From positions 124,001-188,000 of the forward strand of contig PMTM01000008.1 of the NCBI GenBank assembly GCA_003167365.1: a stretch of 64,000 nt of DNA. Reading direction: 5' to 3'. Shown one piece after another: positions 1 through 64,000 of the stretch (within the stretch, counting starts at the first letter, position 1; the number at the start of each line of letters is the position of its first letter). Source of the DNA: Spartobacteria bacterium. Lineage in GTDB: Bacteria; Verrucomicrobiota; Verrucomicrobiia; Chthoniobacterales; UBA10450. The notes under the pieces are model-generated. The model searched no databases, was not told where the DNA came from, and worked only from the letters and a program-made list of their open reading frames with translations. Position numbers and translations under genes: made by a program.

Positions 1-1923
<1,923 letters not shown>

Positions 1924-1983
1924 GCGAGGTGAGATATGCCGGCGGCGCGCCAAACTAGTTCTGCGGGTTGATGTGTCAACGCA

Positions 1984-2047
1984 CTGTAGCGGAAGGCGCG
2001 TCGCCTGCAGGACCAAAGAATCGCAGCCGACACGGCTGCCTCTGCAG
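1984..2047. repeat. Double-hairpin intergenic element beginning CTGTAGCGG
   Basis: Two hairpins lie in the ppdK upstream gap. The first pairs AGGCG (1994-1998) with CGCCT (2002-2006). The second pairs GCAGCC (2023-2028) with GGCTGC (2034-2039). Two copies of the palindrome CTGCAG (2005-2010 and 2042-2047) flank the second. There is no T-run, so this is more like a REP-type palindromic repeat than a terminator. The leading CTGTAGCGG recurs at 34634 and 44499. Confidence 0.55.
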
Positions 2048-2064
2048 AAGATCAACCCGCCCGA

Positions 2065-2274
2065 TCAGGCAGGCGTGCTCTGGGCGCTGTCGAGAACCTG
2101 GCCAATCGCGGCCGTGAAATCCTCCACCCCGGTGCTGGGCACAATAATCGTGTTACGCCGGCCATGGGCTTCTTCGGTGATGCGCAGGAATTTCCCACGT
2201 TCGTTCTCCCGGAACTCCACGTGAAAATGCTTGCGCTCGATTTGCAGTTCTCTTGCTTCGATGATGTTATCCAT
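2065..2274 (-). CDS. PUR-domain (DUF3276-like) nucleic-acid-binding protein
   Basis: Bacterial PUR-domain proteins are small single-stranded DNA/RNA-binding proteins. The 69-residue product starts MDNIIEARELQIERKHFHVEF and continues with FLRITEEAHGRRNTIIVPS and a closing helix, the beta-beta-beta-beta-alpha pattern of a single PUR repeat. An in-frame ATG at 2358 would add 28 residues that do not look like PUR sequence, so the inner start at 2274 is preferred. It follows rnr on the same strand with a short gap and may share its transcript, which would put two RNA-handling proteins together. The family call is by pattern and is moderately secure; a specific role is unknown. Confidence 0.7.
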   Translation of the reverse strand: MDNIIEARELQIERKHFHVEFRENERGKFLRITEEAHGRRNTIIVPSTGVEDFTAAIGQVLDSAQSTPA

Positions 2275-2390
2275 GCTCTGCAAACCGGGGAGTTTACTGC
2301 GCTCGCTTGCCCAAATGGAAGAAGATTCTGCCCAAAAATACGGCCGCAAAATCCTCATCGGACAACTTCTACTGGATTTTGCGTTAAAAC

Positions 2391-4550
2391 TTAACGAGCC
2401 CGGGAGCGGCTTTTATTTCGAGGCGTGTCGGCCAATGCGAAATCAATTTGGCGTTTGAAAAGATCAACGCGTGAGACAAAGACGCGAATCTCATCTCCAA
2501 TCGTGAATCGCTTGCGCGAACGCCGGCCAATCAATCGATGCTGGGCGGATTCAAAAACATAGAAATCGTCCGCCAACGAAGAGACGTGAATCAAACCGGT
2601 GGTGAGAATATCGGGCAATTCCACCACAAGTCCGTAGTTTCGAACATCGGCGATGACCGCGCGGAAGACCTGCGGATTGCGCGTATCGAGCTGGAGCTGG
2701 AAGAACTCGAGCTTCTTCATGCGGACGGCGTCCATCTCCGCTTCGGCTGCGTTGCGTTCGGTGTTCGAAATGTGTTCCGCGATGGAAGCGATCCGGCTCA
2801 TGTCCGTGCGGGAACGGCGCTTTTCGTTTCGTTCGGCCAGGCCGCGATGAACCACCAGGTCCGCGTAACGCCGGATTGGACTGGTGAAATGCAAATAGTT
2901 ACTCTTGGCCAATCCGTAATGTCCTAATGGTTCCGGAGAGTAACGCGCACGCTTCAAGCTTTTGAGCAATCCGATTTTGAGCGCTTGTTCTTCTGGTTTG
3001 CCGCGGGTCGAGGCCAGAAAGCGTTGCAGCTCCGGCCGCTTCGACAGGTCGCCGGCTTTATAATTATAGCTCAGGACCAGTTCGCGATATTCGGACAGCT
3101 TTTCTGGATCGGGATCTTCGTGGATGCGGTAAACCGTGGGAATTTCGCGATGCCGCATCTCTTGCGCGACCGCTTCGTTCGCCGCCAGCATGAATTCTTC
3201 GACGAGTTGATGCGATTCGTCGTTCTCGATCCGTTCCATCTTCACCGGCTTGCCCGCGGCATCGAGCAGCACTTTTACTTCGGGAAAATCGAGATCGAGC
3301 GAGCCATGTTCGAAACGTTTCCGGCGCAGCAACGACGCGAGCTTCCAAGCGCCATGCAATCGCTCACCCAGTTCGTCTTTAGCGGGAGATTGCAGGATCG
3401 CGTAAGCCTGCTTGTAAGTTAGCCGATGCGCGCTCCGGATTACGCTTCGAGCAAAGCGCGTATTTTTCGCACGACCGTTTTTGTCGAACTGAATAAAAAC
3501 TGAATGAGTGAGCCGGTCGACGCCCGGATTGAGGCTGCAAACGCCATTGCTCAATTGCTCGGGCAACATCGGAATGACGCGGTCGGGCAGGTAAACGCTG
3601 TTGCCGCGCCGGCGAGCTTCACGATCGAGCGCGCTGCCAGGTTGCACGTAGGTCGCCACATCGGCGATGTGCACGCCGAGCCGCCAGCCTTGATCATCGA
3701 TCTTTTCGACGTCAACCGCGTCGTCGAAATCCCGCGCGTCATCGGGATCAATCGTAACGATGAATTTCGTTCGCAAGTCTTCGCGGCCCTCGAGCGTCCC
3801 AGCCTCGACTCGCTTGGGAATCTGATTGACTTCATCGATGACGTCTTTCGGAAACTCAGTTGGAAGATCGTATTTCCGGATGATCGAGAGCATGTCGACA
3901 CCCGGCGCGGACGCAGGTCCAAGCACTTCAATGATCTCGCCCTCCGGATTAACATGGCGCGACTCCCACGGTTCCAGGCGGACGACGACTTTGTCGCCTG
4001 GAACCGGCGCCTTGGTTAGTTTGATGCGGGGCGGAATCTGGACATAAACGTTGTGAACAAAGCGAGGATCATCCGGAACGACGTAGTAGAAATTCCGCGT
4101 GTGTTGCAACGTGCCGACGGTCGTATCGCGGGCGCGTTCCAGGATTCGGATGACGCGTCCTTCCGGGCCTTTGCCGCGCGGGGGAGGTTTGTCGCGGGAT
4201 ATGCGCACGACCACGCGGTCGCCATGCATGGCAGTGCCGGTGTTCTCAGGCGCGACAAAAACATCCGGTTGCCCGGGAGTTTCGGTGTTTAGAAAACCAT
4301 ATCCCACCTGGTGGATAGAAATTGTGCCGGTGACGAGGTCGGCTTCGGCGGGCAGGACATACCGATTTTTTCGAATGCGCGCTATTTCTCCTGAATGTTC
4401 CAGTTCGCGGAGCGTCTTTCTGAGCGCGACGCTTTCGTTGCTTCCCAGCTTGAGCTTGCGGGCCATCTCGATCTTGTCGAGCGGCCGGTAATCGCGCTGT
4501 CCGAGGAGCGCGAGAATCTCCGGTTTAATGTTACGTCCGGTTTGAGTCAT
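2391..4550 (-). CDS. rnr: Ribonuclease R
   Basis: This 719-residue protein is a 3'-5' exoribonuclease that degrades structured RNA. Reading from the N-terminus there is a winged-helix segment (to about residue 70), cold-shock/OB domains containing GTISIHQVGYGFLNTE, and the RNB catalytic core with DPDDARDFDDAVDV near residue 268, whose Asp residues bind the catalytic Mg2+. Further on are HFTSPIRRYADLVVHR and a C-terminal S1 domain (LIHVSSLADDFYVF). A short basic tail (RNKSRSRAR) ends the protein. Length and domain order are those of full-length RNase R, without the long Lys-rich tail of the enterobacterial enzyme. It is divergent from the PEBP-like gene upstream. Confidence 0.97.
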   Translation of the reverse strand: MTQTGRNIKPEILALLGQRDYRPLDKIEMARKLKLGSNESVALRKTLRELEHSGEIARIRKNRYVLPAEADLVTGTISIHQVGYGFLNTETPGQPDVFVAPENTGTAMHGDRVVVRISRDKPPPRGKGPEGRVIRILERARDTTVGTLQHTRNFYYVVPDDPRFVHNVYVQIPPRIKLTKAPVPGDKVVVRLEPWESRHVNPEGEIIEVLGPASAPGVDMLSIIRKYDLPTEFPKDVIDEVNQIPKRVEAGTLEGREDLRTKFIVTIDPDDARDFDDAVDVEKIDDQGWRLGVHIADVATYVQPGSALDREARRRGNSVYLPDRVIPMLPEQLSNGVCSLNPGVDRLTHSVFIQFDKNGRAKNTRFARSVIRSAHRLTYKQAYAILQSPAKDELGERLHGAWKLASLLRRKRFEHGSLDLDFPEVKVLLDAAGKPVKMERIENDESHQLVEEFMLAANEAVAQEMRHREIPTVYRIHEDPDPEKLSEYRELVLSYNYKAGDLSKRPELQRFLASTRGKPEEQALKIGLLKSLKRARYSPEPLGHYGLAKSNYLHFTSPIRRYADLVVHRGLAERNEKRRSRTDMSRIASIAEHISNTERNAAEAEMDAVRMKKLEFFQLQLDTRNPQVFRAVIADVRNYGLVVELPDILTTGLIHVSSLADDFYVFESAQHRLIGRRSRKRFTIGDEIRVFVSRVDLFKRQIDFALADTPRNKSRSRAR

Positions 4551-4612
4551 GTGAGCGAAACCATATTGTTATGCGTGATTGTCGATATAACGAGATTTCA
4601 GTCGAAGGTCGA

Positions 4613-5134
4613 ATGATGACGAAAATGGGCATTGTTGGTGTGAGCACGATTTTTTTTGCGACGATCACCTTATTTGCTGCCGGAGGAGCAAAGATCAAGA
4701 TTACAAGTTCTGCTTTTCAAGCGGGAGGAACCATTCCTTCCAAGTTTACATGTGATGGAGCCGACGTGAATCCCGCGCTGCGTTTCGAAGGAGCGCCAGC
4801 CGAAGCGAAAAGTCTTGTCTTGATTGTTGATGATCCGGACGCGCCGAGCGGCTTATTTACGCATTGGCTTATCTGGAATATCGATCCGAAAGCAACCGAG
4901 ATTGTTGAGAGCAGCGCTCCGAAAAGCGTGCAGGGCAAAAACGATTTTGGCAAGTCGGGTTACGGCGGACCGTGTCCGCCTTCAGGAATGCATCGCTATT
5001 ACTTCAAGATCTTCGCGCTTGATTCTGACTTGGATTTGGCGGCTGGCTCGAAGCGGGTTCAGCTCGACGCGGCGATGCGTGGTCACGTCATTGCGCAAGG
5101 AGAGATGGTGGGCCATTATTCGCGCAGTCACTAA
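4613..5134 (+). CDS. YbhB/YbcL-type PEBP-like secreted protein
   Basis: The product belongs to the phosphatidylethanolamine-binding / Raf-kinase-inhibitor-like family, whose bacterial role is poorly defined. A hydrophobic N-terminal segment ending near AAGGAK suggests export. The fold signatures are present: FTCDGADVNPALRFEGAP, then LVLIVDDPDAPSGLFTHWL with the ligand-site Asp and His, then YGGPCPPSGMHRYYFKIFAL. The start at 4613 is chosen over an ATG at 4571 because GAAGG sits at proper spacing upstream and it puts the signal peptide at the N-terminus. It ends 50 bp before folP. Confidence 0.85.
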   Translation: MMTKMGIVGVSTIFFATITLFAAGGAKIKITSSAFQAGGTIPSKFTCDGADVNPALRFEGAPAEAKSLVLIVDDPDAPSGLFTHWLIWNIDPKATEIVESSAPKSVQGKNDFGKSGYGGPCPPSGMHRYYFKIFALDSDLDLAAGSKRVQLDAAMRGHVIAQGEMVGHYSRSH

Positions 5135-5157
5135 GACAAGAAGCGTCTCGAATAATT

Positions 5158-5168
5158 TTGTCGATCTA
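5158..5168 (+). repeat. Near-match of the 11-mer (TTGTCGATCTA)
   Basis: This copy differs in the last base from the exact 11-mer TTGTCGATCTT. It lies 24 bp after the stop of the PEBP-like gene and 16 bp before the folP start. An exact copy follows at 5218-5228 inside folP. Confidence 0.55.
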
Positions 5169-5183
5169 ATAGTCTCATCCCTG

Positions 5184-6029
5184 ATGGATGAGAGAACGTG
5201 GAAAATCGCCGGCCGCGTTGTCGATCTTTCTCGGCGCGGGATGATCATGGGCGTATTGAACGTCACGCCGGATTCCTTTTCCGATGGTGGCGAGTTCTTT
5301 TCGACGGAGAAAGCGGTGGAGCACGGGCTGCAGATGGCGGCGGACGGCGCGCAAATTATCGACGTCGGCGGCGAATCCACTCGTCCCGGCGCGGAACCGA
5401 TTTCGGTGGATGAAGAATTGCGGCGGGTGATTCCTGTGATCGAGAATTTGCGACGCAAGATCGACATCTTCATCTCGATCGATACCTCGAAGTCCGAAGT
5501 TGCGAGCGCAGCGCTCGATGCCGGCGCTTCCATTGTCAATGACGTGACAGGCGGGCGAGGAGACAAAGAAATGATGACGCTCGTGGCAAAACGAAACGCC
5601 GGGTTCGTCATCATGCATATGCAGGGAGAGCCGCGCACGATGCAGATCGATCCGCATTATGCCGATGTCATCTCGGAAGTGACGGATTTTTTTCGACAAC
5701 AATATGCCCGCGCCCTAGATTGCGGCATTGACCCCATGACAATCGCGTTAGATCCGGGAATTGGTTTCGGCAAAACGCTCTTGCATAATCTCGAGCTGCT
5801 AAAGAATCTTGAGCGGGTTCGCATAAACGATCGGCCAATTGTCGTTGGTGCTTCGCGCAAATCATTCCTTGGCAAATTGATCGGGTCGTCGACCGTGGCT
5901 GATCGGCTCCCGCCGACCGTGGCGTTGACTTCGTTATTGCGCGCAAGGGGCGCAGACGTTTTTCGCGTCCACGATGTGAGAGAGAATGCGGTGGCTTTGC
6001 GTGTAAGCGAAGTAATTTTGGAACCTTAA
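5184..6029 (+). CDS. folP: Dihydropteroate synthase
   Basis: FolP condenses 6-hydroxymethyl-dihydropterin pyrophosphate with p-aminobenzoate in folate synthesis. The 281-residue product carries both family signatures: MGVLNVTPDSFSDGGEFF near residue 22 and the pterin-binding DVGGESTRPGAEPIS near residue 60. ASIVNDVTGG, DPGIGFGKT and VGASRKSF are also present. The open frame continues far upstream, but the ATG at 5184 is the first that gives normal family length. The stop is one base from the dacA start, so the two are almost certainly co-transcribed; folP next to the diadenylate cyclase gene is a recurrent arrangement. Confidence 0.96.
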   Translation: MDERTWKIAGRVVDLSRRGMIMGVLNVTPDSFSDGGEFFSTEKAVEHGLQMAADGAQIIDVGGESTRPGAEPISVDEELRRVIPVIENLRRKIDIFISIDTSKSEVASAALDAGASIVNDVTGGRGDKEMMTLVAKRNAGFVIMHMQGEPRTMQIDPHYADVISEVTDFFRQQYARALDCGIDPMTIALDPGIGFGKTLLHNLELLKNLERVRINDRPIVVGASRKSFLGKLIGSSTVADRLPPTVALTSLLRARGADVFRVHDVRENAVALRVSEVILEP

Positions 6030-6030
6030 G

Positions 6031-6906
6031 ATGTTGCAACAACTCGTTTATCTCTGGCTGAAAAGCTGGCGCAGCATCTTCGAGATCATCTTGCTCGGTG
6101 TAGTTCTCTACTACGGCTATCTCTATTTTCGCGGAACGCGCGGCGCTAAGGTCCTGACCGGCCTGGCCATTGTTTTCTTAACGCTGACCTTGATCTCGAC
6201 GCTGCTAAACCTTGTAGTTATCGGCTGGATCTTAAGAAGCTTCTCTGTCTTCCTCGCGGTCGCGCTGGTGGTGATTTTTCAACCTGAACTTCGGCGTGCT
6301 CTGGCCGAGGTCGGCGGGCATCCGATTTTTTCGCTGACGAGCGAAAAGCGTGAAACCGTGCATGACCTTGCCGAGGCAGTAACTCAGCTTGCCAACAAGC
6401 AGTTCGGCGCGCTCATCGCGATCGAGCGCGATACATCCATCCGCGTTTACGAAGAAACTGGGGTGACAATGGACGCGGATTTTTCTGTCGAGCTCGCTCT
6501 GACCATATTCCATCCTAAAGCGGCATTGCATGACGGTGGCGTCATTGTGCGGAACGGGCGCATCGCGGCCGCGGCCTGCATCTTTCCGGTCAGCCAGCGC
6601 GAGACTCTCGACCGCAGTCTCGGTCTGCGACATCGCGCGGGTCTCGGCATTACCGAGGAATCGGATGCGGTAGCGGTGATTGTTTCCGAGGAGACTGGCG
6701 GCATTTCCATTTGTCACCGGCGACGAATTGAGCGCAATTTTACACCGGAGACGTTCCGTCAACGAATCGCTGAAATTTTACTGCACGGCAATTATGAAGA
6801 GACTAATCCTGAAAAACTGGCAGGCGAAGCTGATCTCCCTGCTGCTGGCGACAACACTTTGGTACCTGATCAAAAAGAACGTCGCGACGACGTCGTCCCC
6901 GTCTGA
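6031..6906 (+). CDS. dacA: Diadenylate cyclase, CdaA type
   Basis: CdaA makes cyclic di-AMP from two ATP at the inner membrane. Three N-terminal transmembrane helices (about residues 10-85) precede the DisA_N cyclase domain. Both catalytic motifs are intact: the DGA-type motif appears as LHDGGVIVRNGR, and the RHR motif as LGLRHRAGLGITEESDA. After about residue 255 the tail is low-complexity and coincides with a second reading frame that starts at 6794. CdaA is classically followed by the regulator YbbR/CdaR; here only a stub is seen. C-di-AMP commonly controls osmolyte and potassium transport and cell-wall homeostasis, but no target gene is visible here. Confidence 0.95.
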   Translation: MLQQLVYLWLKSWRSIFEIILLGVVLYYGYLYFRGTRGAKVLTGLAIVFLTLTLISTLLNLVVIGWILRSFSVFLAVALVVIFQPELRRALAEVGGHPIFSLTSEKRETVHDLAEAVTQLANKQFGALIAIERDTSIRVYEETGVTMDADFSVELALTIFHPKAALHDGGVIVRNGRIAAAACIFPVSQRETLDRSLGLRHRAGLGITEESDAVAVIVSEETGGISICHRRRIERNFTPETFRQRIAEILLHGNYEETNPEKLAGEADLPAAGDNTLVPDQKERRDDVVPV

Positions 6907-6943
6907 AGGTGGTTCCACTCCGGCGGCAACCGAAAGGCGCTAG
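6794..6943 (+). CDS. YbbR/CdaR-like membrane anchor stub, 49 residues
   Basis: The frame starts MKRLILKNWQAKLISLLLA and continues into TTLWYLIKKNV, which closely resembles the N-terminal transmembrane start of YbbR/CdaR proteins. It stops after about 18 more polar residues, so the periplasmic YbbR repeats are absent. It overlaps the last 113 bases of dacA in another frame. The position right after a CdaA gene is where ybbR normally lies. It could be a functional minimal partner of CdaA or the remnant of a lost ybbR. No frame downstream continues it before the convergent SprT-like gene. Confidence 0.6.
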   Translation: MKRLILKNWQAKLISLLLATTLWYLIKKNVATTSSPSEGGSTPAATERR

Positions 6944-6949
6944 CGCTGT

Positions 6950-7405
6950 CTAGCGGAGAAAGCGCGCGAGATTCTCTTCTTCCCAACGGCGGGCGCGCTG
7001 ATAACTCTGAAACTTGCGCTCGCGCCGATTGAACTCATCGGTGTGAACGCGTCGTCGTCCACCGGATGCGATTTCGTCCGGCACGACCGAGTGCAGCATT
7101 TCGTGATAAAGCACGTATTGCAGAAACCAAAGCGGGACAAACGGCTGATCAAGCAACGGATTGATACGGATGAGGCGATCTTCTTCCTGAATCGTTCCGA
7201 ACGTAAAATAATCTTTCGGACGGTGCTTGCGGCGGCGACCCCACATGACTTTGTAGCCGCGAAGTCGGCCTCGAAAATATTTATGATTTAAACGATCGAA
7301 TAGGGAGCGCAGGTCGAAATACTTGCCCTCATGTTGCAAATTTAACTGGCGCTGCATCGGCAGCCTTGAGTGCGCCAGTTTGCGTTTCGTTTTTTTCGTT
7401 GCCAT
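6950..7405 (-). CDS. SprT-like zinc metallopeptidase-domain protein
   Basis: SprT-like proteins are zinc metallopeptidases related to eukaryotic Spartan; bacterial roles are largely unproven. The 151-residue product has LFDRLNHKYFRGRLRGYKVMW near residue 36 and the zinc motif YHEMLH near residue 97 (HExxH type), with a third candidate ligand in VHTDEFNRRE. The N-terminus is basic (MATKKTKRKLAHSR). The gene converges on the YbbR-like stub with a 6 bp gap. Confidence 0.85.
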   Translation of the reverse strand: MATKKTKRKLAHSRLPMQRQLNLQHEGKYFDLRSLFDRLNHKYFRGRLRGYKVMWGRRRKHRPKDYFTFGTIQEEDRLIRINPLLDQPFVPLWFLQYVLYHEMLHSVVPDEIASGGRRRVHTDEFNRRERKFQSYQRARRWEEENLARFLR

Positions 7406-7695
7406 GACTTAACCCGAGCAATTCTGAGGGAGTGGAAGAGCATTCTATTAGTCTTTGACAGGCTGACAAGAGAAGCCATCCAATTATTTTTATTAAAGTC
7501 ATAACTATTTGTCGTCAAACGAATTAAATCCGTAACTTGGTCTTACTGAGACAGACTTACCTTAACCACGTCCGTTGCTGAGTTTTACAGGTTTTTTTGA
7601 TTTTTGCCCGGCAATCTCGCCTTGGCAGGCAGATCATTTACGAGACCCGGGAATGTGCCTATAGTCAGCGTATTCTACCTGGCTGGCGTCTGTTT
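7406..7695 (+). promoter_or_regulatory. Divergent intergenic region with likely rodA promoter
   Basis: This 290 bp gap between the SprT-like gene and rodA is AT-rich in its first half. A sigma70-like pair, TTTACG (7637-7642) and TATAGT (7660-7665) with a 17 bp spacer, points to rodA and predicts transcription starting about 24 bp before the ATG at 7696. No ribosomal RNA, tRNA or riboswitch fold is evident. Confidence 0.5.
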
Positions 7696-8835
7696 ATGGG
7701 CCCCGAGCCGCACAATAGAATGACGCCTTTCCTTCGAAAATTGCTGGGCCAAAATTGGCTCCTTGTTGCGCTCATGATCGCACTCGCGGTATTCGGAGTG
7801 GTGGCAATCTATAGCGCCACTTATATGCGCGAGGATCCAGTGGCAGCCGAGTTTTGGCACAAGCAGGCGAACTGGGTCGCGGTCGGTTTCTTTGCTTTCA
7901 TGATCACCAGCCTGATCGATTATCATTGGATTCGCTGGGGGGCGCTGCCGATGTATCTCGGCGGTATTTTCTTTTTGATTCTGACCAAATTTGTCGGCCA
8001 GCGTGTTTACGGAGCACGCAGTTGGCTTCATCTCGGTCCGATTAATTTTCAGCCGGCACAGCTTGCGGTGGTCGCCGGAATCATGGTTCTGGCTTTGTTC
8101 CTAAGTCAGTTTCGCCAAATGCATCCCATGCTGCGCGTCCTGCTTTGCGGCGCGATCGTTGGAGCGCCCTGTCTTTTGATCTTGATGCAGCCGGATCTGG
8201 GTGAATGCATTATTTGGATCCCGGTTTTGCTCGCACTCTTTTTTGTAGGCGGAATTCCACTGCGCTATTTGATCTGCATCCTGTTGATCGCGGCGGCGTT
8301 CCTCCCGATTGCCTATATCGGGCTGAAACCTTACCAGCAAGAGCGGATCACCGCGTTTCTCCATCCCGATGTCGACAAACAGGGCGCGTCGTGGGCGATC
8401 AATCAATCGCTTATTGCGATCGGATCGGGTGGCTGGTCTGGCAAAGGGTTCAAGGCGCCGAACACACAGATTGAACTTGGCTTTTTGCCGGCGACGGCCG
8501 TGCACAACGACTACATCTTCTCTGCTATCGGCGAGCAATGGGGATTCGTCGGAGGAATGTTTCTCATCGGCGCGTTCGCCTTACTGCTGCTTACGTGTCT
8601 CTTCGTCGCATTTTTTGCGGGCGATCAATTTGGTCTCCTGCTCGTCGTCGGGGTCAGCGCGCTCATTTTCACTCACATCTTTCAGAACATCGGTATGACG
8701 ATCTCAATGTTGCCGATCACCGGCGTGCCGTTGCCGCTGGTCAGTTACAGCGGTTCGTTTGCGCTCATGATCATGTTTGGGCTTGGAATCGTGAACAGCG
8801 TTTGGGTCCATCGGAAAGCTGCGACCGCCTTGTAA
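7696..8835 (+). CDS. rodA: Rod-shape-determining SEDS protein RodA
   Basis: SEDS proteins polymerise peptidoglycan glycan strands from lipid II in the inner membrane. About ten transmembrane segments are visible. The family features include GARSWLHLGPINFQPAQLA, the conserved HNDYIFSAIGEQWGF, and near the C-terminus GMTISMLPITGVPLPLVSYS. The overall pattern fits RodA better than FtsW because the protein is short and lacks a large N-terminal extension. The ATG at 7696 agrees with the predicted promoter; a second ATG at 7720 is possible. No mreBCD or penicillin-binding-protein gene lies beside it in the window. Confidence 0.88.
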   Translation: MGPEPHNRMTPFLRKLLGQNWLLVALMIALAVFGVVAIYSATYMREDPVAAEFWHKQANWVAVGFFAFMITSLIDYHWIRWGALPMYLGGIFFLILTKFVGQRVYGARSWLHLGPINFQPAQLAVVAGIMVLALFLSQFRQMHPMLRVLLCGAIVGAPCLLILMQPDLGECIIWIPVLLALFFVGGIPLRYLICILLIAAAFLPIAYIGLKPYQQERITAFLHPDVDKQGASWAINQSLIAIGSGGWSGKGFKAPNTQIELGFLPATAVHNDYIFSAIGEQWGFVGGMFLIGAFALLLLTCLFVAFFAGDQFGLLLVVGVSALIFTHIFQNIGMTISMLPITGVPLPLVSYSGSFALMIMFGLGIVNSVWVHRKAATAL

Positions 8836-8844
8836 AATTGCTAT

Positions 8845-8863
8845 CGACCACTCGGAGTGGTCG
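8845..8863. repeat. Perfect hairpin between rodA and scpA
   Basis: CGACCACT (8845-8852) and AGTGGTCG (8856-8863) pair perfectly around a 3-base loop, 9 bp after the rodA stop. No T-run follows, so it is either a weak attenuator or processing site or a repeat-family member. Confidence 0.5.
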
Positions 8864-8907
8864 CGCGGTTTACTTATCGTATTCGTTGCCTAAACTCGCC
8901 GCGGCGC

Positions 8908-9633
8908 ATGGAAAGCGATTACAAGGTCAAGCTCGAGATTTTTGAAGGCCCGCTTGATCTCCTGCTTTACCTGATCAAGCGCGACGAGATCGACATCTAC
9001 GACATTTCGATCGAGCGGATTACCCGACAATACCTTGAATATCTCCAGGCATTCAAGGAGTTGAACATCGACGTCGCGGGTGAATTTGTCGTGATGGCCG
9101 CAAATTTGATTTATCTGAAGAGCCGCAGCCTGCTCCCCGTGGATCAACAGCCGCCCGATGAAGAAGCGGAAGAAGACGATCCGCGCTGGGATTTGATCCG
9201 GCAATTAATCGAATACAAAAAATTCAAAGAAGCGGCGGCCCAGTTGCACGCGCGTGCGCTCGAACAGGAGCGCATTTTTATTCGAGATGGCGGTTCATCC
9301 GCTGCAGTTGAAGCGCCGCTTCGTCTGGCCGAGGTCGGCATCTTTCAGCTCATCCACGCGTTTCAAAATGTCATCAAGCGCATCGAAGCGCGGGAGGATT
9401 TGCAGGAAATCTTCGGCGAGCATTTCACGGTCTCGGAAAAGATCGACATGATCTTGCAAAAAGTCGCCGCCGGTACCGCGGTGCGCTTTTCCGAGCTATT
9501 CGGCGACATCGCGTCGCGAGTCGAAATCATCGTGACATTTCTTGCGCTGCTCGAATTGATCCGGCTTAAACAAGTGCGCGCGATCCAACGAAGCGTTTTC
9601 GACGAGATCGAAATCGCGGCCGCCGCGGCGTGA
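8908..9633 (+). CDS. scpA: Segregation and condensation protein A
   Basis: ScpA is the kleisin subunit that bridges SMC heads in chromosome condensation. The start MESDYKVKLEIFEGPLDLLL matches the canonical N-terminus, followed by IDIYDISIERITRQYLEYL, an acidic middle (PPDEEAEEDD) and a C-terminal winged helix (FLALLELIRLKQVRAIQ). The upstream open frame adds 17 residues that read through the hairpin region, so 8908 is chosen. Its partner scpB is not adjacent. Confidence 0.95.
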   Translation: MESDYKVKLEIFEGPLDLLLYLIKRDEIDIYDISIERITRQYLEYLQAFKELNIDVAGEFVVMAANLIYLKSRSLLPVDQQPPDEEAEEDDPRWDLIRQLIEYKKFKEAAAQLHARALEQERIFIRDGGSSAAVEAPLRLAEVGIFQLIHAFQNVIKRIEAREDLQEIFGEHFTVSEKIDMILQKVAAGTAVRFSELFGDIASRVEIIVTFLALLELIRLKQVRAIQRSVFDEIEIAAAAA

Positions 9634-9644
9634 AAGATCGACAA
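9634..9644 (-). repeat. 11-mer TTGTCGATCTT (minus orientation)
   Basis: This exact copy (AAGATCGACAA on the plus strand) begins on the base after the scpA TGA and ends 2 bp before the next ATG. It fills almost the whole 13 bp gap. Confidence 0.7.
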
Positions 9645-9646
9645 CT

Positions 9647-10507
9647 ATGCCGCGTATTTTGATTGCGGGTTGCGGTTATGTTGGACAGGCAACGGCCGAC
9701 TTATTTCATGACGCGGGCTGGGAGGTTGAAGGTTGGACGGCGTCCGCGGAATCTGCGGCGAAACTTTCGGACAAACGTTATCCTACTGTTGCGGTCGACA
9801 TCGCGGACACGGATCACGTTGCCGCACACGCGAAGAGTTTCGATGCCGTGATCCATTGTGCGAGCACGCGCGGCGGCGATGTCGCTCTTTATCGCCGCGT
9901 TTACCTGACAGGCGCCGGCAATCTTCTCGAACGATTTGATCAAGCGACAATCGTGTTCACGAGCAGCACGAGCGTGTACGCGCAGGAGAATGGCGAGTGG
10001 GTGACGGAGGAAAGCGCGGCGGCGCCTCAACATGAAACCGGCAAGATTTTGCGCGAGACCGAAGAACTCGTGCTAAGCCATAGTGGAATTGTCGCACGGC
10101 TCGCTGGCATTTACGGCCCAGGACGATCCGCATTGCTGAAAAGATTTTCGAGCGGAGAGGCGACCATTGATCCGCAGAACGATCACTTCGTCAATCAGGC
10201 GCATCGCGACGATATCGCAGCGGCGTTGCTCCTGTTGTTAAGTCGGCGTGTTGATGCGGTACAGATTTATAACATCGTGGACGATGAGCCGATTTTGCAG
10301 AGCGAATGCTATGGCTGGCTGGCGGCGAAATTGAATCGGCCGCTTCCGCCGGTGGGAGGATCGGCATCAGGACGCAAGCGTGGCCGGAGTAACAAGCGGG
10401 TGAGCAACGCCAAACTGCGTCGCCTCGGTTGGACGCCCGGCTATCCTTCCTTTTCGGAAGCGATGCAGGGAAGCATTCTGCCCAGCTTTGAAATTCCGGG
10501 AACCTAG
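9647..10507 (+). CDS. NAD-dependent epimerase/dehydratase family protein
   Basis: The 286-residue protein is a short-chain dehydrogenase of the extended/atypical type. The N-terminal Rossmann motif is MPRILIAGCGYVGQ, followed by DVAL and VFTSSTSVYAQENGEWV, in which the Ser/Tyr of the extended-SDR active site can be placed. The later PILQSECYGWLAAKL resembles YeeZ-like sugar-nucleotide epimerase relatives. Nothing nearby gives a substrate. It directly follows scpA and probably shares its transcript. Confidence 0.8.
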   Translation: MPRILIAGCGYVGQATADLFHDAGWEVEGWTASAESAAKLSDKRYPTVAVDIADTDHVAAHAKSFDAVIHCASTRGGDVALYRRVYLTGAGNLLERFDQATIVFTSSTSVYAQENGEWVTEESAAAPQHETGKILRETEELVLSHSGIVARLAGIYGPGRSALLKRFSSGEATIDPQNDHFVNQAHRDDIAAALLLLLSRRVDAVQIYNIVDDEPILQSECYGWLAAKLNRPLPPVGGSASGRKRGRSNKRVSNAKLRRLGWTPGYPSFSEAMQGSILPSFEIPGT

Positions 10508-10569
10508 GAGGCGAAATCGGCGCGCTTGACGCGTGAAATTATCGGTATGGAAGCTGCTTTTTGTGGCTT

Positions 10570-10833
10570 ATGCGTTGCATCAAACTGACCGGCCGCGAAG
10601 CAACTGTTGTTCGCGCGATCGGTTTTACCGAGTCAATGCTCGGAGGCGAGATCCAGGATTCAACCCGGATGGAGATGGAAGACGTGACGGATATCCTGAA
10701 CGGTTTAATGTCAGCGGGATTTATCGAAAGCATTCCGTATTACGAAGAAGTACAGCTCGCGGAAATGCCGGTGACCGCGTTCGAACTGAATCCCTCCTAT
10801 GTGCACGAATTGAAGGAGGCGATCCAGCGCTAA
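10570..10833 (+). CDS. Small conserved protein, possible winged-helix fold
   Basis: The product is about 87 residues. I do not recognise a named family. The pattern (LTGREATVVRAIGFTESML, then MEDVTDILNGLMSAGFIES, then a strand-rich EVQLAEMPVTAFELNP) is what a small winged-helix domain with a beta wing would give. The start is uncertain: ATGs lie at 10561 and 10570, and neither has a clear ribosome site. Its stop overlaps the stop of the convergent ABC ATPase gene by 4 bp. Confidence 0.6.
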   Translation: MRCIKLTGREATVVRAIGFTESMLGGEIQDSTRMEMEDVTDILNGLMSAGFIESIPYYEEVQLAEMPVTAFELNPSYVHELKEAIQR

Positions 10834-11843
10834 GTAATCGTCTCGGTGAGCGGCTCCGAATCATTTTTCCCGGCTCGGCTGCCGAAGAGCTGGCGGATTA
10901 CTTCTTCCACCGGCAATTCCTGCACGTTGATGTCGCTGATCTGACACGCGTCCAGCAGCTGCCGGCAAACCTCAGTAACTCTTGCGCGCGGTACTTTTAT
11001 TTGCACGGACACCGGTGTTTGCTCGATCACCTCGCCAAAAGCGGAGAAATCGCGCGCTGCTTCTTTCTCAAAAGTAAGACCGATGATCTTGTGAACGGAG
11101 AAACGATCGATAATCTGGTTAAGCGGCCCGTCAAAGAAAATCTTGCCATGATCGATGATCAGGACGCGATGGCAGAGCGCCTCGATGTCCTGCATGTAAT
11201 GGCTGGTGAGCATGGTAACGATGCGATGCTCTTCGTTGTAAATCCGCAGAAATTCGCGCACGCGCTTTTGACTCACGACATCGAGGCCGATGGTTGGTTC
11301 GTCGAGAAACAGAACGCGCGGCTCGTGGATCAGCGCGGAAATGAGTTCCATCTTCATTCGCTCGCCCAGCGATAACTCGCGCACCATCACATTCATTTTG
11401 TCCTGCACCTCGAGAAGATCAGCCAAGCCGTTGACGACCTTTTTGAAACGTTCGCGATCGATTCCGTAAATGGCGCGATTGAGCTCGAGTGATTCCTGCG
11501 CAGGCAAATCCCACCAAAGCGCATTCTTTTGGCCCATAAGCAAAGCGAATTGCCGTTTCATCTCGTTGCGGCGTTCCCACGGCACAAAGCCGAGGACGCG
11601 CGCGTCGCCCGATGTTGGATTGAGCAAGCCTGAAAGCATCTTGAGCACGGTCGTCTTGCCTGCGCCATTGGGACCGAGAAATCCGACAAACTCGCCGGTG
11701 TCGATCTCAAACGAAACGTGATCGACCGCGCGAGTTTCTTCGTGCCGCCGTCGGACGAGACCTTTGATCGAACCCCATAGTCCGCGCTCTTTCCGATAAG
11801 TGCGGTAAATCTTCGTCAGGTCGCGTGCTTCAATCGCGCTCAT
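10830..11843 (-). CDS. ABC-2-type transporter ATP-binding protein
   Basis: This is the nucleotide-binding subunit of an ABC exporter. The Walker A motif is GPNGAGKTTVLKML near residue 58, the signature is ELSLGERMKME near residue 158, and Walker B with D-loop is VLFLDEPTIGLD. A C-terminal extension of about 90 residues after the ATPase core resembles that of DrrA/NatA-like proteins. No membrane subunit is encoded on either side, so the permease must lie elsewhere. It follows dxs on the same strand after 45 bp, a gap containing a near copy of the 11-mer repeat. Confidence 0.9.
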   Translation of the reverse strand: MSAIEARDLTKIYRTYRKERGLWGSIKGLVRRRHEETRAVDHVSFEIDTGEFVGFLGPNGAGKTTVLKMLSGLLNPTSGDARVLGFVPWERRNEMKRQFALLMGQKNALWWDLPAQESLELNRAIYGIDRERFKKVVNGLADLLEVQDKMNVMVRELSLGERMKMELISALIHEPRVLFLDEPTIGLDVVSQKRVREFLRIYNEEHRIVTMLTSHYMQDIEALCHRVLIIDHGKIFFDGPLNQIIDRFSVHKIIGLTFEKEAARDFSAFGEVIEQTPVSVQIKVPRARVTEVCRQLLDACQISDINVQELPVEEVIRQLFGSRAGKNDSEPLTETIT

Positions 11844-11856
11844 GCGAGTTGATCGT

Positions 11857-11867
11857 TAGATCGACAA
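11857..11867 (-). repeat. Near-match of the 11-mer in the dxs-ABC gap
   Basis: The plus strand reads TAGATCGACAA, one base off AAGATCGACAA. It lies in the 45 bp between the dxs stop and the ABC ATPase start. Confidence 0.5.
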
Positions 11868-11888
11868 TCGCGGCTGGCGCTCTCTGGG

Positions 11889-13814
11889 CTAAGCCGCGCT
11901 CGACTGTGCGGAAGGCTTCTTTCCGAGAAGTGACAGAATTTTCTCAACCAGCGCGTCCGCGGTGACGCCGTGTTTTTTTCGCAAGACAGGAATTGAGCCA
12001 TGCTCAATGAATTGATCCGGCCACCCAATCCGGACCACCGGCGTGTGGATCATTTGCGAATAGAGATGCTCCATGACCGCGCAGCCGAAGCCGTTGTGCA
12101 GGACGTGATCCTCGATCGTGCAAACAACACTGACGCTGCGCGCAAAGAACTCGAGCGTGCCGGTGTCGAGCGGCTTGATCCAGCGCGGATTGATAAGCGC
12201 GACCGATAGGCCTTGCGCTTCAAGTTTGCGCGCGGCTTCTTCCGCCACCTCGAACATGTTGCCGAGTCCGAAGATGGCGACGTCGCGGCCATGTTGCACG
12301 ACCTCGGCTTTCCCAATCTCGAGAAGCTTCGGTTCCGGTTTCGGTTTCGCGCCGGTGCCTGCGCCGCGCGGATAACGAATCGCGATCGGCCCAGAGTTGT
12401 AGTTCGCCATCGTCCAAAGCATGTCGACGAATTCGTCTTCATCCTTCGCCTGCATGTGCACGAAGTTCGGGATGTGCCGCAGGTAGCCAATGTCGAATAA
12501 CCCGTGATGAGTCGGGCCGTCGTCGCCGCTCAATCCCGCGCGATCCATGCAAAGCGCGACGTTTAGGTTCTGCAGCGCGATGTCGTGAATGATCATGTCG
12601 TAAGCGCGCTGCATAAACGTCGAGTAAATCGTCAGAAACGGTTTCAACCCGCGAGTAGCGAGTCCGCAGGAAAAAAGCGCAGCGTGTTCCTCGGCGATGC
12701 CGACGTCGAAATACCGGTCCGGATGCGCCTTTGCGAAATGGCCGAGGCCGGTGCCGCTCGGCATGGCGGCGGTGATCGCGACAATTTTTTGGTTTGTGTC
12801 CGCGAATTTCGAGAGTGTCTTGCCGATAATTTCGGAATAGGTAGGCGTCGGCGCCGGGGCGGTTTCACCGCTCTCAATCTTGTATTTGCCGAGCCCGTGA
12901 AATTTGTCCGGCTGTTTGATGGCCGGCTCGTATCCTTTGCCCTTTTTCGTGAGGATATGAAGCAAGACCGGTTCATCTTGTGTTTTCAAAAACTCAAACG
13001 TGCGGATGAGAAGCGGAATATCGTGGCCGTCGATCGGTCCGTAATAGCGCAGGCCGAGTTCTTCGAAAATAACGCTCGGGACGAGCAGTCCCTTGACGCT
13101 CTCCTCCACTTTATGGGCGAATTCGGCCACGGACTTTCCGGCGATCGCCTCGACGAATCGGCGCGCTTTGTCATGCAAATGCGCGAAGGTCGGGCTAGTC
13201 GCGATGTTGTTAAGGTAAGAAGCGATCGCGCCTACGTTCTTCGCGATGGACCATTCGTTGTCGTTGAGCACGACGATGAAGCGTTTGGTGTGGGCACGAA
13301 CATTGTTCAACGCTTCATAGCTAATCCCGCAGGTGAACGCGGCGTCACCCGCGATCACGACCACGTTCTCATCGCCGCCGCGCAAATCGCGTCCCACGGC
13401 CATGCCCAAGCCGGCCGAAAGCGCTGTGCCGGCGTGACCCGCGCCGTAGCAATCGTGCTCGCTCTCGGTGCGCAGCAGAAAACCATTAAGGCCCTGGTAT
13501 TGCCGCATCGTCGCAATGCGATCGAGACGGCCGGTAAACATCTTGTGCACGTAGCCCTGATGACTCACGTCCATAACAAAGCGGTCGCGCGGCGTTTCGA
13601 AGACGCGATGCAACGCGATCGTCAGCTCGACCACACCGAGATTCGGTCCAAGATGTCCGCCGGTTTGCGAAAGCACCTTGACGAGTTCGTCGCGAACTTC
13701 CTGGGCGAGTTGCGGCAAATCTTGTTCGCGAAGCGCCTTGATATCTGCGGGTGAGCGGATCCCGTCAAGCAGACGTGCGGTTGCGGTTATCTCAGAAGAG
13801 TCGGACTTCATCAT
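11889..13814 (-). CDS. dxs: 1-deoxy-D-xylulose-5-phosphate synthase
   Basis: Dxs is the thiamine-diphosphate enzyme that joins pyruvate and glyceraldehyde 3-phosphate in the first step of the MEP isoprenoid pathway. Family features in the 641-residue protein are GGHLGPNLGVVELT near residue 45, the ThDP motif GDAAFTCGISYEALNN, the transketolase-like centre LCMDRAGLSGDDGPTHHG, and a C-terminal domain with EDHVLHNGFG. The start overlaps the last 20 or so bases of xseB; two adjacent ATGs (13814 and 13811) are candidates. IspF, later in the same pathway, is encoded at 26971-27453. Confidence 0.97.
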   Translation of the reverse strand: MMKSDSSEITATARLLDGIRSPADIKALREQDLPQLAQEVRDELVKVLSQTGGHLGPNLGVVELTIALHRVFETPRDRFVMDVSHQGYVHKMFTGRLDRIATMRQYQGLNGFLLRTESEHDCYGAGHAGTALSAGLGMAVGRDLRGGDENVVVIAGDAAFTCGISYEALNNVRAHTKRFIVVLNDNEWSIAKNVGAIASYLNNIATSPTFAHLHDKARRFVEAIAGKSVAEFAHKVEESVKGLLVPSVIFEELGLRYYGPIDGHDIPLLIRTFEFLKTQDEPVLLHILTKKGKGYEPAIKQPDKFHGLGKYKIESGETAPAPTPTYSEIIGKTLSKFADTNQKIVAITAAMPSGTGLGHFAKAHPDRYFDVGIAEEHAALFSCGLATRGLKPFLTIYSTFMQRAYDMIIHDIALQNLNVALCMDRAGLSGDDGPTHHGLFDIGYLRHIPNFVHMQAKDEDEFVDMLWTMANYNSGPIAIRYPRGAGTGAKPKPEPKLLEIGKAEVVQHGRDVAIFGLGNMFEVAEEAARKLEAQGLSVALINPRWIKPLDTGTLEFFARSVSVVCTIEDHVLHNGFGCAVMEHLYSQMIHTPVVRIGWPDQFIEHGSIPVLRKKHGVTADALVEKILSLLGKKPSAQSSAA

Positions 13815-14109
13815 TCTTGCTTTCGGCTTTATCCACCGTTTCGGCTGGCGATGCAATCTCCGGCGTCGGTTCGAAATTTTTTATAAAGGTTTTCCCTGCG
13901 CTGTTCCGGGCAATGATGTCGATCTTTTGTTCGGCGCCGGCGAGGCGTTCCTGACAAACTTTCACAAGGTTCATTCCTTCTTCGTAACGGACAATCAGTT
14001 CTTCCAGCGCAAGTTTTCCGGATTCCATTTGTTCGACAATCGCCTCGAGTCGGTCCATCGCGCCTTCAAAATTCAGTTCCGGACGCGACTGCTTTGGCTT
14101 GCTACTCAT
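13792..14109 (-). CDS. xseB: Exodeoxyribonuclease VII small subunit
   Basis: XseB is the small helical subunit of exonuclease VII, which degrades single-stranded DNA. The typical hairpin sequence is present: FEGAMDRLEAIVEQMESGKL followed by ALEELIVRYEEGMNLVKVC. The 105-residue length includes a tail of about 30 residues beyond the core. An upstream ATG at 14229 would add 40 non-conserved residues and is rejected. Its 3' end overlaps dxs, an arrangement that implies translational coupling. The large subunit gene xseA is not nearby. Confidence 0.92.
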   Translation of the reverse strand: MSSKPKQSRPELNFEGAMDRLEAIVEQMESGKLALEELIVRYEEGMNLVKVCQERLAGAEQKIDIIARNSAGKTFIKNFEPTPEIASPAETVDKAESKNDEVRLF

Positions 14110-14328
14110 GGCTGGATTCGCAATTAAGCATAGCGTTGTTGAAGAAAAAAGCGCGACTTCTTCTCGAACCGGTTGTTCCATTGCCGTGAATTTTAGAGAA
14201 AGCGCGGGCCGCGACATGATGCTCGACATGGCCCTAAGGATTGGCGTGCTTTCTGCTCCTTTTCGATCAACGCAATCGCCATTGCCTCCTCAGTTGGACT
14301 GGGTCTCCTGCGGCAGCGGATTAAGCTC

Positions 14329-17106
14329 ATGAGGAATTTCGTGAATGGCAAAATAATCGCTCGCGTCATTGCAGTTTTTCTCGTTCTAGGATCGACAACG
14401 GCATTTGCCACTTCGAGCGCGGTCAATATCTCCACTCGAGCGCAAGTGGGCACGGCCGCCAACGTCGTGATTGCCGGTTTTATTGTGACGGGCACAGGCC
14501 AAAAGACTGTTTTGATTCGTGCCTTGGGTCCAACGCTGCCCGTGCCAGGTGCCTTGAGTGATCCCGTTTTGGAATTGCATGATTCGACCGGAGCTCTGGT
14601 CGCAACAAACGACAACTGGCGAACTTCCCAGCAGAGCGAAATTATCGCGACTGGCTTGCCGCCAAGCAATGACAAGGAATCCGCTTTACTGGAGACACTG
14701 AATCCCGGCGCCTACACCGCAATCGTTCGAGGCGTAAATAACGCGATCGGCGTTGGTTTGGTTGAGGTTTACGACCTCGACGGTTCGAATCCCGCCATCC
14801 GTTTGACCAACATTTCGACTCGCGGCAACGTGCAGACCAACGACAACGTGATGATCGGAGGGTTCGTCATTCAGGGCGACACTGCGATGAGCGTGATCCT
14901 CAGGGTCCTCGGCCCAAGCTTAAGCGTAGGCGGTACCCCTATGGTCGGGCGTTTGATGGATCCAACGCTGGAGTTGCATGATGGTAACGGAACGCTGCTT
15001 GCCCAAAACGATAATTGGCAAACAACACAGGCGTCCGAGATTCAAGCAACCTCGCTTGCACCGTCGGACGATCGTGAGTCGGCCATCGTTTCCACGCTAG
15101 TGCCCGGCGCCTACACTGCAATCGTGCGCGGCAGTGGCACCACCACCGGCATTGCTTTGTTCGAACTGTACGATCTCGATCCGCCCCCAACAACGCTTTA
15201 TATCGCGCAGTTGCGGCCAGTTAGTGGTGTCGCATCGGGCGGCTCCGGGACGGTGACTCTGCGGATGTCGGCTGATGAAACGTCGGCCATCGTCGCGTTT
15301 GATTATTCCAATTTGTCGTCGCCGGTCACCGGTATTGGCATTTACAGCGATACAGGCCAGCTTCTCTTTGACATTTCCGCGTCCACGCCGCAACCGGACG
15401 GAACTTATAATTGGATCTTCAAGCCGCGCGGGACTTATACGGTCGCGGCCATCATCGCGGCGATTCAATCCGGGAAGATATCGTTTATCATTCAAACGTC
15501 GTCTCATCCGGCCGGCGAGCTCAGTGGTTCGTTCAATCTTTCCAGTGGTGGACAATCCGCGCCGAGTCCAACGCCAACGCCGCCGCTTCCTTCCGGCACA
15601 CCAAGCGCCGAGGATGCCGGACGTTTCCTGACGCAATCAACTTTCGGAGCGACCGATGATTTGATCACGAAAGTTCAGAGTGAAGGCTTCAGCACATTTT
15701 TGAACGAACAATTTTCGGCGACACCGACGTCACAACTAGCTTTCGTTAATTCTTCCGGCGTCACTCCGCCGACCAGCACGCAAACGCTGGATGCGTTTTG
15801 GACGACGGCGATTTCCGCGCCCGATCAACTTCGCCAGCGCGTGGCCTTTGCGCTGAGCGAGATCATGGTCGTCTCCGTCAACAGTGCCGGCCTCGGTGAC
15901 GAACCGCAAGGCATGTCCAATTACATGGATCTGTTGGCGCGCGACGCGTTTGGGAATTTTCGCCAACTTATTGAGGACGTAACGCTCAATCCCGTGATGG
16001 GCCAGTTCCTCGACATGTTGCACAACGACAAAGGCAACGCCACCAAGGGCACGCATCCGGATGAAAATTACGCGCGCGAAGTCATGCAGCTTTTTTCCGT
16101 CGGGCTGTATCGTTTAAATCTCGACGGGAGTCTCACGCTCGACGCCCAGGGTCTGCCGATTGACACTTACGATCAGGACGCGGTGCTCGGCCTGGCCGCT
16201 GTTTTCACCGGTTGGAATTTCGCGCAAACCGGCACGCCTGTCTGGAACGGTGCTACACCGGATTACATCGACCCGATGATTTCATTCGCGACTCATCATG
16301 AGCCGGCCGCCAAAGGTATTCTCGACGGCGTGACCGTGCCGGCCAATCAAACGCCACAACAGGATTTGAAGATGGCGCTCGACACCATTTTCAACGATCC
16401 GAATGTCGGCCCATTTTTCTGCCGCGAATTGATTCAACGGCTGGTCACGAGCAATCCGAGCCCGGGTTACATTTATCGTGTCGCTTCCGTGTTTAATAAC
16501 AACGGCCACGGCGTGCGCGGCGATCTGCAAGCCGTGATCCAAGCGATTCTCATGGATTACGACGCGCGTGTCGGCGAGCTCTCCGATCAAGGCTACGGTC
16601 ACGAACGCGAACCGGTCGTGCGCCTAACGAATTTATTGCGCGCGTTTCATGCTTCGACTCCAGACGGAAAATATTCCGTCTCCGGAGCCTCGACACTTGG
16701 CCAGCTGCCGCTGCATTCGCCCACCGTGTTTAATTTCTTTTCGCCGGATTACGAAGCGCCCGGCGCGATTGCGCAAGCCGGTTTGAAGAGTCCCGAATTT
16801 CAAATCACCACGGAAACAACCGTGATCGCGATCGCGAATTTTCTGCGCAACGCGATTTATGGATACCTCGGACCTTCCACCGACGAGATCACGCTCGACC
16901 TGTCGAACGAACAAACCCTGGCCAGCAATCCCGCTCAGTTGATTGATCATCTGAACGCGCTCCTCATGGATGGCGAAATGTCGTCAAGTATGCGCACCAC
17001 TCTCATCAACGCAGTCACGCAAATTCCCGTAAGCAACCCGACCGAACGCGCGCGTACCGCCGTCTACCTCGTCATCAATTCGCCGGAGTTCACCGTGCAA
17101 AAATAA
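14329..17106 (+). CDS. Secreted DUF1800-family protein with duplicated N-terminal domain and CHRD domain
   Basis: The 925-residue protein has a signal peptide (hydrophobic segment ending TTAFA). Two tandem repeats of about 130 residues follow, each with an ALGP(T/S)L motif, DP(V/T)LELHD, NDNW and PGAYTAIVRG. Next comes a CHRD-type domain (TLYIAQLRPVSG to GELSGSFNLSSGG), then a proline-rich linker. The DUF1800 domain starts near residue 430 (GRFLTQSTFGATDDLI) and includes LRQRVAFALSEIMVVS and DENYAREVMQLFSVGLYRL. DUF1800 proteins are usually encoded with a DUF1501 protein, as here with a 2 bp gap; their biochemical role is not established. Confidence 0.9.
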   Translation: MRNFVNGKIIARVIAVFLVLGSTTAFATSSAVNISTRAQVGTAANVVIAGFIVTGTGQKTVLIRALGPTLPVPGALSDPVLELHDSTGALVATNDNWRTSQQSEIIATGLPPSNDKESALLETLNPGAYTAIVRGVNNAIGVGLVEVYDLDGSNPAIRLTNISTRGNVQTNDNVMIGGFVIQGDTAMSVILRVLGPSLSVGGTPMVGRLMDPTLELHDGNGTLLAQNDNWQTTQASEIQATSLAPSDDRESAIVSTLVPGAYTAIVRGSGTTTGIALFELYDLDPPPTTLYIAQLRPVSGVASGGSGTVTLRMSADETSAIVAFDYSNLSSPVTGIGIYSDTGQLLFDISASTPQPDGTYNWIFKPRGTYTVAAIIAAIQSGKISFIIQTSSHPAGELSGSFNLSSGGQSAPSPTPTPPLPSGTPSAEDAGRFLTQSTFGATDDLITKVQSEGFSTFLNEQFSATPTSQLAFVNSSGVTPPTSTQTLDAFWTTAISAPDQLRQRVAFALSEIMVVSVNSAGLGDEPQGMSNYMDLLARDAFGNFRQLIEDVTLNPVMGQFLDMLHNDKGNATKGTHPDENYAREVMQLFSVGLYRLNLDGSLTLDAQGLPIDTYDQDAVLGLAAVFTGWNFAQTGTPVWNGATPDYIDPMISFATHHEPAAKGILDGVTVPANQTPQQDLKMALDTIFNDPNVGPFFCRELIQRLVTSNPSPGYIYRVASVFNNNGHGVRGDLQAVIQAILMDYDARVGELSDQGYGHEREPVVRLTNLLRAFHASTPDGKYSVSGASTLGQLPLHSPTVFNFFSPDYEAPGAIAQAGLKSPEFQITTETTVIAIANFLRNAIYGYLGPSTDEITLDLSNEQTLASNPAQLIDHLNALLMDGEMSSSMRTTLINAVTQIPVSNPTERARTAVYLVINSPEFTVQK

Positions 17107-17108
17107 AT

Positions 17109-18467
17109 ATGTATTCGCCGACTAGACGCACTTTTCTTCGCCAGGCCGCCTGCGCTGCGCTTGGCACCACCGGACTCATCAACACCATCTTTGATCTTCG
17201 AAAGTTAAGTGCCGCGACCATTCCCGCTTCCGATTACAAGGCGCTGGTCTGCCTTTTTCTTTACGGCGGCAACGATGCGAACAATGTGATCGTTCCGCAC
17301 GACAATAGCGGCTACGCTTCCTACCTCGCGGCCCGTGGCATTCTCGCCATCCCGCAATCCTCGCTTCTGCCTCTTACGCTGCCGAGCGGCGATGGCCGGG
17401 ATTTCGGATTGCATCCAAGCCTGCCCGAGGTGCAATCGCTTTTTAATCAGGGCAAGATGGCGCTGGTCTCGAACGTCGGCACGCTCTTGGCCCCAATCAC
17501 GCGCGCCGAATATCTGGCCAAGACGGTCGCGGTCCCGAACCAATTATTTTCGCATGCCGATCAATCGGTCCAATGGCAAACATCGGTCTCGGAACAGACT
17601 TCTCTTACCGGTTGGGGCGGGCGCACGGCCGACTTGCTTGCCTCTTTGAATGGCGATTCGAAAATTTCTCTCGTTATTTCCATTGCCGGAACAAATACCT
17701 TTGAAGTCGGCAATCTCGTGATTCCGTACGCGGTTGCGCCTACCGGCAGCATCGGCCTGACCGGCTTCAACGGCAGCGCGAATGCGAACGTCCGATTGCA
17801 AGCGTTCAAGGACTTGCTCGCGCAGCCGCACAACAATCTTTTCGAACAGGCTTATGCGGACACTGTCACCCGCGCGGTCGCGGACAACGATTTGCTTACG
17901 TCCGCTCTGGCCGGCGCGCCTGCGGTGCAAACCGTTTTTCCGGCAACCGATCTCGGTTCGCAACTGAATATGGTGGCGAAGCTTATCGCCGCCCGAACCA
18001 GTCTTGGAATGCAACGTCAGATTTTCTTCTGCGCCGTCCAGGGGTACGACACCCATGGCGATCAGCTCACCGCGCAATCCAGCCTGTTCGTCGAGCTCAG
18101 CCAGGCGATGAACGCATTTTACAACTCCACCATTGAGATGGGCATAGCCAATCAAGTCACCAGTTTCACCGCTTCTGATTTCGGTCGCACCTATCCGACA
18201 AATGGAAGCGGCTCCGATCACGGTTGGGGAAGTCACCAGTTTGTCATGGGCGGCGCCGTTCTCGGCGGACGGCTTTTCGGAACATTTCCGACCCTGGCCG
18301 TGAATGGCCCCGACGATACCGGCCAGGGCCGCTGGATTCCAACCACGTCGGTCGACGAATTTTCTGCGACGATGGCGACTTGGTTCGGCGTAAGTAGTTC
18401 CGATCTCTCGACCGTTTTTCCAAACATCGGTCATTTCGACAATCCCAATCTCGGCTTTCTCGGATAA
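17109..18467 (+). CDS. DUF1501-family protein with Tat signal
   Basis: The 452-residue product starts with a twin-arginine-type signal (SPTRRTFLRQAACAALGTTG), so export in folded form is likely. The body shows KALVCLFLYGGNDANNVIVP and later QGYDTHGDQ, SDFGRTYPTNGSGSDHGWG and GRLFGTFP, which place it in the DUF1501 branch of the alkaline-phosphatase-like/sulfatase clan. It follows the DUF1800 gene with a 2 bp gap; the two families form a conserved pair, common in Verrucomicrobia and Planctomycetes. Confidence 0.9.
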   Translation: MYSPTRRTFLRQAACAALGTTGLINTIFDLRKLSAATIPASDYKALVCLFLYGGNDANNVIVPHDNSGYASYLAARGILAIPQSSLLPLTLPSGDGRDFGLHPSLPEVQSLFNQGKMALVSNVGTLLAPITRAEYLAKTVAVPNQLFSHADQSVQWQTSVSEQTSLTGWGGRTADLLASLNGDSKISLVISIAGTNTFEVGNLVIPYAVAPTGSIGLTGFNGSANANVRLQAFKDLLAQPHNNLFEQAYADTVTRAVADNDLLTSALAGAPAVQTVFPATDLGSQLNMVAKLIAARTSLGMQRQIFFCAVQGYDTHGDQLTAQSSLFVELSQAMNAFYNSTIEMGIANQVTSFTASDFGRTYPTNGSGSDHGWGSHQFVMGGAVLGGRLFGTFPTLAVNGPDDTGQGRWIPTTSVDEFSATMATWFGVSSSDLSTVFPNIGHFDNPNLGFLG

Positions 18468-18476
18468 CAAGATCGC

Positions 18477-18487
18477 TTGTCGATCTT
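18477..18487 (+). repeat. 11-mer TTGTCGATCTT
   Basis: This exact copy lies 9 bp after the DUF1501 stop. It is preceded by CGC and followed by CCGG, an extended context shared with the copies at 40447 and 62122. Confidence 0.7.
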
Positions 18488-18588
18488 CCGGTCAGTAGTT
18501 CGACGTTTCTGCTCCTCGTCAATTTGAGTTTCGTTGCGAATGCGGCTTGCGCGAGCTTGGCCGGCTCTTTAGTAAGTGGCATCGAATT

Positions 18589-19263
18589 ATGACGAGCGTC
18601 CTCAAACGAATTGCGCGACTAGATGCACATCATCGTCTCATCGTTTCGCTCGTGGTTGGGGCCGCGGTTTTTTATTTATTGGGCGGTCACGTTCGTCTTT
18701 GGACACGCTCTATGGCCGCGTGGGATGCGTTCGCGGTTTGCACGCTCGCGCTTGCCTGGATCACGATCGTCGCGACGCCGCCTGAAAAACTTCGGACGCG
18801 CGCGCAAGAGCAGGACGTAAGTCGCACAGTGATTTTTGTCTTCGTCGTGATCGCCGCGTGCGCGGCGTTGTTCGCTGTCGGATTTTTATTGCACACCAAT
18901 CGCGATGAACAACATGGTCATCTTACCGCTCATCTTATCATCAGCCTGCTTGCCGTAATTACTTCATGGTCCCTCACGCACACCGTTTTCGGTTTGCGTT
19001 ATGCCCACACTTTTTATGGCGACAGCGATGATCCGGCGAATCATCAACACGCCGGCGGTCTCGAATTTCCAGGTGGGCGTTTACCCGATTATCTCGATCT
19101 TGCCTATTTCTCGTTTGTGATCGGCATGACCTGTCAGGTCTCGGATGTGCAGATCACGTCGCGCAACATTCGTCAGCTCGCGCTGCTCCACGGCGTTCTC
19201 TCGTTTGGGTTCAACGTCATTATTCTCGCGCTCACCATCAACACGGTCACCACTCTCCTATAG
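18589..19263 (+). CDS. DUF1345-family integral membrane protein
   Basis: The 224-residue protein has about five transmembrane helices. The DUF1345 hallmarks are present: RLIVSLVVGAAVFYLL at the start, SWSLTHTVFGLRYAHTFY in the middle, and DYLDLAYFSFVIGMTCQVSD followed by SRNIRQLALLHGVLSFGFN near the end. The function of the family is unknown. The start at 18589 fits the conserved N-terminus better than an ATG 42 bp upstream. Confidence 0.88.
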   Translation: MTSVLKRIARLDAHHRLIVSLVVGAAVFYLLGGHVRLWTRSMAAWDAFAVCTLALAWITIVATPPEKLRTRAQEQDVSRTVIFVFVVIAACAALFAVGFLLHTNRDEQHGHLTAHLIISLLAVITSWSLTHTVFGLRYAHTFYGDSDDPANHQHAGGLEFPGGRLPDYLDLAYFSFVIGMTCQVSDVQITSRNIRQLALLHGVLSFGFNVIILALTINTVTTLL

Positions 19264-19417
19264 GCGGGCCTCACGGCACGCCATACAAAACACGTCGCCG
19301 CGAGGATCACCCAAGCATCTCCACGCAAGCAACTTCATCCTGTGGGGACGCCTCGATGCACCTTGGGCCGCGGCATGCTGGCATACGCGATGCTTTGATT
19401 CCGTTAACAACAACCCT

Positions 19418-19801
19418 ATGAAAGTCCTCAAAAAGATTCTACTCATCGACCAGGAGCCGGCCGTCACGCGGCTCATCAAGCAAGCGCTCGAAAAAACGGG
19501 CCGGTATTCCATCAAGGAAGAACACGACGGCCAGTTTGCTCTGCGCTCCGCGCGCTGGTTCCAGCCTGATTTAATTTTGATCGATTCCGCGGCCGCCAGT
19601 TCCGATCGAGACGCTCTCGCGCGTCAAGTCCAGGCCGACAACGCGCTCAAGGATACGCCAGTCGTTTGCTTAAGCGCCCTTCGTCCGGAAAGTCAGATGA
19701 TGTCCGGCGGAATTCTCAGCGGATACAGTTTCTTCGCCGCCCCGATTCGAATCGAAGAAGTCCTGCGCGGGGTCGAGCAACTTCTCTTCGGCAAAGACTG
19801 A
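19418..19801 (+). CDS. Stand-alone receiver-domain protein with degenerate active site
   Basis: The 127-residue protein has the response-regulator receiver fold (KILLIDQEPAVTRLIKQAL, then LILIDSAAASS, then VVCLSAL). The phospho-acceptor Asp in LILID is present. The acidic pocket has one Asp followed by Gln rather than two acidic residues, and the usually invariant Lys before the last beta-alpha turn is replaced (SFFAAPI in place of KP). Phosphorylation-driven switching is therefore doubtful. No kinase gene is adjacent; the hybrid kinase at 35136-37619 carries its own receiver. Confidence 0.8.
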   Translation: MKVLKKILLIDQEPAVTRLIKQALEKTGRYSIKEEHDGQFALRSARWFQPDLILIDSAAASSDRDALARQVQADNALKDTPVVCLSALRPESQMMSGGILSGYSFFAAPIRIEEVLRGVEQLLFGKD

Positions 19802-19810
19802 AATTTAACC

Positions 19811-19880
19811 GCGGATTACGCGGATGAAGACGGATAGGGAAACCAACCTTCTCGATCTGAGCACTTGGACGTTGAACGTT
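19811..19880. repeat. Intergenic tandem short repeats (9-mer and 7-mer units)
   Basis: Three imperfect 9-base units built on GCGGAT (19811-19837) are followed by two 7-base units, GGACGTT and GAACGTT (19867-19880). The heptamers belong to the same family as the arrays around mutY at 31313 and 32355. Together they fill most of the gap between the receiver gene and the YdeI-like gene. Confidence 0.6.
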
Positions 19881-19888
19881 TTTTAAAA

Positions 19889-20455
19889 TCAGCGCATCCG
19901 TCGTCCGTGCGCTGACTCCTCAATTAGCTTCTCTAGGCGCTTCAGCCGCGTTTCTTCCTGTTTCGCGCTCACCATCCACCAACTAAGCGTCTTGCGATAC
20001 GAGGGCGGTTGCGCCTGAAAAAAATCCCACGCCGCCTTATTCTTCTTCAGCATGCCGTTGTACGGCTCCTCCAGCTCCGCGTGCCGCTGTTCGTAGGCAT
20101 AGATACCCGACTTGTTCTCACGCCGTGCCGCGAACGCCTTCACGCCCATGGGCCGCATCCGTCCCTCATCGGCCAGCGCAGTGGCCCGCTTAATATTGAT
20201 TGCGCTCCAAATGCTTCCCCGCCGCCGCGGCGTAAAGCGGATCTTATAGCTAACCTCATCCACGCTTTTTCGAATGCCATCGATCCAGCCAAAACAAAGC
20301 GCTTCATCCACCGATTCCGGCCAGGTGATGCTCGCTCTGCCCGAGTCCTTCTTGTAAAACCCGACCCAAAGTTCCGGCGCAGTCGCGTGATTTTTCTCAA
20401 ACCACTTCCGCAAGTCGGATGGCGATTGAAAGAATGTGACCGTCCTGGGTTTCAC
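19889..20455 (-). CDS. YdeI/OmpD-associated family protein
   Basis: The 188-residue protein matches the YdeI/OmpD-associated (YdhG-like) family, whose function is unclear. Recognisable segments are RKWFEKNHATAPELWVGFYK, WPESVDEALCFGWIDGIRKS and YKIRFTPRRRGSIWSAIN, followed by a basic C-terminal helix (KQEETRLKRLEKLIEESAHG). No signal peptide is seen, so it is probably cytoplasmic. The flanking genes give no functional hint. Confidence 0.85.
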   Translation of the reverse strand: MKPRTVTFFQSPSDLRKWFEKNHATAPELWVGFYKKDSGRASITWPESVDEALCFGWIDGIRKSVDEVSYKIRFTPRRRGSIWSAINIKRATALADEGRMRPMGVKAFAARRENKSGIYAYEQRHAELEEPYNGMLKKNKAAWDFFQAQPPSYRKTLSWWMVSAKQEETRLKRLEKLIEESAHGRRMR

Positions 20456-20657
20456 ATCGCGCTCATCAAGGTCGACAAGTCCGTCCCGGGCTATTGTGAT
20501 TTTGGCTTGAGCAAATCAATTGCCAAATGGGCCGCACTAATTATTGGCATTCCCAAACCGAGGCCGCGCAAAAAAACTGGATGGAACGCAGCAAATAGGA
20601 TGAGCCATACTAGTAAACACGCGATCGAGAAACTGCTTTTCCAGGTCATCTCAGACT
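20456..20657. other. Intergenic region, no gene seen
   Basis: This 200 bp stretch lies between the gcvH stop and the start of the YdeI-like gene on the minus strand. I see no supported gene, RNA or strong terminator. Confidence 0.4.
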
Positions 20658-21035
20658 TTACCCGATCTGTTTTTTGTACGCGGCTGCGTCTTTTAGACTC
20701 TTGAGATCGTCTGGGTTGTCGATCTTGAGCACGAAGATCCAGCCTTTGCCGAATGGGTCGGTGTTGATTAACGCGGGGTTCGCGTCCAATTCCTTGTTTC
20801 CTTCGACGACTGTTCCTTTTACCGGCGCGTAGATGTCGCTCGCGGCTTTGACCGACTCGACCACGGCAATCGCTTCCTTCGCGTTGACTTGGCGATCTTT
20901 TTTTGGCGGCTCGACATAGACGACGTCAGTTAATTCGGCTTGTGCGTGATCCGTGATGCCGACGCGGATGTTGTCGCCTTCGCGTTTAATCCATTCGTGA
21001 CTCTCGGTGTAAAGCAAATCGTCGGGGACGTTCAT
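20658..21035 (-). CDS. gcvH: Glycine cleavage system H protein
   Basis: GcvH is the lipoyl carrier that shuttles the aminomethyl group between the P, T and L proteins. The 125-residue product starts MNVPDDLLYTESHEWIK. The lipoylated Lys sits in VVESVKAASDIYAP, and the C-terminus has NTDPFGKGWIFVLKI. Its ATG overlaps the gcvT stop by 4 bp, so the genes are translationally coupled. GcvP is not in the window. An exact 11-mer repeat copy lies within it at 20716-20726. Confidence 0.97.
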   Translation of the reverse strand: MNVPDDLLYTESHEWIKREGDNIRVGITDHAQAELTDVVYVEPPKKDRQVNAKEAIAVVESVKAASDIYAPVKGTVVEGNKELDANPALINTDPFGKGWIFVLKIDNPDDLKSLKDAAAYKKQIG

Positions 21036-22132
21036 GATTTTTTGTAGAGCGGTTTTTTTTCGATCGTGGCTGGAAATTTTTGTCCGCGGATTTCGATTTC
21101 GATGTTTGTGCCAATCTTCGCGTGCGGCGATTGGATGTAAGCCATTCCGACGCCGTAATTCAAGCTCGGCGAGAGAGTGCCGCTCGTTACTTCACCGACG
21201 CGTTCACCGTTGTTGAACACGGAATAGTGCGGACGCGGCGGCGGACATTTCCCCTGCATGCGAAACGGAACGAGCTTCTGAGCCGGTCCATTTTCTTTCA
21301 TCTGCGCCAGAACATCGCGGCCGACAAATTTCGCCTTGGTAAGATCGACAAAGAATCCGAGACCGGCTTCGATCGGATTATGTTCCGGCGACAAATCGGA
21401 GCCATTGAGCGGATAACACATCTCGAGGCGCAGGGTGTCGCGCGCGCCGAGTCCGCAAGGTTTGATTCCAAATGGCTTTCCCGTTTCGAGAGTAAGGTTC
21501 CAAAATTTCGCCGCCTCGTTCGCCGGAAAGAAAACTTCGAAGCCATCTTCTCCGGTGTAGCCTGTGCGGGCGATCGAGAGCTTTATTCCCTTCAGCTCAA
21601 GATCGACAATCATATTTCGCGCCGGGGGCGCGACGACCTGACCGAAGAACGCATGGAACAAATCAACGACGCGCGGGCCTTGTATGGCCACGCCGCCGTA
21701 ATCGGCGCTGCGATTAGCCAGCTCGACGTCTTTCGGGCGAGATCGATTCAGCCAGGCAAAATCTTCATCGGTACGCGACGCGTTCACTACCAGCAAAAAT
21801 TTGAGGGAATCAATCCGGTAAACGATCAGATCGTCAATAATTCCGCCCTGCTCATTGAGAAGAAAAGTGTACTGGCCGGCACCGACATTGAGTTTGGCGA
21901 TTTTGTTGGTCAGCATTTCGTTCAGCCACTGGCCAGCCGCCACGCCTTCGGCAATCAATTGTCCCATGTGCGAAATGTCGAAGATGCCGATGTTATTTCG
22001 CACGGTCTGATGTTCATCGACGATGCCGGTGTATTGCACCGGCATAAGCCAATCGCCGAACGGAATCATCTTCGCGCCGAGCCGCACATGCTCTTGGTAA
22101 AGCGGTGTGTGTTTCTGCGGGGAGTCGCTCAT
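21032..22132 (-). CDS. gcvT: Aminomethyltransferase (glycine cleavage T protein)
   Basis: GcvT releases ammonia from the aminomethyl-lipoyl carrier and forms 5,10-methylene-tetrahydrofolate. The 366-residue protein has GAKMIPFGDWLMPVQYTGI near the start, then IFDISHMGQL, TGYTGEDGFEVFFP, and the end segments EVTSGTLSPSLNYGVGMAYI. It is the first gene of a gcvT-gcvH unit. I do not see a glycine riboswitch in the short divergent gap upstream, which is filled by a nested palindrome. Confidence 0.97.
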   Translation of the reverse strand: MSDSPQKHTPLYQEHVRLGAKMIPFGDWLMPVQYTGIVDEHQTVRNNIGIFDISHMGQLIAEGVAAGQWLNEMLTNKIAKLNVGAGQYTFLLNEQGGIIDDLIVYRIDSLKFLLVVNASRTDEDFAWLNRSRPKDVELANRSADYGGVAIQGPRVVDLFHAFFGQVVAPPARNMIVDLELKGIKLSIARTGYTGEDGFEVFFPANEAAKFWNLTLETGKPFGIKPCGLGARDTLRLEMCYPLNGSDLSPEHNPIEAGLGFFVDLTKAKFVGRDVLAQMKENGPAQKLVPFRMQGKCPPPRPHYSVFNNGERVGEVTSGTLSPSLNYGVGMAYIQSPHAKIGTNIEIEIRGQKFPATIEKKPLYKKS

Positions 22133-22158
22133 GAGGGGAATCCTAGACTCGGCGAAAA

Positions 22159-22217
22159 GTAGCGCAAGCCTCTGGCTTGCGATCTGTTTTATTTTGCAAG
22201 CGGGACGCTTGCGCTAC
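22159..22217. repeat. Nested double-hairpin palindromic element
   Basis: The outer arms GTAGCGCAAGC (22159-22169) and GCTTGCGCTAC (22207-22217) are perfect inverted repeats. Inside, GCAAGC at 22164-22169 pairs with GGCTTGC at 22174-22180, and GCAAGC at 22196-22201 pairs with GCTTGC at 22207-22212. Two hairpins or one cruciform can form. It lies in the divergent gcvT/rhomboid-like gap where a terminator would make no sense, so a REP/BIME-type dispersed repeat is the best reading. Confidence 0.75.
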
Positions 22218-22218
22218 C

Positions 22219-23040
22219 GTGCCGCCAGTGAGTTGGCTCGATAAACTTGAAAAGCGTTTTGGTTTTCTCGCCATCCCCGGTCTGATCCGTGCCGTCGTCC
22301 TGTTTAACGTGCTCGTCTTGGGCCTGGTGTGGCTGAATCCGTCCTTTAGTTCTGCCATCGATCTCAATCCGGCCCGCATTCTCCACGGCCAGGTCTGGCG
22401 CTTGGTCACGTATATTTTCATCCCTCAAACATTCAGCTGGTGGGTCGTCCTTTTTCTCTGGTTTCTCTGGTTTATCGGCGATGGCCTCGAGCGCGCCTGG
22501 GGGGCATTTAAACTGACGCTCTACTTTTTTGTCGGGATGATCGGGACGACGATCGCAGCTTTTTTCTTTGGCAGTAATTTTTCGAACTCGATGTTGATCT
22601 CTTCCCTGTTTTTCGCCTTTGCTCGGTTTTATCCCGACGTGGTCATCTATCTGTTTTTTATTTTGCCGGTAAAGATCAAGTGGCTGGCCTGGTTCTCGGC
22701 CGGCGTGTTGCTTGTCGGATTTGTTCTCGGCCCCAACGCCTATCGCGTGTCGCTAATCGCGGCCTTAAGCAATTACTTTATCTTTTTCGGACCGCAGATC
22801 ATTCACGACGCGCGACATCGTCGCGAAATCACGGCGCGGCGCCAGCGATTTGAAGTCGAATCTCGCGGCGAAGCTGAGTCGCTCCACAAATGCGCAGTCT
22901 GCGGCGCGACCGAATTGAGCGATCCGAATCTCGATTTCCGCGTCGCGCGGGACGGCGAGGAGTATTGTGTGCCGCATCTGCCGGGAGCGCAGACCGCCGC
23001 GACACCTGCTCAAGATCGACATCCTCCTTCGGCAGTTTAA
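22219..23040 (+). CDS. Rhomboid-like membrane protein with C-terminal zinc-ribbon-like tail, catalytic His lacking
   Basis: About six transmembrane helices show rhomboid-like features (GQVWRLVTYIFIP, WFIGDGLERAWGAFKL, LFFILPVKIKWLAWF). The GxSG serine loop is replaced by NFSNSMLIS, which may keep a Ser but not the glycines. The helix that should carry the catalytic His reads VSLIAALSNYF without His, so proteolysis is unlikely. The cytosolic tail has CAVCGATE and a later Cys/His (EEYCVPHL), resembling a small zinc ribbon. The start is a GTG at 22219 or 22228; the ATG at 22177 lies inside the palindromic repeat and is rejected. Confidence 0.72.
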   Translation: MPPVSWLDKLEKRFGFLAIPGLIRAVVLFNVLVLGLVWLNPSFSSAIDLNPARILHGQVWRLVTYIFIPQTFSWWVVLFLWFLWFIGDGLERAWGAFKLTLYFFVGMIGTTIAAFFFGSNFSNSMLISSLFFAFARFYPDVVIYLFFILPVKIKWLAWFSAGVLLVGFVLGPNAYRVSLIAALSNYFIFFGPQIIHDARHRREITARRQRFEVESRGEAESLHKCAVCGATELSDPNLDFRVARDGEEYCVPHLPGAQTAATPAQDRHPPSAV

Positions 23041-23049
23041 ACTAGCGCG

Positions 23050-23871
23050 ATGACCGACAAGAACACGGAGCTTGTTCCGGAAGAAGGCTGGCATTGCTTG
23101 CATCTTTATTACCGGATCGAGTACGGCCAATGGCAATTGCTTAGCCGCGAGGAACAGACCGCGGCGAAAACGAATCTGGCGTCGCTCGTGCAGGACGTTC
23201 GCGCGATGAATTCGACGCAATTGCTTACGCTTAGCATCGTCACGCCGAAAGCCGATCTCGGCTTCATGTTGATCACGCCGGATTTGCAGAACGCGAACAA
23301 GATCGACAAGCAACTTTCGCTCTCGCTCGGCGCCGACGTATTGACGCCCGTTTACAGTTATCTCTCGCTTACCGAAGAAAGCGAATACGTCACGACGGAC
23401 GAGGAGTATGCGGAAACGCTGGCCAAGGAACAAAATCTCAAACCGGATTCTGAGAAATTTGCCGAAGCAATGAATGCGTTTCGCGAACGAATCAAACATT
23501 ACCGGCAGGACCGCGTTTATCCCACGCTGCCGGATTGGCCGGTGGTTTGTTTCTATAATATGAACAAGCGCCGCGGCGAGCAGCGCAACTGGTATGCGCT
23601 TCCCTACGCGGAGCGGCGACAGTTGATGAAAGGACATGCCGCCGTTGGCCGTCAATACGCCGGAAAGATCAAACAACTCATCACCGGCTCGACCGGCCTG
23701 GATGACGCCGAGTGGGGCGTAACTCTTTTCGCGCGCGACACATTCCAAATCAAAGCGATCGTTTATCAAATGCGCTTTGATCCCGTGAGCGCGGAGTACG
23801 CGGACTTCGGCGAATTTTTTATCGGCATTCAACTGCCGCTCGACGAATTGTTCCGCCGCTTGCAGCTTTGA
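23050..23871 (+). CDS. hemQ: Coproheme decarboxylase / chlorite-dismutase-family protein
   Basis: Members of this family convert coproheme III to heme b in the coproporphyrin-dependent pathway. The 273-residue length fits. The candidate catalytic-Tyr motif is CFYNMNKRRGEQRNWY, matching the YPM-K-R motif of Firmicute HemQ, and the proximal heme ligand His is in LMKGHAAVGRQY. There is no Trp-Arg chlorite-dismutase signature that I can place with certainty, so decarboxylase is favoured. HemB of the upstream pathway is encoded at the right edge of the window. The gene ends at the 11-mer repeat just before tRNA-Ser. Confidence 0.85.
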   Translation: MTDKNTELVPEEGWHCLHLYYRIEYGQWQLLSREEQTAAKTNLASLVQDVRAMNSTQLLTLSIVTPKADLGFMLITPDLQNANKIDKQLSLSLGADVLTPVYSYLSLTEESEYVTTDEEYAETLAKEQNLKPDSEKFAEAMNAFRERIKHYRQDRVYPTLPDWPVVCFYNMNKRRGEQRNWYALPYAERRQLMKGHAAVGRQYAGKIKQLITGSTGLDDAEWGVTLFARDTFQIKAIVYQMRFDPVSAEYADFGEFFIGIQLPLDELFRRLQL

Positions 23872-23882
23872 TTGTCGATCTT
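23872..23882 (+). repeat. 11-mer TTGTCGATCTT
   Basis: This exact copy starts on the base right after the hemQ TGA and ends 2 bp before the 5' end of tRNA-Ser. It would lie in the 5' leader removed by RNase P if both are co-transcribed. Confidence 0.7.
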
Positions 23883-23884
23883 AC

Positions 23885-23972
23885 GGATGGGTGACAGAGC
23901 GGTCTATTGTGCACGCCTGGAAAGCGTGTGTGCCGAAAGGCACCCGGGGTTCGAATCCCCGCCCATCCGCCA
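23885..23972 (+). tRNA. tRNA-Ser (GGA anticodon)
   Basis: The acceptor stem pairs GGATGGG (23885-23891) with CCCATCC (23962-23968), followed by G and an encoded CCA (23970-23972). The anticodon stem is CACGC/GCGTG around the loop CTGGAAA, with anticodon GGA at 23919-23921. The long variable arm typical of class II tRNA-Ser (TGTGCCGAAAGGCAC) precedes the T arm with GGTTCGAATCC. Total length is 88 bases. Confidence 0.97.
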
Positions 23973-24014
23973 AATGCCTTGCTTGGTCGCGCGCGTTTGG
24001 AAATGATCGGCCCG

Positions 24015-24683
24015 ATGCGTCTTTTCATTGCGCTGATTTGTTTTGCGGGCGGTTTAGTTCTGGCCGGAGAAAAATCCTCTGTTGGCGATAATTCGCTTGA
24101 AGTCGCACAGCAGAATTTTCAGGTAGAAAATTTTGCGGCGACGCATGCGGCCCTGGATCGATTTGAAAAAACGGACAGACCGACCGCGGAATCGTTGGAC
24201 TTGCGCGGTTGCGCTTACATGGAGCAGGGAAAATTTGACGAAGCTGCGAAAGCGTTCGAGGCCGCGCATAATGCCAGCCCGGGAGTCTTTACTCCGCGCA
24301 TTCACGCGGGCGACTTACTGCTTCGGCAAAAGAAATTCTCGGAGGCGCGCGATATTTACGAAACACTTCTTAAGGAGAAGAACGTCCTTGTCTCGAATGA
24401 ACGTCTACGTTTCGGCGTTTTGATGACGTATCTGGGCGAGCACAACGAACAGAGCGCGCAAAATTCCCTGCAGCGCATCGGCTTCCCAACGCAAACGCCG
24501 GCTTATTATTATGCCCAAGCCGCCTGGGGATTTGCGCACGGTAAGGATGGTGAAGCGAAAAAATGGATCAACGCCGCGGGAAAGATTTTCGATGTAAATG
24601 CAATTCCGTGGTTTGCCTATCCGCTCTACGAATTCGGTTGGATAAAGAAGAAACCGCCGGCCACACTTTATCAGGCAATTTGA
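24015..24683 (+). CDS. Secreted TPR-repeat protein
   Basis: The start MRLFIALICFAGGLVLAGE is a signal peptide. The body consists of TPR-like helix pairs (LDLRGCAYMEQGKFDEAAKA, then PRIHAGDLLLRQKKFSEARD, then YYAQAAWGFAHGKDGEAKKW), so it is probably a periplasmic scaffold. An in-frame ATG at 24003 has GGAA just upstream and would add four residues; the 24015 start gives a cleaner signal peptide. The next gene is convergent after 17 bp. No specific partner can be inferred. Confidence 0.8.
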   Translation: MRLFIALICFAGGLVLAGEKSSVGDNSLEVAQQNFQVENFAATHAALDRFEKTDRPTAESLDLRGCAYMEQGKFDEAAKAFEAAHNASPGVFTPRIHAGDLLLRQKKFSEARDIYETLLKEKNVLVSNERLRFGVLMTYLGEHNEQSAQNSLQRIGFPTQTPAYYYAQAAWGFAHGKDGEAKKWINAAGKIFDVNAIPWFAYPLYEFGWIKKKPPATLYQAI

Positions 24684-24700
24684 TCGCCTACGTCCTCGTC

Positions 24701-25390
24701 TCAGCGTGTAATCCCATCGCGCCGCGCCAAAATCTGGAGAGTCTGACGCACTTTCACTATGCTTGAGTTTGCCAGCACGCCACGAAAATTGACGCCCGGA
24801 TAAACAATGCAATCGCGTCCGAGGATTGAGCCCGGATTGATGACGGCGTTGCAACCGATTTCCGTGCGGTCGCCGACGATCGCCCCGAATTTCGTGAGCC
24901 CGGTTGCGATGTTTCCGTCGGGCGAAGTCACCGCAATTTCGCGATGATCGAGTTTTACGTTGGACAAGATGACGCCGGCGCCGAGGTGCGCGTGATGGCC
25001 GAGGATCGAATCGCCCACGTAATTGAAATGCGGCACCTGCGCTTCGTTGAACAGGATGCAGTTCTTGAATTCGCTTGAGTTCCCCATCACCACACCGTCG
25101 CCCACGATCACATTTTCGCGCACGTAACACCCGGCGCGGATGTGGCAGTTTTCGCCGATCCAGGCCGGTCCTTTAAGGACCGCGCCCTGTTCGACAATTG
25201 TTCCGCGTCCGACGAATACACTATTGCTGACGAAAGGTTTTCCGATGAGCTCGCCGAAAACGCCGGGCTTCAGCCGAAATTGGAGATAGCTCGCGATTTG
25301 TTTGAGTGCGTCCCAGACATATTTCTGGTTCTCAAACAATTTTGAGTGCGCGGTCTCTTCGAGGTTGAGAAATTCGGAAGGCGCAAACAT
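24701..25390 (-). CDS. Left-handed beta-helix (hexapeptide-repeat) nucleotidyltransferase/acyltransferase-like protein
   Basis: The 229-residue protein is dominated by hexapeptide repeats (VGRGTIVEQGAVLKGPAWIG, CHIRAGCYVRENVIVGDGVV, HLGAGVILSNVKL). This is the GlmU C-terminal-like or UDP-sugar pyrophosphorylase-like beta helix, with no N-terminal nucleotidyltransferase domain. FGAIVGDRTEIGCNAVINPG is also of the GlmU/acetyltransferase style. The start at 25390, 11 bp after the cysS stop, is preferred to an ATG inside cysS (25447). It probably ends the suhB-ispF-cysS transcript. The substrate cannot be told. Confidence 0.78.
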   Translation of the reverse strand: MFAPSEFLNLEETAHSKLFENQKYVWDALKQIASYLQFRLKPGVFGELIGKPFVSNSVFVGRGTIVEQGAVLKGPAWIGENCHIRAGCYVRENVIVGDGVVMGNSSEFKNCILFNEAQVPHFNYVGDSILGHHAHLGAGVILSNVKLDHREIAVTSPDGNIATGLTKFGAIVGDRTEIGCNAVINPGSILGRDCIVYPGVNFRGVLANSSIVKVRQTLQILARRDGITR

Positions 25391-25400
25391 TTGTGGCGAA

Positions 25401-26819
25401 TTAAGCTCCGGCGCGCCGCGTGACCTTCTGTCCATCCTTCGTGTCACGCGCTTCCCATCCGCGCGCGCTCAGTTCGTCGCGCAATTCATCACTTTTTCGC
25501 CAGTCTTTTGCAAGCCTCGCCTGCATCCGCGCTTCGGCCAACGCGGCAATTGCAGCGGGCAACGACGCTACTTCGGGTTGAATCACGAGGACGCTGTCAA
25601 TGCGTTCCCACCACTGGAGCCATGCATTTGCGGCGGCGGCGCCAAGTTCATTTCGATCCAATGCGCGGTTCGTTTCGCGAATCGACTCGAACAGAAGACC
25701 GAGCGCGGCGGAAATATTCAGGTCGTCATCGAGCGCCTCTTCGAATCGTGCTCCTGGCTGAAGATCGATCTTGTCCGCCTTAGACGGATCGATCTTACCG
25801 GCGACCGTTTCGTGCAGGCGCTCCAGCCAATCATCGATGCGGGCGAGAGCCTGGCGCGCTTCTTCCATTCCTTCCCAGGTGAAATTGAGCGGTGCGCGAT
25901 AATGCACGCGCATCAGCGAATAACGGATTTCTCGCCCGGTGTAACCTCTTTCTAGAAGGTCGGGCAGCGTGTAAAAGTTACCGAGCGACTTCGACATCTT
26001 TTGTCCGTCGACCAGCAGGTGTGCGCAATGCAGCCAGTAGCGCACAAATTGTTTCCCGGTCACGCCTTCCGTTTGCGCAATTTCCGCTTCGTGATGCGGG
26101 AAGATGTTATCTACTCCGCCGCAATGGATATCGATCTGATCGCCCAAGATCGCTGTGGCCATCGCGCTACACTCGATGTGCCACCCGGGACGACCCGGCC
26201 CCCACGGCGAATCCCATTTCACGTCGCCGTCTTCTTCGTCCCACGCTTTCCAAAGCGCGAAATCGCCGACATGCTCCTTGTCGTATTCGTCATTCTTCAC
26301 GCGGCCGGTCGATTGTAATTGGGTCAGATCGAAATGGGCCAGTTTTCCGTAACCGGGAAATTTGTTGATGCGATAGTAAACAGATTTGTCATCCGCCTGG
26401 TAAGCTAGCCCGCGCGAAACGAGCGTGCCGATCATCGCAATCATCTTGTCGACGTAACGCCGATCGGTGGCTGCGGGGAATTCGTTAGCGCGTTTGATGC
26501 GCAATGTTTCGATATCTTCGAAGAACGCTTGCTTGAAAGGCGCGGTAAATTCGGCGAGCGGAATCTTGGCGGCGCGAGCGCCTCGAATGGTTTTATCATC
26601 GACGTCCGTGACGTTCATCACGCGACAGACTTTATAATCGCGCAACTCGAGATGGCGCTGCAGCAAATCCTCGAAAACGTAGGCACGGAAATTTCCAATG
26701 TGAGCGCGACTGTAAACTGTCGGACCGCAGGTGTACATATCGATTTTGCGCGAAGCGGAAGCGCGCGGCTGAAACTCTTCGAGCGCCCGCGAATAGGTAT
26801 TAAAGAAGCGAATCGACAT
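25401..26819 (-). CDS. cysS: Cysteinyl-tRNA synthetase
   Basis: CysS charges tRNA-Cys. The 472-residue protein has the class I HIGH-type motif TVYSRAHIGNFRAYVFEDLL near residue 34 following the zinc ligand in TCGPTVY. ECSAMATAILG and HHEAEIAQTE supply further zinc-site residues, and DGQKMSKSLGN is the KMSKS loop. A DALR-type helical anticodon domain follows. It lies downstream of ispF across a 150 bp gap that contains a terminal-inverted-repeat element. Confidence 0.98.
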   Translation of the reverse strand: MSIRFFNTYSRALEEFQPRASASRKIDMYTCGPTVYSRAHIGNFRAYVFEDLLQRHLELRDYKVCRVMNVTDVDDKTIRGARAAKIPLAEFTAPFKQAFFEDIETLRIKRANEFPAATDRRYVDKMIAMIGTLVSRGLAYQADDKSVYYRINKFPGYGKLAHFDLTQLQSTGRVKNDEYDKEHVGDFALWKAWDEEDGDVKWDSPWGPGRPGWHIECSAMATAILGDQIDIHCGGVDNIFPHHEAEIAQTEGVTGKQFVRYWLHCAHLLVDGQKMSKSLGNFYTLPDLLERGYTGREIRYSLMRVHYRAPLNFTWEGMEEARQALARIDDWLERLHETVAGKIDPSKADKIDLQPGARFEEALDDDLNISAALGLLFESIRETNRALDRNELGAAAANAWLQWWERIDSVLVIQPEVASLPAAIAALAEARMQARLAKDWRKSDELRDELSARGWEARDTKDGQKVTRRAGA

Positions 26820-26830
26820 TTTAAAGCGGT

Positions 26831-26933
26831 GTCATCCCGAGCGTAGCAAGGGATCCCACAAAGCATCGCGCACTTTCCGGCGCCAGAAACTCATCGCTTC
26901 GATTGTGAGATGGTTCGCTCCGCTCACCATGAC
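26831..26933. repeat. 103 bp MITE-like element with imperfect 17 bp terminal inverted repeats
   Basis: The left end (GTCATCCCGAGCGTAGC, 26831-26847) matches the reverse complement of the right end (26917-26933) at 13 of 17 positions, including GTCAT at the tip and GAGCG inside. No reading frame lies between. The layout is that of a small non-autonomous repeat, and the GTCATCC-GAGCG ends resemble dispersed intergenic repeats seen in several soil phyla. It sits between ispF and the cysS start, 12 bp from the latter. Confidence 0.65.
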
Positions 26934-26970
26934 CGTAGCATGCACGCGGCTGATCCATGGATTTTTCGAT

Positions 26971-27453
26971 CTATTCCTGTTCAACGGTCGCGACCGCCAT
27001 TGCTGCCATTCCTTCACCCCGCCCAATTGCATCCATCCCTTCGTTTGTTGTCGCTTTAATGCTGACGGTCGATTCCGATACACCGATTGCCGCAGCAATC
27101 GTTTTTCGCATCGCCGGAATGTGTGGCGCAATCTTGGGCGCTTCGGCGATAAGCGTGGCATCCACGTTCGTGACGCGCGCCTTTTTCTCCGCAAGCAATG
27201 CGCTGGCATACTTCAAGATTTCGATACTGCTAATTCCGCGAATCGATTCGTCCGTGTTCGGAAAATGCTGGCCAATGTCGTCGGCGCCAATCGCGCCAAG
27301 CAGCGCGTCGGCAATCGCGTGTGACAAGACATCGGCATCGGAATGTCCTTCCAGGCCGCGGGAGTGCGCGATCTCGATTCCACCGAGAATCAATTTTCGT
27401 CCCTCCACCAAACGATGCGCGTCGTACCCGATTCCGCTGCGAAAGATCGACAT
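26971..27453 (-). CDS. ispF: 2-C-methyl-D-erythritol 2,4-cyclodiphosphate synthase
   Basis: IspF forms the cyclic diphosphate in the MEP isoprenoid pathway. The 160-residue protein has the zinc-site motif GIGYDAHRL near residue 7, GGIEIAHSRGLEGHSDADVL near residue 24, and the closing signature VSIKATTNEGMDAIGRGEG. The start codon overlaps the suhB-like stop (TGATG). Dxs of the same pathway lies at 11889-13814. Confidence 0.97.
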   Translation of the reverse strand: MSIFRSGIGYDAHRLVEGRKLILGGIEIAHSRGLEGHSDADVLSHAIADALLGAIGADDIGQHFPNTDESIRGISSIEILKYASALLAEKKARVTNVDATLIAEAPKIAPHIPAMRKTIAAAIGVSESTVSIKATTNEGMDAIGRGEGMAAMAVATVEQE

Positions 27454-28199
27454 CAGAGTTTCAAATCGATTACGCCATTGGAGGCGACAATGCTGTATTT
27501 GTCTTTCATGTCCTTGCGTGGTCGCATCTCGACGCTGCCACCGGCCGTTTCAACTAAAATCCAGCCCGCGGCTACGTCCCACAGGCTGATTCCTTGTTCG
27601 ATGTAGGCATCGAAGCGTCCACACGCGACGTAAGCCATATCCAGGGCGGCACTGCCGAGCAAACGGCATTTACGCGCGCGCTGGATCATTTGCTGGAGCA
27701 ACGGCAATCCCGCTTCGATCGTCACTCCAGTCTTCGAAAGACCGACGGAAATAACCGCTTCCTTGAGATCGGCGCGTTCGCTTACGTGGAAATGATTACC
27801 ATTCAAACGCGGAATTTCGCCTTTTTGCGCGGTCCATAATTCCTCGCGGATCGGATCGTAAATAACTCCGACAATGATTTCGCCCTTGAAGCGCAGCGCA
27901 ATCGAAACGCAGAAATGCGGAATGCCGTAGTAATAATTCACGGTGCCATCGAGCGGATCGACCACCCATTGATGCTCGCTCGATTGATCGCCGACAATTC
28001 CTTCTTCGCCGTAAAGCGCGTGCTGCGGAAATTTGTTGAGCAGGAGTTTCGTAATCAAATCCTGCGTTTGCACATCGATCTCGAGCTTGATGTCGTGCGC
28101 CTCGGCCGCGTTGACGCGCAGCGGTCGATGAAAATTCTGCCGAAGTAGATCTCCGGCGGCGCGCGCGGCTTCGACCGCGGCGTCGAGATAATGCATCAT
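27453..28199 (-). CDS. suhB: Inositol-monophosphatase-family protein
   Basis: The 248-residue protein is a lithium-sensitive phosphatase-fold enzyme acting on inositol-1-phosphate or related sugar phosphates. The metal-binding motifs are ALYGEEGIVGD, VVDPLDGTVNYYYGIPHF and the C-terminal ISLWDVAAGWILVETAGG. It is translationally coupled to ispF. The symbol suhB is given for the family; activity on inositol phosphate is not shown by the sequence. Confidence 0.88.
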   Translation of the reverse strand: MMHYLDAAVEAARAAGDLLRQNFHRPLRVNAAEAHDIKLEIDVQTQDLITKLLLNKFPQHALYGEEGIVGDQSSEHQWVVDPLDGTVNYYYGIPHFCVSIALRFKGEIIVGVIYDPIREELWTAQKGEIPRLNGNHFHVSERADLKEAVISVGLSKTGVTIEAGLPLLQQMIQRARKCRLLGSAALDMAYVACGRFDAYIEQGISLWDVAAGWILVETAGGSVEMRPRKDMKDKYSIVASNGVIDLKL

Positions 28200-28281
28200 G
28201 ATGAAAGACTAATAGAATTTTGTGCGCGTGCTGCCAAATGGTTTTGTGTTGTAGCCGCACCGGCATGTCGCCTTTGCCTAC
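28200..28281. other. Gap between suhB-like start and the terminator, no gene seen
   Basis: This is the upstream region of the suhB-like operon. I see no strong promoter here beyond AT-rich sequence near 28205-28225. Confidence 0.35.
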
Positions 28282-28316
28282 AAAAAAACCGGGAGGAAAA
28301 TAAATTCTCCTCCCGG
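28282..28316 (-). terminator. Rho-independent terminator of the tiny lysine-rich gene
   Basis: Read on the minus strand, a 9 bp perfect GC-rich stem (CCGGGAGGA at 28289-28297 with TCCTCCCGG at 28308-28316) is followed by a run of seven T. It ends transcription coming from 28434, and the stem begins 56 bp after that gene's stop. Confidence 0.85.
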
Positions 28317-28371
28317 GTTGAAGTTGGATTGTGACTCCGAAAGCGTTCGGGGTCGTGATAAGCGCTAAGCG

Positions 28372-28434
28372 TTAGTGCCTTTTTCTTTTGGCTGATTTTT
28401 TCTTAGCTGCTTTTTTCTTTTTCTTAGCTGCCAT
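28372..28434 (-). CDS. Tiny lysine-rich basic protein, 20 residues
   Basis: The ATG at 28434 is preceded at good spacing by a strong ribosome site (AAGGGGGGAAAA). The frame encodes M-A-A, five Lys, A-A, three Lys, S-A, K-R-K-R-H and then a TAA. Sixteen of the 20 residues are Lys, Arg or Ala. A rho-independent terminator lies just downstream, so this is a complete transcription unit despite its size. The composition suggests RNA or DNA binding, as in histone-H1-like tails or tiny ribosomal proteins such as bTHX, but no family can be assigned. Confidence 0.6.
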   Translation of the reverse strand: MAAKKKKKAAKKKSAKRKRH

Positions 28435-28514
28435 CGATTTTCCCCCCTTTCGATCCGCAGACGCGGTGGGTGCGTGAAGATTTTTGAATAGAATTAAACT
28501 TCACTTACAACGAA

Positions 28515-28543
28515 CGAAGTAATCATCACAATTTTTTTGTCAA
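28515..28543 (-). promoter_or_regulatory. Possible promoter of the tiny lysine-rich gene
   Basis: On the minus strand a perfect -35 hexamer TTGACA (28543 to 28538) follows the coaB stop by about 10 bp. The best -10 candidate is TACTTC at 16 bp spacing, which is poor. About 80 bases of leader would precede the start codon. Confidence 0.35.
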
Positions 28544-28552
28544 ACAGTTTTC

Positions 28553-29179
28553 TCAAACATTTTCACAAATCTTTACCAGCTCGCGCGCGATAATTTTCTT
28601 CGGCGCGCGCGAAATTTTCTTCGGGGCGCCGCTTTTAAAGAAGATTGTCACTTCGTTTTCGTCGCTTTCCATTCCGCAATTCGGATCACTCACGTCGTTG
28701 GCCACGATGATGTCGCAATTCTTAGCACGAAGTTTTTTCTTCGCGTTTTCTTCGACGTCATTTGTCTCGGCGGCGAATCCGACGACAAGAAAGTGCCTTT
28801 CTCGTTTTGAAAGCGACGCGAGTATGTCGGACGTCGGAATGAGATCAAGAGACCAATGCTTTTCGTTTTTCTTGATTTTGCGCGCCGAAGCCTTTGCCGG
28901 TTTGTAATCTGCGACCGCGGCGGACATGACCAGCACGTCGCACTCGCGAACAAGCCGATGAACGGCATCGTACATCTCGTCGGCGGTCGAGATCGATGTT
29001 AATTGCACGCCGCGCGGAGGGTCGAGATTTACGGGACCGGAGATCAAAACAACATCATGCCCGGCTTCGATCGCTGCATCCGCGATGGCGTAGCCCATCT
29101 TTCCGGAAGAGCGGTTGCTGATGTAACGAACGGGATCGATGGGTTCGCGCGTCGGTCCGGCCGTGATGACGAATCTCAC
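28553..29179 (-). CDS. coaB: Phosphopantothenate-cysteine ligase (CoaB)
   Basis: CoaB couples 4'-phosphopantothenate to cysteine in CoA synthesis. The 208-residue stand-alone protein has MRFVITAGPTREPIDPVRYI, ISNRSSGKMGYAIADAA, VMSAAVADYKP, and VVGFAAETND with a following Lys-rich stretch, all CTP-binding and catalytic parts of the domain. In most bacteria this domain is fused to CoaC; here the ATG overlaps the coaC stop by 4 bp, so the fusion is split but the two are coupled. Confidence 0.93.
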   Translation of the reverse strand: MRFVITAGPTREPIDPVRYISNRSSGKMGYAIADAAIEAGHDVVLISGPVNLDPPRGVQLTSISTADEMYDAVHRLVRECDVLVMSAAVADYKPAKASARKIKKNEKHWSLDLIPTSDILASLSKRERHFLVVGFAAETNDVEENAKKKLRAKNCDIIVANDVSDPNCGMESDENEVTIFFKSGAPKKISRAPKKIIARELVKICENV

Positions 29180-29799
29180 GCGATCAGATTATCCTGACGA
29201 GCGAGGAGAAATTCCGCGCGAAAAGCAATATCGTCCATCTTCCACAATCTGCCGATGCCTTCGTAACCGCATGCCAGCATTCCTTTCTCCGGTCCAATAA
29301 ACTCGGCGCCGCGCGCTTTCAATTTTTCCACGTTCTCTCTTGTCGCGGGGTGCTCCCACATTTTTCCATTCATGGCCGGCGCGATTAGTATTTGCGCACG
29401 CGTAGCGAGCGCGATGGCGGCGAGCGGATGTCCGGCAAGTCCATGCGCGAGCTCCGCGATGCAATGTGCGGTGGCGGGCGCAATCACGAGCAAGTTTGCA
29501 CGATCTGCCAGCTCGATGTGTCCCGGTCGCCAATTTTCCTTCTCATCGTAGAAGCTCGTCATGACCGGATTCTTGGAGAGCGTTTGCAAAGTGAGCGGCG
29601 TAATGAACTCGGTGGCGTCCTGGGTCATCACGACAAAAACTTCGTGACCTTGCTTAACCAAAAGACTCGTCAGCTCAGCCGATTTGTAAGCGGCGATCGA
29701 CCCGGTCACGCCCAGCACGATCGATTTTGCGCCTGGTCGAATCCGCACAATATTTCGCGCGCTCGTTTTTCCGTTTCCGCGTTTTGAATTTTTTTTCAT
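29176..29799 (-). CDS. coaC: Phosphopantothenoylcysteine decarboxylase (CoaC)
   Basis: CoaC is the FMN-dependent decarboxylase that yields 4'-phosphopantetheine. The HFCD-family core is present: IVLGVTGSIAAYKSAELTSL, DRANLLVIAPATAHCIAELA, and APAMNGKMWEHPATRENVEKL with the substrate-binding Asn, then a Cys-containing loop (EKGMLACGYEGIGRL). About 24 basic residues precede the core, longer than usual. The gene starts 13 bp after the gmk stop. An rpoZ (omega) gene, often found between gmk and coaBC, is absent. Confidence 0.93.
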   Translation of the reverse strand: MKKNSKRGNGKTSARNIVRIRPGAKSIVLGVTGSIAAYKSAELTSLLVKQGHEVFVVMTQDATEFITPLTLQTLSKNPVMTSFYDEKENWRPGHIELADRANLLVIAPATAHCIAELAHGLAGHPLAAIALATRAQILIAPAMNGKMWEHPATRENVEKLKARGAEFIGPEKGMLACGYEGIGRLWKMDDIAFRAEFLLARQDNLIA

Positions 29800-29812
29800 A
29801 CAAGATTGATCG

Positions 29813-30424
29813 TCAGTTCTGGATGAGACGTTGGCTCAAGTAACTTTCCGCTCCCATAATGTACCGGAATTTTTGCAGATCTTCTTCCATTGATTTGCTG
29901 ATGATCGTGTAACGATAATCGCGCCAAAGTTCCATTTCACGCGCGGCCGTCTCCAAACGCGATTCAATTTGCCCGGGAGTCTCCGTCGCCCGTTTCAAGA
30001 GCCGGCGTCGCAATTCTTCGAGGTCCGGCGGCATAATGAAAACATCGGCCAGGGCCTGGCGAATAAATGGATCGTCGCAATTGCGAATCGCGGCCGCTCC
30101 CTGAGTGTCTATGTCGATCAAAACGTCGATGCCGTTCTTCAGGTTTGTGATCAACGGTCCGCGCAACGTTCCGTAGAAATCACCGTGCACTTGCGCGTAT
30201 TCCAAAAAATCGCCAGCGTTGACGCGTTTGCGGAAATCGGCATTGGACAGAAATAGATAATCTTCACCTTCGATTTCGCCGCCACGCGGCGCGCGCGTCG
30301 TGCACGAGACCGAGTAAAGGAAGTTGGGCGTTTGGCGAAGAGCTTCAACGAGCGTCGTCTTGCCAGCGCCGGACGGCGCGGAAATAACAAAGAGAATTCC
30401 GCAACGGCTAAACTGGTTACTCAA
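29813..30424 (-). CDS. gmk: Guanylate kinase
   Basis: Gmk phosphorylates GMP to GDP. The P-loop VISAPSGAGKTTLVEAL lies near residue 10, with the GMP-binding SVSCTTRAPRGGEIEGEDY and LEYAQVHGDFYGT further on. The preferred start is TTG at 30424, which overlaps the yicC stop and gives the normal length of about 203 residues. An ATG at 30556 would add 44 residues read from inside yicC. The yicC-gmk pair is a widely conserved order. Confidence 0.94.
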   Translation of the reverse strand: MSNQFSRCGILFVISAPSGAGKTTLVEALRQTPNFLYSVSCTTRAPRGGEIEGEDYLFLSNADFRKRVNAGDFLEYAQVHGDFYGTLRGPLITNLKNGIDVLIDIDTQGAAAIRNCDDPFIRQALADVFIMPPDLEELRRRLLKRATETPGQIESRLETAAREMELWRDYRYTIISKSMEEDLQKFRYIMGAESYLSQRLIQN

Positions 30425-31292
30425 GGTTTTGAATCTGCTCGCGAATTTTTTCCAGCTCGGCCTTGCACGCGACCACGCGTTGCGAAATCTCCGCGTCGTT
30501 TGCCTTTGCTCCGAGCGTATTGAGTTCTCGAAATATTTCCTGGGTGATGAATTCAAGGGTGCGACCGACCGGTTCGTTTTTTCGCAGATGATGCGCGAAC
30601 TGGGCGAGATGACTCTCCAAGCGCGTCAGTTCCTCGGAAACATCGGCGCGGTCGGCGAAAAAAGAAATTTCTTTGACCAGACGTTCGTCGTCCGTCTGAA
30701 TCGGCAGCCCCGCTTTTTGAATTCGATCGAGTAAAGCTGCACGATATTTTTTTACGACGTCGGGATGGATGATGCGAATCGCTTTGAGTTCCTGGCGCAT
30801 CGTCTTAAGGCGCTTGATCAGATCCTTGGCCAGATGCTTTCCTTCGTGCTCACGCATTTTGATCAATTCGGCGAGCGCGGCGCGCAACGCTTTCTCCACC
30901 GCAGGCCAGGCATCTTCCGCCTTGATCGTCTCTTCCGGCATTCGCATCACGCCCGGAGCCTGGAGGATCGTCCCGATGGTAATTTCACCGGGCGCATTCA
31001 ACTCCTTTTGCAAAGCGCGCATCGCTTCGTGATAAGATTGCGCGAGTCCAGTATCGAGCGCGAGTTTGCGCATCCCGTTTGGGCCATTGTGATAACTGAC
31101 GAGCACGTTTGTTCGGCCGCGCGAAATGCTTTCGTTGATCGCTTGACGAATGCGCGGCTCGAGTTCGTTCAGATCGCGCGGCAAATTCACCACGATGTCG
31201 CTTTGCTTCCGGTTTACGGAATTAAGCTCCACGCTGAACTTCGCGCCGTCGTGATCGGTCTCACCACGGCCGTAACCGGTCATGCTTCTCAT
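30417..31292 (-). CDS. YicC-family endoribonuclease
   Basis: YicC proteins are stress-associated proteins with endoribonuclease activity reported in E. coli. The 291-residue product has the classical start MRSMTGYGRGE, then VELNSVNRKQSDIVVNLP, ISRGRTNVLVSY, and the conserved C-terminal EISFFADRADVSEELTRLES plus QEIFRELNTLGAKANDAEIS. It heads the yicC-gmk-coaC-coaB unit on the minus strand. Confidence 0.95.
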   Translation of the reverse strand: MRSMTGYGRGETDHDGAKFSVELNSVNRKQSDIVVNLPRDLNELEPRIRQAINESISRGRTNVLVSYHNGPNGMRKLALDTGLAQSYHEAMRALQKELNAPGEITIGTILQAPGVMRMPEETIKAEDAWPAVEKALRAALAELIKMREHEGKHLAKDLIKRLKTMRQELKAIRIIHPDVVKKYRAALLDRIQKAGLPIQTDDERLVKEISFFADRADVSEELTRLESHLAQFAHHLRKNEPVGRTLEFITQEIFRELNTLGAKANDAEISQRVVACKAELEKIREQIQNLE

Positions 31293-31312
31293 AAGAAAGT
31301 TATGTCAGGAAG

Positions 31313-31354
31313 AACGTTCAACGTTCAACGCTCAACGCTCAACGTCCAACGTTC
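31313..31354. repeat. Heptanucleotide tandem array, six units
   Basis: Six consecutive 7-base units occur: AACGTTC twice, AACGCTC twice, AACGTCC, AACGTTC. The last unit overlaps the mutY stop codon. The core AACGTT is itself palindromic. The same units recur at the other end of mutY. Confidence 0.85.
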
Positions 31355-32384
31355 AATTGCGAGCGGCGAGAAGATCGGCGATGGCGCGATGATGGGGCGA
31401 AGGAATCGGAATGGAATCAATCGAGTCGATGTCGATCCAGCGTTGCTTCTGTTTGTCGATCTTGCGCGGAGGCTGGGCGAAAACCTGCAACGTGATTTGG
31501 TGATGCGTGAAAGGAAAGATCGACAAGTGTATCGCGGGGCCGGCTCTCGACCTTGTTTTGAGAGGTGGCAAAATCCACAGGCCGCGCCAGCGTCCGTTTG
31601 ATTGTTGAAGAAGAATACGTCCACGATTCCGGATCCAAAGATGTGACTCCGTGAGTTTCTTGAGCCGCGGGCGGGGTTTTTTTCGCGGTAGTGTTTCCGG
31701 TTTTGATGCGCGACAAAATCTCCGCACCGGACAAACCTGACATTTCGGCCGAGGTCGGCAAACGAGGGCTCCAAGATCCATGAGCGCGGAGTTGAATGCG
31801 CGGGCGCTCCGCGCCGGCACTAACATCGAAGCGACTTGCCAGATAGCTTCGCGCCCGCGGCCGGAATCGATCGGCTGCTGGTAATTGATAATGCGCGCGA
31901 GCAGGCGAGCGATGTTGGCTTCGACAATCGGTACCGATCGGTCAAATGCGAAAGTTGCGATCGCATTTGCGGTGTAGCGTCCGACGCCGGGAAGGGATTT
32001 AAGCTCGTTGGCTAGTTGAGGAAACTTGCCATTATTTTCGCTCGCAATCGTCTTGGCTGCCGAGTGCAGGTTTCGCGCTCGCGCGTAGTAACCCAGACCT
32101 TGCCAGGCATGGAGCACCTCGCTTTCCGAAGCACGGGCGAGAGCAGCCAAATCGGGAAATCGCCGGAGCCACTTATTATAATATGGGATAACAGTGGCGA
32201 CCTGCGTTTGCTGGAGCATGAACTCGGAAACGAGGACAGCGTAGGGATCGCGCGTCCGACGCCACGGAAGATCGCGCCCGTTGGTGCGATACCAGCGGGA
32301 AAGAGCGCGGCGGAAGAAAGGAATGTCGGGAAGCGTTTTCAAAGGCAGGCAGAAAACGTCCAACGTCCAACGCTCACCGTCCAA
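31353..32384 (-). CDS. mutY: A/G-specific adenine glycosylase (MutY-like)
   Basis: MutY removes adenine paired with 8-oxoguanine. The 343-residue protein has MLQQTQVATVIPYYNKWL with the catalytic Glu just before it, the helix-hairpin-helix LPGVGRYTANAIATFAF, and a 4Fe-4S cluster set of cysteines (CRPRPKCQVCPVRRFC). A NUDIX-like C-terminal domain reads ESHLWIRNRGRILLQQSNGRWRG in pieces. The position of the usual GPD Asp reads VPIVEANIARLL, with Glu in place of Asp. The ATG at 32384 lies inside a heptamer array, so the true start may be downstream; homology begins near FFRRALSRWY. Confidence 0.88.
   Translation of the reverse strand: MDGERWTLDVFCLPLKTLPDIPFFRRALSRWYRTNGRDLPWRRTRDPYAVLVSEFMLQQTQVATVIPYYNKWLRRFPDLAALARASESEVLHAWQGLGYYARARNLHSAAKTIASENNGKFPQLANELKSLPGVGRYTANAIATFAFDRSVPIVEANIARLLARIINYQQPIDSGRGREAIWQVASMLVPARSARAFNSALMDLGALVCRPRPKCQVCPVRRFCRASKPETLPRKKPRPRLKKLTESHLWIRNRGRILLQQSNGRWRGLWILPPLKTRSRAGPAIHLSIFPFTHHQITLQVFAQPPRKIDKQKQRWIDIDSIDSIPIPSPHHRAIADLLAARN
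31453..31526. repeat. Two inverted copies of the 11-mer within mutY
   Basis: Exact copies lie at 31453-31463 (TTGTCGATCTT) and 31516-31526 (AAGATCGACAA), 52 bp apart in opposite orientation, inside the mutY C-terminal NUDIX-like region. Confidence 0.7.
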
Positions 32385-32435
32385 CTCCGAATACAGAATT
32401 GAGCGTTGAACGTTGGATGTTGAACGTTGAACGTT
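32355..32435. repeat. Converging heptanucleotide arrays
   Basis: Four units in one orientation (AACGTCC, AACGTCC, AACGCTC, ACCGTCC at 32355-32382) are followed after 18 bp by five in the opposite orientation (GAGCGTT, GAACGTT, GGATGTT, GAACGTT, GAACGTT at 32401-32435). A long imperfect hairpin could form. This is the divergent gap between mutY and rnhC and contains the 5' end of the mutY frame. Confidence 0.85.
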
Positions 32436-32445
32436 CCTCCCTCGA

Positions 32446-33393
32446 GTGAATTCCTATACCCATCCGCTCACAATCGAACAGGCGGGCAAGCTCCGCGCCT
32501 TGCTCAAGGAAACTGGGTTCACATTCGCGCCCAAGCCGTACACAATTTTCTTTGCCCAGAAAAACAAACTAAGCGTCGCGGTTTACGAGAAGGGACCAAA
32601 GGTCCTTATGCAAGGCAAAGGCGTGGAAGAATTCGTGCAGTTCGAGCTCGAGCCGAAAATCCTTGGGGAAGCCAAGCTTGGATACGAAGAGGTGCACATG
32701 CCGGAAATGTTTGAGCCACACGTCGGCGTGGATGAAAGCGGGAAGGGCGATTTTTTTGGTCCGCTCGTGGTCGCGGGCGTTTATGTTGATGCTGCGATCG
32801 CCCGCAGATTTCTCGATGCGGGCGTGCAGGACAGCAAGCGGATTGGCTCCGACGCTAGAGTGCGGGCCTTGGCCAAGACAATCCGCGAAACTCCGGGCGT
32901 GGCGACGGATGTCGTTTTGATCGGCCCGGAGCGTTACAACGCTCTTTACGAGAAGTTTGAGAATCTCAACAAGTTACTTGGTTGGGGCCACGCTCGCGTA
33001 ATCGAAAATCTGCTGGCAAAAAAACCGGACTGCCCGCGATCACTGTCGGACCAGTTTGCGGATGCGCGAGTAATTCAGCAATCGCTCTTGCAACGCGGCC
33101 GTAAGATCGACATCCAGCAGCGAACAAAGGCTGAATCTGACATAGCCGTAGCGGCCGCGTCGATTCTCGCGCGGGAGGCATTTATTAACTGGCTGGAGCG
33201 CCGGGGAAAGTTGCTGGGGATGCGCTTGGGGCGCGGTGTGTCGGTCGATGTAAAGGAGACCGCCGCCAAGTTGGTCGAAGCAAAAGGGCCTGGAATATTG
33301 TGCGAAATCGCGAAAGTCCATTTTCGGACCGCGCACGAAATCGCCCCGGACAATTACGCCGCTCCGCCCGTGCGGGCCAGTTTCCGGAAGTAA
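32446..33393 (+). CDS. rnhC: Ribonuclease HIII
   Basis: RNase HIII cleaves the RNA strand of RNA-DNA hybrids. The N-terminal TBP-like substrate-binding domain (to about residue 85) is followed by the catalytic core, starting HVGVDESGKGDFFGPLVVAG. The D-E-x-G-K-G motif is diagnostic of HIII as against HII. DSKRIGSD and AESDIAVAAASILAREAF carry the other acidic residues. A GTG start at 32446 gives the full 315 residues. The upstream gap holds heptamer repeats and no evident promoter. Confidence 0.95.
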   Translation: MNSYTHPLTIEQAGKLRALLKETGFTFAPKPYTIFFAQKNKLSVAVYEKGPKVLMQGKGVEEFVQFELEPKILGEAKLGYEEVHMPEMFEPHVGVDESGKGDFFGPLVVAGVYVDAAIARRFLDAGVQDSKRIGSDARVRALAKTIRETPGVATDVVLIGPERYNALYEKFENLNKLLGWGHARVIENLLAKKPDCPRSLSDQFADARVIQQSLLQRGRKIDIQQRTKAESDIAVAAASILAREAFINWLERRGKLLGMRLGRGVSVDVKETAAKLVEAKGPGILCEIAKVHFRTAHEIAPDNYAAPPVRASFRK

Positions 33394-33458
33394 TCGGACA
33401 TTCGGGCGCTGCAGGGCAAGATTCCTGCTATTTTGTGTCCACGTAAAATTTTGCAATC

Positions 33459-34187
33459 GTGGAAACAAGGCTCCTTATCCTAAACGCTGATCCAGTTTTC
33501 CAGGATCGGGCTCTATCCGTCTTTGATACGCTGGAGGAAGTTGAGACCCGTATCGTCCGGTCGCTTCCCGAGGCTATCTCTGTCCTTTTGGAGGAAAGTT
33601 TCGACGCTCTGGTGGTGGAGGGAGAAGCGGCTTTGGCGGTCGAGCAAGCCACCAACGCTCGGCAACATTTTCCTTCGCTCGGGATCCTGTGTCTGGCACC
33701 GCCGCGGTACGGCGCGGAAATCGATAGCTCTGCAGAACAACAGAAGATAACTCTTCTCTCGAGCGCCTGGGGCTGCCGGCGCTTGCGGCGAGAGCTGGAA
33801 AAATTCGTGAATGCCCTTGAGACGCAATCGTCGCCTGCCGCTGAAGGGATCGATCCCTGTCATTCCTTGATTGGAAATCTTAATCAGTTCTCGGCGGCCG
33901 AGATTCTTCAGATGAGCTGCCTAAGCCAGCGGAGCGGACGTTTTACGTTCAAGTCCGGGCGCGGTAATAGCGAGATTTATCTGCAACACGGATCGGTTCG
34001 TCACGCGGTTTTTGGTACGCTCGAAGGAGAATCCGCGGTGGCGGAAATTTTCCGGTGGCGGCAGGGCCGGTTCTATTTTGAAGACGGAATTATCAGCCAG
34101 GTGCAAACCGTTGATCGGCCCTGGGCGCATCTCTTGATCGACAATCTGCAAAAGCTCGACGAGACGCTGGAGTTGGTCAGCGTGTAA
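33459..34187 (+). CDS. DUF4388 (PATAN) domain protein with receiver-like N-terminus
   Basis: Residues 1-120 resemble a degenerate receiver (RLLILNADPVFQDRALSVFD, then SFDALVVEGEAAL, then LGILCLAPP). The second half is a PATAN/DUF4388 domain: LIGNLNQFSAAEILQMSCLS, RSGRFTFKSGRGNSEIYLQ and EIFRWRQGRFYFEDG. Such proteins take part in bacterial two-component or surface-signalling networks. It starts 65 bp after rnhC and is 8 bp before a second small protein, probably a functional partner. Confidence 0.78.
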   Translation: METRLLILNADPVFQDRALSVFDTLEEVETRIVRSLPEAISVLLEESFDALVVEGEAALAVEQATNARQHFPSLGILCLAPPRYGAEIDSSAEQQKITLLSSAWGCRRLRRELEKFVNALETQSSPAAEGIDPCHSLIGNLNQFSAAEILQMSCLSQRSGRFTFKSGRGNSEIYLQHGSVRHAVFGTLEGESAVAEIFRWRQGRFYFEDGIISQVQTVDRPWAHLLIDNLQKLDETLELVSV

Positions 34188-34195
34188 CCAAGCTT

Positions 34196-34630
34196 ATGAG
34201 AGACAATGTCCTCGAAACGAAACTCCGTCTGATTACTATTCAGCTGGAGAACTGGAAGAAGCTGCACGATCTCATCACCTACGGGTTGGATAAGGCGAAG
34301 CCAATCGTTTCCGCCGAACAGGAGCGACAATTCACTGAGATTCGCGCCAACCTCTTGCAGGAAACCGCCCACATTTTTAACGAGTTAAACATTCTCGACG
34401 AACTGTCTGGCAAGGCGATGAATGTTTTGCAACGCGGCGTTTCGGTTCGCGGGGTCCGCGACCTTTCCAATGAGGACGTGCGCCGGTTGGAGTCGGAATG
34501 GAACACAGTTTTTACGAAGCTCGGAATAGAGCAAGGCCAGCTCAAGTCTCGCCGCAAACACTTGGCCGGTCAGAACGTTGTCAGTTACTGTCTTGAGCGG
34601 CTTTTTCGGCGACCAGCGTTAGCTCACTAA
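34196..34630 (+). CDS. Helical protein of unknown function paired with the DUF4388 gene
   Basis: I do not recognise a family. The 144-residue product is mostly predicted helix: a first amphipathic region (TKLRLITIQLENWKKLHDLI), a second (EIRANLLQETAHIFNELNIL), and a basic end (GQLKSRRKHLAG). No signal peptide or membrane segment is seen. The tight spacing with the DUF4388 gene suggests the two act together in signalling. Confidence 0.55.
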   Translation: MRDNVLETKLRLITIQLENWKKLHDLITYGLDKAKPIVSAEQERQFTEIRANLLQETAHIFNELNILDELSGKAMNVLQRGVSVRGVRDLSNEDVRRLESEWNTVFTKLGIEQGQLKSRRKHLAGQNVVSYCLERLFRRPALAH

Positions 34631-34757
34631 GGTCTGTAGCGGCACCGAAGGTTGTCTTATATCCTCTTCTTGAGGAATTTAGTGCGGAAAAAACTTTCCT
34701 TTTTCTGTTTAATTTTCCGCCTATTCGATGACTGTGAAGCGATTCATAGTTAGAAGT
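34631..34757. other. Upstream region of the HU-like gene with inverted repeat
   Basis: CTGTAGCGG at 34634-34642 matches the leader of two other hairpin elements. An 8 bp inverted repeat, GCGGAAAA (34683-34690) with TTTTCCGC (34713-34720), could act as a weak terminator of the preceding pair. Confidence 0.4.
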
Positions 34758-35102
34758 ATGGCAAAACTTACGAAACGCGACATCGTGGTCGCGATCAGCA
34801 ACCAGACTGGCATGGTGCAGCACCAGGTCTTCGACGTTGTGCAACGCACCCTCGACCATATTACCGACAGTTTGGCCAGCAACGTGGCGGTTGAGTTGCG
34901 GAACTTTGGAATTTTCCAGCCGCGCCTGACGAAACCGCGGGTGGGACGGAACCCGAATCAGCCCGGCAGCAGTTTTGTGATTCCGTCGCGCGCGACGGTT
35001 AAATTCAAGGCTGGCAAGATTATGCGTCAGCGTGTCGAGAAACTGTCGCGAGAGTTGAAGGAAGCGGCGGACAAGAAGGCGACGGACCAGAACGGCAAAT
35101 AG
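34758..35102 (+). CDS. HU/IHF-family DNA-binding protein
   Basis: The 114-residue protein has the HU/IHF fold: an N-terminal helical part (MAKLTKRDIVVAISNQTGM), then the two DNA-binding strands with VELRNFGIFQPRL and KPRVGRNPNQPGSSFVIPSR (the Pro-tipped arm), then a basic C-terminal tail rich in Lys and Glu that extends past the usual end. The start at 34758 has AGAAG upstream and is preferred to 34728. The tail is an unusual extension relative to the 90-residue HU norm. Confidence 0.93.
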   Translation: MAKLTKRDIVVAISNQTGMVQHQVFDVVQRTLDHITDSLASNVAVELRNFGIFQPRLTKPRVGRNPNQPGSSFVIPSRATVKFKAGKIMRQRVEKLSRELKEAADKKATDQNGK

Positions 35103-35135
35103 GCCATTGGTTGCGCGATTAGGGTCGCGGCATTC

Positions 35136-37619
35136 CTAGCTTGGCTCGAGATCGATCAGGCTTCGGATGGCCTCTTCCAAACGCTCGAAGTTAATCGGCT
35201 TGGTAAGATGTTCCGAGAAACCGGCGTCCTGCGCTTTGCTCACATCGTGCTCCGCGCCAAAGCCGCTGAGCGCGATGCCACGCAAACCTTTGCTCGCGCG
35301 CAGCTCTCGCATTAGCTCGTAACCGCTTCGATCGGGCAGTCCAATATCGCTGATAAGAAGATCGAAATCTTCCGCGCGTGCCTTCTCCACCGCCTGATCC
35401 GCTGTATGTGCGAGCGTGATCTGATAACCTCGGCGTTCGAGCATCATTTTCATTCCCATGCAGGTGTCTTGGTGATCGTCGACCACGAGCACGCGGTACC
35501 GGCGGGCCGCGGATGTTTCGCTTGGAACGCGGACAGGCCGCCGTTCTCCTGCGCCGTTCTTCGCCTCGGCTGGAGCAGCGACCGTTTTCAAATCTACGGT
35601 GAACGTCGAGCCCTGGTCTTTTCCGGCGCTGGCGACATGGATCTTTCCGTTGTGCGCGTTCACCATCGCCTTTGAAATGGCAAGTCCGAGGCCGAGACCT
35701 CCGAAGCGGCGCGTGATCGAGCTTTGCCCTTGTTCGAAAGCGTTAAAGATCTTGTCGATCTTCTCCTGCTCGATTCCGATGCCAGTGTCGGTAATTCTGA
35801 TCTGAACTTCGTCAGGCGAGGGATTGAGTGTTTCAATCATGATGCGCCCGTTCGCGGGCGTGAATTTCACGCTGTTCTTGATCAGGTTCCAGAAGACCTG
35901 TTGCAAACGCGCTGGATCGCCTTCGACGTGAACGCGCTCCGCGTGCAATTGAAACTGGGCTTCGATTCCTTTCTCTGCGATATCCTCCCGGCAAATCTCA
36001 TAGGCGCGTTGCAGGACCTCGTGCACGCAAACAACCTCCAGACTGAGTTGGAGTTTCCCTTTGGAAATGCGCGTGACGTCGAGAAGATCGTCAATTAACC
36101 GCGCCTCCAATTCGACATTGCGCCGGATGACCTCGAGTGCCTGCCGGATTTCCGGCGAATCCGGTGCGCTCGCCTCCAATTCACCCGTCATCGCGATGAC
36201 AGGTGAAAGTGGATTGCGCAGTTCATGGGAGAGAAGCGCAAGGAATTGATCCTTGGCAGCATTGGCGCCAATCAGTTCCTGGCGAAGCGTTACATCGCGC
36301 GTCTTATCTTCAACAAGATAGAGCACGCCTTGGACGGTTTGTTTGGAACCCAGCAGGCGCAGGAGATTGACGTTTACGAAATGGGTTGTGCCCTTTGCGT
36401 CTTTAAGAGGCTGCTCGATCGATTGAAATGGAGTTCCAAACGAAAGGACTTTTTCGATCGCTCCGGCAGGCGCAAGACTTACTTCGTCGTAAGTCGCCTG
36501 CGTGATGTCGTGCCCGGCTGGGAAACCTCCAAGGCGCCGCGCCATTTTCGCGAAGGCTTCGTTAGCCTGAAGAAATCGCCGTGAGTTCGGATCGACGAAA
36601 GCGATTCCGCTCGGCATGTTCGCTAGGATTTTTTCGTTGAATATAACTTCGCGTTCTAAACGTCGCGCCGACTCGGTCTGACGTCGGTAAAATTTCCCGC
36701 TGACCAAGGCGAACACGAAGGTAAACACCATTAGCCACGCCGCCAGCAGCGTCATTGGCCCCACCAGATCGTGCACGGGTTTGTAGGCGATAACTTTCGG
36801 CTGTTCGAGCATCGCTATCCATCCGGTTGATTCAATTGGGTTAAAAGAATAGATGTTGCCGTCGCGCTCGATGTGCCCGGTCTTGCTCTTGCCGATCTCC
36901 TTCATCAAGGTTTCGCCGGTCGCGGCCGTGTCCGGGTTAGGCTGGAAGTCCTTAGTGAAAAGTCCATGGCCTTTCTGATCGAGTACCTGACAGATGGAGT
37001 GATCGGCAAACTCGATGGTCGAGAGGCGACGACCAATTCTTTCAACCAGAACAGAAACGCCGAGGTACCCAATGATTGTTCCATCCGTCGCGCGCACCGC
37101 TCCGACAATGTCGGTCGTCATGCGCTTGTCCGAAATCCGTGGATGGATGGGCGACACATAGACATCATGCGTGGCGCTGGCTGGCGCGCGCCACAACTCG
37201 GAGCCGAAGTCTTTGCCTATCATTCCCGTGTTGTATGGAATCGAAGCGATGAGACGACCTTCCGGACCGGTGATGAACATCCCGTCGATCCGAGGGTGGG
37301 CGTAAAATGTTACCCCGAGCCATTGTTGTGCGGCGGACTGCGGGTTTGACGACGTCAGAATTTTCGTGACGTCGGGAAGGGTTTGATAGTACCCGATTAT
37401 GCCGCCCGTCCGGTTCAAATCGTCTCCGACTAGATGGCCAATCAAGTGAACGAACGTTTGACGATCGCGCAAAATCTTCGATTCCAACGTGTCTGTTAGA
37501 ATAGAGTAGGAGACGACCAAGGTAAGAATGGAAGGCACCCACCCCGCCAGAAGGATCGGAAAGACGATGTTGAACCGCTCAAAGCGGTCGCGTTCCTGTT
37601 TCTTGAGTGCGGAGTGCAT
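35136..37619 (-). CDS. Hybrid sensor histidine kinase with Cache-like sensor, PAS and receiver
   Basis: The 827-residue protein has an N-terminal transmembrane helix (about 20-44), a periplasmic Cache-like domain (HPRIDGMFITGPEGRLIASI), a second transmembrane helix near 290-310 and a PAS domain (NMPSGIAFVDPNSRRFLQAN). The HisKA domain has the phospho-acceptor His near residue 464 in FLALLSHELRNPLSPVI. The HATPase domain has FWNLIKNSVKFTP, DTGIGI and GGLGLGLAI. A C-terminal receiver has its Asp in LLISDIGLPD near residue 757 and the Lys in LTKPI. The signal is unknown. The receiver output has no DNA-binding domain. Confidence 0.95.
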   Translation of the reverse strand: MHSALKKQERDRFERFNIVFPILLAGWVPSILTLVVSYSILTDTLESKILRDRQTFVHLIGHLVGDDLNRTGGIIGYYQTLPDVTKILTSSNPQSAAQQWLGVTFYAHPRIDGMFITGPEGRLIASIPYNTGMIGKDFGSELWRAPASATHDVYVSPIHPRISDKRMTTDIVGAVRATDGTIIGYLGVSVLVERIGRRLSTIEFADHSICQVLDQKGHGLFTKDFQPNPDTAATGETLMKEIGKSKTGHIERDGNIYSFNPIESTGWIAMLEQPKVIAYKPVHDLVGPMTLLAAWLMVFTFVFALVSGKFYRRQTESARRLEREVIFNEKILANMPSGIAFVDPNSRRFLQANEAFAKMARRLGGFPAGHDITQATYDEVSLAPAGAIEKVLSFGTPFQSIEQPLKDAKGTTHFVNVNLLRLLGSKQTVQGVLYLVEDKTRDVTLRQELIGANAAKDQFLALLSHELRNPLSPVIAMTGELEASAPDSPEIRQALEVIRRNVELEARLIDDLLDVTRISKGKLQLSLEVVCVHEVLQRAYEICREDIAEKGIEAQFQLHAERVHVEGDPARLQQVFWNLIKNSVKFTPANGRIMIETLNPSPDEVQIRITDTGIGIEQEKIDKIFNAFEQGQSSITRRFGGLGLGLAISKAMVNAHNGKIHVASAGKDQGSTFTVDLKTVAAPAEAKNGAGERRPVRVPSETSAARRYRVLVVDDHQDTCMGMKMMLERRGYQITLAHTADQAVEKARAEDFDLLISDIGLPDRSGYELMRELRASKGLRGIALSGFGAEHDVSKAQDAGFSEHLTKPINFERLEEAIRSLIDLEPS

Positions 37620-37864
37620 CCCCTTCGTCCCGGAAATTACTTTCCCATTATTGACAATAACTTTGCCAGGATAGACATCTATCTCTGTGAATCGCCCGTG
37701 GTCCCTTTTTGGGACTTATAACAGATCGGAGCGAAGCTCATTTCCATCGCGCATCCTACTACGTTTCCAGAGGGAAAACCGGCATTTTTGATTTGACGCC
37801 CGCCGCGGAAGCGGCATCATGTCGCCCTTGCTGTCTTTAATACTCGGTCGTTTCTAGAAGCCTT
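37620..37864. promoter_or_regulatory. Divergent regulatory gap between kinase and GT2 genes
   Basis: The gap contains a perfect 6-1-6 palindrome, TTATTG-A-CAATAA (37648-37660), close to the kinase start, and a hairpin GTCCC-TTTTT-GGGAC (37701-37715). The palindrome could be an operator. A weak -35-like TTGACG at 37792 faces the GT2 gene. No RNA gene is evident. Confidence 0.4.
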
Positions 37865-39370
37865 ATGCAAGGAAGCCTCGGTTACATCATCTGGACGATC
37901 TGCTATCTCAGTGTCCTGATCGGCCTTTCTGCGTACGGGATTCATCGATATTTCATCGTTTACCTCTTTCTCAAGAACCGGAAGCACGAGCCCGTGCCAG
38001 CCGGTTGCTTCGATCCTTTGCCAAAGGTGACGGTGCAGTTGCCGATATTTAATGAAATCTACGTGGTCGAACGTCTGCTGCGTTCGGTGAGCGAATTGGA
38101 TTATCCGCGCGAACTGCTCCAGATCCAGGTGCTCGACGATTCGACCGACGATACTTGCGAGGTTACGTCAACGTGCGCCGAAGAACTGCGTCAGCGTGGC
38201 TTTAATGTTGAGTTAATTCACCGGGTCGATCGAACCGGATTCAAGGCTGGAGCCCTCGCCGGTGGACTCGAGTCCGCGCACGGCAACTTCATTTGCATTC
38301 TCGACGCAGATTTTGTCCCGCAACCGGACTTGCTCAAACGTTGCATTCATTTCTTTACCAACCCCGAGATAGGAATGATCCAGACGCGGTGGGGACATTT
38401 GAATCGCGGCTATTCGCTCCTCACTCGCGTGCAGGCGATGTTTCTCGACGGACACTTGCTTCTCGAACAAACCGCCCGCAGCCGCAGCGGTCGTTTCTTT
38501 AATTTCAACGGCACCGCCGGACTGTGGAGAAAGTCGTGCATCGAAGAAGCCGGCGGCTGGCAGCACGACACGTTGACCGAAGATCTCGATCTAAGCTATC
38601 GCGCTCAACTGGTCGGCTGGAAATTCGTATTTCTCTCCGACGTGGTTACACCGGCGGAATTGCCGGTTGATATGAATGGCTTTAAGTCCCAGCAGCATCG
38701 CTGGACAAAGGGCTCCATTCAGACGTGCAAGAAGCTGTTGCCCACTATCTGGCGCAGCAAATTGCCTTTTCCCATTAAGCTCGAGGCCACTGGTCACTTG
38801 ACCTCAAATTTCGCCTACCTCCTGCTGGCTTGCTTGTGTGTGCTGCTTCATCCATTTAGCGGTGGTCCTCCGCCTGGCTGGTTTCGCACTTTTCTCATCG
38901 ATGTTCCGATCTTTCTTACGGCGTCGGTATCGGTGGCCGTCTTCTATATTTGTGCGCAGCGCGAATTGCATCCGCGCACCTGGATGAAGGAGATTCTTCT
39001 TTTGCCTTGTTTGCTCGCGCTCGGCGTCGGTCTGTCGCTCAACAATGCGCGGGCAGTGCTCGAGGCCGTCTTCAATCATAAATCCGATTTCACTCGCACT
39101 CCCAAGTACGGGATCGAGCGGAAATCACAGCCATGGCGAACGTGTAAATATCGGCCGCTCAAGTCGCTTTTGCCCGTGGCTGAGATGGCATTCGCGGTTT
39201 ATTTCAGTTACTTTGTCTGGTTCGCAGTGGAGCATAGACAGTTCCTTTCGGTACCCTTCCTGCTCATGTTCCAAGGTGGCTTTTTGTATGTCTCCCTTTG
39301 CTCACTTAGGACCTGGATGCCTAAATTCAATTTCGGCAGCTCGCGGACTCATGCTGCAATTCCTGCGTGA
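37865..39370 (+). CDS. GT2 processive-type glycosyltransferase (CESA/mannan-synthase-like)
   Basis: An N-terminal transmembrane helix precedes a GT-A catalytic domain (KVTVQLPIFNEIYVVERLL; DDSTDD; GAL-GG; DADFVP). The QxxRW motif of processive synthases is present as QQHRWTKGS, with TEDLDLSYRA before it and three or more transmembrane helices after it. This architecture fits a membrane beta-glycan polymerase related to cellulose or mannan synthases. No BcsB or BcsC-like genes lie next to it. An L,D-transpeptidase follows 31 bp later, so an envelope role is plausible. Confidence 0.85.
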   Translation: MQGSLGYIIWTICYLSVLIGLSAYGIHRYFIVYLFLKNRKHEPVPAGCFDPLPKVTVQLPIFNEIYVVERLLRSVSELDYPRELLQIQVLDDSTDDTCEVTSTCAEELRQRGFNVELIHRVDRTGFKAGALAGGLESAHGNFICILDADFVPQPDLLKRCIHFFTNPEIGMIQTRWGHLNRGYSLLTRVQAMFLDGHLLLEQTARSRSGRFFNFNGTAGLWRKSCIEEAGGWQHDTLTEDLDLSYRAQLVGWKFVFLSDVVTPAELPVDMNGFKSQQHRWTKGSIQTCKKLLPTIWRSKLPFPIKLEATGHLTSNFAYLLLACLCVLLHPFSGGPPPGWFRTFLIDVPIFLTASVSVAVFYICAQRELHPRTWMKEILLLPCLLALGVGLSLNNARAVLEAVFNHKSDFTRTPKYGIERKSQPWRTCKYRPLKSLLPVAEMAFAVYFSYFVWFAVEHRQFLSVPFLLMFQGGFLYVSLCSLRTWMPKFNFGSSRTHAAIPA

Positions 39371-39401
39371 CAAAAGGTATTTTTCGAGTAAAAGGACGCC
39401 C

Positions 39402-40091
39402 ATGTTCCGAGTAGCATCTCTCGCGTTACTCCTTCTTTCGCTCGTCCCCGGAGTAAATTCCGCCACCACGTTCGAAATTCCGAACCGCGTTATTATTAGT
39501 GTTCGCGATCAAAAGCTGATGCTTTTGCAAAACGGCGCCAAGGTTGCGACCTATCCGGTTTCTACTTCCAAGTTTGGTATTGGAGATGCGCGAGGACGAA
39601 TGACGACGCCGCTGGGTTGGCTGCAAGTCGCGAAAAAGATCGGCGACAATGCGCCGGCGGGAGCGGTCTTTCATAACCGTCGCTGGACCGGAGAAGTTCT
39701 CGCGCCCAACGCGCCGGGACGGGATCCAATTACCACTCGGATTATCTGGCTGCGCGGGTTGGAAATGCAGAACGCGCACGCCTTTAACCGTTGCATATAC
39801 ATTCATGGTACGCCGGAGGAGAGGACCATCGGCCGGCCCGCAAGCTACGGTTGCATCCGAATGAAGTCGCGCGACGTCGAGGCGCTCTATAATCAGCTCC
39901 CGCTGGGCACGTTCGTGCAGATCGTGCCGGATCGATTGCCGAAGGTTGTGTTCAAGGAATCGAAGGCCGGCGTTGAAGCGCAGGATGTGAATGCCGAGAC
40001 CTGGATGACATCCGCGCGTTCGTCTCGCAAACCGCAGCCAAATCCCCCGAACAAAAGCGCGGTGATCGCGCAGAACATTCCGCGCGCCTAA
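39402..40091 (+). CDS. L,D-transpeptidase (YkuD domain)
   Basis: L,D-transpeptidases form 3-3 cross-links in peptidoglycan or attach proteins to it. The protein has a signal peptide (FRVASLALLLLSLVPGVNSA), a YkuD domain with IISVRDQKLMLLQNG, and the active-site signature IHGTPEERTIGRPASYGCIR, whose His, Ser-x-Gly-Cys and Arg are intact. The C-terminal 60 residues are Pro/Lys/Ser-rich and unconserved. The start at 39402 has AAAGGA at good spacing, and the longer upstream frame overlapping the GT2 gene is rejected. Confidence 0.93.
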   Translation: MFRVASLALLLLSLVPGVNSATTFEIPNRVIISVRDQKLMLLQNGAKVATYPVSTSKFGIGDARGRMTTPLGWLQVAKKIGDNAPAGAVFHNRRWTGEVLAPNAPGRDPITTRIIWLRGLEMQNAHAFNRCIYIHGTPEERTIGRPASYGCIRMKSRDVEALYNQLPLGTFVQIVPDRLPKVVFKESKAGVEAQDVNAETWMTSARSSRKPQPNPPNKSAVIAQNIPRA

Positions 40092-40092
40092 A

Positions 40093-40103
40093 TTGTCGAT
40101 CTT
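40093..40103 (+). repeat. 11-mer TTGTCGATCTT
   Basis: This exact copy lies 1 bp after the L,D-transpeptidase stop and abuts a hairpin (40104-40122). Confidence 0.7.
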
Positions 40104-40122
40104 GGCAGCGAGACTCGCTGCC
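40104..40122. terminator. Hairpin after the L,D-transpeptidase gene
   Basis: GGCAGCGAG (40104-40112) and CTCGCTGCC (40114-40122) are perfect inverted repeats; the central pairs must open to form a loop. There is no T-run directly after, so it may be a factor-dependent terminator or a repeat element. Confidence 0.5.
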
Positions 40123-40133
40123 AGCTCAACATC

Positions 40134-40162
40134 TTGACAATCGGGCTTCGCACCGCGAATCT
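40134..40162 (+). promoter_or_regulatory. Likely rpsT promoter
   Basis: A perfect TTGACA (40134-40139) is followed 17 bp later by GAATCT (40157-40162). The ATG of rpsT is 21 bp further on, which leaves a short leader. Confidence 0.55.
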
Positions 40163-40183
40163 CCACGCCCGTAAATTTCTGAA

Positions 40184-40438
40184 ATGGCCAACACAAAATC
40201 TGCCGCTAAACGTTCCCGCCAAACCGCGAAACGATCGCTTCGCAATCGCGGCGTGATAACCCGCGTCCGCACAATGGATAAGCGTGCTCGTTCGTCCGAA
40301 AAGCCGGATGCAGGTCAGATACGCGCACTGATCTCGGCCATCGACAAAGCGGCCAAGCGGGGAATCATTCATCGCAACGCGGCGCGACGCCGGAAATCGC
40401 GCTTGAATAAGGTGCTCGTTGGCGCGGGCAAGAAATAA
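40184..40438 (+). CDS. rpsT: 30S ribosomal protein S20
   Basis: S20 binds 16S rRNA early in 30S assembly. The 84-residue basic protein starts MANTKSAAKRSRQTAKRSLR and ends with AKRGIIHRNAARRRKSRLNK, the standard family pattern and length. It has its own likely promoter, as is common for this monocistronic gene. Confidence 0.98.
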   Translation: MANTKSAAKRSRQTAKRSLRNRGVITRVRTMDKRARSSEKPDAGQIRALISAIDKAAKRGIIHRNAARRRKSRLNKVLVGAGKK

Positions 40439-40446
40439 TCGCCGGA

Positions 40447-40457
40447 AAGATCGACAA
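40447..40457 (-). repeat. 11-mer TTGTCGATCTT (minus orientation)
   Basis: This exact copy (AAGATCGACAA on the plus strand) starts 9 bp after the rpsT stop, within the extended context GGAAAGATCGACAAGCG. The complementary context (CGCTTGTCGATCTT) is seen at 18474 and 62119. Confidence 0.7.
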
Positions 40458-40486
40458 GCGCTCGCGCATCCGCGCTTGAACGCCCG

Positions 40487-41107
40487 GTGGCGTTGGATAT
40501 CGTCGTGACCAATCGTTATTCCATGATTCCCGCTCTCCTTCTGGTTATTGCTGCCGTTGCCTATCGCGTTGCGACGGGGCTCTCCATTCATTCCGGCGCC
40601 ACCTGGTTGTCGAACTTCGCTCCATTCGCCGCCATCGCACTTTGCAGCGCCGCTTATTTTCCGGCGAAACTTAAATTCTCTCTTCCGATCGTCGCGCTGT
40701 TTATCTCAGACGTAATCATTAATTCCTATTACGGCGCCTCATTGTTCACGCCGCTCATTCTCTGCCGGTATCTCGTGTTCGCTCTGGTCGGCTGTGTTGG
40801 CTTGGCCCTGCAAAGCCGCGCCTCATTTAAAACATTGCTACCTGCTTCACTTGTTGGGTCGATATTTTTTTATGTCATCACCAACGCATTCGCCTGGTTG
40901 AGCGATCCCGGCTACGTGAAAAATTTCGCCGGTTTGATTCAGGCCCTTACCGTTGGCCTTCCCCAGTACAGCGCGACACCCAGCTGGATGTTTTTCCGCA
41001 ACTCGCTTCTGAGCGATCTTTTCTTTACTGCGATCTTTGTTACTTGCATGAGCTTCGATCGAAGCGCTGAACGTTCCCGCGCGAAAGCGCTGTCGCGTAC
41101 TGCGTGA
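40487..41107 (+). CDS. DUF6580-family membrane protein
   Basis: The 206-residue protein has six or so hydrophobic helices with the DUF6580 pattern: LLVIAAVAYRVATG, SNFAPFAAIALCSAAYFPAK, PIVALFISDVIINSYYG and NAFAWLSDPGYVKNFAGLIQ. ECF-transporter S-component-like proteins look similar, but the substrate is unknown. A GTG at 40487 gives the full length and an ATG at 40523 is possible. Its stop overlaps the pdhA GTG start by 4 bp, so it is translationally linked to the pyruvate dehydrogenase genes. Confidence 0.78.
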   Translation: MALDIVVTNRYSMIPALLLVIAAVAYRVATGLSIHSGATWLSNFAPFAAIALCSAAYFPAKLKFSLPIVALFISDVIINSYYGASLFTPLILCRYLVFALVGCVGLALQSRASFKTLLPASLVGSIFFYVITNAFAWLSDPGYVKNFAGLIQALTVGLPQYSATPSWMFFRNSLLSDLFFTAIFVTCMSFDRSAERSRAKALSRTA

Positions 41108-42153
41108 ACGCAATGCAGCCCGAGCAGCGCGACGAAGTCGAGATGCTCGCGCGGATGTTGTTGATCCGGCGTTTTGAAGAACGCGCCAGTCAGCAATATC
41201 AGGCGCAAAAAATTGGCGGTTTCTGCCATCTTTACATCGGTCAGGAGGCCGTCGTCGTCGGCGCTGTAGCGGCCACGCGGCCGGACGATTACATTATTAC
41301 TGCCTATCGCGACCACGCCCACGCACTGGCGCGCGGAACGAGCGCGAACGCCTGCATGGCCGAACTTTTCGGAAAAGAAACCGGATGTTCGCGAGGACTT
41401 GGCGGTTCCATGCACTTCTTTGATCGCAAGAATCATATGTACGGCGGACACGCTATCGTCGGCGCGCATGTGCCACTCGCGACCGGACTCGCATTCGCAT
41501 GCAAATATCGAAACGAAGATCGCGTGACGCTTTGCTTTTTCGGCGACGGCGCGATTAACCAGGGCGCTTTCCACGAAGCGTTGAATGTCGCCGCGCTTTA
41601 CAAACTGCCGATCATTTTTATTTGCGAAAACAATCTCTTCGCCATGGGCACTTCGGTGAAAAGATCGACCTCGCTTAAGCAAATCGTCGATCGCGCCGAA
41701 GGTTACGACATTCCTGGCGAGATTGTCGATGGAATGAACTTTCGCGAAGTGCGCGACAAACTCGCCGAGATCATTGCTTCCATTCGAAAGGAATCGCATC
41801 CGGCGTTTGTCGAAGCCCGGACTTACCGTTATCGCGGGCACTCGATGTCCGATCCCGCAAGTTATCGAACGAAAGAAGAACTGGAAAAGTATCGGCTCGA
41901 TGATCCGATCACGCGTTTGCGTGCGCAGCTTACGCGCGAAGGCAAATTAACGAACGAACAGTTCGATCAGTTCGACAAAAACGCGAAAAAGGTTGCAATC
42001 GACAGCGTGAAGTTTGCCGAAGAGAGCGCCTATCCACCGCTCGAAAAACTCTACGATTACACGTACGTCAGTGGTGTAGAGGCGGGCGTATCGTCCGCAA
42101 AGAATGGTCATTCTGCGGCCGACACCGCTGCCACTACAGAAAAACCGGCGTGA
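41104..42153 (+). CDS. pdhA: Pyruvate dehydrogenase E1 component, alpha subunit
   Basis: E1-alpha binds thiamine diphosphate and decarboxylates pyruvate. The 349-residue protein has LIRRFEERASQQYQAQKIGG, FCHLYIGQEAVVVGAV, SRGLGGSMHFFDRKN and the ThDP motif FFGDGAINQGAFHEALNVAA near residue 142. A phosphorylation-loop-like YRGHSMSDPASYRTKEE lies near residue 240. The start is GTG at 41104 or ATG at 41113. It heads pdhA-pdhB-pdhC with 4 bp overlap to pdhB. Confidence 0.96.
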   Translation: MNAMQPEQRDEVEMLARMLLIRRFEERASQQYQAQKIGGFCHLYIGQEAVVVGAVAATRPDDYIITAYRDHAHALARGTSANACMAELFGKETGCSRGLGGSMHFFDRKNHMYGGHAIVGAHVPLATGLAFACKYRNEDRVTLCFFGDGAINQGAFHEALNVAALYKLPIIFICENNLFAMGTSVKRSTSLKQIVDRAEGYDIPGEIVDGMNFREVRDKLAEIIASIRKESHPAFVEARTYRYRGHSMSDPASYRTKEELEKYRLDDPITRLRAQLTREGKLTNEQFDQFDKNAKKVAIDSVKFAEESAYPPLEKLYDYTYVSGVEAGVSSAKNGHSAADTAATTEKPA

Positions 42154-43133
42154 GAGAAATTACTTATCGCCAGGCTCTCAACGAAGCGCTCGCCGAGGAA
42201 TTAGAGCGCGATCCGAATGTATTTCTCATGGGCGAAGAGGTTGCGGAGTACAACGGCGCTTACAAAGTGAGCCAGGGGTTGCTCGACCGTTTCGGACCGA
42301 GACGAATCATCGACACGCCCATCAGCGAAAATGGTTTCGCCGGACTCGGCGTTGGCGCTGCGATGGTTGGATTGCGGCCGATCGTCGAATTCATGACATT
42401 CAGTTTTTCGCTCGTCGCTTTCGATCAAGTCGTGAACAACGCGCCGAACATGCTCACGATGTCGGGAGGACAATTCAATATCCCGATCACGTTTCGCGGA
42501 CCAAACGGCCCTGCGCATCAACTTGGTGCGACCCATTCGCATGCCACGGAATGTCTTTACGCGAACGTGCCAGGCTTGAAAATTTGCACGCCGGCTACGC
42601 CGCGCGATGCCAAAGGACTTTTGAAGACCGCGGTGCGCGACAATAATCCCGTGCTCGTTCTCGAAGCGGAGTTGCTTTACAGCTCGAAGGGAATGGTCGA
42701 ACCGCCAGACGAAGAGTTGCTCATTCCGTTGGGCGAAGCGGAAGTAAAACGTGAAGGCAGCGACGTCTCGATTATTTGTTATGCGCAAACTGTCCCGCTC
42801 GCGCTCGCCGCCGCGCAACAATTGGAGGAGGAAGATATTTCCGCGGAGATTGTCGATCTTCGTTCGATCAAGCCGCTCGACGAGAAGGCGATTTTTGATT
42901 CGATCGCGAAAACGCATCGCGTCGTCATTGTCGAACAAGACCGGCCGTTCTGTGGCGTCGGCGCGGAAGTTTGCTATCGGATTCAAAGAAATATTTTTGA
43001 CGAGCTCGATGCTCCGATCCTGCGGGTAGCCCAGGAAGATGTACCGATGCCTTACGCCGAGAGATTGGAAAAAGCTGTGCTTCCTAACATCGATAAGTTG
43101 ATGGCCGCAGTGAAGAAGGTTTGTTACGCCTGA
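42150..43133 (+). CDS. pdhB: Pyruvate dehydrogenase E1 component, beta subunit
   Basis: E1-beta completes the ThDP site and binds the E2 core. The 327-residue protein has MREITYRQALNEALAEELER, FLMGEEVAEYNGAYKVSQGL, TPISENGFAGLGVGAAM and VVIVEQDRPFCGVGAEV. The GTG start overlaps the pdhA stop (GTGA). An exact 11-mer repeat copy is embedded at 42850-42860 (EIVDLRS codons). Confidence 0.97.
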   Translation: MREITYRQALNEALAEELERDPNVFLMGEEVAEYNGAYKVSQGLLDRFGPRRIIDTPISENGFAGLGVGAAMVGLRPIVEFMTFSFSLVAFDQVVNNAPNMLTMSGGQFNIPITFRGPNGPAHQLGATHSHATECLYANVPGLKICTPATPRDAKGLLKTAVRDNNPVLVLEAELLYSSKGMVEPPDEELLIPLGEAEVKREGSDVSIICYAQTVPLALAAAQQLEEEDISAEIVDLRSIKPLDEKAIFDSIAKTHRVVIVEQDRPFCGVGAEVCYRIQRNIFDELDAPILRVAQEDVPMPYAERLEKAVLPNIDKLMAAVKKVCYA

Positions 43134-43141
43134 GGTTTGTT

Positions 43142-44497
43142 ATGCCGGAAATCCAAATGCCCAAGCTCAGCGACACGATGACGGAAGGAACGCTTGTCTC
43201 GTGGAAGAAAAAGAAGGGCGATAAGGTTTCAACCGGCGACGTGCTCGCGGAAATTGAGACCGACAAGGCGACGATGGAATGGGAATCGCCGGAGGACGGA
43301 ACGCTGACCGAGATTTATGTCGAAGAAGGCGGCAAGGTAAATGTCGGCGACAAGATCGCGTTCATCGGAGAAGAAGGGGAAGCAGCTCCAGTCGAGGAGA
43401 AGGAAAAAAAGAAACTGGAGAAGAAAGAAGAAGAGAAAACCGAACCGAAAAAACAAACGAAAGCGCAAGCAGAAACGGGGAAACCGGCGCCCGCCGAAAA
43501 AGAGGAAGAAGAAACGGCGCCGCCGCAGGAAACACAAAAGGCAGCAAAGCGCGCCGAACCCAAAAAGACTGCTGAGAAACCAAAGGCTCCCGAGACAAGA
43601 TCGACAAGTACGGATGAAGCGCGCGTGAAAGCGTCGCCCGTTGCGCGCCGTGTCGCCGGCGAACTAGGGGTCGACCTTTCCAGCGTGAACGGAACAGGTC
43701 CCGAAGGTCGTGTCACAGAGAGTGACGTGCGCGCAGCCGCGAAATCAAAAGGTGCCGCTCCGAAACAACCGGCTCCATCTGCTGCACCGGGAATCAAACC
43801 GGGTGAAGGCACACGCATCAATCTTTCCGGAATGCGCAAAGTCATCGCCGAACGATTGGTCGCGAGCAAAGCGCCGGTTCCCCATTTTTATCTCAACATC
43901 GACATCGATGCCGGTCCGCTCATGGCCGCGCGCGCGGAATTGAAATCCGCGGGCGAAGATGCCGACACTTCGAAGATCACGGTGAACGATTTCGTTTTGA
44001 AAGCGTCAGTCCAAGCCGCAGTCAAAGTGCCCAAAGTCAACGCATCATTCGATGGAGACGCGATCGTGCAATATGCCGATGTCGATCTTGCCATCGCCGT
44101 CGCGATTGAGGATGGACTGATCACGCCGGTCGTTCGCGCCGCGCAAAACAAATCGCTGCGCGAAATCAGCGAAGCGGTGAAAGACCTCGCGCATCGCGCT
44201 CGCAACAAGCGGATGAAGCCGGAAGAATTTCAGGGCGGAAGTTTCACCGTCTCAAATCTCGGTGGCATGGGCATCGACAGCTTTTCCGCCATCATCAATC
44301 CGCCGCAGGGTTTTATTCTCGCCATCGGCGCGATTTCAAAAAAACCGGTCGTTGATAGTAGCGATCAAATTGTCATCGGTCATCGCATGTCGATCTGGAT
44401 GAGCTGCGATCATCGCGTGATCGACGGCGCGCTCGGTGCGGAATATCTCAAGGAACTGCGGCATTTGCTCGAGAATCCGGCGCTGCTACTGGTCTGA
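43142..44497 (+). CDS. pdhC: Pyruvate dehydrogenase E2, dihydrolipoamide acetyltransferase
   Basis: E2 carries the lipoyl arm and transfers acetyl to CoA. One lipoyl domain (IQMPKLSDTMTEGTLVSWKK, lipoyl Lys in ETDKATMEW) is followed by a very Lys/Glu-rich linker of about 85 residues. Next come a peripheral subunit-binding domain (ASPVARRVAGELGVDLSSVN) and the catalytic domain ending SCDHRVIDGALGAEYLKEL, with the active His. The start at 43142 has GAGG upstream. An 11-mer repeat copy lies in the linker (43597-43607). No E3 gene is next to it. Confidence 0.97.
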   Translation: MPEIQMPKLSDTMTEGTLVSWKKKKGDKVSTGDVLAEIETDKATMEWESPEDGTLTEIYVEEGGKVNVGDKIAFIGEEGEAAPVEEKEKKKLEKKEEEKTEPKKQTKAQAETGKPAPAEKEEEETAPPQETQKAAKRAEPKKTAEKPKAPETRSTSTDEARVKASPVARRVAGELGVDLSSVNGTGPEGRVTESDVRAAAKSKGAAPKQPAPSAAPGIKPGEGTRINLSGMRKVIAERLVASKAPVPHFYLNIDIDAGPLMAARAELKSAGEDADTSKITVNDFVLKASVQAAVKVPKVNASFDGDAIVQYADVDLAIAVAIEDGLITPVVRAAQNKSLREISEAVKDLAHRARNKRMKPEEFQGGSFTVSNLGGMGIDSFSAIINPPQGFILAIGAISKKPVVDSSDQIVIGHRMSIWMSCDHRVIDGALGAEYLKELRHLLENPALLLV

Positions 44498-44536
44498 GCT
44501 GTAGCGGTGGTCTATGACCGCCGAGGCTAAACAGCT
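44498..44536. repeat. Hairpin element (CTGTAGCGG family) between convergent genes
   Basis: CGGTGGTC (44505-44512) pairs with GACCGCCG (44516-44523) around TAT, flanked by AGCTGT and ACAGCT arms (44498-44503 and 44531-44536). It fills the gap between the pdhC stop and the DUF1232 stop. It could serve as a bidirectional terminator, though there is no T-run; the CTGTAGCGG leader is shared with 1984 and 34634. Confidence 0.6.
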
Positions 44537-45005
44537 AGGGCGTTGCTGTTTCCCAGGTCATAAAATCATCCAAGTCTTGCCGCGTTCTTCGTACTGCTAA
44601 CGCCAGGACGGTTGCGTCGTCGAGAAAGCCCAGGACTGGGATGGCGTCCGGAATCAGGTCCAGCGGATTTACCAGATAGATGATGGCGGCGACGATTACC
44701 ACGAGTGAGCTCTCGGTTACGTTACGATATTCGCCGCGAGAATAGGCTCGGATCAAACGCAACATGGTCTGAAGGTATGGCCACGTTTCCTTGAAAGGAT
44801 CTTTGGGCAACGCCGCGACTTCATTCGCCGCTTCCCGAAAGAGCGCGCGTAAGCGCTCCGGATCTCCGACATAAGATTTCGCGCTCTTCACCGCTTGCGC
44901 GAACTCTGCTTCGAGTCGCTCTTTGAGAGCAGGACTGCGATTCTTCTTTGTCTTTGCCGCGGGTTTTCTTTTCCGGGACAGCGTTTTCTTGGTCGCTTTC
45001 CTCAT
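44535..45005 (-). CDS. DUF1232 (YkvA-type) membrane protein
   Basis: The C-terminal hydrophobic hairpin VVIVAAIIYLVNPLDLIPDA, followed by PVLGFLDDATVLALAV, is the DUF1232 signature. The N-terminal 30 residues are strongly basic (RKATKKTLSRKRKPAAKTKK). The start at 45005 follows GGGGA and is preferred to an ATG at 45065. Function is unknown. It converges on pdhC. Confidence 0.85.
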   Translation of the reverse strand: MRKATKKTLSRKRKPAAKTKKNRSPALKERLEAEFAQAVKSAKSYVGDPERLRALFREAANEVAALPKDPFKETWPYLQTMLRLIRAYSRGEYRNVTESSLVVIVAAIIYLVNPLDLIPDAIPVLGFLDDATVLALAVRRTRQDLDDFMTWETATP

Positions 45006-45126
45006 TGCATCCCCATCAAAGCATCTCGGCTGATCTCTGAAAAGCCGATTCGCTGTGCGCGACAAATTCGGTGCGAAGTTCGCTTGCGATCTTGCGCGTC
45101 CTGACCTCGTCAGCGACGATTGATTT

Positions 45127-45486
45127 GTGGCTGAGCCGCCGGAAAAACAGTTATCGATCTTATCGTTCGCGATGCATGCGACCCGCGGCGTAATTCGCGA
45201 TCAAAGCACACGGCGCAAAACAATGTTCGTTGTGCTTGTGGTTGCGCTGGTGCTTCTTTTCTCAGGATCGACATTCTTGCAATCGAATCTGAATCCGCGT
45301 GAGCATCCTGTTTGGGTTATATTTTACTGGCTGGTCTGCGCGTGGCTGACGGTGACTGCGATGCTGCTGGCGCTTTTCGACATGCTCGTAGTTCGCGCTC
45401 GGACAAGAAACGCTGGGAAAGTGTTGCGCAACAAATTGTCCGAGACGGAAAGTCCAGGTTCGCCAGATTCGCGCGACAACGAATGA
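45127..45486 (+). CDS. Small two-helix membrane protein, unknown
   Basis: I recognise no family. The 119-residue product has two hydrophobic helices (TMFVVLVVALVLLFSGSTFL and WVIFYWLVCAWLTVTAMLLA) and polar ends, so both termini are probably cytoplasmic. A GTG at 45127 gives the start shown; an ATG at 45172 is an alternative. It is 7 bp upstream of dgt and likely co-transcribed. Confidence 0.6.
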   Translation: MAEPPEKQLSILSFAMHATRGVIRDQSTRRKTMFVVLVVALVLLFSGSTFLQSNLNPREHPVWVIFYWLVCAWLTVTAMLLALFDMLVVRARTRNAGKVLRNKLSETESPGSPDSRDNE

Positions 45487-45493
45487 TCTCATC

Positions 45494-46687
45494 GTGATAA
45501 AGAAATCCGCGACGGACGCGCCCGTCGTTCGCGACGGTTGGAAGATGCGCGAAGAAATGGAAGCAGACGAGCGTCGCGTGCTGGCGACGTTCGCGCAAAA
45601 GTCAGGCGATTCGCGCGGACGAAATTACCCTGAGCCGAGTCACGCCTATCGGACGGAATTTCAACGCGATCGGGCGCGCATTATTCATTCGCGAGCGTTT
45701 CGGCGGCTTGAATATAAGACCCAGGTTTTCCTGAACGGCACGGGCGATCATTTGCGGACGCGCCTGACGCATTCGATCGAGGTCGCGTCAATCAGCCGGA
45801 CGATCGCGCGAGCGCTGTCGTTGAACGAGGATCTGGCCGAAGCGATTGCGCTCGCGCACGATCTCGGCCATTCGCCGTTTGGCCATTCGGGGGAAGAAAT
45901 GCTGGCTGAATGCATGAGTGAGCACGGCGGCTTCGAGCATAATCGTCAAAGCCTGCGGGTGGTGGAGGTACTGGAGACAGCTTATCCGCAGTTTCCCGGT
46001 TTGAATTTGACTTTCGAAGTGCGAGAAGGCTTGCAAAAGCATCGGGCGTTTTACGAAGGCCCGTCAGCGGCTGAGGGAAAATATCGGTGTCCATCGCTCG
46101 AGGCGCAGATCGCGAATCTCGCGGACGAGATCACTTATTACAGTCACGATCTCGATGACGCGGTCGATTTTGAAATTTTGAGCGAGCCGCAACTCGAAGC
46201 GAACACGGTCTGGCGACGCAGTCGTGCCGCGGTAATCTCGCGTTATCCCGATGCGCGCGAACCGGAGCTGCACAAATTAATTATTCGCGACATCATCGAC
46301 GTGCAAGTGCGCGACGTGATCACGACGAGCGCAAGGTCGATTGTCGATGCCGGCGTGCGAAGCGCCGACGATGTGCGACGCCAACCGTTGTCGCTCATTC
46401 GCTACAGCGACGAGTTGCTCGAAGCGAATCGAGCGCTGCGAAAATTTCTATACGCGAATGTTTATTATCATCCGCGCGTAGCCGCGGTGAACCAGCGCGC
46501 CTGTGAAATGTTGAGAAAAGTCTTTGGGAGGTACGTCGCCGATCCGGCGCGACTCGGTGACGCGGCGACGAAACGAATCGAAACGGAAGGATTGCATCGT
46601 ACGATCTGTGATTACATTGCCGGAATGACTGATCGCTACTTGATCGAGGAGTACGAGCGAGTGATGGATTCAGGCAATCAAGAGTAA
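45494..46687 (+). CDS. dgt: Deoxyguanosinetriphosphate triphosphohydrolase-like (HD domain)
   Basis: dGTPases cleave dGTP to deoxyguanosine and triphosphate. The 397-residue protein has the family start RNYPEPSHAYRTEFQRDRAR, then SRAFRRLEYKTQVFLNGTGD, the HD-type metal ligands in RLTHSIEVASISR and ALAHDLGHSPFGHSGEE, and FEHNRQSLRVVE. DEITYYSHDLDDAVD supplies the last metal Asp. The start is GTG at 45494 or ATG at 45545. Confidence 0.94.
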   Translation: MIKKSATDAPVVRDGWKMREEMEADERRVLATFAQKSGDSRGRNYPEPSHAYRTEFQRDRARIIHSRAFRRLEYKTQVFLNGTGDHLRTRLTHSIEVASISRTIARALSLNEDLAEAIALAHDLGHSPFGHSGEEMLAECMSEHGGFEHNRQSLRVVEVLETAYPQFPGLNLTFEVREGLQKHRAFYEGPSAAEGKYRCPSLEAQIANLADEITYYSHDLDDAVDFEILSEPQLEANTVWRRSRAAVISRYPDAREPELHKLIIRDIIDVQVRDVITTSARSIVDAGVRSADDVRRQPLSLIRYSDELLEANRALRKFLYANVYYHPRVAAVNQRACEMLRKVFGRYVADPARLGDAATKRIETEGLHRTICDYIAGMTDRYLIEEYERVMDSGNQE

Positions 46688-46717
46688 GCGGGCAAACTAT
46701 CGCCCGATGGAAATCAA

Positions 46718-48829
46718 ATGAACCGAAGGCAGGTCTCTTCGCATCACCGACCAGAAAAAACAGCAAGCCTGCTGCCGTCTGCGCTGAACCGTAAGTGGAT
46801 TTTTGGCTTGTTGTTAGTGTTGGCGACTATGATTGCCTACCAGCAGACGTGGCACCTCGGCTACATCTGGGACGACAACTTCCATATAACTGGAAACCCA
46901 ACGTTACGTGATCTGCACGGACTGTGGCGAATCTGGTCGGAGGTGGCGGCGACGCCACAATACTACCCGCTCGTCCATACCGGTTTCTGGCTGGAGTATC
47001 ACCTATGGGGGTTGAATCCCGTTGGCTATCACTTGGTCAATGTGTTTTTGCACGCACTTGCCGTGGTTCTGCTTTGGCGTGTGTTGGTGCGGTTACAAAT
47101 ACCAGGCGCATGGTTGGCAGCAGCAATTTTCGCGGTGCACCCAGTGGAAGTGGAATCAGTCGCGTGGATTACCGAGCGCAAAAATGTCCTGTCGGCGGCT
47201 TTTTATTTTGCGGCGGCGTTGGCCTATTTGCGTTTTGCGGCGATGCGGGACGCGGAAAATCCGAGCCGGCAGCGTTGGTATTTGTATATCGCGTCGCTGG
47301 CCTTGTTCGTGTTCGCCTTGTTGAGTAAGACCGTGGCTTGCTCATTACCGGCGGCGCTGCTGCTGGCGGGCTGGTGGAAGACCGGCCGGTTGAGATGGAA
47401 GGACGTTTTGCTGTTGTTGCCATTTTTTGCAGTTGGCCTCGGCTTGGGATTGAGCACCGTCTGGATTGAACAACATCAAGTGGGAGCGCAGGGCGCGGCA
47501 TGGTCGTTTACATTCACTCAACGATTTTTGATTGCGGGCCGGGCGCTTTGGTTTTATGCCAGCAAGCTTTTCTGGCCGGCGAAGCTCACTTTTATTTATC
47601 CGCGTTGGGACATCAGCGTAAGCTCTGGCTGGCAATGGTTGTTTCCGTTGGCTGCGGTAGCGGTGATCGCGACACTTTGGTGGGCGCGAACGCGGATTGG
47701 GCGGGGTCCACTGGTTGCGGTGCTATTTTTTGCCGGCACACTCTTCCCCGCGCTTGGATTCGTAAATATTTTTCCATTTCGTTATTCGTTCGTTGCCGAC
47801 CATTTTCAATATCTCGCCGGCGTCGGCCTGATCGTTCTCGCCGCGGCTGGGTTGACTCGGTTGCCTCGGTTTATTCCGGCCGCCTTGCTGGCCTTGCTGG
47901 CTGTAATCACTTGGAAGCAAGTCGGCATTTATCGGGATCTCGAAACGTTGTGGCGCGATACCTTGGAAAAAAATCCAGTTTCCTGGATGGCGCAGAACAA
48001 CTTCGCCGCTGTTTTAATGCAAACGGGACGGCTAGACGAAGCTTTTGCTCATTTGCAAAAGGCCTTGGAAATCGATCCCGACAATGTCGAAACACACAAC
48101 AATCTTGGTTATGTACTTCTGCAAATGGGACGGGCGGAGGAGTCCCTGGCTTATTTCCAAAAAGCTCTGGAAATCGAACCCAACCGCGCTGCTGTGGTGC
48201 ATTACAACTTAGGTCACGCACTTCTACAGAGGGGACGCGCGGACGAGGCGATTCCTCATTTAGAAAAGGCTTTGGAAATCGATCCCACCTATCTCCCAGC
48301 ACATAGCGATCTTGGTTATGCACTTCTACAAAAGGGGCGGGTGGAGGAGTCCTTTGCCCATTTGCAAAGGGCACTCGAAATTGATCCCGACTACATCGCA
48401 GCCCATTTCAATCTGGCTAACACCCTTCTGCAAATGGGTCGGGTGGACGAGGCTGTTTCACATTTACAAAAGGTCCTGTCGACCGACCCTAACGATCCCG
48501 AAGCACAAAAGAATATGGCTTGGGTGCTGGCGACTTGGCCAGAAGTACGCATCCGGGACGGCGCCCAAGCAGTCGAGCTGGCAGAACGTGCGAACCAATT
48601 GACAGAGAGCCGGGATCCGATCACTGGCGCGACACTGGCCGCCGCTTACGCTGAGACGGGTCGTTTTCCCGACGCAATAAGAACGGCCGAGGCTGCTTTG
48701 CAGTTGGCTGCGGATTCTGGCAATGTGGCGCTAACCGAGCTAATTCGCGCCCAAATCGAACTTTATCGCTCAGGACATCCTTATCGTGACAATCGTCATC
48801 CGACCGTTCCTGCAGGCACGGGCGAATAG
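46718..48829 (+). CDS. Membrane glycosyltransferase-like (GT-C/TMTC-like) protein with C-terminal TPR array
   Basis: About ten transmembrane helices (residues about 25-405) include IWDDNFHITGNP, a conserved D-D-x-N loop like that of O-mannosyltransferase-type GT-C proteins. EYHLWGLNPVGYHLVNVFLH and VHPVEVESVAWITERKNVLS follow. From residue 425 on there are at least five TPR units of 34 residues, very similar to one another (ALEIDPD, AHFNLANTLLQMGR, DEAVSHLQK). The transmembrane-plus-TPR design is that of TMTC-like protein O-glycosyltransferases. The substrate is unknown. Confidence 0.8.
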   Translation: MNRRQVSSHHRPEKTASLLPSALNRKWIFGLLLVLATMIAYQQTWHLGYIWDDNFHITGNPTLRDLHGLWRIWSEVAATPQYYPLVHTGFWLEYHLWGLNPVGYHLVNVFLHALAVVLLWRVLVRLQIPGAWLAAAIFAVHPVEVESVAWITERKNVLSAAFYFAAALAYLRFAAMRDAENPSRQRWYLYIASLALFVFALLSKTVACSLPAALLLAGWWKTGRLRWKDVLLLLPFFAVGLGLGLSTVWIEQHQVGAQGAAWSFTFTQRFLIAGRALWFYASKLFWPAKLTFIYPRWDISVSSGWQWLFPLAAVAVIATLWWARTRIGRGPLVAVLFFAGTLFPALGFVNIFPFRYSFVADHFQYLAGVGLIVLAAAGLTRLPRFIPAALLALLAVITWKQVGIYRDLETLWRDTLEKNPVSWMAQNNFAAVLMQTGRLDEAFAHLQKALEIDPDNVETHNNLGYVLLQMGRAEESLAYFQKALEIEPNRAAVVHYNLGHALLQRGRADEAIPHLEKALEIDPTYLPAHSDLGYALLQKGRVEESFAHLQRALEIDPDYIAAHFNLANTLLQMGRVDEAVSHLQKVLSTDPNDPEAQKNMAWVLATWPEVRIRDGAQAVELAERANQLTESRDPITGATLAAAYAETGRFPDAIRTAEAALQLAADSGNVALTELIRAQIELYRSGHPYRDNRHPTVPAGTGE

Positions 48830-48865
48830 CCGCCCGCCAGCGCGCGCAAAATCTACAATGGCTCG

Positions 48866-49495
48866 TCAGACGGCGGCGCTGCCGATTTCTTCGCGGAGAT
48901 ATTGAATGACCAGACGCAGGCGCTGATTGAGCACGAGCTCTTCGAGCACTTGTTGCCGGCGTAACGGATCGTTGACGAAAGTCGAGGCCATGAGATCGGC
49001 GAGCATCTCCATATCATTCAGATCGGAAAGATAACGATCGATTTTCTTCGGAAGTTCGCGCCCCTTAGTTCGCAATTTCGAATAGAGCTCGAGAACTTTC
49101 GCTGCGAGCGCTTCCGTTTCGACCGAGGAAGAATCTTCGCACTCGATTGGTTCGATTGTTGCGATCGGGAAAGGCGTTTCCTGCTCGAAGCCGATGAAGC
49201 GCACGCGTTCCAGCCCCTGGAGGATTAGATTGGAAGTGCCATCGGCTCGACCGACGCAGGCACGGATAAGTCCAACCCCCGCGACGTGAAAAAAATCCGA
49301 AGGCGATTCCCATTCGCTGCGTTCCGGTTTGATCAACGCGACCGAAAACATGCGGTGATGACGAAGCGCGTGCTCGAGCATCTCGCGATAGCGTTCTTCG
49401 AAAACGTAAAGCGGCAAGAGCGCATGCGGAAAAAGTAGCGCGCCCGGCAGCGGCATCACTGGCACTTGCGCCGGCAAACTCACAGAACCTTCCAT
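48866..49495 (-). CDS. LON N-terminal-domain protein (substrate-binding-like, no protease)
   Basis: The 209-residue protein is an isolated Lon N-terminal (PUA-like) domain: QVPVMPLPGALLFPHALLPLY, FEERYREMLEHALRHHRMFS and VGLIRACVGRADGTSNLILQ, then a helical bundle. No ATPase or protease domain follows. Such stand-alone proteins are common and their role is unclear. It precedes aroD on the minus strand order as the downstream gene (18 bp gap). Confidence 0.88.
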   Translation of the reverse strand: MEGSVSLPAQVPVMPLPGALLFPHALLPLYVFEERYREMLEHALRHHRMFSVALIKPERSEWESPSDFFHVAGVGLIRACVGRADGTSNLILQGLERVRFIGFEQETPFPIATIEPIECEDSSSVETEALAAKVLELYSKLRTKGRELPKKIDRYLSDLNDMEMLADLMASTFVNDPLRRQQVLEELVLNQRLRLVIQYLREEIGSAAV

Positions 49496-49513
49496 CGCGT
49501 ATCCAATCCTTCC

Positions 49514-50215
49514 CTACGCAATCTTCAACGCAGTGAAGGCGGAGCGCAATTGCCGGATCGACAATTGACCTTCGATGGTTGATTGGCCAATCGACGCGTA
49601 AGTGAAAACCGAGCCGAGTTGCGCGAGAACGACGCGCGAAGCAGTGCCGAGTTGGCCGATGCCCATCGCGCTGATGGGAAGGTCAACATCTTCATTCACG
49701 AAGAACTCAAACAAGCGCACTAGTTGAGCCGGCGTATCCGTGCGTGTGGCGATCTTTAGACTGTTTGCGCCGGCGGACGTAGCCGCGCCTGCCTTTGCTT
49801 TTAAGGTGCGAACACTTGGCGTCTTTTTCAGATCGTGGAACGAAATTATCCGATGAATCTTTTTTCTACGCGCGAGTTCGAGAACAGGCCGCAGCTCTTT
49901 TACCGAACGTAGTTCCACATCGACATAACGGGCGTGCGGAAGAAATCGCAAAAGCAACTCCCGGCGTCGTTCGATCGACAATCGATTTGCGCCGCCTTCG
50001 TCCGGATGGCGCGCCGTGATGATGAGGGGCGCGCGCAAGATCGGCATCTTCTTTTCCAGTTCGTCGAGCAATCCGATTAAGTGATCGAGCCGAAGCTCGA
50101 ACAGGTCGGGCGGGGTCGTCATGCGTGACGCGAAGCGTAAATCCGAGCTGGAAGCGATTACTCCAACGAGCCGCGCACGCGTTCTGCTAGTTTTGACCGT
50201 TGTGCGCGCTGTCAT
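49514..50215 (-). CDS. aroD: 3-dehydroquinate dehydratase, type I
   Basis: AroD dehydrates 3-dehydroquinate in the shikimate pathway through a Schiff-base Lys. The 233-residue protein has FELRLDHL with the N-terminal Glu/Arg, TARHPDEGGAN, HRIISFHDLKKTPS carrying the catalytic His, NSLKIATRTDTP with the Schiff-base Lys, and MGIGQLGTASRVVLAQLGS near the end. All key residues are intact. About 14 basic residues extend the N-terminus. Confidence 0.93.
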   Translation of the reverse strand: MTARTTVKTSRTRARLVGVIASSSDLRFASRMTTPPDLFELRLDHLIGLLDELEKKMPILRAPLIITARHPDEGGANRLSIERRRELLLRFLPHARYVDVELRSVKELRPVLELARRKKIHRIISFHDLKKTPSVRTLKAKAGAATSAGANSLKIATRTDTPAQLVRLFEFFVNEDVDLPISAMGIGQLGTASRVVLAQLGSVFTYASIGQSTIEGQLSIRQLRSAFTALKIA

Positions 50216-50272
50216 ATCTTAGGTGTTTCCGGGGGAACTTGCTGGTCAAGCCGAAGTCGCGCTTTTTGTAAC

Positions 50273-51664
50273 ATGCAGACACAGAGGCAGGAATTAAATA
50301 CGCAACTGCAGCAGTTGATCGATGCAGTTGTTCTGGCGTTTTCGCTGCTCGTCGCGCACACCCTCCGGTTTTACGCCACGTATTGGTTCGATTTGACCAA
50401 GACGATCGAGCCTTTTCAAAGTTACCAGTGGCTCCTGATTGTGGTCATGCCTTTCGGTCCGATCCTGCTCGACATCCAGGGCTTTTATCAATCGCCGCTG
50501 ACCAAGACAAAATCAAAGTCGTTCGTCCAGATCGTGCGGGCGATGATCGGTTTGAGTATGATCGTAAGCGGTTGCGTGATTTTCCTGCGGCTGCCGCTGA
50601 CAAGCCGGGCAGTGCCGTTGTTGTCGATCCTGATTGCAATACTACTGCTGCTTTTGAAGGAGCGAATAATCGTCAATTATATTCGCGGGCGAGCGATTCG
50701 CGGAGAGCTGCGCGAACGGATATTGCTCGCTGGGTTACCGGAAGACATCGCCAGCTTGGAACGCTCGTTCACGCCGGAGCAACAACTGCTGATGAATGTG
50801 GCGGGCCGGATCGACATCGACAAGCAACCGCTCTCCGATCTTATCGAGGCGATGCATCAACATGCTGTGTCCCGCGTGATTTTCGCAGCCGGTCATAGCC
50901 AACTTAATCGCGTTGAAGAAGCGATAGGGGCTTGTGAAATAGAAGGCGTTCCCGCGTGGCTGGTGGCGGATTTTATTCATACATCGATCTCGAAACCGGA
51001 TTTCGACGCTTTTGCCGGCAGGCCGATGCTCGTTTTTCGTTCGACCCCGGAAGTTTCATGGGCGCTTCTATTAAAAGGCATAATTGATCGCGTCGGCGCT
51101 TTTATTGCTCTGGTGGTAATGGCCGTTCCGATGGTGATCGCGGCCTTGATCATTCGGATGACGTCCAAGGGGCCGGTGGTTTTTCGTCAGCATCGCGCAG
51201 GGAAGTACGGGAAACCGTTTGTCATGTACAAATTTCGCTCAATGTCCGATGACGCGGAGATGCGGCGGGCCGAGCTCGAGCCGTTTAATCAAATGCACGG
51301 CCCGGTTTTTAAAGTGGAGCGCGATCCGCGCATCACGCCGTTTGGGCGGTGGCTTCGGCGCACGAGTTTCGATGAAGTTCCGCAGTTGGTAAACGTGCTG
51401 ATGGGAGACATGAGTTTGGTTGGTCCGCGCCCACTGCCGCTTTATGAAGTCGAAAAATTTGAGAACACAGCACAACGCCGCCGGCTCAGTGTAAAGCCCG
51501 GCCTGACCTGCCTCTGGCAGATAAGCGGCCGCAACCAGGTGCGAGACTTTCGCGACTGGGTAAAGCTCGACCTGGACTACATCGATCGCTGGTCGCTCGC
51601 CCTGGATTTTGAGATTCTACTGCGAACGATCCCGGCGGTGATCCTGGGGTTCGGAGCGAAGTAG
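50273..51664 (+). CDS. Undecaprenyl-phosphate sugar-phosphate transferase (WbaP/WcaJ-like)
   Basis: These enzymes start exopolysaccharide or O-antigen synthesis by moving a sugar-1-phosphate to undecaprenyl phosphate. Four or more N-terminal transmembrane helices and a CoA-binding-like region (RERILLAGLPEDIASLE) precede the C-terminal PNPT domain from about residue 265: KGIIDRVGAFIALVVMAVPM, YKFRSMSDDAEM, WLRRTSFDEVPQLVNVLMGD, LVGPRPLPLYEVEKF, and GLTCLWQISGRN. The sugar cannot be named. No polysaccharide cluster surrounds it. Confidence 0.92.
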   Translation: MQTQRQELNTQLQQLIDAVVLAFSLLVAHTLRFYATYWFDLTKTIEPFQSYQWLLIVVMPFGPILLDIQGFYQSPLTKTKSKSFVQIVRAMIGLSMIVSGCVIFLRLPLTSRAVPLLSILIAILLLLLKERIIVNYIRGRAIRGELRERILLAGLPEDIASLERSFTPEQQLLMNVAGRIDIDKQPLSDLIEAMHQHAVSRVIFAAGHSQLNRVEEAIGACEIEGVPAWLVADFIHTSISKPDFDAFAGRPMLVFRSTPEVSWALLLKGIIDRVGAFIALVVMAVPMVIAALIIRMTSKGPVVFRQHRAGKYGKPFVMYKFRSMSDDAEMRRAELEPFNQMHGPVFKVERDPRITPFGRWLRRTSFDEVPQLVNVLMGDMSLVGPRPLPLYEVEKFENTAQRRRLSVKPGLTCLWQISGRNQVRDFRDWVKLDLDYIDRWSLALDFEILLRTIPAVILGFGAK

Positions 51665-51677
51665 CCCATACGTTATC

Positions 51678-51698
51678 TCTATATAATATAAAGAGAGT
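51678..51698. other. AT-rich imperfect palindrome between convergent genes
   Basis: TCTCTATATAATATAAAGAGA forms a weak hairpin with arms TCTCT and AGAGA, in the 75 bp between the sugar-phosphate transferase and ribE stops. It may be a weak bidirectional terminator. Confidence 0.35.
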
Positions 51699-51739
51699 TG
51701 GAGCACACGACCGGCATGGCGCCCGGGCCGAGAACGGGA

Positions 51740-52348
51740 TCAACCATCCTTTTGCGGGGGGTGGCGTTCCAGCAGGCGCTCCAGATACTTTGCCAGAACG
51801 TCGAACTCGATATTAATCCAGTCGCCCTTCTGAGCGGTATCAAGATTGGTATGACGTTTCGTATGAGGGATGATCCAAGTCGCGAAACTTTCCGGCAACA
51901 CTTCCGCGACCGTAAGACTGATTCCGTTGAGAGAGACCGATCCCTTATGAGCGAGGTAGTGGGAAAACTCGGCAGGCAATTCGACTTCCAGACGATAATC
52001 CGCGCCGGCTTCGTTGAACGAGAGAACTTGCGCTGTGCAATCGATATGACCTTGAACAAAATGTCCGCCAAGTCTGCCATTCGCAGTGAGGGGCCGCTCC
52101 AGATTGACGCGACTATCGCGCCGCAGAGTTTTTAGATTTGTGCGGTCGAGAGTTTCATCGAGGAGATCGAAGGTGAGTTGTTCGCCGCGGTAGGCGGAAA
52201 CCGTGAGGCAACATCCATTAACGGCCACGCTCTCGCCCGTGCGAATGTCAGTCGCGATATGAGGCGCGGCGATTTGTAATTGCGTGCCGTCTTCAGTCGC
52301 GCGGATCCAAAGCACAGTGCCAACTTCTTCAATCAAACCGGTAAACAT
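51740..52348 (-). CDS. ribE: Riboflavin synthase, alpha chain
   Basis: Riboflavin synthase dismutates 6,7-dimethyl-8-ribityllumazine to riboflavin. The 202-residue protein has the duplicated lumazine-binding barrel: MFTGLIEEVGTV, VAVNGCCLTVSAYRGEQLTF, GRLGGHFVQGHID, then the second copy with KGSVSLNGISLTVAEV and IIPHTKRHTNLD. No FMN riboswitch is visible upstream, and the other rib genes are not in the window. Confidence 0.97.
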   Translation of the reverse strand: MFTGLIEEVGTVLWIRATEDGTQLQIAAPHIATDIRTGESVAVNGCCLTVSAYRGEQLTFDLLDETLDRTNLKTLRRDSRVNLERPLTANGRLGGHFVQGHIDCTAQVLSFNEAGADYRLEVELPAEFSHYLAHKGSVSLNGISLTVAEVLPESFATWIIPHTKRHTNLDTAQKGDWINIEFDVLAKYLERLLERHPPQKDG

Positions 52349-52628
52349 GAGGGCGTGGTTGTATCTGGTGTGAGGAAACTAATGCCGCCGCGCTGTGGGA
52401 TGCAATTCTATCCGCCCGCTTGGCGAAATTTGCGCTGTAATCGCCCCGCATTTTTTTTGTTTTTTTTGCTAGGCAGGCATTGGGGAATCCGATAGAACGG
52501 CATGAAACGGAGTTGCGGCGAGACAAATGTCCTGCTGTGCCCGTTCAAAATATTTTCAAAAAAGTGAAAAAAAACCTTGTCAGAGGCCAAATTCTTAATT
52601 AAAGCCTACCGCAAACCTAGCCAAACCA
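52349..52628 (+). promoter_or_regulatory. Divergent upstream region of the TonB receptor gene
   Basis: The 280 bp gap has poly-T stretches around 52450-52472 and A-rich tracts near 52555-52575. A candidate promoter is TTGTCA (52577-52582) with a weak TAAAGC 17 bp on. No cobalamin, TPP or FMN riboswitch signature is seen. Confidence 0.4.
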
Positions 52629-52640
52629 ATGGAGAAACAA

Positions 52641-55600
52641 ATGATCAGAAACATGTTTAAGAAATCAGAATTCATCCGCATCGCTTTCGTAGCGAGCGTC
52701 GGACTTCCTTTATTCATAGCAACGAGCGCCAGCGCTCAAAACCTTCCGGGCGAAGCGACGACGACAGCAGTCGTGGTCACCGGTTCGAATATTCCCACCG
52801 CCGAGGAAGTGACCGCTGAGCCTCTTGATACGGTAACTACGGCGGACATTGACCGCTCAGGAGCGCAAGATGTCTTGACCGTACTGCAAAAGCGCAATCC
52901 GGACTTTGTTGGTGGCGGCAACATCGGCAATACCAACGCGAATATTTCGTCCGGCTTCACTCAGGGCGGCGCAATCATTTCAATCCGTGGCTTGCCAACA
53001 CTCACGCTCTTGGGGGGCCGGCGCGTGGCAGATGATGCGGCCATCGCCACTGGCGGAGCCCAGTTTAGCGACGTAAACCTTTTCCCCACTGCTCTCATTA
53101 GCCGGATCGAAGTCCTAAAGGACGGTGCTTCCACCCTTTATGGATCAGAAGCGGTCGGCGGCGTGGTTAACATCTTTCTTAAAGACGATTTTACCGGCGT
53201 TGATATGGGATATCACTATGGATTTACCGTCGACGGCGCGATTGCGGAACGTAAAGCCTGGGTCATTGCGGGTGTCGGTAATGAAGACACGCATGTCACG
53301 GCGGGCTTCCAATATTACGAAGAAGACCCACTTTTCTCGCGCCAGCGCGATTACTCAGCGGGGACCGGAAAGGGTGGCGTGACTGGGACGATCCCCGGCG
53401 AAGGTATAGACGCTAACGGCCATTGGGAAATACTTGGGTTTAATCCGCTCACCCCATTTGCACCTCCCACTCTAAATTCGCCCTTCGATAACCCAGCGGT
53501 AGTCGCGGGATCGATTACTCCGGCTATGGGATTCGGTGCCTTATCTGGCTCATACAATAATGTTTCAACAGCCTTTATTCATAGTTATGATTTAAGCCAG
53601 GTACCAACAAGCACCCTGGATGTCTCGGACACCAATGCATATGCGTCGTTTTCGCACCAAATCTTCGGCAAGCAGTTGGAGGTTTTTGGAGAATTCCTGT
53701 ATACGCATAACCACAACCTCAGTTTCCTAAACGCCCAGCCGATAAGCAACGCTAGCCAGCCAGCTGTAGTAATACTGGGATCGTTCCGCGTTGATCCGAT
53801 CACCGGCGCACAGGTCGCCGAAAATCGAGGCGCGCCCGCTCCTTACAATCCGTTTAACTCATCGATTGACGGGGCTTCCACAGGTGGTGGCGCCTATACT
53901 CTCATTGCACTTCAGCGTTATAACAATTTCGATCCCCGCACCTTTACGAACGATGGAAGTTTCTATCGAGTTTTGGGCGGCATCAAATCGCAAATCAACC
54001 AGGATTGGTACGCTGAAGTAGCCACTTACTATAGCCACTACAGCATTGATTTCGTGAACGGCGGTCTCGTTAACGCGGCCCAGTTAAACAACCTAATCGA
54101 GTTCGGCAACGGCAGCGGCCTCGCCCCCACCGCCACCAGCAACCCCGGCGGCTACCTCGACTTTTTCGCGGTCAATCCATTGGTGGGGGCGTCCGCAATC
54201 CCAATGTCTGAGTTCTCGACAATCTTTGGAGAAGACATCCGTAAACAGGATTCCTACCAAAGGGATTTCGATGCTAAGATTGTCGGATTTCCTATAACTC
54301 TTCCAGGCGGCCCTCTTGGTGTCTCTGTCGGCACCGAATACCGAATTGAAGGGTTTAAGGTTAGTGACTCGCTCGAGGATTTCATTGGTTCAGTTCCGAT
54401 CAAGGAAATCAACCGCGGCCGATTTATTGATTCTTTCTACGGTGAGCTAGCCATTCCTGTCGTGGGGTCGGAGATGAATATTCCGGGCATCTATAACCTA
54501 AATATAGGACTTTCCGGACGCTACGATCATTACGAAGGAATCAGCACCGACTCAAAAATTCCGAAGTACACTCTGCGGTATCAACCGATCAAAGACCTGA
54601 CCCTGCGTGGGACGTATTCGAACTCCTTTGTTGCGCCCACTCTGTATCAACTCTATGGCCCGGTTTCCGAGGGCTTTTCACCTACCCTTGACTTTGGCTT
54701 CGGGCCTGAGGACCAAGCACAGGTCGAGTCCGGTTCCAACCCTAATCTTACGCCTGCTACGGCGGAGTCCTACACCGCGGGTTTCGTCTATAGTCCGCAC
54801 TATGTCCCTGGTTTGACCTTCACGGTCGATTATTTCCGTACGCTGGAACAAAATATTGCCACCCCGATCGGCGGCGGCGTTATCCTAACCAGCGTTGAGA
54901 ACCTTGGATCGGCCTCGCCGTATTACAGTCTGGTGGCAGAGGGCAATTTCCCAGGCCAGCCTGGGGCGCATCCGGTTACTGGGCCAGGACCTAATAATAG
55001 CGGAGGTTTGCATAACCATATGCTTACGACCTTCTATCTCGATGTAGTACAAAACATTGGTGCTTTTCGGGTGGAGGGATTTGACCTCACTGCGCATTAT
55101 GACGTGGACTTGCAGCGCTGGGGGCAACTGGAGCTCGGCATTAACTCGGTTGTTTTCACCAAGCAAGATGAAAGGCTTAACGCGCAGAGCCCCTATTTTA
55201 ACGTCTCCGGCTTGATCCAAGCGGAAGGCGCTGACGCCACTCCCGATTACAAGATTACGTTCCTTGTCGAACATCGTTGGCAGGGATTTGTGCTGTCTCT
55301 GAATGTTAACTACATTCCTGAGGTGCTAAATTCCGTGGGGCAAGATCCGTCACAGGTAGACCAAAGTACACTTACTCCAGTCAACGCCTTCTGGACCATG
55401 GATGGTCGCCTGTCGTATACGTTTCATGAAACGGCGGCCCCAGGCGCCGCGGTTGATGCCAAAGACGCCAAGGATGGAAAGAGTGTTGCTGCCGCCGCTC
55501 CCGGATCGCTCAGCCCGCTCCAGAAGATGCTGGATAACACCACGCTTACGGTCGGATGCAATAATATGTTCAACGAGCAACCGCCTACCGTGACAGGCGA

Positions 55601-55676
55601 TAATAGCAACACAAGCTTGGAAACCTACGATCCTTACGGCCAATTCGTTTACTTCGAGATCAACAAGAAGTTCTAA
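52641..55676 (+). CDS. TonB-dependent outer-membrane receptor
   Basis: This is a substrate importer of the outer membrane. A signal peptide (FVASVGLPLFIATSASAQ) is followed by a plug domain with VVVTGSNIPTAEEVTAEPLD, GGAIISIRGLPTLTLLGGRR and RIEVLKDGASTLYGSEAVGG. A 22-strand-type barrel follows, ending VYFEINKKF with the terminal Phe. The start at 52641 is chosen because the ATG at 52629 contains the GGAG that serves as its ribosome site. A low-complexity DAKDAKDGK insert lies near residue 940. There is no SusD gene beside it. The substrate is unknown. Confidence 0.92.
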   Translation: MIRNMFKKSEFIRIAFVASVGLPLFIATSASAQNLPGEATTTAVVVTGSNIPTAEEVTAEPLDTVTTADIDRSGAQDVLTVLQKRNPDFVGGGNIGNTNANISSGFTQGGAIISIRGLPTLTLLGGRRVADDAAIATGGAQFSDVNLFPTALISRIEVLKDGASTLYGSEAVGGVVNIFLKDDFTGVDMGYHYGFTVDGAIAERKAWVIAGVGNEDTHVTAGFQYYEEDPLFSRQRDYSAGTGKGGVTGTIPGEGIDANGHWEILGFNPLTPFAPPTLNSPFDNPAVVAGSITPAMGFGALSGSYNNVSTAFIHSYDLSQVPTSTLDVSDTNAYASFSHQIFGKQLEVFGEFLYTHNHNLSFLNAQPISNASQPAVVILGSFRVDPITGAQVAENRGAPAPYNPFNSSIDGASTGGGAYTLIALQRYNNFDPRTFTNDGSFYRVLGGIKSQINQDWYAEVATYYSHYSIDFVNGGLVNAAQLNNLIEFGNGSGLAPTATSNPGGYLDFFAVNPLVGASAIPMSEFSTIFGEDIRKQDSYQRDFDAKIVGFPITLPGGPLGVSVGTEYRIEGFKVSDSLEDFIGSVPIKEINRGRFIDSFYGELAIPVVGSEMNIPGIYNLNIGLSGRYDHYEGISTDSKIPKYTLRYQPIKDLTLRGTYSNSFVAPTLYQLYGPVSEGFSPTLDFGFGPEDQAQVESGSNPNLTPATAESYTAGFVYSPHYVPGLTFTVDYFRTLEQNIATPIGGGVILTSVENLGSASPYYSLVAEGNFPGQPGAHPVTGPGPNNSGGLHNHMLTTFYLDVVQNIGAFRVEGFDLTAHYDVDLQRWGQLELGINSVVFTKQDERLNAQSPYFNVSGLIQAEGADATPDYKITFLVEHRWQGFVLSLNVNYIPEVLNSVGQDPSQVDQSTLTPVNAFWTMDGRLSYTFHETAAPGAAVDAKDAKDGKSVAAAAPGSLSPLQKMLDNTTLTVGCNNMFNEQPPTVTGDNSNTSLETYDPYGQFVYFEINKKF

Positions 55677-55701
55677 GGCGAAACTCCGATAGTTAATTCC
55701 G

Positions 55702-55732
55702 CAGCGGCCGAGCCCGAAAGGCTCGGCCGCTG
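55702..55732 (+). terminator. Terminator of the TonB receptor gene
   Basis: A perfect 13 bp stem (CAGCGGCCGAGCC with GGCTCGGCCGCTG) closes on a CGAAA loop, followed by TTGCTTTG. It starts 26 bp after the stop codon. Confidence 0.8.
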
Positions 55733-56064
55733 TTGCTTTGAGGGTGGACTGGAACGTGAGGGAATGCCGCTTTGCATTTCCTTCGACCGATAGCTGTTCC
55801 GCAACGCGGCGGTGCGTTTAAGTGGAGGCGCAGGTCGAGGGTGGCGGAGGGAGATCTCCCTCTGGTTCCTACGCATATCCTGTGGCGCATTTTCACCCAG
55901 GGACGATCCAATCTTGTGCTTTCCCTGGTGAGCTCTTGTCTCCAGTTCTCCTCTGCGTCCGACGTCCCCTTCTCTTGGGCACCTCCGATTGGTCGAGATT
56001 GCAATTTTTGCAATTTGACCTTGCCGCAACGAGTTTGCACTATCAGCAGAATAATCCAGGCACT
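55733..56064. other. Gap with no supported gene
   Basis: These 330 bp lie between the TonB receptor terminator and a small secreted protein. An open frame runs through it into the next gene, but its residues do not look coding. Nothing else is recognisable. Confidence 0.4.
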
Positions 56065-56547
56065 ATGAAGAAATTTTGTTTCACAGCACTGCTCGCTATC
56101 GGCGTGGCGCATTTAGCATTAGCACAGGACGCGGCGTTTGGCGGCCTTGAGAAGATCATGGATCACGACACCTACGAAAGGGCGGGTCTTGGTAAACTCA
56201 CCAGTGATGAACGGGCCATATTGGATGGATTTATTAGAGATTATGTAGCGGGAAAACAAAAAGACGCCGCCGCTGTAGCTTCCACGGAGGCTGTAGATCG
56301 TGCCGTGAAAGAGCGGAAGGTGCGTCCCCCGGAGGTCATCGAAAGCAACATTGTCGGCACTTTCAAGGGCTACGGGCTAAGAACGGTTTTTCGCCTCGCA
56401 AACGGGGAATCGTGGAAGCCTACAAACGCGGACATAGTTACACATTCGTCCATCGAAAATCCAAAAGTGGTTATTTATCGGGATTCATTTGGATATAAGA
56501 TGTTTATCGAAGGTGTTTCAACTGTAAGGGTTATGCGCGTGGAGTGA
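56065..56547 (+). CDS. Secreted protein of unknown function, 160 residues
   Basis: The start MKKFCFTALLAIGVAHLALA gives a typical signal peptide cleaved before QD. The mature protein has a helical N-terminal half (LEKIMDHDTYERAGLGKLTS) and a beta-rich end (NIVGTFKGYGLRTVFRLANG, then VVIYRDSFGYKMFIEGVST) that could be a small beta-barrel. I recognise no family. It is separated from its neighbours by long gaps, so it is probably transcribed alone. Confidence 0.65.
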   Translation: MKKFCFTALLAIGVAHLALAQDAAFGGLEKIMDHDTYERAGLGKLTSDERAILDGFIRDYVAGKQKDAAAVASTEAVDRAVKERKVRPPEVIESNIVGTFKGYGLRTVFRLANGESWKPTNADIVTHSSIENPKVVIYRDSFGYKMFIEGVSTVRVMRVE

Positions 56548-56789
56548 CTTACGGCCTCTCGGACCAAATAAACGCATTTCTGCATGCTCCATTTTCCTTA
56601 TAAGGCTGACCGAAGCCGCAGGAGTGAATTAGAATGAAGGTGGGAGTTCCCGCTGAGATCGGGGGGAAAGCATGAAAAGAACCGAGTCACTGAGGGGCCG
56701 GTTATCGGCATCCGGATGTGAATCCTTTGTCATAATGCCTTTGCGCTTCATCGCAAAGGCCGAGTTCCTGGCTTCGTTCCAAAATATTC
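56548..56789. other. Gap with a strong hairpin, no gene seen
   Basis: The region is G-rich around 56640-56690. It contains a 9 bp perfect hairpin (GCCTTTGCG 56737-56745 with CGCAAAGGC 56752-56760). No T-run follows. It may be a remnant of a mobile element or a structured RNA; I cannot assign it. Confidence 0.35.
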
Positions 56790-56818
56790 TTGCCATAGGA
56801 ATAATTTACAATTATCCT
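56790..56818 (+). promoter_or_regulatory. Promoter of the small secreted protein at 56827
   Basis: TTGCCA (56790-56795) and TATCCT (56813-56818) have a 17 bp spacer. The predicted transcription start falls within a few bases of the ATG at 56827, so the mRNA may be leaderless. Confidence 0.5.
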
Positions 56819-56826
56819 TGACACAT

Positions 56827-57165
56827 ATGAAACTAACATCATTCGTTCGGACATCTCTTGCCGGAGTCGCCTGCATGAGTTTCATGCTCGGCGCGGCGGT
56901 AGGAGCACCAATCGGGTCCAAAGATAAAAGCAAGGACTCGACGCAAAAGGATCAATTGAAAAGCGCGGTCGTGAAACCAAGAGCTATTTGGGTTTATGTG
57001 ACCGATAGTCGCATTCCGCAGCGCGTTGTCGTTAGGGGCCAGCAGGTAGACAGCGCATCGCCGATATACGTCGTGCAGGGAGGTGAACTCTTACGCAACG
57101 GCGGAACCTCTGTCTACGGCATGCTTTCCCTCGACCCGAGCATAACTACTCATCGGACGCGCTAG
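56827..57165 (+). CDS. Small secreted protein, 112 residues, unknown
   Basis: A signal peptide (FVRTSLAGVACMSFMLGAAV) precedes a charged stretch (SKDKSKDSTQKDQLKSA) and a beta-rich end (RAIWVYVTDSRIPQRVVVRG, then QQVDSASPIYVVQGGELLRN). No family is recognised. The SKDKSKD stretch recalls the DAKD-type segments in the TonB receptor and the discoidin-like protein of the same region. No ribosome site is visible, consistent with a leaderless message. Confidence 0.6.
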   Translation: MKLTSFVRTSLAGVACMSFMLGAAVGAPIGSKDKSKDSTQKDQLKSAVVKPRAIWVYVTDSRIPQRVVVRGQQVDSASPIYVVQGGELLRNGGTSVYGMLSLDPSITTHRTR

Positions 57166-57184
57166 GAGGCCGGACGAACCATCG

Positions 57185-57690
57185 CTAGATTGATCTGATT
57201 GGCGGGTCCACTGCTCTTGAAGCCGTGGACCCCGGGAATGATCGCTCCTTCAGGCTTGACTGGAGTAAAGCGAGAAGGATCCCGTTTGCGTTTTTCACCC
57301 CCAACCGGGTGACTTGTTGCCCAAAGGCGGAGGACACTGATCGAGGGCGTCGGAAACTTTCCCGCTTACGCCTGGCAGCAAACTCTTTCTCAGCGTCTGC
57401 GTAGCCGAACGAGCTATGCGGGCGACATTTATTGTATTCCACGCGCCAGCTTACCAGGATGGCGCGTGCTTTAGCGAAAGTGCCAAAGATCTCCCCGTTT
57501 TAGGCACTGACGCGCAGCTCGTCCTGGAAGCTTTCGATGTGGTGATTTCCCAGGATTGACCGACCGGATTTAGAGGGTCTTAATCTCTCGCTCTTTGAAC
57601 CAATCCTAGATGGCGCAGGCGATAAAACTCCGGCCGCTGTCGCTACGCAAGTGCTCAGGCTCTCGATCGCTGTGCATGCAGACGAGCGTT
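57185..57690 (-). pseudogene. Decayed IS3-family transposase (orfB C-terminal part)
   Basis: On the minus strand the pieces of an rve-type DDE transposase are in order: LRSDSGRSFIACAI, a stop, DWFKEREIKTL, another stop, then after a frame change HIESFQDELRVSA, a stop, and FAKARAILVSWRVEYNKCRP continuing HSSFGYADAEKEFAAR. These match the IS3 orfB pattern (RSDNG-EF, KTLYI-PG-PWEN-YIESF, YN-RPHSSLG). At least three in-frame stops and one frameshift make it inactive. The N-terminal half and orfA are not recognisable. Confidence 0.85.
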
Positions 57691-58584
57691 TTCATGACGA
57701 CTCGTAATGAAATAGAGAAGAATGGCTTCGTCGTCCGTCGCGATAGCCTCTTTAAGGAGGATGGAACCGAGAGTTGCCTTGGCCTGCGTATTCGTGGCGG
57801 TCTTACATTTTGGACTAATGGAAAATCTGACGGAAACGCCTTTTCGACGCGAATACACAAAGTGATGAGCGGACTCATTGGCGTAATTCTCCATCCGAAA
57901 GCTACCAAGCCGCTTGTCCTTCGGCTTGGAACGGGCAGCATCGCGGGATGGGCTCGCCGACGTTCCATTCATGGAGCGCGTGGACGTCGTCGAATTTAGA
58001 AGATGCGGTATTGAAAGTTGAGAATCTTTGTCCGGCGCTGAATCGAAACGCCTCTCGAATCCAAAGATCCATCGCGCGAGCCTTGAGACCACGCAGGCTT
58101 TAGCGAATCATGCGAAAGGTCATCGCCGCTTTTGAGCGAGATATTCCCTGGATCGTGAGTTTCTCGAGGTTCGTCTAAACTGCTATCGGGTGCCAGGCGA
58201 TCCGCGCGGGTCCGAAAAGCGGATTGCGAGCTTCCTCTCAGTTTTTGAAGGTGGAACCCGAACGGCTAGATTCCTTCAACCTAGCGCCGTTCGTACCTTC
58301 CGAATTGAATTTCGGTCTTTGCCAGCGAGGTACCTTACGGTGTCAGTGTTTCTGATATCGCCTTGTCGGATTGTGCATCAAGGGTGGACACAATTGGTCC
58401 CGATGAAAGCCTCTGGCGGACGGTTGCTGTAGCGAGCGACCATTGCAAAGGAAGCTCCTCGGATCCTCGGAATCTGACAGGGCGGGCAGGTCCACGATCT
58501 CCTCAAGCTCGCTGTCTGGCACGGCTGGTGCTTATAGCAAACATTATTACAATGATTACCATAAGTATATCTCCTTACGCTACT
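57691..58584. other. Non-coding debris around the IS remnant
   Basis: About 890 bp without a supportable gene. Open frames here have no recognisable sequence and overlap on both strands. It probably contains unrecognisable ends of the inserted element. No clear inverted repeat or target duplication could be found by eye. Confidence 0.4.
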
Positions 58585-59134
58585 ATGAAGAAAGTTGGTC
58601 TGGTTATCCTCGGACTGATCTGCCTTTCATCGATTTCCTGCCTTGCCGGATCACTTTTCCTTAATGTGGCCGCGACTCCTTATGATCGGCAAATGACGAG
58701 AATCCGTCCAGCTCTGTTCTCGAAAGCGAACGAAAGCAAGCAGGATCTCTCATTGGGCTTGGTGAACCAATGGATCGGGGATCTCCGAGGTATTCCGTAT
58801 GGATTTTCGCAAGAATGGAAGACTCCCCACGAGGTTTACACCGGTGGAGCAGCTGATTGCAAAGGGAAAGGCCGTGGCGCTCTATGAAAAAATGCATGCG
58901 CACGGTGCGGACAATCTTCGTCTTGTTATCGGAAGACGGACGGCGTCCAACGCCAAGACACACGCATGGGTGGAGTGGAACACAGCGAACGGGACCTATA
59001 TGCTAGATCCGACATTCAACTGGTCGGCGTGCTCTCCGGCTCAGCTAGGGAACAACAGCTATATCCCGCTTTACGCGTACGCCGGCAGTCGAAAATATCG
59101 CGCTGCTTCGGCCGCTCTATACGCGAAGAACTAG
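58585..59134 (+). pseudogene. Secreted transglutaminase-like cysteine-protease-fold protein, interrupted by a frameshift
   Basis: The first frame starts MKKVGLVILGLICLSSISCL (signal peptide) and reaches IPYGFSQEWKTPHEVYTGGA and DCKGK, where the Cys (residue 92) is the expected nucleophile. It then runs out of homology. The next frame continues exactly from there: AVALYEKMHAHGADNLRL, then THAWVEWNTANGTYMLDPTF, with the expected His and Asp. One extra base in the purine run at 58861-58870 explains the break. Either a recent mutation or a sequencing error is likely, since the codons on both sides look intact. Confidence 0.8.
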
Positions 59135-59313
59135 CTCGAATAGGATAGCGGCCATCTTGTTAGGCCGGCAAAGAAATTAAGACATTCCGAAAGTTTGCAA
59201 TTCTTCAGTGCGAGTTTCAGTTTGAGCGGGATTGCTCGCCCAGCACGAAAAATTGAGATTGGCGTTCGGCGACAGTAGGCGGCAAAAAGTTACGACTAGG
59301 CTGAAGATTTGTG

Positions 59314-59343
59314 TTGCAAACGGCGAGGCGGATAGTCTATCAT
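59314..59343 (+). promoter_or_regulatory. Promoter of the discoidin-like secreted protein gene
   Basis: TTGCAA (59314-59319) and TATCAT (59338-59343) are separated by 18 bp. Transcription would start about 15 bp before the preferred ATG at 59366, which has GGAA upstream. Confidence 0.5.
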
Positions 59344-59365
59344 CCTTTTTGTAGCTATGGAAATT

Positions 59366-60697
59366 ATGAGCGCATATACTTCTCGTCTAGTCAAAATCTG
59401 CGGTTTCGGTTGCTGTCTTGCTTTGAGCACTTCTGGGTTGATCGCAGCAGATTTGGTTCTCCAAAGGGTCCCGCCACTCACCGTTGAGCAGGCGCCGGCT
59501 TATCCCCAAAATCTCGCCCGCTATGATTGTGGCGCGCAAGTAGAAGCCGCACCGCAAAGCAATCCAATCGCGAATTTGCATCTAAATTCAAAGTTGGAAA
59601 GTCGAGAGGCCACTCTTTTGTGCGCCGATCCTACGGTTGATTATGCGCTGTCCAGCGGCAAAACAACCTTGATCGTGTCTTTGTCGAAAATTGAGAACAT
59701 CGACAAGATTTCATTTCTGAACAGTGGGGCAAAAGGAAACCTGATCATTGCGACGGCGAACGCAAAACTTCCGACCAATAGCCCACAGTGGCACGACGTT
59801 TCGAATCAAGAGCTAACTCCCGATTCGGTAAAAGCGAAAATCGGTCCGGCCGAAGCAAAGTATGTCAGGCTCACCTTTGATGTAACTCAATCCGGCCAGA
59901 TCGCCGGATTGGGAGTTTATTCCGCCGCAGCTGTCTCGGATTTTACAATGCCGCGGGCGCGCAAACTTGCCGTCGCTGACAAGTCCGAGAACATCGCGTT
60001 GATTGGTTACAACGTGACCGACTTGCACGCGAAGGCGCGCGCACTCTATGTCAGTTCGGGCGACGATCTCAAGCAGGCGAATAACATGATCGATGATCAA
60101 CCGGCAACGAGTTACAGCTTTGCCGCGAATGACGCCATGCCTACCGCTGTGGTTGATCTTGGAAAGCCAACGGCCTTGCGTCGTATTTCTGCTATTTATT
60201 CGCCGCGACAGGGAAGCGTCGATTTCTATGTTCTCCAATCCTTGCCTGGCGGCGAGATGACGAGTTCTTCTGGCGTAGACAATTCGCCGCGGACTCTGCG
60301 TGTTAATGACGTGGGTCAAAAGAATTTGCAACCAGTTGGCTCGGTAACCGATAACGGCACAGGCCGCGCGGCGATCGATTTCCCAGCGACCACTGGCCGA
60401 TACATCATGGTAAAATGGAATTCGACTGTGCAGCAGGACGCCTCCTTTTCAGTGGCCGAGATTGCCGCTTTCGGAGGAGGAAATCAATCGGCCAACTTGA
60501 TGGCTTCGAATGCAAGCGGAACTGGTCGGAGCGAAATTGAATCCGATGGTAAGACGGTCCAAGACGGCAAAGATGCAAAGGATTCCAAGGATGTTCCCGC
60601 AGAAGGTCCGGAACCTCCCGCAGAAGGTCCTCCGCCTACACTTCCGGATCCGCCACCGTTTACTTTCGTTCCTGAGATACTTCCCAATAGCGAGTAG
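59366..60697 (+). CDS. Secreted protein with discoidin (F5/8 C)-like domain and acidic/proline-rich tail
   Basis: A signal peptide (FGCCLALSTSGLIAA) precedes two beta-sandwich-like regions. The second (NNMIDDQPATSYSFAANDAM, AVVDLGKPTALRRISAIYSP, TTGRYIMVKWNST) has the pattern of a galactose-binding/discoidin-like domain. A low-complexity end contains DGKDAKDSKD and a proline-rich stretch (PAEGPEPPAEGPPPTLPDPP). The short start at 59366 has a ribosome site and the ATG at 59357 is 3 codons longer. It probably binds carbohydrate or surfaces outside the inner membrane. Confidence 0.72.
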   Translation: MSAYTSRLVKICGFGCCLALSTSGLIAADLVLQRVPPLTVEQAPAYPQNLARYDCGAQVEAAPQSNPIANLHLNSKLESREATLLCADPTVDYALSSGKTTLIVSLSKIENIDKISFLNSGAKGNLIIATANAKLPTNSPQWHDVSNQELTPDSVKAKIGPAEAKYVRLTFDVTQSGQIAGLGVYSAAAVSDFTMPRARKLAVADKSENIALIGYNVTDLHAKARALYVSSGDDLKQANNMIDDQPATSYSFAANDAMPTAVVDLGKPTALRRISAIYSPRQGSVDFYVLQSLPGGEMTSSSGVDNSPRTLRVNDVGQKNLQPVGSVTDNGTGRAAIDFPATTGRYIMVKWNSTVQQDASFSVAEIAAFGGGNQSANLMASNASGTGRSEIESDGKTVQDGKDAKDSKDVPAEGPEPPAEGPPPTLPDPPPFTFVPEILPNSE

Positions 60698-60711
60698 GAT
60701 CGATCTCTTTT

Positions 60712-60754
60712 AAAAAGCCCGTCCTTCGGAATGATACCGATCGACGGGCTTTTT
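60712..60754. terminator. Bidirectional terminator between convergent genes
   Basis: AAAAAGCCCGTC (60712-60723) pairs with GACGGGCTTTTT (60743-60754). The flanking A and T runs give a U-tract in both directions, so it ends both the discoidin-like gene and the phosphatase-like gene. Confidence 0.88.
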
Positions 60755-60792
60755 GTTTTTCGGCTCAACGGTCGCCGCTTCGCGGACGAGGC

Positions 60793-62073
60793 TCACAGTT
60801 GGTCGCCGATAAGTTTGAAAACCGCCGTATTGTCGATCGAACCGTGCAGCATTTCGGTTCCCGGTCCGCTTCCGAATCCGACGACGTCGTCAACAGTATT
60901 GAGCGCTGATTTCGAATAGAACGCGGCTGGTTCCAATTCCTGTCCCTCCGCCGTGCCGCTTGCGTCATGCTCGCCAGCTTCCGCGGCTTCCATTTTCGCG
61001 GCGCCGTACGATCGTGCGCTTCTTGGCCCGCTCGCCCACGTGTTCCATGGCTCGCCGGAAGAGTTGAGGCCGAGCAATCCTATTCCGCTGTCTTTGCGAA
61101 ACGGGAAGCCATTCAAACTCAAACCCCCAATTCCCACATCGCCGCAAACAAGGATTGTCGATTTTTGCCCAGCGTAACGTTGGGCAACTGAAACCGCTCG
61201 GTCCAACTCGGCCATTTCACTAAAAGTTCTTTCTGCATTGTTATCTTGCGCGGCTTTGCGCATCAATCCCGCATCGACGATGAGCAGATATCCGCGCCGG
61301 TTGTACTGGAGCAATTCAATTGCTCGCTGAACCATATCGGAAAGACTCGGTTGTTGGCTTCGCTCCTGGATCTGGTCGGTGAATGCGAGATCTTCATTGG
61401 CGAAAGCGCCAAAAAGTTTCGGACGCCGCCAGATTGGAATCGCTTCCAGTTCTGCTTTGGTGCGGACGACGTCGAAGCCGTTGTGACGCAACTCAAGCAG
61501 CAGGTCGCGGTCGTCTTGCCGTCGACCGGCATTTGTTTTTGCGATGAAACAAGCGCCGCCGCCGCCCATAGCGATATCGATTTTCCCACCCTGCGCGAGT
61601 TCAAGTGCAATCGCATCGACGTCCGTCGGATCGGCCGGATGCGAATAAAACGCCGCGTTCGTCGAATCTGTTAACCTAGCGTTGGTCACGAGGCCAGTCA
61701 CGCGTCCGTGTTCGCGCGCCAACTCAATGATGCTCGTTAACGGCTTTCCATCAGCATCGACAGCAATCGCCCGATTGTTCACTTTCTCTCCCGTAGCAAT
61801 CGCGCTCGCGGCGGCTGCCTGGTCGGGAGTGGCGAAGTCGTTCGAGTAATTGGTCATCAAAGCACAATGAGTCATCGAATCGATGGCGAGACGTGAATCG
61901 GCGCCTCCGACATATGCTCGTGTGGCGGCCAATCGCCCAGGAGTCAGTCCTTCGCCGATGAATAAAATGATTCCAAAAGGTTTTTGTACGACCCAGTGTT
62001 GAAAATAGAGAATGCCGAGACCGGCAAAAGCGATCAGGCACAAGAACGCGAGCAAGCGATTACGCCACTTCAC
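60793..62073 (-). CDS. Membrane-anchored alkaline-phosphatase homologue lacking catalytic residues
   Basis: The 426-residue protein has an N-terminal transmembrane anchor (RLLAFLCLIAFAGLGILYF) and the alkaline-phosphatase fold. At equivalent places the catalytic residues are changed. The metal-binding GDG reads IGEGL. The nucleophile DSA reads TPDQAAAASAIATG, with Gln85 in place of Ser. The H-x-x-D zinc pair reads LMRKAAQDNN. The ADH motif reads CGDVGIGGL, with Val for His. Catalysis is therefore improbable, while the open frame is intact. The start is a GTG at 62073; the ATG at 62247 would run over gpmI. Confidence 0.82.
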   Translation of the reverse strand: MKWRNRLLAFLCLIAFAGLGILYFQHWVVQKPFGIILFIGEGLTPGRLAATRAYVGGADSRLAIDSMTHCALMTNYSNDFATPDQAAAASAIATGEKVNNRAIAVDADGKPLTSIIELAREHGRVTGLVTNARLTDSTNAAFYSHPADPTDVDAIALELAQGGKIDIAMGGGGACFIAKTNAGRRQDDRDLLLELRHNGFDVVRTKAELEAIPIWRRPKLFGAFANEDLAFTDQIQERSQQPSLSDMVQRAIELLQYNRRGYLLIVDAGLMRKAAQDNNAERTFSEMAELDRAVSVAQRYAGQKSTILVCGDVGIGGLSLNGFPFRKDSGIGLLGLNSSGEPWNTWASGPRSARSYGAAKMEAAEAGEHDASGTAEGQELEPAAFYSKSALNTVDDVVGFGSGPGTEMLHGSIDNTAVFKLIGDQL

Positions 62074-62121
62074 GAGGGCGATGTAGCTGCGGGCGGTTTG
62101 CCTTGTCAACGAAAGAACCGC

Positions 62122-62132
62122 TTGTCGATCTT
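62122..62132 (+). repeat. 11-mer TTGTCGATCTT
   Basis: This exact copy lies in the divergent gap, 27 bp before the gpmI start, in the context CGCTTGTCGATCTTCG. Confidence 0.7.
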
Positions 62133-62158
62133 CGAAATCGTCGGCAGAGTGCGCCAAT

Positions 62159-63700
62159 ATGGCGATCCCGGTCATGCTGATCATTCGCGATGGCTGGGGA
62201 ATTAACCCTGGCGGTTGGGAAAAACGCGAGGAGAACGGAGACGCCACGCTGCTGGCTCACACGCCTTTTCACGACAAGCTTTACCGCGATTATCCCTGCG
62301 GGAAACTTAGCGCCAGCGGTCTCGACGTTGGTTTGCCGAAAGGACAGATGGGAAACTCAGAAGTAGGCCATCTCAATTTGGGCGCCGGCCGAATCGTTTA
62401 TCAGGACCTGACGCGGATCAACAAAGCGATCGCTGCCGGCGAACTTTCGAGCAATAGCGTCCTGCAGGAAGCTCTTGCTTCGGCGCGTGGCCATCGCCTC
62501 CACCTTCTTGGGTTGGTGTCGGACGGTGGTGTGCACAGCCATTACTTGCATATGATCGCGTTGGCGAACGCAGCTAAAGCGGCGGGTGTGAACGAAATTT
62601 TCATCCATGCATTCACCGACGGACGTGATTCGTCACCCACAGGTGGACGCGAGTATTTGAAGATTTGCGAAAAGGAGCTGAAGCAAAGTGGCGCGCAAAT
62701 CGTGACAATTGTCGGCCGATATTTTGCGATGGATCGCGATAATCGTTGGGATCGAACGAAAAAGGCGTGGGAGGCTGTCGTTCTCGGACGCGGTGAATCT
62801 TCCCAACTGTCGCCTTCGGACGCGTTGGATCGGCAATATGGACTCGGCAAAACCGACGAGTTCATGCCGCCGCTTGTTTTCGGGCACGCAAATGAGCAGC
62901 GGATTCGCGACGGCGACACGGTTTTGTTCTTTAATTTCCGTTCGGACCGTGCCCGGCAACTCTCGCAAGCATTTTTAATCAAGGATTTTAAGGGCTTTGA
63001 TCGCGAGGTCTGTCCACAAGTTCATTTTGTTACGCTGACGCAATACGATGTCACGTATCCGTCGCCTTACATTTTTGCTCCCCAGCAATTGAGTCACATC
63101 CTGGGTGAAGTTGTGAGCGCCGTTGGTAAATCGCAATTGCGCATTGCCGAGACCGAGAAATACCCACACGTCACTTATTTCTTTAACGGAGGAATTGAGC
63201 GCCCTTTTGCAGGCGAGGACCGCAAGATTGTGCCATCGCCAAAAGTTGCGACCTACGATTTGCAGCCAGAGATGAGCGCACGGCTTGTCACTGACGAGGT
63301 GCTCGCGCGAATGGCAAGTCACGACCTGATCGTTCTTAATTTCGCTAACGCCGACATGGTTGGGCACACCGGCGTCGTTGCTGCCGGAATCAAAGCTGTT
63401 GAAACAGTCGACGAATGCGTCGCGCGAATTGTGCCGGCGCTTCTCGAGCTTGGCGGCAAGTGTCTCGTCACTGCGGACCATGGGAATTGCGAACAAATGC
63501 GCAATCCCGATGGTTCACCCAACACCGCGCATACCACCAACCTGGTCCATTGCATTTACGTCGCGCACGACGCGGCGCGATTTCGTTGCCAGGACGGTAT
63601 CCTCGCAGATGTGGCTCCAACGTTATTATTTCTGTTGGGAATGCCCAAGCCCGCTGAAATGACCGGACGAAATTTGCTCGTTCCGATCTCGGAAGATTAG
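62159..63700 (+). CDS. gpmI: 2,3-bisphosphoglycerate-independent phosphoglycerate mutase
   Basis: GpmI interconverts 3- and 2-phosphoglycerate in glycolysis using two Mn2+ ions. The 513-residue protein starts MAIPVMLIIRDGWG, with the catalytic Ser67 in KGQMGNSEVGHLNLGAGR. HAFTDGRDSSPTGG, VGRYFAMDRDNRWDRTKKAW and LVTADHGNCEQM supply the other metal ligands. Full length and intact. It is divergent from the pseudo-phosphatase. Confidence 0.97.
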   Translation: MAIPVMLIIRDGWGINPGGWEKREENGDATLLAHTPFHDKLYRDYPCGKLSASGLDVGLPKGQMGNSEVGHLNLGAGRIVYQDLTRINKAIAAGELSSNSVLQEALASARGHRLHLLGLVSDGGVHSHYLHMIALANAAKAAGVNEIFIHAFTDGRDSSPTGGREYLKICEKELKQSGAQIVTIVGRYFAMDRDNRWDRTKKAWEAVVLGRGESSQLSPSDALDRQYGLGKTDEFMPPLVFGHANEQRIRDGDTVLFFNFRSDRARQLSQAFLIKDFKGFDREVCPQVHFVTLTQYDVTYPSPYIFAPQQLSHILGEVVSAVGKSQLRIAETEKYPHVTYFFNGGIERPFAGEDRKIVPSPKVATYDLQPEMSARLVTDEVLARMASHDLIVLNFANADMVGHTGVVAAGIKAVETVDECVARIVPALLELGGKCLVTADHGNCEQMRNPDGSPNTAHTTNLVHCIYVAHDAARFRCQDGILADVAPTLLFLLGMPKPAEMTGRNLLVPISED

Positions 63701-63751
63701 CGACTTCTTAATTAAGCGAGCGGGGAGTCGCAGTCTCCGCGCGAGCACTCG

Positions 63752-64000
63752 TTACTGCCGCGTCCATTCCGCTAAATCCCGCGCCCAATAAGTGACGATG
63801 ATGTTGGCGCCGGCGCGTTTGAGAGAGGTCATGATTTCGAGAACGGCCGCGCGTTCATCGACAATTCCTTTTTCCGCCGCGGCTTTGACCATCGCGTATT
63901 CGCCACTCACGTGGTAAACGGCAGTCGGCTTGCCGAATCGCTCTCGTACCCGCCACAAAATATCGATGTACGGCAGGGCCGGTTTGATCATTAAGATGTC
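63752..64000 (-). CDS. hemB: Delta-aminolevulinic acid dehydratase, C-terminal part (cut by right window edge)
   Basis: HemB joins two 5-aminolevulinates to porphobilinogen in tetrapyrrole synthesis. The visible 82 C-terminal codons begin DILMIKPALPYIDILWRV and continue with AVYHVSGEYAMVKAAAEKGI and LKRAGANIIVTYWARDLAEW, the family C-terminal pattern. KPA contains the Schiff-base Lys region. The zinc-site and N-terminal part lie outside the window. Confidence 0.96.
   Translation of the reverse strand, partial: DILMIKPALPYIDILWRVRERFGKPTAVYHVSGEYAMVKAAAEKGIVDERAAVLEIMTSLKRAGANIIVTYWARDLAEWTRQ

Follow-up and report, generated by a model that had tools for sequence, protein, structure and literature searches.

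An overlooked gene for a 20-residue lysine-rich protein: a minimal member of a histone-H1-like family with a conserved place in the Chthoniobacterales

The gap between coaB and suhB in this Spartobacteria bacterium holds a real small gene that had been overlooked, and judged by its relatives the encoded 20-residue protein is no orphan: it is the short end of a histone-H1-like family of 16-99 residues that occupies a conserved locus. We infer its function to be that of a disordered polycation. Selection has preserved the gene in almost all genomes of one soil bacterial family, and proteins of 16-20 residues probably fall below the length limit of the usual gene callers. The natural size series found at this locus, from 16 up to 99 residues, also bears on how short a chromosome-acting polycation can be. 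Nothing relevant was found in the literature on such small proteins in these phyla.

The transcription unit

The DNA analysed here, referred to as the window, is a stretch of 64,000 nucleotides. A preliminary description of it, made from the letters alone, had pointed to a strong ribosome site, a 20-codon frame with 12 basic residues and a terminator in a gap after coaB. Each of these was found in its place, on the minus strand, and the unit sits between coaB and suhB, with both neighbours on the same strand as the peptide gene. The features are as follows.

28553..29179, minus strand: coaB, the upstream neighbour (protein sequence and synteny)
28538..28543, minus strand: -35-like TTGACA (conserved upstream of the gene in the family)
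28474..28504, minus strand: degenerate inverted repeat GTGAAG...CTTCAC (relatives hold a DnaA-box-like site here)
28455..28466, minus strand: leader hairpin CCGC-gtct-GCGG, directly 5' of the Shine-Dalgarno (SD) sequence (stem invariant in 30 aligned relatives)
28442..28451, minus strand: SD sequence GAAAGGGGGG (conserved in relatives)
28372..28434, minus strand: small gene of 20 codons plus stop, encoding MAAKKKKKAAKKKSAKRKRH; ATG at 28434, TAA ending at 28372 (ORF reading and selection on the protein)
28333..28354, minus strand: 3'-UTR stem-loop GACCCCGAACGCTTTCGGAGTC (covariation in relatives)
28282..28317, minus strand: intrinsic terminator CCCGGGAGGAGAATTTATTTTCCTCCCGG followed by TTTTTTT (terminator scan and conservation)
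27453..28199, minus strand: suhB of the inositol-monophosphatase type, the downstream neighbour (protein sequence and synteny)

The basic residues of MAAKKKKKAAKKKSAKRKRH are ten K and two R. According to the terminator scan, a 12-bp stem (28316..28289) is followed by seven T, and four terminator-like sites lie in the region against 0.6 expected from shuffles. The order of the unit is constant, running from the -35 through leader hairpin, SD, frame and covarying hairpin to the terminator, and the interval 28282-28543 spans exactly from the terminator's last T to the -35 hexamer.

A strict sigma-70 scan of the window region gave no canonical -10, including at 17 nt downstream of TTGACA, and the promoter was therefore placed by the conservation of TTGAC[AG] in relatives, where it stands 93-109 nt 5' of the ATG in 74 of the 76 family loci. 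The promoter is probable at 28543. Starting from it and ending at the terminator at 28282, the peptide gene would be monocistronic, with an mRNA of about 200-220 nt.

Conservation in the family and selection on the protein

Within the window's family, a pattern of SD, start and Lys codons matched 73 of 83 genomes, while a reversed control matched almost none. Three of the ten misses (L020, L021 and L263) have the gene with a slightly altered SD, which brings its presence to 76 of 83. The seven remaining misses are mostly incomplete assemblies (62-80%), and one of them, G180, is 92% complete and gave just a 22-base match. By the same pattern the window's own genome has one such gene, a second match (L072) being without a Lys-rich frame. 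Peptide size in the family ranges from 16 to 37 residues. The unit is no chance find: a DNA search aligned it with relatives in the family at up to 81% identity, and the match stops at the terminator.

The preliminary description had proposed to look for the same frame after coaB or near suhB in related genomes, and it is found there with conserved synteny. As a sign against its claim it had named a frame that is broken while the terminator stays; every relative read has an open Lys-rich frame with the same SD, and differences in frame length among relatives are whole codons.

The proposed check of synonymous substitution was also carried out. In the codon alignment of 52 short members, the triplets at Lys positions are AAA, AAG or one for Arg, with Ala also seen at a single position; all four Ala codons are in use at Ala positions, and neither internal stops nor acidic codons occur. 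For 49 of these members, parsimony on the coaB tree gave 67 synonymous against 25 non-synonymous codon changes, the latter mostly K/R, S/A and S/T with a few others. The base changes at codon positions 1, 2 and 3 number 13, 16 and 72, so that 72 of 101 fall on the third position. Under neutrality 19-27% of changes would be synonymous for these codons (binomial P from 1e-19 to 6e-29); changes counted by parsimony are independent of each other only in rough approximation, but the margin is large. Frame-specific conservation, codon-sized indels and the synonymous excess, all marks of protein coding, are thus present. On this substitution pattern the MAAKKKKKAAKKKSAKRKRH frame is a real translated gene under purifying selection on the protein, and the earlier suggestion of a self-contained, missed gene for a small basic protein is supported by the conservation of an SD-preceded Lys-rich frame together with the synonymous excess.

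Longer orthologues and wider spread

The gene order in the window's family is gmk-coaC-coaB-[gene]-suhB-ispF, and most other families have gmk-coaC upstream and suhB-ispF downstream of the gene. At the same locus, other families of the Chthoniobacterales (Verrucomicrobiota) encode proteins of 23-99 residues with repeats of the AAKK, APAKK or KPAA type, and a version of 41 residues (L182) occurs in Chthoniobacter flavus Ellin428. Because the synteny is shared, we regard the short and long forms as orthologous. Read in this way, the locus encodes a length-variable family, with the protein of the window at its short end. In 108 distinct loci the composition is 43% K, 32% A and 8% P; D or E is seen in just two peptides, and none of the peptides of these loci has an aromatic residue or Cys.

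The pattern is strict, and it did not recover the gene from most of the class, nor from some of the order's families. Peptides of 18-22 residues occur in another class of the phylum, and in L128 and L141, from other classes, longer peptides (42 and 92 aa) lie after gmk and before an nrdR-like gene. Records of Vicinamibacteria/Acidobacteria contain K/A peptides of 15-25 residues, with a hairpin 5' of the SD and a terminator-like stem after most frames. The pattern used in the scan beyond the order itself selects SD and Lys codons, and the likeness of the acidobacterial mini-genes may follow from this selection and not from common descent. These K/A mini-genes (L167, L171, L207, L218, L232, L233, L252, L256 and L261) are at another locus and have the same GAAAGGGGGGATT-type SD and leader hairpin, and L171 seems to hold a tandem pair. 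A gammaproteobacterial occurrence (L158, titled Woeseiaceae bacterium EAC2037) was dropped as a probably mislabelled record; the title is doubted because the family search shares G605, G649, G652 and G687 with the class of a genome titled Acidobacteria.

A probable nucleic acid coat, or possibly a ribosomal component

With moderate confidence, we favour the view that the protein is a minimal histone-H1-like, disordered polycation coating nucleic acid and above all the nucleoid. The 20-residue Lys/Ala/Arg polycation would be the minimal histone-H1-like protein of this locus across the Chthoniobacterales, any length between 16 and 99 residues being tolerated as long as Lys and Ala dominate and acidic residues are nearly absent. 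The very strong SD, the leader hairpin and the gene's own terminator suggest production in large quantity. The peptide would be disordered and would act through its charge, covering nucleic acid and neutralising it alongside the genome's single HU-type protein. This is the only HU/IHF-type protein of the genome (34728-35102 of the window, plus strand; PF00216, 71 bits), it has a charged C-terminal extension, and about 6 kb separate its gene from that of the peptide. HU-type proteins are also small, basic and chromosomal, but they have a folded domain of about 90 residues without similarity to the peptide. Against the preference for the nucleoid, a 20-residue polycation binds DNA no more readily than RNA, ribosomes or polyphosphate.

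The main rival is a small basic protein bound to the ribosome or to RNA, filling a groove of the rRNA, which we regard as a serious possibility of clearly lower probability. The proteins eL41, bTHX and bS22 are highly basic, have about 20-40 residues and are of fixed length. The size and charge of the 16-22 residue forms fit such a protein, a strong SD and an own transcript fit a stoichiometric component, and the short forms have a conserved C-terminal KKRH/KRKRH end. However, the peptides of the locus vary from 16 to 99 aa by repeat units, unlike those ribosomal proteins, which are non-repetitive. In addition, no sequence match was found among PDB chains at E up to 10, a weak test for a 20-mer, and the gaps that the strict pattern leaves in the order and the class also speak against a ribosomal role. 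The coat is favoured over the ribosomal component because the length is free while the composition is constant, an argument that is not decisive.

The same freedom of length is known from chlamydial Hc2 (HctB; PF07382) and Bordetella BpH1, likewise Lys/Ala-rich repeat proteins whose length depends on repeat number; in Hc2 the length varies by the number of Lys-rich repeats while the frame is kept (PMC2848022). The proteins of this locus share this HC2-type trait of Lys/Ala-rich repeats in variable number, whereas Hc2 itself is far longer, at 165-237 aa. A second parallel is found in the C-terminal KPAA tails of AlgP and PhaF (Pseudomonas), likewise K/P/A repeats; the AlgP tail is disordered and H1-like, and its peptides bind DNA in vitro (PMC9239181). 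In AlgP and PhaF the tail belongs to a larger protein, whereas here it is the whole protein, encoded by a separate gene. Four long forms were tested against PF07382, of which two stayed below the cut-off of 40 bits (36.7 and 34.7 bits) and the other two gave no match, as did the window's 20-mer; an HC2 profile search of the window's own genome was without a significant match. The NCBIfam histone H1-like models NF038052 and NF038053 were weak for all four long forms (best 30.1 bits against 80). Because the profile test failed, membership in the HC2 family is not claimed, and the likeness to HC2 is largely compositional.

RNA structure and less likely explanations

In the alignment of 30 relatives the 3'-UTR hairpin covaries, both partners having changed in seven of its eight pairs while 99.2% of cells are paired, and for the three stems combined 34 cells are changed on both sides against 0-8 when the partners are slid. 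The stem of the leader hairpin is invariant in these relatives, so covariation is uninformative there; in other classes and phyla, hairpins of other sequence take up this position 5' of GAAAGGGGGG. Within the family the terminator stem hardly varies; other families have a stem there too, of different sequence. This anatomy is most simply read as that of an mRNA adapted to be stable and highly translated. It could also be that the RNA is the main product, as a structured small RNA or a dual-function RNA with a secondary frame, and the covarying and invariant hairpins, the near-invariant terminator and the folding score (z = -2.64) are what such an RNA would have. We consider this unlikely, as selection acts on the protein according to the codon-position pattern and the synonymous excess, frames of up to 99 codons are maintained elsewhere, and no Rfam family matched at the gathering or a relaxed threshold.

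Two side observations concern the terminator stem (28317-28289, minus strand): its near-invariance across the family exceeds what a terminator needs, and the letters of its 3' arm, TTTTCCTCCC, are similar to an anti-SD sequence.

A peptide that binds polyphosphate or another polyanion store was considered because of AlgP. The locus proteins share their K/P/A composition with the AlgP tail. This tail is required for the spacing of polyphosphate granules (PMC9239181). With the separate N-terminal domain of AlgP missing and no polyphosphate gene at the locus, we find this explanation more doubtful still than an RNA product. Finally, control of suhB by transcription attenuation, which the short Lys-rich frame with its hairpins and terminator ahead of suhB might suggest, is very improbable, given that the downstream gene is another one in other groups (nrdR-like in L128 and L141), the distance from the gene to suhB is variable, frames reach 99 codons, AAA, AAG and Arg codons are all tolerated where Lys is encoded, and no lysine-related gene lies downstream.

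DnaA-box-like sites at the promoter of relatives

Upstream of the gene, 22 of the 108 distinct loci have TTATNCACA, the DnaA-box consensus. There are 28 such sites, in one orientation throughout and mostly 54-63 and 76-84 nt 5' of the ATG. For comparison, the flanks, 270 kb in all, hold one site, and shuffling gives 0.4 on average. Relatives carry GTGAA(C/G)TTATTCACA, a TTATNCACA site, where the window has its degenerate inverted repeat, and the site scan found no TTATNCACA in the window. In families f7 and f9, a TTATTCACA-N(11-12)-TTATTCACA pair lies at the gene in all six genomes with a match; away from the gene, G130 alone among the six has a further pair, with another spacing. The first box lies 16 nt after TTGACG, at the expected position of the -10, and a weaker third copy, TTCACA, follows.

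A replication origin at the locus was considered for these repeats and rejected on GC skew, which was profiled for part of one long contig (G125) and for the window's contig. In G125 the skew keeps its negative sign to either side of the locus across most of 300 kb, and the window's contig has no clear switch; in G000, dnaA is on a different contig. Because the skew does not switch at the locus, the TTATTCACA repeats are probably an operator rather than an origin.

In relatives with the TTATTCACA promoter, DnaA or another factor that recognises the same site would tie transcription to the state of replication. The window's array has decayed, and its lineage appears to have lost clear sites. 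The full scenario is rather speculative and we hold it only tentatively: a minimal H1-tail protein whose tandem-DnaA-box promoter couples the supply of the coat to replication in several relatives, with the protein shrunk to 16-20 residues and the operator decayed in one soil lineage. If the DnaA-like sites are real, the locus would offer a simple system for the replication-coupled supply of a DNA-coating protein. Tandem TTATTCACA over the promoter was seen in L066, L125 and L286-L291 (f7 and f9) and in L025-L036 of the window's family, and the repeats are nearly absent elsewhere in the loci.
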